A stretch of 33,235 bases of DNA from Candidatus Aenigmatarchaeota archaeon. GTDB lineage: Archaea > Aenigmatarchaeota > Aenigmatarchaeia > GW2011-AR5 > JACRMX01. Shown here one piece after another: positions 1 to 33,235 of this stretch (positions are counted from its first letter, which is position 1; every line of letters starts with the position of its first letter). Made by a program: the position numbers and the translations under genes. The notes below the pieces were generated by a model, which ran no database searches, was not told where the DNA came from, and saw only the letters and a list, made by a program, of their open reading frames with translations. The stretch is from positions 1 through 33,235 of the forward strand of contig JACRMX010000035.1 of NCBI GenBank assembly GCA_016219485.1, written 5' to 3'.

Positions 1-588
1 GCCTCCACATATGGAGGAATTTTTGTCTACAAGCGCTTTGATGCTGACTGGTTGAATGAAAAGATGAAAAAAGGCAGTGTCAGGGCAATAGCCAGGCAGA
101 AATGGCCGGGATTTTTAGTAGAGGAATTAAAAATTTCCCGTGATTTTATCATGCTTGTTGCATGGACAAAAGAATCAGCCTCTACGTCTGCAATGATTAA
201 GCAGATGAACATCTTCAAAGAGTCTGACCCCGAAGAGTATAAAAGACTCTATGACAGCATAGCAGCCTTGGTTAGGCAGTTTATCGTTGCGTGGAAGAAA
301 GAAGACAGAAAAAACATTTTAGAGCTGCTGAGAAAGAATGAAGAGCTTCTGAGAGAGCTTGGCAAAAAATCAGGCGTTAATATTGAAACAGAAGAGCTGA
401 AAATACTTTCTAATCTTGCCAGCAAGGCAGGTGCTGCAGGCAAGCTCAGTGGCGCAGGTGGTGGAGACTGCGGCATTGCCATTTGTTTTGACAAAAAGAT
501 AGCTGAAAAAATAAATCAACTATGGAAAGAAGCTGGTTTGTATATAGTTGATGCGACAATAGATAGGTATGGGGTTAAAGCAGAATAA
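1..588 (+). CDS. Phosphomevalonate kinase (GHMP kinase family), 5'-truncated by window edge
   Basis: Frame 1 is open from base 1 (ASTYGGIFVYKRF...); C-terminal KLSGAGGGDCGIAICF glycine-rich motif typical of PMK; next to IPP isomerase. Confidence 0.8.
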   Translation, partial: ASTYGGIFVYKRFDADWLNEKMKKGSVRAIARQKWPGFLVEELKISRDFIMLVAWTKESASTSAMIKQMNIFKESDPEEYKRLYDSIAALVRQFIVAWKKEDRKNILELLRKNEELLRELGKKSGVNIETEELKILSNLASKAGAAGKLSGAGGGDCGIAICFDKKIAEKINQLWKEAGLYIVDATIDRYGVKAE

Positions 589-591
589 TTT

Positions 592-784
592 GATAGTTTT
601 GAAAAACCATTAGTTGGCAGACAATTGAACAAATATTATTAGAAAGTTTTTTCTGCTTTCCCCTCGATACATTGGGAAAAACTTCATTTTTCCCATGCAT
701 AGAAATTCCGAAGGAATTTCTAATGTTTAGGGGGAAAGAGAAAAAATCGCATATGACTGGAAAAATGTGGTTTTTCAAAGTCCT
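592..784 (+). repeat. Long inverted-repeat element, copy 1 (loop contains a 56-nt insertion)
   Basis: AGTTTTGAAAAACC ... GTTTTTTCTGCTTTCCCCTCGATA[insert]TTTAGGGGGAAAGAGAAAAAATCG ... GGTTTTTCAAAGTC; matches copies at 1347, 10428 and 27799. Confidence 0.8.
670..725 (+). repeat. Twin-hairpin mini-element A, nested in loop of long element copy 1
   Basis: CATT-[TGGGAAAAA cttca TTTTTCCCA]-TGCATA-[GAAATTCC gaa GGAATTTC]-TAATG; absent from the loops of the other three long-element copies. Confidence 0.7.
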
Positions 785-798
785 CAATTTTATTTTTT

Positions 799-1335
799 AT
801 GCTTTACGGCACAGGTGCTTTCATGGACACGCTAATATTAGTTGACAGCAAAGATAATGAAGTGGGATACGAGGAAAAGGAAAAATGTCATATCACCCCT
901 ACAAAGCTTCATCGCGCATTTTCCGTGTTCATTTTCAACAGCAAAGGCCAGATGCTTATACAAAAAAGAAGCAGCAAAAAGAATACCTGGCCTGGATTCT
1001 GGACTAATACGTGCTGTAGTCATCCGAGAAAAGGCGAGCAGCTGGAGGATGCTGTAGTCAGAAGGCTGAAAGAAGAACTCGGCATTTCCTGCGCTCTTGA
1101 AGAGATATTTAAGTTTGAATACAAGGCTGATTATGACAAAAAATGGGGGGAGAATGAGGTTGACCATGTTTTTGTCGGCACATACGACGGGCCCATTAAA
1201 CCAAATAAAGCAGAAGTAGAAGCATTCAGGTTTGTTGATGTAGACCAGCTGAAAAAGGATGTTAAAAATAATCCTGGCAAATACACGCCATGGTTCAAGA
1301 CAGCGCTGGAAAAGGTGCTGGCAGGCAGAGAATAA
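799..1335 (+). CDS. idi: Isopentenyl-diphosphate delta-isomerase type I (Nudix); likely start at ATG 823
   Basis: MDTLILVDSKDNEVGYEEKEKCH...HRAFSVFIFNSKGQMLIQKRSSKKNTWPGFWTNTCCSHPRKGE; TNTCCSHP signature of type I IDI. Confidence 0.93.
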   Translation: MLYGTGAFMDTLILVDSKDNEVGYEEKEKCHITPTKLHRAFSVFIFNSKGQMLIQKRSSKKNTWPGFWTNTCCSHPRKGEQLEDAVVRRLKEELGISCALEEIFKFEYKADYDKKWGENEVDHVFVGTYDGPIKPNKAEVEAFRFVDVDQLKKDVKNNPGKYTPWFKTALEKVLAGRE

Positions 1336-1346
1336 CATATCAGAAT

Positions 1347-1474
1347 CGAGAGTTTTGAAAAACCCTATCATGTAAACAACTGAATAGACTTTGTCATAAC
1401 GTTTTTTCTGCTTTCCCCTCAATTTTTAGGGGGAAAGAGAAAAAACCGATTTTGATAAAGAGTTTTTCAAAGTC
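1347..1474 (+). repeat. Long inverted-repeat element, copy 2
   Basis: GAGAGTTTTGAAAAACCCTATC...CGTTTTTTCTGCTTTCCCCTCAATTTTTAGGGGGAAAGAGAAAAAACCG...GAGTTTTTCAAAGTC. Confidence 0.8.
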
Positions 1475-1493
1475 ATCAGTTATAAACTTTATC

Positions 1494-1556
1494 TTAATGC
1501 AAAGAAATCCCAAAAGAATTTCTTATGTATGGAAAGGCTGAAAGCTTTTCCAATAT
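1494..1556 (-). repeat. Twin-hairpin mini-element B (reverse orientation)
   Basis: Hairpins GAAATCCcaaaagaATTTC and GGAAAGGCTgaaAGCTTTTCC separated by TTATGTAT (ATACATAA on the minus strand). Confidence 0.5.
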
Positions 1557-1754
1557 CTACGCTGTTTGTTTCACAGCCCTTATAAGATGGCCTGCTATTT
1601 TATTGCGTGTTTTCTTCTCCTCGACCATGTCCATTTCTTTAAGTATCTTCTTGTTTTCTTCAAAACTTTCTGTAAATTTTCCAGGATACCGTTCCATGAG
1701 CTCCCATGAAGCCCTTTTTATGTCCGCAGTTTTTATTCTTCCCATATCCATCAA
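1557..1754 (-). CDS. rps17e: 30S ribosomal protein S17e (likely start at 1745, MGRIKTADIKRAS)
   Basis: MGRIKTADIKRASWELMERYPGKFTESFEENKKIL matches the S17e family. Confidence 0.85.
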   Translation of the reverse strand: MMDMGRIKTADIKRASWELMERYPGKFTESFEENKKILKEMDMVEEKKTRNKIAGHLIRAVKQTA

Positions 1755-1801
1755 TCATAACCACTAATGTCTTTAAAAGGTTTAAACCAGTAGAAAAATC
1801 T

Positions 1802-2776
1802 ATGAAAGCAGCTATGGCAAAATGCCCCTTTGGCATTTTCATATTCGATGAACAAGGCAATATTCTTGCCAGCAGGCTCTATCCAAAAGACCCTCAAAAG
1901 GCGCTGGAGCTCTTCGGTGAAAAAACACCAAAAGAACTGCTTGACCAGCTTAAGGGGTATGAGCTAAAAACAAAGAGCAGTGAAGCTGACAGCATGCTAA
2001 GGGTCAGAATCCGCGAAATCGGGCTGGAAATTTTCGGAAGCCATGAGAACATGAACGAGTTTTTATCCGAATTCGGCATGGCGTTTACGCGGTCAAGGAT
2101 GAAAAAGGCTGTTGGAAGGGACAATCTCATTATACAGGCATCAAATGCACTTGATGACATTAATAAAAGCATAAACCTGTTTGTTACACGGCTGAGAGAA
2201 TGGTATGGCTTGCACTATCCTGAGCTCAAGCTGAGCGACAATGAGCTGATAAAAAGCGTATGCGAGCTTGGTGCAAGGGAAAATTTTCCAAAATTCAGGT
2301 CAAGCACAGGCACAGGGCTTGTGCCTGAAGATGAAGAAATTTTAATGAAATATGCTGCTTTAATAGAAAGGATGCATGAGGACAAGAAAGGGCTTGAAAA
2401 ATATGTGAAGGAATCTGTAAGGGAGACGATGCCTAATTTTTCCTCGCTGATAGACCCGCTTCTTGCTGCCCGTATGCTTGCAATGGCAGGCTCAACTGAA
2501 AGACTGGCGAGAATGACAGCGTCCACCATCCAGCTGCTTGGCGCTGAGAAAGCCCTGTTCAGGCACCTGAAACAGAAAGGAAAGCCGCCAAAGTTCGGGC
2601 TGATTTTTTATTCTCCGTATGTGCAAAATGCGCCTGAAGGAAAAAGGGGCAAGATGGCCAGATTTTTGGCATCAAAGCTGATGCTTGCAGCAAGGATTGA
2701 TTATTATTCAAAGCGGGATGAAAGCAGCAGGCTTAAAAAAGAGCTGGAAGAAGAAATAGGAAGGGTGCTTGCATGA
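1802..2776 (+). CDS. Nop5/Nop56-like C/D box RNP protein
   Basis: NLIIQASNALDDINKSINLFVTRLREWYGLHYPEL; GSTERLARMTASTIQLLGAEKALFRHLKQKGKPPKFGLIFYSPYVQNAP; followed by fibrillarin with overlapping start. Confidence 0.95.
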   Translation: MKAAMAKCPFGIFIFDEQGNILASRLYPKDPQKALELFGEKTPKELLDQLKGYELKTKSSEADSMLRVRIREIGLEIFGSHENMNEFLSEFGMAFTRSRMKKAVGRDNLIIQASNALDDINKSINLFVTRLREWYGLHYPELKLSDNELIKSVCELGARENFPKFRSSTGTGLVPEDEEILMKYAALIERMHEDKKGLEKYVKESVRETMPNFSSLIDPLLAARMLAMAGSTERLARMTASTIQLLGAEKALFRHLKQKGKPPKFGLIFYSPYVQNAPEGKRGKMARFLASKLMLAARIDYYSKRDESSRLKKELEEEIGRVLA

Positions 2777-3411
2777 AAGAGATATTTCCAGGCATTTTCA
2801 GAAAAGGAAATGAGCTGTACACTGTTAACGCAGTTCCTGGAAAACGCGTTTATGGTGAAAAATTAACAGATAACTACAGGGAATGGATTCCTGACAGAAG
2901 CAAGCTTGCTTCTGCAATATTATGCGGCCTGAAAGAAATGCCTGTAAAGCCGGGTGCAAAAATAGTTTACCTGGGAGCATCTACAGGAACCACAGTATCG
3001 CATGTTTCTGATATTATCGGCCTAGATGGAATCGTCTATGCAGTTGAGTTCGCAGAGCGCGTAATGAGAAAACTGATGGATGTTGCTAAGGACAGAAAAA
3101 ATATCGTGCCGATACTTGCTGATGCCAGAAAGCCTGAAGATTACAGCTGGGTGGAAGAGTGTGATGTTGTATACGTGGATGTTGCTGACCCGCAGGAGAC
3201 AGAGCTTTCGCTGAGGAACGCCGAAGCATTCCTGAAAAAAGGCGGCTACATGCTTATAGCAGTCAAGTCTCAGAGCATTGATGTTACAAAAGACCCTAAG
3301 CTCGTGTTTAAGGAGGAATCAGAAAAGCTCAAAGACTACAAAATTCTGCAGATAGTTGATATAGACAAATACCAGAAAGACCACGCGCTAGTTGTTGCTG
3401 TCAATCAATAG
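2773..3411 (+). CDS. flpA: Fibrillarin-like rRNA/tRNA 2'-O-methyltransferase
   Basis: VYLGASTGTTVSHVSDIIGLDGIVYAVEFAERVMRKL; operon with Nop5. Confidence 0.95.
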   Translation: MKEIFPGIFRKGNELYTVNAVPGKRVYGEKLTDNYREWIPDRSKLASAILCGLKEMPVKPGAKIVYLGASTGTTVSHVSDIIGLDGIVYAVEFAERVMRKLMDVAKDRKNIVPILADARKPEDYSWVEECDVVYVDVADPQETELSLRNAEAFLKKGGYMLIAVKSQSIDVTKDPKLVFKEESEKLKDYKILQIVDIDKYQKDHALVVAVNQ

Positions 3412-3464
3412 GATAGTGTTTTTGCTTCATCTGTGTATAATCATATCTGGCTTCCTTTTTCAGC

Positions 3465-4517
3465 TTATTTTTCTTCCACGATTTTTATCAGCTTTTTCCT
3501 GAACCTTTCCCAGTCTTCTTTTTTTATCGTGGCACCTGCGGCATTAGCGTGCCCGCCTGCCAAGGCGTCCATACCCCTGCCCGCCTTTTTCAGGATGGCA
3601 GATACGTCAAACCTGTTAGTCTGGTTCCTTGCGCTTATTTTTACGCGGCTGCCGACATTCTGGTATACTACCACAAGCTTGTCTGGAAACATTTCGCTTA
3701 TTTTTGTTGAGATAGGAGAGCGAAGATTATAGGCAGACCTGAGGTTATATAGAATAAGGCCGTGCGTTTTTTCCGAAGATTTCTCAAAGTCTACCATGAC
3801 GCCAGCTATTTCTGTTTCCATCTTTCTATAAGACCCGATAATATCTTCATTTTTCATCAGCTCATCCAGCGAGCCTGATCGTTCTATTATCCTGACAATT
3901 TCCTCTGAGCTGAGTTTCTTGGTCGCTCTCGTTGCAGAAATCATGTTCACGGCTTTTCCGAGCTTCGACTCCAGCAAAGGCTCTCCGGATATGCCAGGAT
4001 ATTTATTCTTTATTTCATTTACAATGTCCATGGAATCGGAAAAATCGTAATCCCCTACAATTCCTATTCCTGCAACCCACAGCCGGTTTTTAATATCAGC
4101 CATTTTTGAGCATATTTTGTACACAAGATATGAGCAGGACTGGTAGACGTCTTTTTCAAATCTAGGATTGTAATGAATTATATTTTTCCCATTAACGTTT
4201 CTGCTTATCTGATGATGGTCTATTATAAGGACATTTGAAAATCCGCTTATTTTTTTAAGCGTCTCCATGTCCTGGTCTATTGCAAGATCCAAAAAAATAA
4301 TTTTGGTTGGCAGTGAAAGCTTTATTTTCTGCAGCAAATTCTTGTCTATAGGCATTGGCTGGGATATGAGGTATGCATCCAGGCCCGGCTGCTTTTTCAG
4401 AAAAATGCTCATGAGGGCTGCGGCAGCTATACCGTCGGCATCGTTATGGAAAATAATAATGAGGTTGTCATCGGTTCCGATAGAATTAAGAAAATCTATA
4501 ACCTTGTTCTCGTTCAT
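3465..4517 (-). CDS. DHH family phosphoesterase (RecJ-like)
   Basis: IIIFHNDADGIAAAALMSIFLKK, DHHQ, C-terminal GRGMDALAGGHANAAGATI (DHHA1). Confidence 0.9.
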   Translation of the reverse strand: MNENKVIDFLNSIGTDDNLIIIFHNDADGIAAAALMSIFLKKQPGLDAYLISQPMPIDKNLLQKIKLSLPTKIIFLDLAIDQDMETLKKISGFSNVLIIDHHQISRNVNGKNIIHYNPRFEKDVYQSCSYLVYKICSKMADIKNRLWVAGIGIVGDYDFSDSMDIVNEIKNKYPGISGEPLLESKLGKAVNMISATRATKKLSSEEIVRIIERSGSLDELMKNEDIIGSYRKMETEIAGVMVDFEKSSEKTHGLILYNLRSAYNLRSPISTKISEMFPDKLVVVYQNVGSRVKISARNQTNRFDVSAILKKAGRGMDALAGGHANAAGATIKKEDWERFRKKLIKIVEEK

Positions 4518-4532
4518 TGAATCACCGCAATT

Positions 4533-4586
4533 TATTAGAAAAGCAATGCTTTTCTATACATGGAAATTCCTTTAGAATTTCCAATG
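4533..4586 (+). repeat. Twin-hairpin mini-element C
   Basis: [AGAAAAGCaatGCTTTTCT]-ATACAT-[GGAAATTCctttaGAATTTCC]-AATG between two minus-strand genes. Confidence 0.65.
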
Positions 4587-4587
4587 T

Positions 4588-7458
4588 TTACAGCTTTTTA
4601 AGCCAGAATTTCGCTGAAGCCTTTTTAAAAGATACAGCCCCGGATGGGTTTCTCACATCTTTAAATTCTATGCTTTCGGCGCCCACCTTTTCTTTTATCT
4701 CTTTTTCATACTTTTTTAGTTTTTTGTTGTCAACTACCAGCGCTATTTCTTCACTGACAACAAGGCCCATTTCCTTCCTTTTTTTCTGAATCTCCCTTGT
4801 GAGCTCGTGCAGCAACGCCAGATCTTCATCTGCTTTGGTAATAAGCTCCACTGAAATTTCACCTTTCCTCTGTGGAGCCTTTGGCGTCCCAAGCCTGACT
4901 TTTTCCACGTTTGCAAGCCTTTCCACCACAGTGCATAATTTTTTGTCCATCTTCGCATCTGTCGTAAGCCCAGGAAGAGGCCACCGGAGCTTGATATCAT
5001 GGTCTTTTCTTATTGAATTTGTCATCGTTACTATTTCTTCTGCAACTATCATCTGCTCCTCCAATTTTTTATCAATAGCCTTTTCATCATGCTTTGGCCA
5101 TTTTTCCGTATGGACGGATTTTCCATACAAGTCGTAAAAGACATATTCTGCTACGAATGGCGTTATAGGAGCCATGAGTTTTGTCAGCTTGGTTAATGTT
5201 TCGGTTAAGGTAAAATTCACTGCTCTATCATTGCGCTCCCTTACCAGTTTAATATACGTTCTCGAGAGGTCGTTTACTATAAATTCAACAATACATCTTC
5301 CTGCTACATGGAAACGGAAATTCTCAAGGTCGTCTGTAGTTGATTTTATGAGCGAATTGAGTTTTGACAGAATCCACATGTCCTCTATCTGAAGCTCGTA
5401 TGCCTTGGTCTCTAGTTTTGTGTATGTTTTGAAATAGTTGTAAACATTCCAGAATATGTTTACAGACTTTCCGAGCTCCTTTGCGTTTTTCATCGAAAAT
5501 TTTTGCGTTTCCCACGGTGCTATGTCATAGCAGTAATAGAGGCGAAGAAGATCAGCTCCAAGTTTATTGTAAGCATCTTCTGCAGACACAACGTTTCCAA
5601 GGCTCTTGCTCATCTTCTCCCCTTTTTCATCAAGTGTCCACCCGTTCAGGCATACGGTTTCATAAGGCTTTGTGCCGAAAGTAGCCATGCTGCAAAGCAT
5701 CAGCGTATGAAACCATCCCCTTATCTGATCGCTGCTCTCATCTATCAGGTCAACTGTCCAGAGTTTTTCAAATAGCTCCTTGTTTTTTCCAGGGTATCCT
5801 AACGATGCCCATGGCGATATTCCGGAGTCAAACCACACGTCCATTATATCCTTTTCCCTTGCCATTTCACCTCCACATTCGCATTTCAGCGTTATTCTAT
5901 CAACCGTATTTTTATAGAGGTCTTTAACATGGCTGCCGCTTTCCTTTTTCAGCTCATCCAGGCTTTCCATGACCTTTTTTGCCCTGCATGAAGCACATAT
6001 CCAGACTGGAAATGGTATGCCCCAATACCTCTGCCTTGTTACAGCCCAGTCCGGAGATTCTGTTATTAAATTATGATAGCGTTCTCTGGCAAATTCAGGA
6101 AGCCAGTTTACTTTTTTGTTTTCTTTTATTATTTTTTCGCGTATCGTGTCCAGCTTAAGGAACCATTGCCGGCTCATTCTGTAGATAAGCGGAGTTTTGC
6201 ACCTCCAGCAGAGCGGATAGGAGTGCGTTATGCGGCTAGAATGCAGCAGAAGACCTTCTGCTCTGAGCGCGTCTATTATTTTTTCATCAGCGTTCTTGAC
6301 GAACAACCCTGCAAAATCCCCGGCTTCTGCTGTCAGCTCTCCTTTTTCATTTACAGGCGAGGGCTCAGGAAGATTGTAGTACTTTCCTATTTTATTGTCC
6401 ACATCACCATGCCCTGGAGCTGTGTGCACAAGTCCTGTTCCAGTATCCATTGTAACCATATGTCCGAATTCTTCCCCATCTTCTATCATTTTTTTTGCCT
6501 TTATTTTTCCCGCGACTCTCTTCTTCATTACGGGCACTGATAAAAGAACCTGATGCGCATTTTTGTTTTTCTTTAGTTTTTCCTGTTGCGGCACTTTAAG
6601 CACAGGATCATAACCCATTCTTTCAAGCTTCTTTCCAGGAAATTTTTCAAGAATCTGGTAGTCCATTTCTATTTTTTCAAGCTCCTCCAGCCTTTTTTCC
6701 GCGATTATAAGGATGTCATCTCCAACTTTGGCCTTTACATATATTTCATCAGGGTGTGCTACTATTGCAACATTTGCTGCAAGTGTCCATGGGGTTGTTG
6801 TCCATACAAGCAAATATTCTTTTCTCCCTTTAACAGGAAACTTTATGAATATAGAGGGGTCTTCCAGCGTCTTGTACGAGTCGCTGACCTCATATCCTGA
6901 CAGGACAGTTTCACACCGCGGGCACCAGAAACCAGGCTTCTTGCCTTCAATAAGCAGCCCCTTTTCAAACCACTGTTTTACTGTCCACCATCCACTTTCA
7001 AGGTAGTAGTTTTCAGATGTCAGGTATGGTTTAACCCATCCTCGCCAGACACCCATTTTTTTGTATAGATTTATCCATACAGGCTCATTGCCTTTTGCAA
7101 ATTTTTTGCATTCGTCTATAAATTTGTCTATGCCTATTTTTTCTTCTATGTCACTTTTGCTTTTTACACCGAGCCCTTTTTCCACTTCGTTTTCTATAGG
7201 CAGGCCACCACAGTCAAATCCCGGCTGAAACCATACGGAAAAGCCCTGCATGTATTTGAATTTCCCCCATATATCCTTGAATGTGGTTGTCTTTACATGG
7301 CCGACGTGCGGCATGCCGTTTACATAAGGCGGGCCATCAAGAAGATAAAATTTCTTTCTTTTCCAGTCCATCTGGACAATTGTTTCAGCTACCCCCTTTT
7401 CATGCCAGATTTTCTGGACTTTCTTTTCAATTTCTTTGGGATTATACATGACTATCAC
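4588..7458 (-). CDS. ileS: Isoleucyl-tRNA synthetase
   Basis: PPYVNGMPHVGH (HIGH), GEKMSKSLGN (KMSKS), overall IleRS architecture; likely start at 7449 (MYNPKEIE). Confidence 0.93.
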   Translation of the reverse strand: MIVMYNPKEIEKKVQKIWHEKGVAETIVQMDWKRKKFYLLDGPPYVNGMPHVGHVKTTTFKDIWGKFKYMQGFSVWFQPGFDCGGLPIENEVEKGLGVKSKSDIEEKIGIDKFIDECKKFAKGNEPVWINLYKKMGVWRGWVKPYLTSENYYLESGWWTVKQWFEKGLLIEGKKPGFWCPRCETVLSGYEVSDSYKTLEDPSIFIKFPVKGRKEYLLVWTTTPWTLAANVAIVAHPDEIYVKAKVGDDILIIAEKRLEELEKIEMDYQILEKFPGKKLERMGYDPVLKVPQQEKLKKNKNAHQVLLSVPVMKKRVAGKIKAKKMIEDGEEFGHMVTMDTGTGLVHTAPGHGDVDNKIGKYYNLPEPSPVNEKGELTAEAGDFAGLFVKNADEKIIDALRAEGLLLHSSRITHSYPLCWRCKTPLIYRMSRQWFLKLDTIREKIIKENKKVNWLPEFARERYHNLITESPDWAVTRQRYWGIPFPVWICASCRAKKVMESLDELKKESGSHVKDLYKNTVDRITLKCECGGEMAREKDIMDVWFDSGISPWASLGYPGKNKELFEKLWTVDLIDESSDQIRGWFHTLMLCSMATFGTKPYETVCLNGWTLDEKGEKMSKSLGNVVSAEDAYNKLGADLLRLYYCYDIAPWETQKFSMKNAKELGKSVNIFWNVYNYFKTYTKLETKAYELQIEDMWILSKLNSLIKSTTDDLENFRFHVAGRCIVEFIVNDLSRTYIKLVRERNDRAVNFTLTETLTKLTKLMAPITPFVAEYVFYDLYGKSVHTEKWPKHDEKAIDKKLEEQMIVAEEIVTMTNSIRKDHDIKLRWPLPGLTTDAKMDKKLCTVVERLANVEKVRLGTPKAPQRKGEISVELITKADEDLALLHELTREIQKKRKEMGLVVSEEIALVVDNKKLKKYEKEIKEKVGAESIEFKDVRNPSGAVSFKKASAKFWLKKL

Positions 7459-8953
7459 TTTTCAGTTTATCTATATAATATTTATAGCTATCAACAAGAA
7501 CACCAAAGGATGCTTTTATCAGGTCTGTTGAGCTTCTTATTGAACTCCATTCACTTCCATTATATGCAAATCTTGCTGTTACTGCAACTTCTGCTTCTGT
7601 TCCCATTTCACCAGGGGATATTGGTGCATCGTAATCTACAAGACAAACATCATCTACAGGATAGTAATTTGAAAGCGCCTTCTTGAGAGCCTTGTCAAGT
7701 GCATTTACTTCACCATCACCTTTGGAAGCTCCAAGTATAGCTTCACCGTTTATTTCAATTTCTACAGTAGCTTCTGCCTGAGTGCGATCTGTATTCAATG
7801 TCCTGAAACTTCTGACAATGAAAGGTTCATTGTATTCACCAAGCTCTTCTTTGATCATGAGGTAAGCTTGCGCATCTCCTATTTCTCTGCCACCAGTGTT
7901 TATTCTTTCAAGAATTTGTAAAACTCTTGGATCATCTCTTGAAACCTCATATCCCAATTCCCTCATAAATGCTGCTATGGCAGAACTTCCTGACTGATTT
8001 GATAGTGGAAATCTTCTATGGTTTCCAACTATTTCAGGTTCTACGTGTTCGTAAGCTATGGGATTTTTCAGAACAGCGCTTGTATGCACTCCGCCTTTAT
8101 GAGCAAATGCACTGGTTCCTTTGTAAGGTGCTTCAGGACTTATTCTCTGTCTGGATAATTTTGCTATCTTTCTTGAAACATTTGTAATGTCTGGTAAAAT
8201 ATCTTTATAGGAGCCATCTATTTTGCACAGGCTGCACATTAGTTCTTGTAAATCAAGATTGCCACATCTTTCTCCCAAACCATTCATTGTTCCCTGTACA
8301 TGAACAGAACCCGCTCTTATTGCTTCAAGAGTATTTGCAAGAGCAAGGCCGCCATCGTTGTGGCAGTGTATGCCAACAGGCATTGACGAATTTTTAACAA
8401 CTTCTTCTGTAATTTGGCGTATTTCCCATGGAAAGCACCCGCCTCTTGTATCGCAGAGAACCAACATATCAGCTCCTCCATTGCAAGCAGCTTCCAGGCA
8501 TTTCATAGCGTAATCCGGATTATCCTTGTGTCCATCATAAAAATGTTCAGCATCGTAAAAAACAGGCTTACCTGTTTTTTTAAGCCTACGAACAGATTTT
8601 TCTATTGTCTGCAAATAATCATCAGGTTTTTTTTCTATCAGGTTCACATGGAGCAGCCAGCTTTTGCCAAATATGGTGTAAACATCAGGGCTAGCCCTTA
8701 TTAATGCACTCAAATTTTCATCAGTTTCAGCGTCTCCTCTGGCTGTCATGCCAAAGGCAGCTATTTTTGCGCTGGTTCTGCTTACTCTTCTAAAATATTC
8801 GCTGTCAACAGGGTTTGAGTAAGGCCACCCACCTTCTATATAATCCAAATATGGAGACAATAGTTTTGTTATATCTAACTTATTCTGTAAACTAAATGAA
8901 ATACCAGACCTTTGTGCACCATCGCGCAATGTTGTGTCGTAAATTTCAACCAT
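7442..8953 (-). CDS. Citramalate synthase / alpha-isopropylmalate synthase family (CimA-like)
   Basis: IYDTTLRDGAQRSGISFS, GIHCHNDGGLALANTLEAIRAGSVHVQGTMNGLGERCGN, C-terminal LeuA-dimer-like domain. Confidence 0.85.
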   Translation of the reverse strand: MVEIYDTTLRDGAQRSGISFSLQNKLDITKLLSPYLDYIEGGWPYSNPVDSEYFRRVSRTSAKIAAFGMTARGDAETDENLSALIRASPDVYTIFGKSWLLHVNLIEKKPDDYLQTIEKSVRRLKKTGKPVFYDAEHFYDGHKDNPDYAMKCLEAACNGGADMLVLCDTRGGCFPWEIRQITEEVVKNSSMPVGIHCHNDGGLALANTLEAIRAGSVHVQGTMNGLGERCGNLDLQELMCSLCKIDGSYKDILPDITNVSRKIAKLSRQRISPEAPYKGTSAFAHKGGVHTSAVLKNPIAYEHVEPEIVGNHRRFPLSNQSGSSAIAAFMRELGYEVSRDDPRVLQILERINTGGREIGDAQAYLMIKEELGEYNEPFIVRSFRTLNTDRTQAEATVEIEINGEAILGASKGDGEVNALDKALKKALSNYYPVDDVCLVDYDAPISPGEMGTEAEVAVTARFAYNGSEWSSIRSSTDLIKASFGVLVDSYKYYIDKLKSDSHV

Positions 8954-9133
8954 AAAACCACCTGAGAAAGCAGGAGCTATATAATTAGAATAATGTTAAT
9001 AATGCCAGAGCTCAGCCTAAAGAAATCATTTTTGTACAATGGGGCATTCACTTTTCATCTCTGACACCTTTCCTATTCTTGTGCAGAAGCGTTTAAAAAG
9101 CTTTATCTACTCTATAGAAAAATAAAGAAAAAT

Positions 9134-9206
9134 GGCTGTGTTGATGTAACGGCTAGCATAAGGGACTGTGGATCCCTTCGTCTGGGTTCGAATCCCAGGC
9201 ACGGCC
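9134..9206 (+). tRNA. tRNA-His (GTG), no intron
   Basis: Anticodon arm AGGGA CTGTGGA TCCCT; T arm CTGGG TTCGAAT CCCAG; G-1:C73 pair encoded. Confidence 0.95.
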
Positions 9207-9209
9207 CTC

Positions 9210-9461
9210 ATGAAATATACTATTGTTTTTATTATGCTTTTTGTCATGCTTCTGGCGTCAGGCTGCATAACAGGAGACGTTGCAAGAGAAACGACGACTA
9301 CGCTCTCGGCAGAGCAGATGAAAAACAGGGACTACAGAGACTGCATGAATAAATGCAGCGAGTATAGCACCTGCACGAGATACCTGTCTGAAGCAGAATG
9401 CGACCATATTAAAGAAGACTGCAGGAGATGCATGGATGATATTGCAGCAAAATATGGGTAG
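9210..9461 (+). CDS. Small predicted lipoprotein, Cys-rich
   Basis: MKYTIVFIMLFVMLLASGC lipobox signal; ATG lies 3 nt after tRNA-His. Confidence 0.65.
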   Translation: MKYTIVFIMLFVMLLASGCITGDVARETTTTLSAEQMKNRDYRDCMNKCSEYSTCTRYLSEAECDHIKEDCRRCMDDIAAKYG

Positions 9462-9476
9462 GAGACTTTTTACAAG

Positions 9477-9558
9477 AAAGTCACTTCGTGACAATTTTTT
9501 ACAAAACCGAAGTGACTTTATGCATAAGATATAAAGTTATAAACTTTATATCTTAATG
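9477..9558 (+). repeat. Twin-hairpin mini-element D
   Basis: [AAAGTCACTTCG...CGAAGTGACTTT]-ATGCATA-[AGATATAAAGTTataAACTTTATATCT]-TAATG. Confidence 0.65.
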
Positions 9559-10421
9559 TGAATAAGTTTTTTATCGCAGCTGTTGTGGGCATTTTTTTCG
9601 GATTTGTAGCATACAATATTGCATCCATAACTTCGAAGGAAAATATTTTTCCTGTGAACAATAAACAATATTTTTCAGAGGTGTACTCTGCGATAAACAA
9701 TGCTGAAAAATCTGTTCATATTTCAATGTTTACCATAAAATATTATTCCGAGTATGAGGAGAGCAATGAAAAAAAGCTTCTTGATGCGCTTATCAATGCA
9801 GCCAGGCGCGGGCTGGATGTGAAGGTTATGACAGAAGGCGGCAGCTCCTTTCTTGGAGACGCATTTGTGCTGGAACAGAGGCCTGCATGCGACTACCTTT
9901 CATCTGGCGGAGTTGATGCGCGCTTTGATGCTCCGGACAGGACTACGCATACCAAGCTTGTTATCATTGACAGTAGTGTTATAATTCTGGGTTCGACAAA
10001 CTGGAACTATTATGCACTGGAAGAAAACAACGAAGCCAATATAGTTGTAGAATCACGTGAGGTGGCGGAAAAATATGAGAACTATTTTGAATCGCTGTGG
10101 TCAGAGTCTGTTGGATGCTCTTTTAACACGACAGCAGGCTGCGACTCAGTCAATGCCATTCTGTCGAACAGAAATTACTGCAGCGGAAAGACAGCTTTTG
10201 CAAACGGCACAGCAGAAAATGTTATTTTCAAGGCATCCAAAAAAGGCAACAACTACACGACATTTTCTATTGGCGAAATCAGCGTGTTTTCATGGGGACA
10301 CCCTAATGTAACAGATGGCCAGCTGGTTTTTGTAAAAGGCATATACAGCAAAGAAAAAACCATAGGAGATTATGTTTTTACCGATGAAATAGAGGCAGAG
10401 AATGTAGAAATTCTTCCATGA
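9558..10421 (+). CDS. Phospholipase D-like (HKD) protein with N-terminal TM and C-terminal OB-like region
   Basis: HTKLVIIDSSVIILGSTNWNYYALEENNEANI single HxK motif; N-terminal hydrophobic segment; GTG start. Confidence 0.85.
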   Translation: MNKFFIAAVVGIFFGFVAYNIASITSKENIFPVNNKQYFSEVYSAINNAEKSVHISMFTIKYYSEYEESNEKKLLDALINAARRGLDVKVMTEGGSSFLGDAFVLEQRPACDYLSSGGVDARFDAPDRTTHTKLVIIDSSVIILGSTNWNYYALEENNEANIVVESREVAEKYENYFESLWSESVGCSFNTTAGCDSVNAILSNRNYCSGKTAFANGTAENVIFKASKKGNNYTTFSIGEISVFSWGHPNVTDGQLVFVKGIYSKEKTIGDYVFTDEIEAENVEILP

Positions 10422-10427
10422 AAAGAT

Positions 10428-10560
10428 CGGGAGTTTTGAAAGATCCTATCATTTAGCTTGAAGAGAATTGAAGAGTTCTTAAGGAATTTGCTTGTATTGT
10501 TAGAAGGGTTTTTTCTCCTTCCCCTCGATATTTAGGGGAAAGAGAAAAAACCGGTTTTGT
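10428..10560 (+). repeat. Long inverted-repeat element, copy 3 (diverged arms)
   Basis: GGGAGTTTTGAAAGATCCTATC...GGGTTTTTTCTCCTTCCCCTCGATATTTAGGGGAAAGAGAAAAAACCGG. Confidence 0.75.
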
Positions 10561-10627
10561 AACGTCTTAGGTTGGTAAAAATATATGATTTTTGAAAGTT
10601 TAAGAATAGCTGAAAATAAGTATATTT

Positions 10628-10876
10628 GTGAGCCTTTCGAAACAACTTTCAGAAAAAGCAAAGGAATTGTATGCAATTATAATTATCGCTGTAGTAGTTT
10701 TTGGTGCGGTTTCTTATTTCATAAAAGACATAAATTTAGCAAGTGTTTCCACTTTATTGGTTATCATTATAATGATATTGTGGGTTCATAATGATGATAT
10801 AGACAAAATTAAGAAAGAATTAGACATCAATGGCAATGAAAATAAACGGTCTAAAGGATATAAGAGGCGAAAATAA
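10628..10876 (+). CDS. Small hypothetical membrane protein
   Basis: ORF with central hydrophobic region (IIIIAVVVFGAVSYFI...VSTLLVIIIMILWV). Confidence 0.4.
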   Translation: MSLSKQLSEKAKELYAIIIIAVVVFGAVSYFIKDINLASVSTLLVIIIMILWVHNDDIDKIKKELDINGNENKRSKGYKRRK

Positions 10877-11011
10877 ATGATTAATATGTTAATTCATCTT
10901 TTTGGATTATATAAAACGAGAAAAGGTTACTCAAAAGGACAAATTAATGTAGTTATAATAATTATCTTATTTTTATTGCTTCTCTTATTTATTTTGACAA
11001 GTAGACGATAA
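10877..11011 (+). CDS. Tiny putative single-TM protein (44 aa), possibly truncated by the IS
   Basis: MINMLIHLFGLYKTRKGYSKGQINVVIIIILFLLLLFILTSRR; 3' end overlaps the transposase 3' end. Confidence 0.3.
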   Translation: MINMLIHLFGLYKTRKGYSKGQINVVIIIILFLLLLLFILTSRR

Positions 11012-11914
11012 TTTTATTTTGCTTCTATAAATCAAATTCAACCATTTCTCTTTGCCTAAATTAAGCTCTACTCCAGCCTTCTGTGCAGGTATCATATCTA
11101 TGCCCTGATGCACCCGCAGAAAGTTATACCATATAACAAACATCTCCAAAATTTGCTCTGCTGATTTGGAATTCTTGAAGCCACGCATAACTTTAACCCG
11201 TTCTCTGATAGTTCCCTGTATGCGTTCTATCATGTTGTTGCGGTAATCGTGCCTATCAATTATGCGGATATGCTGGACATTATCTTTTGGCACCCTGTTA
11301 GAATACCAAGTTTTAGGTATGGTGTTCATGTAAGCAGGTAATCCATCAGTAAAAACATATATAGGCTTTTCTGCTCTTTGTCTGGTTTTTCTGAATAAAC
11401 CCTTAGCACCATCCAATCCCTTTTCTTTGGCATAATGTGTAGCGACCAGAAACCTTGTTTCTTTGTCTATCAAAGCAAAAAGGTAGTGTTGTTCTTTGTT
11501 ACATTTGATATATATTTCGTCAGCATGATAAACACCCGAAAGGCTGAGATTTAACGAGCTGATGAAAGGCTTTATTGTCATAACGTATCTGCGTATCCAT
11601 CTCAGAATACTCATGTGGCTTACTTCTTTATCACTGAATTGATTTACATGAGTTGCCACTTTTCTCAAACTCATGCCATTCATGTAGAGGTCAAGACATG
11701 CTGTTATCATTTCACGCTTCTTTTTGCATTTCATGAAGCCATCATCAACCACGAAGGTTTCCTTACAGTTGTTGCACTTGTATCTTCTCTTCTTTGTTGT
11801 GCAGTTGTAACGAAAACCCCATCTTATTTATTATTTCTTCACTTTGACATTTCGGACACTTCTCTGGTGCAAAATAGCTTTCGTCTTTATAACCTCTTTT
11901 TGTTTTAGTTTTCA
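10985..11914 (-). mobile_element. Insertion sequence with DDE transposase (zinc-ribbon N-terminus), frameshifted
   Basis: ORF 10985..11752 carries the DDE core (GVYHADEIYIKCNKEQHYLFALIDKETRFLVATHY...DRHDYRNNMIERIQGTIRERVKVMRGF); upstream MKTKTKRGYKDESYFAPEKCPKC joins it only after a 1-nt shift near 11814-11822; no terminal inverted repeats identified. Confidence 0.85.
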
Positions 11915-11930
11915 TGTTTAACATTTCTAT

Positions 11931-11992
11931 TGTATTAATGTATTAGTTAATACATACATACGAAACTTTAAATACTTTACTACAGTAATACA
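11931..11992. promoter_or_regulatory. Putative RHH operator: four TAATACA heptamers around a TATA box
   Basis: TGTATTA at 11931 and 11939, TAATACA at 11948 and 11986; TTTAAATAC TATA-like box at about 11967. Confidence 0.5.
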
Positions 11993-11997
11993 TTACT

Positions 11998-12153
11998 ATG
12001 TCAGAGGCTAATTCTAACAACAGGGAAACAACAAGCATACGTATTGACCCAAAGCTGTGGAAAGAGGCAAAAATGAAGGCATTAGAAAAAGACATGAGTA
12101 TTGGTCAATACATCGAAGAATTGATAATTAAGGATGTCAAGAACAAGAAGTGA
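11998..12153 (+). CDS. Ribbon-helix-helix (CopG/Arc-like) regulator, 51 aa
   Basis: MSEANSNNRETTSIRIDPKLWKEAKMKALEKDMSIGQYIEELIIKDVKNKK; just upstream of the methyltransferase; below ORF-track length cutoff. Confidence 0.75.
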   Translation: MSEANSNNRETTSIRIDPKLWKEAKMKALEKDMSIGQYIEELIIKDVKNKK

Positions 12154-12158
12154 TATGA

Positions 12159-13064
12159 ATGAAAGAGATACATTTAGATGACAAAGTGAAATTATACTAT
12201 GGTGATGTTTTTGAATGTTTAGAAATCCTGCCCAAAAATACTATTCAAACTATCATAACAAGCCCAACATATTGGGGGAAACGCCAGTTTACAAATGATG
12301 AAAGAGAATTTGGAAAAGAATCACTCGAACAATACATTCATAGATGCGTCAGTCTATTTAGCAATCTTCTTGATTTAATCAAGGAAAACGGTTCTCTGTT
12401 TTTTATAATGCAAGATTCACGCATGGGAAGTGGAATTTCAAGGACACAACATTTTAGCGATAAGTTTTTTCGGGAGCATCCATCATGGAAACGCAATGGT
12501 AATTCTAAAGAAGTACATGGCAACAGAAGTAAGGTAACGGCACATCATAATATTATTAAAAATACTTCATGGTGTGGCATCCCTTTCAAAATTGCTAACG
12601 AACTCGTGGATAAAGGCTATATATGGCGTGATTACATAATTTGGGAAAAACCTAATCCAATGCCAGACAAAATAGTAAATCGAGTACGCCAATCTGCCGA
12701 ATATGTCTTTCACTTTGTCAAAAACAAATCTTACAAATACAATCCTAAAGAGATTTCCGTTATTGGAAAGAGTGGGCGTCCTCGACCCATGAATCAAGTA
12801 TGGACAGAAGCACCAAATCCAGAGGTTTCACATTCGGCTACGTTTTCCCCTGTAGTAGTTGAACGTCTTTTGAAAGCTACCACTGATATTGGAGATTGGG
12901 TATTCGACCCTTTCGTGGGTTCAGGAACGCTTCTAAAGTTATGCTTAAAAAACGACAGACGTTTTATTGGATGTGATATTAATTCAGAATTCACAAGAGT
13001 ATGCAAGAGAATTATTACTTCTTATCAGCCTTTAAGGATTTATTCCCATCTTTCAGACCATTGA
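12159..13064 (+). CDS. DNA methyltransferase (beta-class, N4-cytosine or N6-adenine)
   Basis: Motif IV-like TSPTYWGKRQF; motif I DPFVGSGTLLKLCL. Confidence 0.9.
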   Translation: MKEIHLDDKVKLYYGDVFECLEILPKNTIQTIITSPTYWGKRQFTNDEREFGKESLEQYIHRCVSLFSNLLDLIKENGSLFFIMQDSRMGSGISRTQHFSDKFFREHPSWKRNGNSKEVHGNRSKVTAHHNIIKNTSWCGIPFKIANELVDKGYIWRDYIIWEKPNPMPDKIVNRVRQSAEYVFHFVKNKSYKYNPKEISVIGKSGRPRPMNQVWTEAPNPEVSHSATFSPVVVERLLKATTDIGDWVFDPFVGSGTLLKLCLKNDRRFIGCDINSEFTRVCKRIITSYQPLRIYSHLSDH

Positions 13065-13827
13065 TATATTTTGTCAATATTTGTTTCACATAGTTTGGCA
13101 TAAGGATGTGTTTCTTTCTGGCAATGATTTTCAAATTATCATAATCTGATACAAAATGCCCTTTCCAAACAATAGCAAGACGGCGGATGTTTTCTGTAGC
13201 TATATGTTGATGATTTTCAGGACTTGCCCAGTAACAGGTTTTGCAAACATTAGGTTTCTTGCCTTTCCAATTTGAGCAATGCTCACATGACCAAGATTTT
13301 GCCCGATTACAAGATGCACATAATGGCATGAACTCGTCAATTTTTAAAGTTGCAGGCTCACCGCTAATTTCATATGGTATTTTATGGTCAATCTGTAGGT
13401 ATCGTTCTTCATACTGTTGTAAACAAATACTGCAACGAACACCAGCAGAACGAATAACATCTTCCTTGAATTGTTTTGAGAACATTTTTCTTCCTGCAAG
13501 TGTTCCAAGATGCATACTTTCTGGATTTGCAAATCTATATCCGCTTATTTTTCTTCCATCAGAACTCGTTACACGAAACGATTCTATAGGAATTCCAAGT
13601 TCTCTAACATCTCGTATAGCTCTTGATGTATGTCGATAACCATATTTGTTTTGCAAATCATCTGACGTTATTTGACCGTGCTTTAGAATATGGTCTATTA
13701 CTGTCTTTGCTCTTTTTGCTGTAATAGATTTGGCTCGTGCCAGAAGTTTAGAAGTCCAGCCTTCTGGAACATGTGTAGCCTCTTCCTTTCTCATACTTTT
13801 TATTGTTTTCAGACACTTTAATACCAA
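13015..13827 (-). CDS. HNH nuclease, probable type II restriction endonuclease partner
   Basis: RCSICLQQYEERYLQIDHKIPYEISG...MPLCASCNRAKSWSCEHCSNW; convergent with methyltransferase, 50-nt 3' overlap. Confidence 0.85.
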   Translation of the reverse strand: MVLKCLKTIKSMRKEEATHVPEGWTSKLLARAKSITAKRAKTVIDHILKHGQITSDDLQNKYGYRHTSRAIRDVRELGIPIESFRVTSSDGRKISGYRFANPESMHLGTLAGRKMFSKQFKEDVIRSAGVRCSICLQQYEERYLQIDHKIPYEISGEPATLKIDEFMPLCASCNRAKSWSCEHCSNWKGKKPNVCKTCYWASPENHQHIATENIRRLAIVWKGHFVSDYDNLKIIARKKHILMPNYVKQILTKYINGLKDGNKSLKADKK

Positions 13828-13902
13828 CCGAAGACGTTACAGAACCAAAAAACCGCATGGATATATAGCAGGCTTTCACGCCTTTTTCTGGATATCTTAA
13901 AA

Positions 13903-15147
13903 CTATTTTTTTTCTATAATCTCCTTTGCCCTTGAGACAGTTATGTTTTTTTCTTTTATCATCTGCAAAGCTGTTTTGTCAATCTCGCTGCCTTTTGCGC
14001 CTGCCATGACTGCTATATTTTTGGCATGAAGCTCCATGTGCCCGCGTTGTATGCCTTCTGTTGACAGTGCACGCAGCGCTGCAAAGTTTTGTGCAAGTCC
14101 CACTGCTGCTATTATTTCTGCCAGCTCTTTTGCTGATTTGACACCCAGTATCTTCAGCGCAATTTTTGCTATTGGGTTTGTTCTTGTCGTTCCGCCAACT
14201 ATTCCGACAGCCATAGGCAGCTCTATCATTCCAACCAGGTCGCCATCCTTGTTTTTTTCATATGTTGTGAGCGGCTTGTAGCTGCCGATAGAAGCAAATG
14301 CATGCGCTCCGGCTTCAACAGCCCTGAAATCGTTTCCTGTTGCAATAACAACAGCATCTATTCCGTTCATTACGCCTTTGTTGTGCGTTGCACACCGGTA
14401 AATGTCATTTTTGGCAAAATAATAGGCAGCCAGTATTCCGTTTACCGCATCCTCTCCTATAACTTCTTTTTTCCAGACAGCCTTTGCGTGCGCAAGGCGC
14501 CTAGTTGCAAGGTTGCTTATTATTCTTAGTCTTGCTTTTCCACCTGCTAATTCTTCAAGCAGTGGCGTTACAGCCTCGCACATAGTATTTACAGCATTTG
14601 CGCCCATGGCATCCCTTACGTCCACGAGAAGATGGACAATAATCATTTTTCCTATTTCAGTGCTGATAATCTTTACTTCAACGTCCTTTGCTCCTCCGCC
14701 AAAGCTGACAAGAACAGAGTCTTTTTTGTTGCACAATTCAATTATTTTTTCCTTATTTTCCAGAATTTTTTTCCTGGCCTTTTCAGTATCCTTTGCACCT
14801 ACTATCTGAATCTGGCCTATCATTACAGGGTCGTCGCTAGCCGTAACAAATCCACCAGGCCGCGCGAGCTTTGCAGCATAGCTCGCTGCTGCAACTACCG
14901 AAGGCTCTTCTATTGTCATCGGTACCAGCACATCCCTGCCATTTATAATAAAATTTGTTGCGATGCCGACTGGAAGCCCTGTTGTTCCTATAGCGTTTTC
15001 TATCATTCTGTTGGCTGTTTCCATTTCAAGGGCACCTGCTTTTTTAAGCAGCCCAAGCTCTTCATCTGTAAGGCCAGCAAGCTCTTTTAATTTTTTCAGC
15101 CTTTCCTCCAGAGATAGCCTATGAAATCCTGAAATATCAGATCTCAT
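13903..15147 (-). CDS. mvaA: HMG-CoA reductase, class II (bacterial-type)
   Basis: ENAIGTTGLPVGIATNFIINGRDVLVPMTIEEPSVVAAASYAAKLARPGGF. Confidence 0.95.
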   Translation of the reverse strand: MRSDISGFHRLSLEERLKKLKELAGLTDEELGLLKKAGALEMETANRMIENAIGTTGLPVGIATNFIINGRDVLVPMTIEEPSVVAAASYAAKLARPGGFVTASDDPVMIGQIQIVGAKDTEKARKKILENKEKIIELCNKKDSVLVSFGGGAKDVEVKIISTEIGKMIIVHLLVDVRDAMGANAVNTMCEAVTPLLEELAGGKARLRIISNLATRRLAHAKAVWKKEVIGEDAVNGILAAYYFAKNDIYRCATHNKGVMNGIDAVVIATGNDFRAVEAGAHAFASIGSYKPLTTYEKNKDGDLVGMIELPMAVGIVGGTTRTNPIAKIALKILGVKSAKELAEIIAAVGLAQNFAALRALSTEGIQRGHMELHAKNIAVMAGAKGSEIDKTALQMIKEKNITVSRAKEIIEKK

Positions 15148-15215
15148 AAGCTTAGAACCATAGGAAAAATATTAAAATACAGTGATTTTTAAGTTTTGGT
15201 TCAAAACCTAATGCT

Positions 15216-16211
15216 ATGAAAATACTCGGGTACAAGGAGAAAAAAGGCGTCCTAAGGCTGGAGCCTGAGACGTCCAATGACCTCTGGCTGCTGGAAAAAA
15301 TACTGAAGCCCGGAGATATAATTAAGGGAAGGACACAGCGTTCAATAAAAATACAAAGGGGTGACCAGGAGGTCAGGACAGAAAGAAGAACAATAACAGT
15401 CAGGCTTTGTGCTGAGAAGGTGGATTTCAGCGAGGATGGCAGCGAAATCAGGGTGAACGGGAAGATTTTAGAGGGTCCGGAGGAGGTTGAGCACGGCTAT
15501 CATACGTTCGAGATAAGGGTAAATGAGCCGGTTTCCATAGAACGGCAGTGGAAAAAATTTGAGCTTGATAAAATATATGCTGCGAAGATAAAACACCCGA
15601 GAATAATGATTTGTGTTTTGGATGACAGTGAGTGTACAATAGCGATGCTCACTGAAAGGCTGCAATTTCTTGTAAATATGCAGGGAGTTTCTGGCAAAAC
15701 TTATGGCGAAGCAGATAAGACCAGCTACTTCAGTAATATTATAAAATATATTGAAGAAAAGGATTTTGATTTTCTTATAGTTGCCGGCCCTGGGTTTACA
15801 AAGGAGGCTATTGCAAAGGAGCTCAAGGAAAAAGGGGTTACAATGCTGGTTGACAGCGTGTCTCATACAGGCGAAGCAGGCGTGCAGGAGGTTTTAAAAA
15901 GAGGCGCTGTCGAAAGGCTTTATCATAATTCGCAAATACATAAGCAGACCATTCTGGTTGAAAAGTTTTTTGAGGAACTTGCACGCGATGGGAAGATAGT
16001 TTATGGAGCCAAAGAGACAGAAATTGCAGTAAAAATGGGCGCTGTCGAAGAGCTTTTGATTAGTGATATATTAGTCAGAGAAAATGAGCAGCTTTTGGGA
16101 GAGGCTGAAAAAATGGGCGGAAAAGTGCACATAATAGAAAGCCATCACGAGGCTGGCAAAAGGTTTGCGAATTTTGGAGTCGCAGGCTTTTTAAGATACC
16201 GAACAGAATGA
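15216..16211 (+). CDS. pelA: Pelota (Dom34) mRNA surveillance protein
   Basis: MKILGYKEKKGVLRLEPETSNDLWLLEKILKPGD...FDFLIVAGPGFTKEA...ESHHEAGKRFANFGVAGFLRY. Confidence 0.95.
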   Translation: MKILGYKEKKGVLRLEPETSNDLWLLEKILKPGDIIKGRTQRSIKIQRGDQEVRTERRTITVRLCAEKVDFSEDGSEIRVNGKILEGPEEVEHGYHTFEIRVNEPVSIERQWKKFELDKIYAAKIKHPRIMICVLDDSECTIAMLTERLQFLVNMQGVSGKTYGEADKTSYFSNIIKYIEEKDFDFLIVAGPGFTKEAIAKELKEKGVTMLVDSVSHTGEAGVQEVLKRGAVERLYHNSQIHKQTILVEKFFEELARDGKIVYGAKETEIAVKMGAVEELLISDILVRENEQLLGEAEKMGGKVHIIESHHEAGKRFANFGVAGFLRYRTE

Positions 16212-16216
16212 TAGTC

Positions 16217-16558
16217 ATGTACAAGCAGGTCATTGTTATAAGGTCAGGCCTTAAAATGAGCAAAGGAAAAACAGCTGTTCAGGCTTGCCACGCGTGCATT
16301 GGCGCTGCGGAAAAAACCAGCAGAATCATCCTTTCTGCATGGAGGCGGGAAGGCCAGAAAAAAGTTGTTGTGGAAGCTTCCCTTGAAGCTATGCATAGGC
16401 TAAAGGAGAAGGCTGACAAGCTAAAAATCAAGAGCTATATGGTTGCTGATGCAGGGCTGACCGAGCTGGCCCCTGGGACGATAACAGCTATTGCCATAGG
16501 TCCTGACAAGGAAGAAAAGATAAATAAAGTGACTGGTTCTCTGCCTCTGGTGAGATAA
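16217..16558 (+). CDS. pth2: Peptidyl-tRNA hydrolase type 2
   Basis: MYKQVIVIRSGLKMSKGKTAVQACHACIG...DAGLTELAPGTITAIAIGP. Confidence 0.95.
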   Translation: MYKQVIVIRSGLKMSKGKTAVQACHACIGAAEKTSRIILSAWRREGQKKVVVEASLEAMHRLKEKADKLKIKSYMVADAGLTELAPGTITAIAIGPDKEEKINKVTGSLPLVR

Positions 16559-17314
16559 TGTTTTCAGGAAAGCTTACGAAGCCTGAGGATTTTATTGTCA
16601 GGGAAATCCTCGACGAAAGATTTTCAAGAAAATACAGAAGGACATGCAAAGGCGTGGAAAAAATGTGCGGAGAGCATTCCCTGTACTTGCTGCAAAAGAA
16701 AAATATGAATACAAGAGATGCGATCAACCTCATTGCAAAAAAACTCTGCATAAGCAGGGGCGCTATCGGGTATGCGGGCTTAAAGGACAAAAATGCTGTC
16801 AGTTATCAGTATATTACGATAAGCAAAGGCCCGGAAAAAAACCTTTCATTCAGGGACATCGCGCTTACTTTTATGCGCAGCATTGACCGAAGACTCGGCC
16901 GCGGCGATCTGATAGGCAATGAATTCGAAATAACGCTGCACAACTGCAGGAATGTGCAGGAGCTTCCTGAAAAAATAAAAAAAATCAGGCAGGGAATACC
17001 AAATTTCTTCGGACCCCAGCGCTTTGGAGTTCTCAAAAACAATCATATAAAGGGGCGGATGATAATCCACAGGAGAAAACTCCCTGAAAATATGGGAAAG
17101 GAGGATAAGCGAGCTCAGCATAATGTGCAAAGGAGGCGTAAGACAGTCGGTAATAAGGCCGGATGTGAGCTACAAAATTACAGGGGACAACGTCTTTCTT
17201 CATTTTTCACTGCCCAAAGGTTCCTACGCTACTGTTGTATTGAATGCAATCGGCACAGTCGATAGTTCAGAGATCAGGAAAGTTTCGGTTAGCTGCAATT
17301 TGGCTTCAAATTAA
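16558..17314 (+). pseudogene. truD: TruD tRNA pseudouridine synthase, internally deleted and frameshifted
   Basis: N-terminal part in frame 1 (GYAGLKDKNAVSYQYITI, FFGPQRFGV); C-terminal part in frame 2 (VSYKITGDNVFLHFSLPKGSYATVVLNAIG); central TRUD domain missing. Confidence 0.8.
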
Positions 17315-17344
17315 ATTTATATACCTTGATAGTATCATTTTTTT

Positions 17345-17587
17345 ATGTACGAATACGTAATTGGAGTTTGTAGAACAGAAGATATCTCTTCTCAAAATCA
17401 ATATTGGGATTTATCCAGGCAACATCATGGAACGGGTTTTCCAGATTCACAACGTGATGGTGAACTTATTGGTCAATATCTCACAGTTTTTATTAGTTCT
17501 GAAAAACCCTTGACTTTGGAAGAACTTCAGAAAAAATTCCCATCTATATCTATAGTAGGATTCAGACCATACTCCTTGTATTCCTAG
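17345..17587 (+). CDS. Hypothetical protein, 80 aa
   Basis: ORF preceded by TATA-like TTTATATACC about 26 nt upstream. Confidence 0.45.
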   Translation: MYEYVIGVCRTEDISSQNQYWDLSRQHHGTGFPDSQRDGELIGQYLTVFISSEKPLTLEELQKKFPSISIVGFRPYSLYS

Positions 17588-17731
17588 GGTGTTCTCCAGT
17601 GAGAACTTCGCATAAGCCGATGTGTTGGGCGACTTATCTACTCGGTAGACTTGATTCAATTAAAAGAAAAACTTAGAGGTTGGCTTGGGGTCGCTGAGGC
17701 GATAGATAGCTGAAAATCATAGATTTTTAGA

Positions 17732-18466
17732 TTATTTTTTGGCTATTTCCCATAAAACTTTGAAATGGTTCTTATAGCTCTCCGCAATTTCTTTGCTGAT
17801 TGTTCTTATTGCAAACGGATGTTCTTTACTCCACATAACAAAAACAACCCTATCTTTATATATCCAAGTAGAAGAAGGGCTTGAATATTCTGAAGGCATA
17901 TAACCAATTTCTGTATAATTTAACTTAGAAAGCTCTTTTCCCCTCTTTTTCCCAGTCTTAGAGGTATCAAGAATAGCCTTTAATCTAATCTTATTTTTTT
18001 GTCTCCCTTTTTCCCAGTGTTCTATATAATAGGGCAAAATCTCCGGGCCTTTTCCAGAACTACCAAAGGAAAACCATTCTTCCTTTAATCTTAAAATATC
18101 ATTAAGTATAGTTTTTATCCCCTCTTTTCCTTCTAAAATTTCTACTATTGATTTACTTTCAGAAATATGAGATAATTTGGATAGCTGAGGAAGGATAAGT
18201 TTTATTTTTTCTTCCCTTTCTTTTACCAACTCTAAGATTTTTTCAGGATTAATCGCACTAAAATATTTTCGATTTTCTTTAATTACATAGCTCGTAAATC
18301 CTTTCACGATTAATCTCTTTAGGATTTGATAAACGTGCGACCTATTTATTCTTGTTTCTTCTGCAATTCTACTTGCTAAAATAGAACCACTTCTTAACAT
18401 TACTAAATATATTTTTATTTCTTGCTCAGTTAGTCCTATTTCTTTTAATGTGTTCTCTATCTCCAT
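17732..18466 (-). CDS. TrmB-family transcriptional regulator
   Basis: LKEIGLTEQEIKIYLVMLRSGSILASRIAEETRINRSHVYQILKRLIVKGF HTH followed by TrmB-like C-terminal domain. Confidence 0.85.
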   Translation of the reverse strand: MEIENTLKEIGLTEQEIKIYLVMLRSGSILASRIAEETRINRSHVYQILKRLIVKGFTSYVIKENRKYFSAINPEKILELVKEREEKIKLILPQLSKLSHISESKSIVEILEGKEGIKTILNDILRLKEEWFSFGSSGKGPEILPYYIEHWEKGRQKNKIRLKAILDTSKTGKKRGKELSKLNYTEIGYMPSEYSSPSSTWIYKDRVVFVMWSKEHPFAIRTISKEIAESYKNHFKVLWEIAKK

Positions 18467-18507
18467 AATTAAAGAATATAGTTTCTATTATTTAAACCTT
18501 TTCTATC

Positions 18508-18528
18508 TGTTGTTATATTGTAACAACA
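18508..18528. promoter_or_regulatory. Candidate operator: perfect 8-bp inverted repeat between divergent TrmB-like and radical-SAM genes
   Basis: TGTTGTTA-tattg-TAACAACA immediately upstream of TTTATATG TATA-like box. Confidence 0.6.
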
Positions 18529-18585
18529 ACTTTTTTTATATGTTTTACGTGCAACTACTATTAAATAAAATTAAGGAGAGAGATT

Positions 18586-19929
18586 ATGGTAACTAAAAAA
18601 ATACAAATGTTTATTCCCGAACAAGAATATCGAGAGATAAAATCAGAAGGTTGGACAAGACCACATGGAGTTGGAATTATTGGAACTTACCTCCGGCAGA
18701 AAGGTTACGATGTAGAGGTCTTTTCAGGGGTTTCTGGAACAAGTCATCGAGAAATGCTAGGACAGGTTGGAGCAGACGTGGTTGGATGTACGACAACAAT
18801 TGGGAATTATGTTCAAGCATTAAAAATTGTTAGACAGGCGAAAAAAGTAAACCCAAATTGTTTGACTATTCTTGGGGGTCCAGAAGCGACACAACTGTAC
18901 GGTGAAGTGTTAACTAATAGAGGTACGAATTCCAGAGATTATTGTGTAGATGTCGTTGTCTGTGGTGATGGGGTGAAAACTGCTTATGAACTTGTATCTG
19001 GAAAAGAATGGGAAAGTATTCCAAATCTAGCTTTTCTATCTAATAGAGAACTAATTACTACACCCCGACTTAGAGAAGATAAGAATAATTGGCCTTTAAT
19101 TGACAATACTTTTTTTGATATGGGAAGAGTATTAAGTACTTACGGAAGAAAATTTGAAGGGCTAACCCCTTTCAGAAAAGCTACAAGTATTATGTCCCAA
19201 TACGGATGTAATTCCCATCATTGTAAATTCTGTGGAAGAACAGATAGGCAATGGTTTGGGAGAGATACAAAAGAAGTTTGGCAAGAGATTAAAGAGCTAG
19301 TTGAGATATATGGGGCAGAAATGCTATTTGATTTTTCTGATTCTTTTGTTCAGAGACCAGAATACGCAGAACAATTTTTAAGAGATAAACCCACGGATTT
19401 AAATCCTTCATTTAGATTCTTTGCTAGGGCAGATCAATTAAATCCCCAGATAGTACAATTGTTAAAAAAACTTGGAACTTATGAAGTTTATATTGGTTTT
19501 GAATCTGGAGACCAGCAAATGTTGGATAATATGGCTAAAGGGATAACTACGGAGCAAAACCTTTATGCTGCAAAATTGCTAGGAGATTTTGAAATTAAAA
19601 TCCTTGGTTCATTTGTTTTAGGAGCTCCTGGCGAAACAAAAAAATCTCTAGAGAATACAGTCACTCATGCCGAACAAATTCAGGAAGTAAGCAATGGAAG
19701 ATTAGAACAATGTTTATGTTCTGTTTGGATGCCTCTCCCCGGTTCATGGGGATTTAGGCAGATACAAAAAGAATTCTCTGGTCAAGACATTTTAGATTTA
19801 GAGGAATTAAAACAAACATGGGTAAGAAAAATGTGCGATGTTCAATATAATGAATTGAGCGATTATGTTAATAAAGTATTAGAATCTTCGGGAGCTCCAC
19901 TAACTGATGTAAAAGGAATAAAAAACTGA
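18586..19929 (+). CDS. B12-binding domain / radical SAM protein
   Basis: N-terminal GVGIIGTYLRQKGYDVEVFSG...DVVGCTTTIGNY; CNSHHCKFCGR cluster motif; YIGFESGDQQMLDNMAKG. Confidence 0.85.
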   Translation: MVTKKIQMFIPEQEYREIKSEGWTRPHGVGIIGTYLRQKGYDVEVFSGVSGTSHREMLGQVGADVVGCTTTIGNYVQALKIVRQAKKVNPNCLTILGGPEATQLYGEVLTNRGTNSRDYCVDVVVCGDGVKTAYELVSGKEWESIPNLAFLSNRELITTPRLREDKNNWPLIDNTFFDMGRVLSTYGRKFEGLTPFRKATSIMSQYGCNSHHCKFCGRTDRQWFGRDTKEVWQEIKELVEIYGAEMLFDFSDSFVQRPEYAEQFLRDKPTDLNPSFRFFARADQLNPQIVQLLKKLGTYEVYIGFESGDQQMLDNMAKGITTEQNLYAAKLLGDFEIKILGSFVLGAPGETKKSLENTVTHAEQIQEVSNGRLEQCLCSVWMPLPGSWGFRQIQKEFSGQDILDLEELKQTWVRKMCDVQYNELSDYVNKVLESSGAPLTDVKGIKN

Positions 19930-19938
19930 ATAACTAAA

Positions 19939-20019
19939 AATCATTGACCAAAAAAAACCTGAAAATATTTGAGCCCACCTGCATGGATACGCAAAATTCT
20001 TTCAGAATTCCAAATGATT
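19939..20019 (+). repeat. Twin-hairpin-like element F (weaker member)
   Basis: AATCATT ... CATGGATA ... AAAATTCTttcAGAATT ... AATGATT (7-bp outer stem). Confidence 0.4.
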
Positions 20020-20049
20020 GGTTACGCCTCGCACTTCGCATAAGCCGGT

Positions 20050-21375
20050 TTATGCCAAATCACTATGTGATTTCGAATATGCATTTTCGCAGCAGAAAAT
20101 AGAAGCAGAAACAATGTCACCTAATCCAACTATGTCTCTGGGCTTTTTTGCCATTCTGTTGGGCACAGCAATGACATCATAATAGTCTCCGATTCCAATG
20201 CCGTTTTTCATTATAATACCCCTTTTCATAAGCCATTTTTTAAGACGTTTTATCTCTCTTTTCCCTGCTGCTGACAGGGGCACGTCAAGCCCTGAAAAAA
20301 CATCTTTTTTCTTGTTTATGTCTCCTATTGCCTCTGCTGCTGCTGAAGCAGCTGCAAATTCCAGCGATTTTTTGATTTCACCCGGATCAGAGAAATAATT
20401 TTTTCTTCTTACAGCAAGGAAATATCCTTTGTAGTGAAAATGCACGCTTTTAGCGCCAAGGTCGAGAATTTTTAAAATGCCCGAGAACTTCTCTTCGATT
20501 GTTCTGCATCTCTTTCCATGAATTATTCTGATTATCTGATTCAGCTCAGTGTTGTCAAGCCCTACAGAATCAGCATACCTGATAAGGGGCACGATGTGCT
20601 TCAGATTTTTTTTATCTGACGCAACAAGCTCGATATGGACCGGTATGCCAGCTTTGTTGAGAACCCTGATTACGCTGCGGGCGCATGAAAACTGGCGCCT
20701 GTAGTTGTTTTTCACATTCTGAAATCCAGACAGCAGCGCAAAGTCTATTTTAGGCATTATTTTTCTCACGCTTTTTATTCCAAATTCATATTTGTCAGGC
20801 CGGGATGCTGCTATAAACCTGCCATTTTTTAAAGCCCTGACTTTTCTTACCATCGTTCCGCTGTTGTATTCAAAAATCCAGTTTATTTTTTCTTTATCAT
20901 TGCGGAAGTTTTTTTTCGGGTGCTTAAAATTTTTCCACCATTTCACATTTTTTCCAAAAAGCCTGCTCTGCCTTTTTGAGAGAAATGGCGTATACACAAC
21001 AGCCGGAATTTCCATCGATGACAGGAAATTGCCCATTATTCCTGCCTGTCCCCCCATTTTTTGCTGTTCAGGTTTCATGTTCTTCTCAAGCCATAGGCTT
21101 ACTTTTCTGCTGATGGGCATTTCCATTGCCTCGCCATTTTTCATAAAGTAAAGCAGCCCTGAGAAAAGATCCTTTTCATTTTTTATCCTGCGGGAAATTT
21201 CAGGTTTCGTGCCCTTCATGTATCTTTCAATTCTGCTGTCAACATGGACGATGTTGTCTATGTTTGTATTATAAGCGAGAAATGCCCCCTTTAGCCTGCT
21301 GAAATTTTTCAGGTTTTCACCTATCAATTCTCTGTGGTACATAATAATTATAGTCTTTTGCCGGAATAAAAGCAT
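20050..21375 (-). CDS. ADP-dependent phosphofructokinase/glucokinase family
   Basis: KGAFLAYNTNIDNIVHV, MGGQAGIMGNFLS, IVGLGDIVSASIF catalytic GxGD; likely start at 21342 (MYHREL). Confidence 0.88.
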   Translation of the reverse strand: MLLFRQKTIIIMYHRELIGENLKNFSRLKGAFLAYNTNIDNIVHVDSRIERYMKGTKPEISRRIKNEKDLFSGLLYFMKNGEAMEMPISRKVSLWLEKNMKPEQQKMGGQAGIMGNFLSSMEIPAVVYTPFLSKRQSRLFGKNVKWWKNFKHPKKNFRNDKEKINWIFEYNSGTMVRKVRALKNGRFIAASRPDKYEFGIKSVRKIMPKIDFALLSGFQNVKNNYRRQFSCARSVIRVLNKAGIPVHIELVASDKKNLKHIVPLIRYADSVGLDNTELNQIIRIIHGKRCRTIEEKFSGILKILDLGAKSVHFHYKGYFLAVRRKNYFSDPGEIKKSLEFAAASAAAEAIGDINKKKDVFSGLDVPLSAAGKREIKRLKKWLMKRGIIMKNGIGIGDYYDVIAVPNRMAKKPRDIVGLGDIVSASIFCCENAYSKSHSDLA

Positions 21376-21408
21376 TCAGTGGTGAGTAGCCTTTTAAAAT
21401 AAAAGAAG

Positions 21409-21611
21409 TGCGAGAGGCAGGATTTGAACCTGCGAACGGACTAACCGACAGGATTTCTCTTTCACTCCAGCTCTGCTGGTCAACACTCAAGTAGATAGCG
21501 CCTTCAGGAAGTTTCTCTTTCGTCCAAACCGACAACCTTCGGTTGTCAATTCGCTTTAAAGAGAAAAGGGTTACTTGAGTCCTGCGCCTTTGACCGCTTG
21601 GCTACTCTCGC
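21409..21611 (-). tRNA. tRNA-Leu (CAA) with ~119-nt intron at 37/38 (intron 21455..21573)
   Basis: Acceptor GCGAGAG/CTCTCGC, D arm GCC..GGC, anticodon stem CAGGA/TCCTG, T arm GCAGG TTCAAAT CCTGC; spliced length 84 nt. Confidence 0.85.
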
Positions 21612-21652
21612 ATAAATTAATAATAGAATAATAATAGAAATAGGCTTATAAA

Positions 21653-21715
21653 CATTTGAAAATTCTTATGAAAATTTTCCATGCATAGCATCAAAGAAGC
21701 TTTGCTTTCCTAATG
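21653..21715 (+). repeat. Twin-hairpin mini-element E
   Basis: CATT..[GAAAATTcttatgaaAATTTTC]-CATGCATA-[GCATCAAAGAAGCTTTGC]-TTTCC-TAATG. Confidence 0.6.
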
Positions 21716-21750
21716 AGCTCTGCTTTTCCTTATATTCACATTTCTGATAT

Positions 21751-22167
21751 TTACCTTAGCGTTTCAAGATCTTTCTTCAGCTCAGATATCTGCCTTTGCA
21801 GGTCCATCAGTCCGTCTTCAACATGACCGACTTCTTCCACGCTTTCTTCTTCAAAAGGTATGCCACGCGGCCTTAGCATAATATTATCGAGCTCAACAGT
21901 TCTTTTCTCAAGCCTTTGCATGGTTGTTTTCAGTATATTAAGGGCATCCTTTCGTATGGTTTCTATTTCACTTAGAATAGTAAAAGCCTGTTTTGTGCCT
22001 GCGATGAACGTCCTTATTTCCTGAACGCTTTTTACGATATCCCTGTACTTTTCTATTTTGACGAAAAGCGGCGCACCAATGTTAGGGCTGGTGGTTACTA
22101 TCTCTTCTTCCGGCTCGACTGCTTTCTTTATGTCCTCCAGATCACTAGTCTTTTTTGGAAAAATCAT
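21751..22167 (-). CDS. Hypothetical coiled-coil protein
   Basis: Long charged/heptad-like ORF between tRNA genes. Confidence 0.55.
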   Translation of the reverse strand: MIFPKKTSDLEDIKKAVEPEEEIVTTSPNIGAPLFVKIEKYRDIVKSVQEIRTFIAGTKQAFTILSEIETIRKDALNILKTTMQRLEKRTVELDNIMLRPRGIPFEEESVEEVGHVEDGLMDLQRQISELKKDLETLR

Positions 22168-22209
22168 GCTCCCACTTTTTAATCTTTGGTTCCAATGCTT
22201 AAATAATTA

Positions 22210-22312
22210 TGCGGTGGCCGAGATATGCGGCAGGCATAAACTATATGCCGGCTTTCGAACTCGGGTCTCAACCGTGGCAGGGTTGTGTCCTAACCAGCTA
22301 GACTACCACCGC
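22210..22312 (-). tRNA. tRNA-Gly (GCC) with 30-nt T-loop intron (22224..22253, position 59/60)
   Basis: Acceptor GCGGTGG/CCACCGC; anticodon arm CAACC CTGCCAC GGTTG; T arm CCGAG TTCGAA[30 nt]T CTCGG; spliced 73 nt. Confidence 0.92.
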
Positions 22313-22417
22313 AGTAAGAAACTATCCATTAATACAAATAAATATGTTTGAAAGGCTGTTCCATACGTTAGACTAAAATACGTAAAAATAATTAAAGAAA
22401 ATAGGAAAAAGAAAAAA

Positions 22418-23053
22418 TTAAATCCTGAACTTCCTGACGTATTTCTTCGAAACCTCGGATACAGCGTCTTTCAAGCCCAAGCCAAGTGCTATTGCAACAC
22501 CAAGACCCAGTGCCCCTATTACGACCAGCAGTATATTGTTCACCAGTGTCGCTGGGATTCCCAATATCGGCAGAGCAAGAGCAACTGCAACGTAGAGTAT
22601 GAAGAAGTACAGTATTTTGCCAACAAGGCTTGCATAGATTTCTTTCATCTTCTTCATCTGCGCTCTTATGTACTCTCCGATGACATAACCAACGATTACA
22701 ATCACTGCTGCGCCAATCACATTAGGTATGAATCCTGTGATCTCTCCCATCCATTCAGCCAGCGATGGTATACCAAGCACCTCCCTTGACAATGCTGCTG
22801 CGACAAAGGCAAGGTATATCCACCATCTTACTATAAGAGCGAAGATGTCGCTCAGGCTTATTACCGGCTTGTGCGTTTCTGTTACATAGTAGTCGAGCTT
22901 TATCCTCGTCAGAACTTCTTTTACTACTCTGCCGACGATTTTTCCGACTACTAGGCCGATTACTAGCAGGATGATAGCGCTGATAATGTTGGGCATATAG
23001 ACTACTGTTTGTGTTCCGAGCTCACCCAAAACATTTACAATTGGAGCTACCAT
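22418..23053 (-). CDS. MscS-like small-conductance mechanosensitive channel TM-repeat protein
   Basis: Repeated NIISAIILLVIGLVVGKIVGRVVKEVL / IPNVIGAAVIVIVGYVIGEYIRAQMKK motifs. Confidence 0.75.
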   Translation of the reverse strand: MVAPIVNVLGELGTQTVVYMPNIISAIILLVIGLVVGKIVGRVVKEVLTRIKLDYYVTETHKPVISLSDIFALIVRWWIYLAFVAAALSREVLGIPSLAEWMGEITGFIPNVIGAAVIVIVGYVIGEYIRAQMKKMKEIYASLVGKILYFFILYVAVALALPILGIPATLVNNILLVVIGALGLGVAIALGLGLKDAVSEVSKKYVRKFRI

Positions 23054-23338
23054 TTTCTAATCCTCCATTATTTATCTAGCGTATTGCTGTTACGCCTAAC
23101 TATGGATATATATAATTACCTGATGGCCCCTTTATAAAGATTTTTTCTAGGACGCAGTACGATAAAATACGCGGAAACAGTATTCGAACCTCTGTGTCGG
23201 CTGATGCCTCCAACGGTTCAAATCCTGCACTTATAGCAATACAAGGAAATAAACAGTATATTACTTCCTTGTTTGCTATATGTGAAACAAGTTGTATAAT
23301 GTCCAAATTCTTTACTTGTTTCACTATAAACTTAATAG

Positions 23339-23514
23339 CGCCGGAAGCAGGATTCGAACCTGCGCTTCCATCCGACTGGCGCAGAGTCGCTTGACGAGCA
23401 AAGCTCGTCGGTTTTTCTCGTTGCGCCAAGGTTTCGGAAACCAGTTTTCGAGACTGGCGCGTTTAACCTGATCGCGGCTGCCTGTTTTTTCAGCACAGTC
23501 TCCGCCATTCCGGC
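23339..23514 (-). tRNA. tRNA-Ser (CGA) with two introns: D-loop 28 nt (23472..23499) and variable arm 62 nt (23370..23431)
   Basis: Acceptor GCCGGAA/TTCCGGC, anticodon arm CCAGT CTCGAAA ACTGG, T arm GCAGG TTCGAAT CCTGC; spliced 86 nt, same as the neighbouring Ser(UGA). Confidence 0.92.
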
Positions 23515-23572
23515 TCACTACAAGACTGACGCAGCTGCATGGAAATCAATCCAAGCATGCGTATTGGTTTAA

Positions 23573-23721
23573 CGCCGGGAGCAGGATTTTCGGGCATATC
23601 TTTTCTTCTTTCCCAGGGGTTTCTTCTTTTTCTAAAAGAAGAAAGGCCTTTCGAACCTGCGCACCCCGAAGGGTACCAGCTCTCAAGGCTGGCGCGTTTA
23701 ACCAAGCTCCGCCATCCCGGC
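23573..23721 (-). tRNA. tRNA-Ser (TGA) with 63-nt T-loop intron (23587..23649, position 59/60)
   Basis: Acceptor GCCGGGA/TCCCGGC, anticodon arm CCAGC CTTGAGA GCTGG, T arm GCAGG TTCGAA[63 nt]T CCTGC; spliced 86 nt. Confidence 0.93.
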
Positions 23722-23739
23722 TTTGTTTTTTAAATATTA

Positions 23740-23786
23740 TGCACTCAAAGACATTAATATTTTAACATTTGAATGTCTTTGAGTGC
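23740..23786. repeat. Long inverted repeat (16-bp stem)
   Basis: TGCACTCAAAGACATT...AATGTCTTTGAGTGCA upstream of the thiolase gene. Confidence 0.7.
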
Positions 23787-23858
23787 ACCCTGAAGGCATT
23801 ATAATATTTTCAATAATTTATGCCCTTCGGTATACATCAAGCTTTAAAAGTGATCGTA

Positions 23859-24746
23859 ATGAAATGCAGATGCGGGTCCAAAGCTGTTTATGAAAGAAAG
23901 ACAGAGGGAAGTTTTTATTGTGATGACTGCCTTGCTCGGCAGGTTGAAAAGCGGTTCCAAAAGACTATAAGCGAGAACAAGCTTGTCAAAGCCGGGGATA
24001 CTATCGCAGTAGCACTTAGCGGAGGGAAGGATAGTTCTGCACTGCTTTACATGCTGAACAATAGCAAAAACCCGAAAACAGAAATTTTTGCAATCAGTAT
24101 AGATGAGGGCATTCGTGGCAGGGGTATATGCCTTGAAAAAGCTTCCTGCCTTACAAAAAAACTTGGAATAAGACATTTCATTTTTTCATTTGAAGAGGAG
24201 CTGGGAATAACTATAGACAGCATCAAGGACAGAAAAACATGCACATATTGCGGGGTCTTCAAAAGAAATCTGATAAACAAAAAGGCCCGGGAGCTCGGGG
24301 CGAACAAAATAGCTGTTGGGCACAACCTGAATGACGAGGCGCAATCAATATTGCTTAATTTCCTGAGGGGGGACTGTAACCATTTTCAGAGACTAGGAGC
24401 GGATCCCGTCAAAGACAAAAAATTTGTTCACAGAATAAAACCTTTGCGCGATATTCCGGAAGCAGAAATCGTGCTCTATGCCAGAATTAAAAAAATACCG
24501 CATATAAACAGGCGGTGCATATATTCCTATGACAACCAGAGGCGGGATATATTGAATATGCTGGATAGCCTTGAAAAAAAATATCCAGGCACTATTTTTC
24601 AGATAGTAAAATTCTATGACCGCATAAAGCCCTTGGTAAGCAAGAGTGATAAAGTTAGCATAGGGTACTGCGACAGATGCGGCGAACCAGGAGGAAAATT
24701 GTGCAAAAGCTGCCAGCTTCTCACAGAACTAAAGAAGCTTTCCTGA
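23859..24746 (+). CDS. tRNA 2-thiolation protein (Ncs6/TtuA/TtcA-like ATPase)
   Basis: MKCRCGSKAVY zinc ribbon, VALSGGKDSSALLYML PP-loop, CxxC pairs, C-terminal YCDRCGEPGGKLCKSC. Confidence 0.9.
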   Translation: MKCRCGSKAVYERKTEGSFYCDDCLARQVEKRFQKTISENKLVKAGDTIAVALSGGKDSSALLYMLNNSKNPKTEIFAISIDEGIRGRGICLEKASCLTKKLGIRHFIFSFEEELGITIDSIKDRKTCTYCGVFKRNLINKKARELGANKIAVGHNLNDEAQSILLNFLRGDCNHFQRLGADPVKDKKFVHRIKPLRDIPEAEIVLYARIKKIPHINRRCIYSYDNQRRDILNMLDSLEKKYPGTIFQIVKFYDRIKPLVSKSDKVSIGYCDRCGEPGGKLCKSCQLLTELKKLS

Positions 24747-25517
24747 CTGCTGGACTATTTCATATGCCAGCTTTTTTCCAAATTTCGACCCTAGTTTTTT
24801 CTCGTTTTTGATCACGTCTTTTATTGTGATAAAACCGTTTTTTTCAAGCATGCTGACTGTTCTTTTATCAATACTGAGAATAGCTACCGGATACAGCTTC
24901 TTTGCCTTGACAAGGTTTTCGAGCGAGTCTTCTTCCTTATACCGCCATCCTGTCAGCCTAATTTTTTTCCCTTCTGCATACCTCTTTGCATGTTCTGAAA
25001 ACTTGGTGTTTGTTATTATCCATGCTTTATCAAAATGATTCCTGCCTCCCCTGTTTATGTCGTCCAGCCTTGCCCAGACTTCCATTGTTTCACCCAAGCC
25101 GCAGTCGCGGTGAGGATTTGCATGCTTTTTGCATTCCACCAGATAGCTCATCTCATTTTTTGCAATGAGATCAACCTGATGCTCCACGATTTCACCTTTT
25201 ATAATCCTATTCCAGCTGCACATGTACCCATGCTCTTCCAAAAGCTTTTCAACAAATTTTTCAAAGACTTCTGAGTCCATGCGTGCAATTGCTTCCCTGA
25301 TCCTGTATACAAACATGGACTTTTCGCTGTATTTTTGCAGCTCTTTCAGGATGAGTTTGTATATTCTTTTTGTGCTTGTACCACTGGTCACGTTTTTTTC
25401 TATCTTATTAGCGACCTCTTTTGCTTCTTTCATCGGAAGCTCTGCTCTCATGCAGGTTCTTATTATTTTTTTCTTGTCGAATTTTTCACTTTCCCCATTT
25501 GCTTTGATAACGAACAT
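24729..25517 (-). CDS. ATP-cone domain fused to Mrr/REase-like nuclease domain and HhH-like C-terminus
   Basis: N-terminal MFVIKANGESEKFDKKKIIRTCMRAEL (ATP-cone); VDLIAKNEMSYLVECKKH (D..ExK nuclease core). Confidence 0.8.
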   Translation of the reverse strand: MFVIKANGESEKFDKKKIIRTCMRAELPMKEAKEVANKIEKNVTSGTSTKRIYKLILKELQKYSEKSMFVYRIREAIARMDSEVFEKFVEKLLEEHGYMCSWNRIIKGEIVEHQVDLIAKNEMSYLVECKKHANPHRDCGLGETMEVWARLDDINRGGRNHFDKAWIITNTKFSEHAKRYAEGKKIRLTGWRYKEEDSLENLVKAKKLYPVAILSIDKRTVSMLEKNGFITIKDVIKNEKKLGSKFGKKLAYEIVQQSGKLL

Positions 25518-25522
25518 CTTAG

Positions 25523-26992
25523 TTACCTCATTTCAAAAATTTTTTCCTTTTTAGCGATTCTTGAAGCCAGCCTAAACTTATGGCTTTTCTGCGCATATAT
25601 TGTGAACAATATATCATTTTTACGGACGCGGCTCCCAAGTTTTTTGTTCAGGAGAATTCCAGCAGCTTTGTCTTTTGGTGCCCCTGCTGCTTTGGCTACG
25701 TAGACAAGGATTTTGTTATTCATAGCCTTTACTATACCGCTTTTTACAGACCTTATCGGCATGCTGTATTTTCCGATTTCGATATCTTCCGGCATTATCA
25801 TTGGATCTCCGCCCTGGGCTTCTATTATCTGCCTCATTTTTTTCTCTGCGATGCCACTTTTCCAGATTTTAACTACAGTTTTTTCATCACCCATTCTGTT
25901 TATTTTAAGCATCTCACCGGCAATCCGTGTTACTTTTTGAATAAGGTCATATGGCGCTGTTTCTATATTTATAAGTGACTGCAGAGCCTCCCTTGCTTCA
26001 AGGCTGGGGCCCAATGCATATCCAACCGGCTGTTCTGCACTAGTTTTCACGCATTTTACTCTTATACCGAGTTTTTTTCCGGTGTGCATAAACATCCGCG
26101 ACATTTTTCTGAACTCATACCCTGTTTTGACCTTGGCATATAACCCTTCAGGGATGTCTATTACAACTGACATGGCTCCAACAACCTTTTTTTTGCTTAT
26201 GACTGAAGGTATCAGGAGAGGGTCCAGTGAAAGCGGCCTTTCTATTTGTATGAAAAGGTCGTCTACAGGAGCGAGCTCTACTGAACCTCCCCAGACAAGG
26301 CAGCCCATGGTTTTTTTAACAACCTTTTTCATTTCTTCCCTTCCAAGGTCTACAGGAGCAAGCACCTCCATCCTGTCTGCTGTTCCAGCAGGGTCAGTTA
26401 TTGCGCGCGAAGATGTTTTTGGTACAGTCAGTCCGGCAGCAGCTGCTATCGGGACAACAAGCAATGATGTTTTGTCTCCAGGCACTCCACCTATGCTGTG
26501 TTTGTCTGCAACTATTCCCGGAAACTGCAATTTATCGCTCATGTCTGCCATGACTTTTGTCATTGCAACATTCTCATTCAGGCTCATGCCATTTATGGTC
26601 AGCGCTGTTATGAAGCTTGCGAGCTCCAGATCGTTGAGGTCCCTTTCCATAACGTCTAGAGAAATCGCTTTAAACTCCTTATAACCTAGGCTCTTGCCCA
26701 AGACTTTTTTCTTAATGTACTGTTTGGATATGAGCTCGCCCCTTGGTGTTGCAGTCAGATAGTTGCCATTTTTAAGGGAGAGCATCTCCCTTACTTCTTC
26801 ATATACCACTATTTCCCCGCGCTTAACAAACTTATTTGTGATGTTGACTATGACTGTGATGCATCTACTGCCTTTTTTTAGTACAATTCTGTCCAATGGA
26901 TAGACTCCAAGCTCTTCTGCGTCCTCTTTGTTTATTATGGCAATGGTTTTTCCACCTGCATCCAGCTGTGGAAGAATAACTTTAAGCCTCAT
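25523..26992 (-). CDS. deoA: AMP phosphorylase (thymidine phosphorylase family)
   Basis: MRLKVILPQLDAGGKTIAIINKEDAEELGVYPLDRI; ADKHSIGGVPGDKTSLLVVPI. Confidence 0.92.
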   Translation of the reverse strand: MRLKVILPQLDAGGKTIAIINKEDAEELGVYPLDRIVLKKGSRCITVIVNITNKFVKRGEIVVYEEVREMLSLKNGNYLTATPRGELISKQYIKKKVLGKSLGYKEFKAISLDVMERDLNDLELASFITALTINGMSLNENVAMTKVMADMSDKLQFPGIVADKHSIGGVPGDKTSLLVVPIAAAAGLTVPKTSSRAITDPAGTADRMEVLAPVDLGREEMKKVVKKTMGCLVWGGSVELAPVDDLFIQIERPLSLDPLLIPSVISKKKVVGAMSVVIDIPEGLYAKVKTGYEFRKMSRMFMHTGKKLGIRVKCVKTSAEQPVGYALGPSLEAREALQSLINIETAPYDLIQKVTRIAGEMLKINRMGDEKTVVKIWKSGIAEKKMRQIIEAQGGDPMIMPEDIEIGKYSMPIRSVKSGIVKAMNNKILVYVAKAAGAPKDKAAGILLNKKLGSRVRKNDILFTIYAQKSHKFRLASRIAKKEKIFEMR

Positions 26993-27762
26993 TCCAATAA
27001 CCTCATGATATCCTTTGGTTTTTTTATCCCCTCTTCTGTTATAACAGCACGAATATATTTCCATGGAGTTTCATCAAACGCTGGGTTCAGTATTTTAACA
27101 CCAGCTATTTTACTACAAACCTCATCTGCTGGCCTCATTTCTATTTTGAATTTCTCTCTTCTGTCCAATTTCATTGTGGAAGCAGCAACGTAGACAGGTT
27201 TTCCAAACTCATTAGCAGTAATAGCTAATGGACAAGTACCGATTTTATTTATTAATTTATTACGAAGCGCGTCCGCGCCGACCAATACCAAATCAACATC
27301 AGGCATAAAGTATCCGACAGCAGAATCCACAATTAGTGTTACAGGTATCCCAGCTTTCACAAGTTCCCTTGCAGTAAGTTTGCCCTGCTCTCTTGGTTCT
27401 GTCATTGTGGCAATTACTCTTATTTTTTTGTCTCTCGCTTTTTTAATGACAGCCAGTGTTGAAGAAGAATGACAATGTGTCATTATTATTGCATTTCTTT
27501 TTACAAGCTTCTGGCCATGCTCAGCCATTTTATCAGTAGTGGTTTTTATCTCTTCCAGAAGATCATTTATGTTTCTGCCTTTCCTAAGTTCATCCATGAT
27601 GTTGTATAATGCAACAGCTGTTGGCCGTGCAGCAAGAAGTTTTTTAGCTTCTTTGTTAAAGGATTTCTTTCCACCATGCTTCTTAAGATGTTTAAGAGAA
27701 GCAATAGCAATTTCGCTGGCACCTCGTATTCTCATTGACTTTATGTCATTTACAGTAGACAT
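26989..27762 (-). CDS. Ribose-1,5-bisphosphate isomerase (eIF2B-related)
   Basis: IIMTHCHSSSTLAVIKKA, VLVGADALRNKLINKIGTCPLAITANEFGKPVYV; directly upstream of AMP phosphorylase. Confidence 0.87.
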   Translation of the reverse strand: MSTVNDIKSMRIRGASEIAIASLKHLKKHGGKKSFNKEAKKLLAARPTAVALYNIMDELRKGRNINDLLEEIKTTTDKMAEHGQKLVKRNAIIMTHCHSSSTLAVIKKARDKKIRVIATMTEPREQGKLTARELVKAGIPVTLIVDSAVGYFMPDVDLVLVGADALRNKLINKIGTCPLAITANEFGKPVYVAASTMKLDRREKFKIEMRPADEVCSKIAGVKILNPAFDETPWKYIRAVITEEGIKKPKDIMRLLE

Positions 27763-27798
27763 GGATAAATTATTGCTCGTAAGAATATAAAATTTCAG

Positions 27799-27940
27799 AC
27801 GAGAGTTTTGAAAAACCCTATCTCGTAAACAAGCTGAATATAGATTTTGTCAGAACGTTTTTTTCTGCTTTCCCCTCAATTATTAGGGGAAAGAGAAAAA
27901 AACCGTATGTAATTGGAAGAACAGGAGTTTTTCAAAGTCT
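27799..27940 (+). repeat. Long inverted-repeat element, copy 4
   Basis: GAGAGTTTTGAAAAACCCTATCTCGTAAACAA...ACGTTTTTTTCTGCTTTCCCCTCAATTATTAGGGGAAAGAGAAAAAAACCG...GAGTTTTTCAAAGTC. Confidence 0.85.
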
Positions 27941-28960
27941 TCAGACTTCTCTCAGCTCATAATCCATTGTTCCAAGGCCTATTTTTTCGCTGTATTCTAG
28001 TATGTGCTTCCCATTCCTATGGTTGTGTGCTTTGAAAGGGTCTTTGCCAAAATTCTTTTCAACGAGCTCAAGCGATGCTGTGTCTATGGCAACAGGGTCC
28101 CTGGAAAAAACTATTCCAATATCCTTCATAAATGGCTTCTGCTTTCTCTTCACACAGTCACATCGGTATGTCATATCTGTCAGAAAATTGATGTACCACA
28201 TGCACCTTCCTTTTACAGCAGCAGCGGCATACTCTGCCATCTTTTCCATGAGCCTTTCGCTTGTATCGTTTCCGAAAGGGACTCGTACGGCTTTTCTTGG
28301 GCACACTGCGATGCACATTGCGCACCCTATACATTTTTCTTTTGATATAACAGCCTTGCCTTTTTCCATGTCTATTGCATGAACATTGCAGTTTTCTTTG
28401 CACAGTGCGCATCCTCTACATTTTTCTGCATCTATCACAGGCATTACAGAAGAATGCATGTCAAGTTTTCCTGGCCTTGAGCCAAGCCCCATGCCGATGT
28501 TTTTGATAGCGCCGCCAAATCCGGATATTATATGCCCTTTGAAATGAGAGAGGACTACTATGCTTCTATATTTTTCAATGCCCCTGCCTATTTTTGCATT
28601 TTTAGTCAGGCCTATGTTTATAGGAATTTCTACTGTTTCCTCACCCTTTTTGCCGTTCAGAATGTCTATTTCAATGAAGCCAAACCCGTGTTCTTTTGCA
28701 ACCGCTATATGGTCATCTGTAAACGTTCTCCTGCCCCTATAAAGCACATTACACTCAATAAAAACAGGGTCGCTAAAGAATTTTTTCACGTCTTTTAGCC
28801 ATTCGGGATTTATGTACGTGGTGTTTTTTTCTTCTCCAAAATGAATCTTTAGCCCAACTGTTGCTGTGCTGCTTCCCATTTCCTTTGCTATTCTTTCAAA
28901 GAAATTGTTTACCCCTGTCTTTATGTTATTCACGTCCTTGTAAAAATAAACCAGTGACAT
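27941..28960 (-). CDS. DUF362 family protein with two 4Fe-4S ferredoxin motifs
   Basis: CRGCALCKENCNVHAI and CIGCAMCIAVCPRKAV; DUF362-like N-terminus. Confidence 0.85.
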   Translation of the reverse strand: MSLVYFYKDVNNIKTGVNNFFERIAKEMGSSTATVGLKIHFGEEKNTTYINPEWLKDVKKFFSDPVFIECNVLYRGRRTFTDDHIAVAKEHGFGFIEIDILNGKKGEETVEIPINIGLTKNAKIGRGIEKYRSIVVLSHFKGHIISGFGGAIKNIGMGLGSRPGKLDMHSSVMPVIDAEKCRGCALCKENCNVHAIDMEKGKAVISKEKCIGCAMCIAVCPRKAVRVPFGNDTSERLMEKMAEYAAAAVKGRCMWYINFLTDMTYRCDCVKRKQKPFMKDIGIVFSRDPVAIDTASLELVEKNFGKDPFKAHNHRNGKHILEYSEKIGLGTMDYELREV

Positions 28961-29008
28961 AGGAAAATTCTATGTGGAATCATATAAAAAAGTTTATCCG
29001 AACAAAGT

Positions 29009-31193
<2,185 letters not shown>

Positions 31194-31195
31194 TT

Positions 31196-32017
31196 ATGGT
31201 TGTGTTTGTAAACAGGAAAATACTATCAGTTGTCTATGCACCGAGGCCAAAAGAAAGCAGAAAAGGAGATTTCGGGCGCGTTCTTGTTGTAGGCGGCTCA
31301 TATACAGGAGCTCCTGCGCTTGTTGCTATGGCAGCCCTGAGGTCCGGAGCAGACATAGTCAGGGTTGCTGCGCCATGGAAACAGGCAGGCATAATTGCAG
31401 GATTTTCCCCGAATATAATAACAGAGGAGCTGGACTCATCACACATAGAAAGCCAGCATGTTAAAAATTTAATTGAGCTTTCAAAAAAATCCGATGTGAT
31501 TTCCATAGGATCCGGGCTTGGGGAGAAGTCAAAACCAGCAGCAAAATCGTTCATAAGCAAATGCGATAAGCCGATGGTTGTGGACGCTGAGGCTATCCCG
31601 CTTCTCAGGGGTATAAAGAAGAAGCATGTAATAATCACGCCGCATGCAACCGAATTTGAAATGCTTGCAGGAGAACATCTTCCAAAAAAACTGGAAGAGA
31701 GAACAGCTGCTGTTGAAAAGCTATCTTCAAAACTCGGAACCATATTGCTAAAAGGTCCGGTTGACATAATTTCAAACGGCATAAAAACAGCGCACAACAC
31801 GACAGGAAACCCTTACATGACTGTTGGTGGCACAGGCGATGTGCTCGCAGGCATATGTGCATCCCTTCTTGCGCAAAAGACAGATGTATTCTATGCTGCA
31901 TGCGCTGCTGCTTACATAAATGGTTTTGCCGGGGATCTGGCAGCAAAACGTCTTGGCCCCTCAATGCTTGCGACAGATGTGGTGGACGAGATAGCCAATG
32001 CAATAAGGATCAGATAA
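31196..32017 (+). CDS. nnrD: ADP/ATP-dependent NAD(P)H-hydrate dehydratase
   Basis: GRVLVVGGSYTGAPALVAMAALRSGADIVRVAAP; NPYMTVGGTGDVLAGICASLLAQ. Confidence 0.92.
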   Translation: MVVFVNRKILSVVYAPRPKESRKGDFGRVLVVGGSYTGAPALVAMAALRSGADIVRVAAPWKQAGIIAGFSPNIITEELDSSHIESQHVKNLIELSKKSDVISIGSGLGEKSKPAAKSFISKCDKPMVVDAEAIPLLRGIKKKHVIITPHATEFEMLAGEHLPKKLEERTAAVEKLSSKLGTILLKGPVDIISNGIKTAHNTTGNPYMTVGGTGDVLAGICASLLAQKTDVFYAACAAAYINGFAGDLAAKRLGPSMLATDVVDEIANAIRIR

Positions 32018-32138
32018 TTTTTGTCATCGTTGTGGATGAGCATACAGGGCATTTGGCTGTTCTATATGCCCATTCGAATTCACATTCTTTACAGTGCCAT
32101 GCCTCTAAATATGTCTTATTATATTTTTTCTTGGCCAC
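32010..32138 (-). CDS. 42-aa zinc-ribbon microprotein (GTG start)
   Basis: MAKKKYNKTYLEAWHCKECEFEWAYRTAKCPVCSSTTMTKII; two CxxC knuckles; stop overlaps nnrD end; absent from ORF track. Confidence 0.65.
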   Translation of the reverse strand: MAKKKYNKTYLEAWHCKECEFEWAYRTAKCPVCSSTTMTKII

Positions 32139-32268
32139 TTTATCACCCAGATTCCACACATTCGTGACCCTACCCCAAAAGAATCAATATTACTTATAGC
32201 TTTCCTGCTATTTAAAGAAATTTTTTTATATTCGGTATAAATTATTAATGCAACATCATAATAAATGT

Positions 32269-32847
32269 ATGAGGCTCATTTTGGTTAGGCATGGCGAAAC
32301 AGATGAAAATGCAAAAGAAATTGTGCAGGGGCATACGGATACGCTGCTGAACGAAAAGGGGAAAGAGCAGGCCAGAAAAGTTTCGCTAAGGCTCAAGGAT
32401 GAAAAAATAGATATGATTTTTTCAAGCGACCTCAGGAGAGCAAGGGAAACAGCAGAAGAAATATCCAAATTTCATAACGTTCCTGTGAAACTATCAAAAG
32501 AGCTCAGGGAAAGGAATTACGGATCTGTTGAGCTCAAATTCGTAAGAGAGTATAGTGATATACTTGAAAAAAGCGGAAAAGCCAGATACGCCTTTAAGCC
32601 CGAAGGCGGAGAAAGTTTCCCAGATGTCGTGGAACGTGCAAAAAGATTTCTTGAAAAAATTCAGAAATACGAAGGCAAAACTGTTGTTATAGTCTCCCAT
32701 GGAGGTTTCATAAGAATGCTTCTCAGTCTACTCACAGGAAAGAGCATGGAAGAGGCGGGCTCAATAAAAATTTACAATACCGCTGTAAGCATAATCGAAG
32801 CTGACAAAGAGCATATAATAAACTGTACAAAGCATCTCGATCAGTAA
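32269..32847 (+). CDS. Histidine phosphatase / phosphoglycerate mutase family
   Basis: MRLILVRHGETDENAKEIVQGHTDTLLNEKGKEQA; VIVSHGGFIRMLL. Confidence 0.93.
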   Translation: MRLILVRHGETDENAKEIVQGHTDTLLNEKGKEQARKVSLRLKDEKIDMIFSSDLRRARETAEEISKFHNVPVKLSKELRERNYGSVELKFVREYSDILEKSGKARYAFKPEGGESFPDVVERAKRFLEKIQKYEGKTVVIVSHGGFIRMLLSLLTGKSMEEAGSIKIYNTAVSIIEADKEHIINCTKHLDQ

Positions 32848-33235
32848 ATATCCATGTACTTATCCAGTTCCCATCTGGTTACCTGTGTTTTGAATTCATC
32901 CCATTCGCTCGTTTTTATTTTAATATACCTGTCAAACAGGTGGCTTCCAAGCGTTTCGCGAATAAGGCCGTCTCTTTTCATTTCGTTCAGCGCCTCGAAC
33001 AGGGAGGATGGTAAAATGTCTATATTTCTGTTTATCAGGCTTTCACTATCAAGCTTATAGACATCCTCCTCAATAGGCTCTGGCGGCTGTAGTCCCTTTC
33101 TTATTCCATCCAGACCAGCCCTGAGCATCACTGCAAATGCCAGGTAGGGGTTGCATGACGGGTCAGGGCATCTCAGCTCAATCCTTGCTGATTTTGGCCT
33201 TTGCTTGAACCACTGCGGAACTCTTATCAGTGCTG
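32841..33235 (-). CDS. glnA: Glutamine synthetase, C-terminal part (truncated by window edge)
   Basis: ALIRVPQWFKQRPKSARIELRCPDPSCNPYLAFAVMLRAGLDGI. Confidence 0.95.
   Translation of the reverse strand, partial: ALIRVPQWFKQRPKSARIELRCPDPSCNPYLAFAVMLRAGLDGIRKGLQPPEPIEEDVYKLDSESLINRNIDILPSSLFEALNEMKRDGLIRETLGSHLFDRYIKIKTSEWDEFKTQVTRWELDKYMDIY

What the first reader, a model, noticed from the sequence alone, without database searches (positions are those of the whole stretch)
23339..23514. tRNA-Ser(CGA) interrupted by two non-canonical introns, one in the D-loop and one in the variable arm
Minus strand reads GCCGGAATGGCGGAG|ACTGTGCTGAAAAAACAGGCAGCCGCGA|TCAGGTTAAACGCGCCAGTCTCGAAAACTGGTTTCCGAAA|CCTTGGCGCA...CAGTCGGAT|GGAAGCGCAGGTTCGAATCCTGCTTCCGGCG. 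Bulge-helix-bulge motifs can be drawn at both sites: central helix GCGG/CCGC with bulges AGA/GAT, and CCGA/TCGG with bulges AAC/ATG. Cutting after the second bulge base gives introns of 28 and 62 nt. The mature tRNA is then 86 nt, the same as Ser(UGA) next door, with a matching 13-nt D-loop and a TTCC-GAAA-GGAA variable arm. The anticodon loop itself is uninterrupted. Non-canonical archaeal tRNA introns are known, mainly from Thermoproteales and some reduced lineages; two outside the anticodon in one tRNA is unusual.
Basis: partly seen in the sequence, partly recalled or inferred. Interest (0 to 1): 0.88.

Follow-up and report, generated by a model that had tools for sequence, protein, structure and literature searches.

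The report
Twice-interrupted serine tRNA gene (archaeal)
A serine tRNA gene in an uncultured, tiny-genome archaeon is broken by two removable inserts outside the usual place, and almost every other tRNA gene found in this genome is interrupted too, by insert sequences that recur at different sites and resemble repeats scattered through the genome.

Summary
Minus strand 23514-23339 is tRNA-Ser(CGA) with a 28-nt insert in the D loop (after nt 15) and a 62-nt insert in the variable arm (after nt 55). Both sit on strict 3-4-3 bulge-helix-bulge (BHB) motifs; none of 20,000 shuffles of the inserts gave both motifs as good. ARAGORN sees a tRNA only in the 86-nt spliced product. No uninterrupted copy is in the assembly, and a relative has the same variable arm without a break. 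The locus is not exceptional in its genome: of 19 tRNA genes I could read, 18 are interrupted (about 31 introns, 23-24 outside the anticodon loop; only tRNA-His is whole), about 1.6 per gene, similar to the published record (Pyrobaculum calidifontis, 71 in 46). Introns recur by sequence in different tRNAs and positions. Several carry a palindrome dispersed in this genome and its nearest relative but not seen in 11 other genomes of the order. The host groups with Aenigmatarchaeota/DPANN in a one-gene tree. This is a known kind (non-canonical BHB introns with intron spread, as in Thermoproteales) in an extreme, repeat-associated form. Splicing endonuclease and ligase genes were not found in this 75%-complete assembly; splicing itself is inferred.

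The parts
23339..23514 (-). pre-tRNA-Ser(CGA), 176 nt
23500..23514 (-). exon 1, tRNA nt 1-15
23472..23499 (-). intron 1, 28 nt, D loop 15/16; central helix GCGG (23505-23502) / CCGC (23477-23474)
   Evidence: strict 3-4-3 BHB, 1/20,000 shuffles as good
23432..23471 (-). exon 2, tRNA nt 16-55, contains anticodon CGA
   Evidence: variable arm matches an uninterrupted variable arm of Ser(CGA) of genome G017, L043
23370..23431 (-). intron 2, 62 nt, variable arm 55/56; central helix CCGA (23437-23434) / TCGG (23375-23372)
   Evidence: strict 3-4-3 BHB, 42/20,000 shuffles as good
23393..23409 (.). palindrome GACGAGCAAAGCTCGTC inside intron 2, a copy of a repeat dispersed in the genome
23339..23369 (-). 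exon 3, tRNA nt 56-86 (rest of variable arm, T arm, acceptor 3' strand, G73)
23573..23721 (-). pre-tRNA-Ser(UGA); 63-nt intron 23587-23649 in the T loop
22210..22312 (-). pre-tRNA-Gly(GCC); 30-nt intron 22224-22253 in the T loop, central helix with one mismatch
21409..21611 (-). pre-tRNA-Leu(CAA); about 119-nt insert 21455-21573 at the anticodon loop (37/38), probably two introns removed one after the other
   Evidence: boundaries read by eye
9135..9207 (+). tRNA-His(GUG), the only uninterrupted tRNA gene found

Best explanation
The locus is a working tRNA-Ser(CGA) gene whose transcript carries two archaeal-type BHB introns at non-canonical positions, D loop 15/16 and variable arm 55/56. The pre-tRNA folds so that exon and intron pair into two 4-bp helices flanked by 3-nt bulges. 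The tRNA-splicing endonuclease (EndA) cuts after the second nucleotide of each bulge, and an RNA ligase (RtcB type) joins the exons to an 86-nt tRNA. The introns belong to a wave of intron spread in this lineage: related intron sequences, some built around a palindromic repeat dispersed in the genome, sit in different tRNA genes at a few favoured sites (T loop 59/60, D loop 15/16, anticodon loop, Ser variable arm). SHOWN here: sequence, motif geometry, better than shuffles, tRNA-like product, no intact copy in the assembly, uninterrupted homologous variable arm, recurrence of introns. INFERRED: transcription, cleavage, ligation, function of the product, and that copying of introns caused the recurrence.
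For: Strict 3-4-3 BHBs at both junctions, 0/20,000 shuffles give both. The spliced 86-mer is ARAGORN tRNA-Ser(cga), the unspliced is nothing. The 86-mer matches the genome only as three exon pieces plus the neighbouring Ser(UGA), so no intact copy is in the assembly. Ser(CGA) of relative G017 (L043) reads CTGGCGTCCGAAAGGACTTGCAGG without a break where this gene has CCGAAA|GG, with its own intron elsewhere. 18 of 19 readable tRNA genes are interrupted and all 19 intron-free forms are called as tRNAs by ARAGORN, Gly(CCC) with an ambiguous anticodon call. In the eight T-loop introns, the exon base R57 and the intron base it pairs with co-vary: four G with C, four A with U, no exceptions (hand count, 1/70 by chance). 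Related introns recur in different tRNAs and positions, E down to 1e-16. EndA found in 34/40 and RtcB in 16/20 related genomes.
Against: No RNA data. Neither EndA nor RtcB was found in this genome's assembly (75% complete); both being in the missing quarter has a probability of only about 6% if they are independent. The pre-tRNA's minimum-energy fold pairs much of the molecule differently from a cloverleaf plus BHB 1. BHB 2 alone is only moderately improbable (42/20,000).
Confidence: 0.91

Rival explanations
1. The locus is a pseudogene: palindromic repeats inserted into a former tRNA-Ser(CGA), and an intact copy lies in the unassembled quarter of the genome.
For: Intron 2 contains a dispersed palindrome; the assembly is 75% complete; a decayed tRNA-like fragment lies just downstream.
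Against: Every stem and invariant base of the 86-mer is intact; both inserts end exactly at strict BHB motifs; 18 of 19 tRNA genes would have to be pseudogenes; exon-intron covariation in the T-loop introns.
Confidence: 0.05
2. Assembly chimaera: the inserts are misassembled repeat sequence joined into the tRNA gene.
For: The genome is a fragmented draft rich in short repeats.
Against: Insert ends coincide with BHB cut sites; a different genome of the same family shows D-loop, anticodon and T-loop introns in its Ser tRNAs; many tRNA genes on many contigs behave alike.
Confidence: 0.02
3. Only one of the two inserts is spliced as an intron; the other stays in the mature tRNA as an enlarged D loop or an extended variable arm (the 62-nt insert can itself form a long hairpin).
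For: Serine tRNAs tolerate long variable arms; in the minimum-energy fold the intron 2 hairpin stacks on the variable-arm stem.
Against: Strict BHBs at both; related Ser tRNAs have ordinary variable arms; Ser(GGA) has an insert with the same 3' end GTCGGAT|GG at the homologous site.
Confidence: 0.02

Closest known systems
Multiple non-canonical BHB tRNA introns of Thermoproteales (Pyrobaculum calidifontis, 71 introns in 46 tRNA genes; PMC8450103, PMC4033280)
   Same: BHB introns outside 37/38, up to three per gene, comparable density
   Different: Host groups with Aenigmatarchaeota/DPANN in a one-gene tree; several introns carry a dispersed palindrome; ARAGORN finds one tRNA gene in the window and Rfam three in the genome
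tRNA intron transposition in Thermoproteales (Fujishima et al. 2010, as summarised in PMC4033280)
   Same: Similar intron sequences in different tRNA species and positions
   Different: Here intron sequences also resemble repeats outside tRNA genes, one a 97% copy over 111 nt
ARMAN-1/2 multiple-intron tRNAs with the epsilon-2 endonuclease (PMC4033280, PMC12397907)
   Same: Small-genome archaea, introns at several tRNA positions
   Different: Most genomes of this order show one EndA gene of about 190-240 aa, closest in the PDB to M. jannaschii alpha-4, not an epsilon-type gene; the own EndA is unknown
Rickettsia palindromic elements (from memory; not tested for membership)
   Same: Short palindromic repeats in RNA genes, intergenic DNA and, apparently in frame, inside ORFs
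   Different: Archaeal host, unrelated sequence, part of inferred spliced introns

Membership tests
Archaeal BHB tRNA introns | Two 3-nt bulges on opposite strands separated by a 4-bp helix at the exon-intron junctions | tested here: met
   both introns
Archaeal BHB tRNA introns | Removal restores a canonical tRNA | tested here: met
   86-nt tRNA-Ser(cga)
Archaeal BHB tRNA introns | tRNA-splicing endonuclease (EndA) encoded in the organism | tested here: inconclusive
   not in the 75% assembly, present in 34 of 40 related genomes
Archaeal BHB tRNA introns | RtcB-type ligase encoded in the organism | tested here: inconclusive
   not in the assembly, present in 16 of 20 related genomes
Archaeal BHB tRNA introns | Spliced RNA exists in the cell | not testable with these tools
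   no RNA data
Non-canonical tRNA introns | Position other than 37/38 | tested here: met
   after tRNA nt 15 and 55 of the 86-nt product, D loop and variable arm
Transposed tRNA introns (Thermoproteales type) | Similar intron sequence in different tRNAs at different positions | tested here: met
   e.g. Leu(CAA) anticodon vs Ser(GGA) D loop 91% over 55 nt; Ser(UGA) T loop vs Arg(GCG) D loop 81% over 43 nt. For Ser(CGA) itself only the palindromic core of intron 2 is shared
Group I or group II introns | Match to the ribozyme families | tested here: not met
   Rfam scan of the window reports only tRNA at gathering score; inserts of 28 and 62 nt are far too short
Split or permuted tRNA | Exons at separate loci or in permuted order | tested here: not met
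   three exons in order within 176 nt

The most novel reading that the evidence does not exclude
The tRNA introns of this family descend from a short palindromic mobile element that is tolerated everywhere: in tRNAs because its ends, or its target site, form a BHB that the splicing enzyme removes, and in proteins because it stays in frame. This would be an ongoing source of new archaeal tRNA introns, cut by a homomeric endonuclease of a type thought to accept only canonical introns.
Probability: 0.25. Interest if true: 0.85.

Novelty: new variant of a known kind. Interest (0 to 1): 0.6.

Why it matters
Intron-rich tRNA sets were tied to hyperthermophilic Thermoproteales and a few others. An equally dense set in a DPANN-type lineage, with introns that share sequence with dispersed repeats, makes the question of how archaeal tRNA introns are gained directly testable by comparing close relatives. 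It also warns that tRNA counts and apparent tRNA losses in such genomes are unreliable: Rfam reports only three tRNA matches over its cut-off in this genome, and at least 19 genes are there. If the order really uses a single alpha-type endonuclease, the rule that such enzymes take only canonical introns needs a test.

Tried and rejected
Anchored automatic solver for the long pre-tRNAs: it gave spurious solutions (e.g. Pro read as anticodon TAA) because tens to hundreds of candidate BHBs occur per pre-tRNA, so exon limits of most other tRNAs were read by eye (plus or minus about 2 nt) and checked with ARAGORN. First named-genome scan found nothing; the second, with an alignment, gave names but no very close relative. 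In-frame insertion in ribosomal protein L3 was checked against solved homologues: the repeat lies in a length-variable region, so insertion is not proven. Literature searches found no report of such introns for Aenigmatarchaeota, but only open-access text is held.

Full report
OBSERVATION. Introns are 28 and 62 nt, after tRNA nt 15 and 55, leaving 15+40+31 = 86 nt. ARAGORN calls the product tRNA-Ser(cga) and finds nothing in the unspliced gene. With exons fixed and introns shuffled (dinucleotides kept, register shifts of up to 3 allowed), BHB 1 was matched in 1 of 20,000 trials, BHB 2 in 42, both in none.

IS IT THE ONLY COPY? The 86-mer matches the genome only as the three exon pieces at this locus plus the related Ser(UGA). 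Rfam's tRNA model finds only three matches over its cut-off in the 650-kb assembly. The assembly is 75% complete, so a second copy cannot be excluded. In a genome of the same order, G017, Ser(CGA) (locus L043) has an uninterrupted variable arm (GTCCGAAAGGAC) where this one has CCGAAA|GG, and its single intron is elsewhere. The simplest reading is that both introns here were gained in this lineage (inference).

THE NEIGHBOURHOOD AND THE GENOME. In the same window Ser(UGA) has a 63-nt T-loop intron, Gly(GCC) a 30-nt T-loop intron and Leu(CAA) about 119 nt at the anticodon loop; tRNA-His is whole. Stretches around weak tRNA hits and repeats elsewhere in the genome let me read 14 more genes: Ser GCU, Ser GGA, Arg UCG, Arg GCG, Glu CUC, Glu UUC, Val UAC, Val GAC, Ile GAU, Pro CGG, Gly UCC, Gly CCC, Gln CUG and Ala GGC; total 19 with the five of the window. 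All but His are interrupted. I count 30 introns plus one probable one near the acceptor stem of Arg(GCG), whose 5' exon is uncertain: 13 in the D loop, 8 in the T loop, 2 in a variable arm, 7 in the anticodon loop. The 19 intron-free forms are all called tRNAs by ARAGORN, Gly(CCC) with an ambiguous anticodon call. About 1.6 introns per gene compares with 71 in 46 genes for Pyrobaculum calidifontis and a mean of 0.84 per gene in Thermoproteales (PMC8450103). My sample was found through tRNA-like remnants and repeats and is not unbiased.

INDEPENDENT SUPPORT FOR SPLICING. All eight T-loop introns sit at the same place, 14 nt from the tRNA 3' end, after TTCRAA (TTCGAT in Val UAC). The exon base R57 pairs with an intron base in the BHB central helix. 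It is G with C in Ser UGA, Gln, Val UAC and Gly GCC, and A with U in Glu CUC, Glu UUC, Ser GGA and Ala (counted by hand). A perfect 4:4 match has a chance of 1/70; shared ancestry of some introns (the two Glu are nearly identical) weakens this.

WHERE THE INTRONS COME FROM. BLAST among the introns shows recurring sequences in different tRNAs and positions: Ser(UGA) T loop, Glu T loop, Arg(GCG) D loop, Gly(CCC) anticodon and Val(GAC) D loop form one family; Leu(CAA) anticodon, Ser(GGA) D loop and Gly(UCC) anticodon another. This is the pattern described as intron transposition in Thermoproteales (Fujishima et al. 2010, as summarised in PMC4033280). Intron 2 of Ser(CGA) shares only its palindromic core with introns of Glu, Ile and Val; its 3' end AGTCGGAT|GG is shared with the variable-arm intron of Ser(GGA). 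The palindrome TTGACGAGCnnnGCTCGTC has 31 hits on both strands (up to 1 mismatch; some places hit on both strands) in this genome and 9 in the same-family genome G001, none in 11 other genomes of the order, and none for the reversed control pattern. Copies lie in at least six tRNA introns, in intergenic DNA, and inside ORFs that stay open across them. One 111-nt stretch outside tRNA genes is 97% identical to the Ile(GAU) D-loop intron. That the repeat made the introns, rather than settling in existing ones, is not shown.

RELATIVES AND MACHINERY. Ser tRNAs of G001 (same family) carry D-loop, anticodon and T-loop introns, and genomes G021 and G028 carry large D-loop inserts in Ser(UGA) beside the same TtcA-like gene. 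So the intron load is a property of the wider group, while the palindrome is not. EndA is found in 34 of 40 related genomes but not in this assembly; RtcB in 16 of 20 but not here. Most genomes of the order show a single EndA gene of about 190-240 aa; G005 and G010 have a second of about 410 aa. The G001 protein is closest in the PDB to the M. jannaschii enzyme and to the catalytic N. equitans subunit, and like the latter it has about 6 extra Lys/Gly-rich residues between the motifs VYERG and EH, compared with M. jannaschii. Literature ties relaxed introns to heteromeric or epsilon-2 enzymes with an added loop (PMC4033280, PMC12397907). Whether this loop plays that part is a guess.

TAXON. No name is attached to the genome. 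A one-gene tree of the neighbouring TtcA-like protein groups it and its relatives with Aenigmatarchaeota and Nanohalarchaeota (support 97/89).

VERDICT. The kind is known; the density, the host and the link to dispersed repeats are what is new. The claim that it is spliced rests on sequence alone.

Noticed in passing
G000 loci L048 (500), L050 (557), L052 (2217), L060 (646): Palindromes of the same type lie inside open protein frames (metallophosphoesterase-like, decarboxylase-like, aldolase-like, ribosomal protein L3; names by eye except L3), each frame staying open; resembles Rickettsia palindromic elements.
   Followed up: partly
L055 518-628: A 111-nt stretch 97% identical to the D-loop intron of tRNA-Ile(GAU), downstream of a polymerase-like ORF: an intron-like sequence outside any tRNA gene.
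   Followed up: partly
window 629-690, 1384-1445, 10490-10551, 27840-27901: A second dispersed family of about 60 nt, CTTTCCCCTC...AGGGGGAAAG palindromes, apparently intergenic.
   Followed up: no
window 16558-17587: TruD pseudouridine synthase gene is frameshifted and seems to lack its middle part; pseudogene or sequence error. TruD modifies position 13 of tRNA, in the D arm (general knowledge).
   Followed up: partly
window 23180-23240, minus strand: Degenerate tRNA-Ser-like 3' end (AGGTTCGAATACTGTTTCCGCG) just downstream of Ser(CGA), perhaps a decayed tandem copy.
   Followed up: no
G000:C31:66-142 (L020) and C31:2180 (L021): A copy of the 3' end of tRNA-Arg(GCG) (CCCGGCGGGGGCATAA) about 2 kb from the gene, like an attachment site of an integrated element.
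   Followed up: no
window 10985-13827: Transposase-like ORF followed by a DNA methyltransferase-like and an HNH-endonuclease-like ORF (read by eye), possibly a mobile island.
   Followed up: no
L026 tRNA-Val(GAC): Two introns in one D loop, with about 7 nt of exon between them; the second only about 12 nt long and shared in position with Val(UAC).
   Followed up: partly

What the first reader, a model, noticed from the sequence alone, without database searches (positions are those of the whole stretch)
23573..23721. 63-nt T-loop intron (59/60) in tRNA-Ser(UGA) with a textbook BHB built from the TTCG of the T-loop
5' GCAGG-TTCG-AAA-GGCC...TGCC-CGAA-AAT-CCTGC: outer helix is the T-stem, central 4-bp helix TTCG/CGAA, two 3-nt bulges. 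Cutting AA|A and AA|T restores the T-arm GCAGG TTCGAAT CCTGC and leaves 86 nt. The intron recruits the invariant T-loop bases as half of its splice motif, so any TTCG T-loop could host such an intron with only CGAA supplied by the insert.
Basis: partly seen in the sequence, partly recalled or inferred. Interest (0 to 1): 0.85.

Follow-up and report, generated by a model that had tools for sequence, protein, structure and literature searches.

The report
Removable intron in a tRNA's T-loop
A serine tRNA gene in a tiny uncultured archaeon is interrupted inside its most conserved loop by a 63-letter intron that almost certainly is cut out by the standard archaeal tRNA-splicing enzyme; such introns are a known kind, but this lineage uses the T-loop site unusually often, which fits the site being a universal landing pad for hopping introns.

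Summary
Confirmed. Minus strand 23721..23573 is tRNA-Ser(UGA) with a 63-nt intron at 59/60 (23649..23587). The BHB is strict: T-stem, central helix UUCG/CGAA, two 3-nt bulges. Splicing gives an 86-nt tRNA that ARAGORN accepts. The genome is a 75%-complete Aenigmatarchaeota (DPANN) MAG in which nearly every tRNA is interrupted: about 47 introns in 24 resolved genes. Twenty T-loop introns were found in two genomes without using the central helix; sixteen have a perfect 4-bp helix (background 0.3% per offset). Base 57 covaries with its intron partner (G-C 8, A-U 9, no cross-overs, p=4e-5). Position and mechanism are already known. Notable: 13 of 24 genes are interrupted in this loop; one Leu(UAA) gene parses with four introns; intron sequence is shared between different tRNAs and sites (Ser 59/60, Thr 37/38, Glu 59/60), implying transposition; relatives' EndA is a single ~190-210-aa M. 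jannaschii-like subunit without the CSL/ASL loop tied elsewhere to intron-rich tRNAs. EndA and RtcB are absent from this incomplete MAG but present in most relatives. No splicing was shown. Side finding: the intron family carries a purine mirror repeat also found after stop codons.

The parts
23650..23721 (-). tRNA-Ser(UGA) 5' exon, 72 nt (acceptor 5' strand to A59)
23587..23649 (-). 63-nt T-loop intron between positions 59 and 60
23573..23586 (-). 3' exon, 14 nt (T60, T-stem 3' strand, acceptor 3' strand, discriminator G73)
23683..23685 (-). anticodon TGA (ARAGORN position 37-39 of the spliced tRNA)
23652..23655 (-). central helix 5' strand = T-loop bases T54 T55 C56 G57
   Evidence: sequence
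23589..23592 (-). central helix 3' strand CGAA, supplied by the intron
   Evidence: sequence
23649..23651 (-). 5' bulge A58 A59 | A (cut after A59)
   Evidence: sequence; standard BHB rule
23586..23588 (-). 3' bulge A A | T60 (cut before T60)
   Evidence: sequence; standard BHB rule
23646..23648 (-). inner helix GGC, pairs with GCC at 23593-23595
   Evidence: sequence; (3 inner pairs)
23601..23644 (-). intron-family core: Y tract 23644-23634, loop, R1 23630-23620, linker CCCCTGGG 23619-23612, R2 (mirror of R1) 23611-23601
23339..23514 (-). neighbouring tRNA-Ser(CGA), interrupted twice (D-loop 28 nt 23499-23472; variable arm 62 nt 23431-23370)
22210..22312 (-). tRNA-Gly(GCC) with a second 59/60 intron (30 nt, 22253-22224; intron strand CGCA, 3 of 4 central pairs)
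21409..21611 (-). tRNA-Leu(CAA) with a 119-nt insert at 37/38
9135..9206 (+). tRNA-His(GTG), the only uninterrupted tRNA gene resolved in this genome

Best explanation
It is a functional tRNA-Ser(UGA) gene of an Aenigmatarchaeote with an archaeal BHB intron at 59/60. In the transcript the T-stem stays paired as the outer helix, T-loop bases U54-G57 pair with CGAA near the intron's 3' end to form the 4-bp central helix, and splicing endonuclease (EndA) cuts both 3-nt bulges (AA|A and AA|U). A ligase, by established archaeal biology RtcB, then joins A59 to U60. Because UUCR is nearly invariant at 54-57, an intron ending YGAANN fits almost any tRNA, which can explain why this site is so often occupied here and why the same intron family recurs in unrelated tRNAs. 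Shown by sequence: the anatomy, covariation at position 57, the restored tRNA, and shared intron families. Inferred: actual cleavage and ligation, EndA and RtcB in this very organism, and intron movement.
For: Strict BHB at the exact place. Spliced product accepted as tRNA-Ser(tga), as are 55/55 spliced tRNAs from two genomes with sensible anticodons; with the introns outside the T-loop left in, only 9 calls result. In 20 T-loop-interrupted genes found without using the central helix, 16 have a perfect helix and 19 have at least 3 of 4 pairs, against 0.3% perfect at other offsets; base 57/partner G-C 8, A-U 9, no cross-overs, Fisher p=4e-5. The orthologous Ser(UGA) gene is intronless in G048, interrupted at 37/38 in G008, in the T-arm near 54 in G017, and at 59/60 in G023, so exons are kept while introns come and go. 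Relatives have EndA (55/60 genomes) and RtcB (27/30). Shared intron sequence: 54 intron pairs from different tRNAs reach a score that dinucleotide shuffles reach 0-1 times; Thr 37/38 and Glu 59/60 introns are nearly identical over 54 nt from the first intron base.
Against: No RNA data. EndA and RtcB were not found in the window's own MAG, which is only 75% complete. MFE of the full precursor is 5 kcal/mol below the enforced BHB cloverleaf. 4 of 20 T-loop introns depart from a perfect central helix (Gly, His, Leu-UAA, G016 Ser-GCU).
Confidence: 0.93

Rival explanations
1. The gene is a pseudogene or an insertion-damaged tRNA, and the BHB is a coincidence.
For: No expression data; a MAG; EndA and RtcB not recovered in this genome.
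Against: All stems of the spliced tRNA are intact; the insert has a perfect BHB at the exact joint; the same arrangement recurs in 13 genes of the genome with covariation; nearly every tRNA gene here is interrupted, so they cannot all be dead.
Confidence: 0.03
2. The insert is removed by another route (self-splicing, or as a permuted or trans-spliced arrangement).
For: 59/60 is also the joint of permuted tRNAs in Thermofilum (PMC3218864).
Against: The two exons are in normal order on one strand; no Rfam intron family matches the stretch even at permissive threshold; 63 nt is far too short for a group I intron (general knowledge).
Confidence: 0.02
3. The high frequency of 59/60 introns reflects shared ancestry in each tRNA rather than movement between tRNAs.
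For: Several relatives across families have 59/60 introns in Ser tRNAs.
Against: Ser(UGA) orthologues differ in having an intron at all and in its position; near-identical intron sequences occur in different tRNAs and at different positions within this genome.
Confidence: 0.2

Closest known systems
Archaeal tRNA introns with strict BHB (hBHBh'), canonical site 37/38
   Same: 4-bp central helix, two 3-nt bulges, cut after the second bulge base, loop bases of the exon form one side of the central helix
   Different: Sits in the T-loop (59/60), not the anticodon loop
Permuted tRNAs of Thermofilum pendens and C. merolae type IV, joint 59/60 (PMC3218864, PMC3978253)
   Same: Same joint, BHB-type motif built on the T-arm
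   Different: Here the exon order is normal and the insert is an ordinary intron
T-arm intron of C. merolae tRNA-Ile(UAU), 53/54 (PMC9602550)
   Same: BHB intron within the T-arm of a multi-intron tRNA
   Different: Different position, eukaryote
Intron-rich tRNA sets of Thermoproteales and of Atabeyarchaeia/Freyarchaeia (PMC8450103, PMC11291895, PMC4390854)
   Same: Most tRNAs interrupted, multiple introns per gene; intron transposition reported for Thermoproteales (Fujishima 2010, cited therein)
   Different: DPANN lineage; a Leu(UAA) gene that parses with four introns against reported maxima of three; very frequent use of 59/60; EndA of relatives is a single M. jannaschii-like subunit without CSL/ASL

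Membership tests
Archaeal BHB tRNA intron | Removal restores a standard tRNA | tested here: met
   ARAGORN tRNA-Ser(tga), 86 nt
Archaeal BHB tRNA intron | Two 3-nt bulges separated by a 4-bp helix, flanked by outer and inner helices | tested here: met
   central 4/4, outer 4+, inner 3 pairs; position-57 covariation across 17 introns
Archaeal BHB tRNA intron | EndA in the organism | tested here: inconclusive
   absent from this 75% complete MAG; present in 55/60 relatives
Archaeal BHB tRNA intron | Cleavage and ligation observed | not testable with these tools
   no RNA data
Permuted tRNA (joint 59/60) | 3' half encoded upstream of 5' half | tested here: not met
   normal order on one strand
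Homotetrameric (alpha-4) EndA in the group | Single N-domain + catalytic-domain gene, no second subunit, no CSL/ASL insertion | tested here: met
   186-210 aa genes, colinear with M. jannaschii 1a79 except a 6-residue basic loop before the catalytic His, as in N. equitans alpha 3iey_A; one gene in most genomes of the order. In relatives only; the window's own EndA was not found
Homotetrameric (alpha-4) EndA in the group | Forms a homotetramer and is limited to strict BHB motifs | not testable with these tools
   needs biochemistry
Group I intron | Conserved catalytic core (Rfam model) | tested here: not met
   no match in cmscan at permissive threshold

The most novel reading that the evidence does not exclude
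The T-loop UUCR is a universal landing pad for a mobile intron family in Aenigmatarchaeota. Introns ending YGAANN hop between unrelated tRNAs and between 37/38, D-loop and 59/60, and a strict single-subunit EndA tolerates this because the motif, not the position, is what it reads. The family carries a three-tract element (pyrimidine tract, complementary purine tract, then a purine tract that is the mirror image of the first) which also sits just after stop codons of mRNAs, so it may be a dispersed structured RNA, possibly triple-stranded, that colonised tRNA genes.
Probability: 0.25. Interest if true: 0.8.

Novelty: new member of a known kind. Interest (0 to 1): 0.52.

Why it matters
The single intron is ordinary in kind. 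The setting is not: a DPANN lineage in which about 95% of resolved tRNA genes are interrupted, often in the T-loop, and whose EndA (from relatives) lacks the CSL/ASL loops that have been linked to non-canonical introns in other archaea (PMC6379350, PMC12397907). If strict-BHB enzymes can support so many non-canonical positions, the proposed co-evolution concerns motif relaxation, not intron position. Standard tools miss most of these genes: Rfam finds 3 tRNAs in the whole genome, where the intron-aware parser resolves 24.

Tried and rejected
A first parser setting with too low an intron penalty split inserts into many small introns; raised. L042 +1129 could not be resolved and is left out of the 24 genes. 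Arg(UCG) has two possible 5' ends (2 or 3 introns). Nested (intron-in-intron) readings of the long D-loop and 37/38 inserts score well but are not needed; left open. One relaxed scan timed out and was rerun with tighter limits for G016. Several relatives' Ser loci were not resolved by the parser. No paper on tRNA introns in Aenigmatarchaeota was found in the held library, which lacks most subscription journals, so earlier reports of ordinary 59/60 introns in archaea may exist beyond those cited. Phage records: no match.

Full report
What was checked. The minus strand 23721..23573 reads as a complete tRNA-Ser(UGA) with a 63-nt insert in the T-loop between positions 59 and 60. ARAGORN and Rfam at gathering score miss it (18.9 bits unspliced). 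With the insert removed ARAGORN calls tRNA-Ser(tga) over all 86 nt.

Setting. The window is contig C54 of a 650,667-bp MAG, 75% complete. Rfam finds only 3 tRNAs in the genome and low numbers in many relatives. An intron-aware parser resolved 24 tRNA genes, 23 of them interrupted, with about 47 introns; in G016 30 genes, 28 interrupted, 52 introns. All 55 spliced sequences (G016's Cys gene appears twice because stretches overlap) are recognised by ARAGORN with sensible anticodons. Leu(UAA) at L036 -5874 parses with four introns (D-loop, 37/38, variable arm, T-loop 58/59). Boundaries of D-loop and variable-arm introns are less certain than those of T-loop introns.

Test of the central helix. 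T-interrupted genes were picked by acceptor, T-stem and cloverleaf score only. In 20 such genes 16 have a perfect UUCR/YGAA helix; at other offsets in the same introns a perfect match occurs in 0.32%. When base 57 is G the partner is C (8 of 8 with C or U), when it is A the partner is U (9 of 9); Fisher p=4.1e-5. The two genomes are related and two Glu introns are near-duplicates, so the sample is smaller than 20 independent events, but the two pair types occur within one genome in unrelated tRNAs.

Turnover and movement. Ser(UGA) orthologues in relatives are intronless (G048), or interrupted at 37/38 (G008), in the T-arm near 54 (G017), or at 59/60 plus the D-loop (G023), with conserved exons. 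Within the window's genome, introns of different tRNAs share sequence far beyond shuffles: Thr(CGU) 37/38 and Glu 59/60 agree over 54 nt from the first intron base, Glu(CUC) and Gly(CCC) D-loop introns over 52 nt, and Ser(UGA) 59/60 belongs to the same family as Thr and Glu. Intron transposition is known in Thermoproteales (Fujishima 2010, cited in PMC4390854 and PMC3218864); movement here is inferred from similarity only.

Enzymes. EndA is present in 55 of 60 relatives, in the order usually as one gene. Four examples of 186-210 aa align colinearly with homotetrameric M. jannaschii EndA and show no CSL- or ASL-like insertion; they have a 6-residue basic loop before the catalytic His, as in N. 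equitans alpha. RtcB is present in 27 of 30. Neither was found in the window's own MAG; incompleteness is the simplest reason. [quoted passage not shown] Here most introns parse with a perfect central helix (35 of 47 in this genome), although the parser itself favours that outside the T-loop.

Comparison. 59/60 is a known joint of permuted tRNAs (PMC3218864, PMC3978253), T-loop BHB motifs are known (PMC6379350), and intron-saturated tRNA sets are known from Thermoproteales (71 introns in 46 genes of Pyrobaculum calidifontis, PMC8450103) and Atabeyarchaeia/Freyarchaeia (92-95% of genes, PMC11291895). The case is therefore a new member of a known kind in a lineage for which no report was found in the held papers.

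Side finding. The intron family core has a pyrimidine tract, a complementary purine tract, a short linker whose start pairs with bases before the pyrimidine tract, and a second purine tract that mirrors the first. A 9-nt scan finds 6 and 13 mirror sites in the two genomes against 1 and 0 for direct repeats; in this genome 4 of 6 lie in tRNA genes, which are 0.8% of the sequence, and many others start a few bases after a stop codon. Shuffling tracts among 22 elements never reaches the observed mirror match or linker pairing, but those elements were chosen for a high mirror score. The geometry would suit a purine-motif triple strand; this is speculation.

Noticed in passing
window 23644..23601 (-); L020 13412 (-), L032 1959 (+), L031 11180 and 2305 (-), L040 9705 (+); many sites in G016 loci L122-L171: Dispersed element: pyrimidine tract, complementary purine tract, linker (CCCYTGGG or CGTNNACG) whose start pairs with bases just upstream, then a purine tract that is the mirror image of the first. 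Found in tRNA introns and within a few bases after stop codons; mirror sites 6 and 13 against direct-repeat control 1 and 0.
   Followed up: partly
L036 5874 (-), 263 nt: tRNA-Leu(UAA) that parses with four introns (D-loop 21, 37/38 25, variable arm 27, T-loop 58/59 105 nt); published maxima cited here are three.
   Followed up: partly
L072 3421-3446 and about 3531-3546: Two extra copies of the 3' end of tRNA-Ser(GGA) (GCAGGTTCAAATCCTGCTCCCAGCGCT and CCTGCTCCCAGCGCT) lie downstream of the gene at 2707, like remnants of integrations at the tRNA 3' end.
   Followed up: no
window 23740-23755 and 23772-23787: 16-bp inverted repeat (TGCACTCAAAGACATT / AATGTCTTTGAGTGCA) between the tRNA-Ser(UGA) gene and the divergent PP-loop protein gene at 23820.
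   Followed up: no
G005, G017, G018, G019, G021, G022, G027, G029 RtcB genes: RtcB matches are split by a long in-frame insertion (open frames up to about 1000 aa), probably inteins, in the very ligase that joins tRNA exons.
   Followed up: no
L008 11242 (+) and L004 1425 (-): Glu(UUC) and Glu(CUC) genes share a 108-nt 59/60 intron differing by very few bases, a recent duplication or copying.
   Followed up: partly
L027 10353-10612 (+): Further likely interrupted tRNA gene (GGGCCTGTAGCTCAGCCTGGTAGAGC ... TTCGAATCCCGTCGGGCCC) with a probable T-arm intron before T54; not parsed.
   Followed up: no
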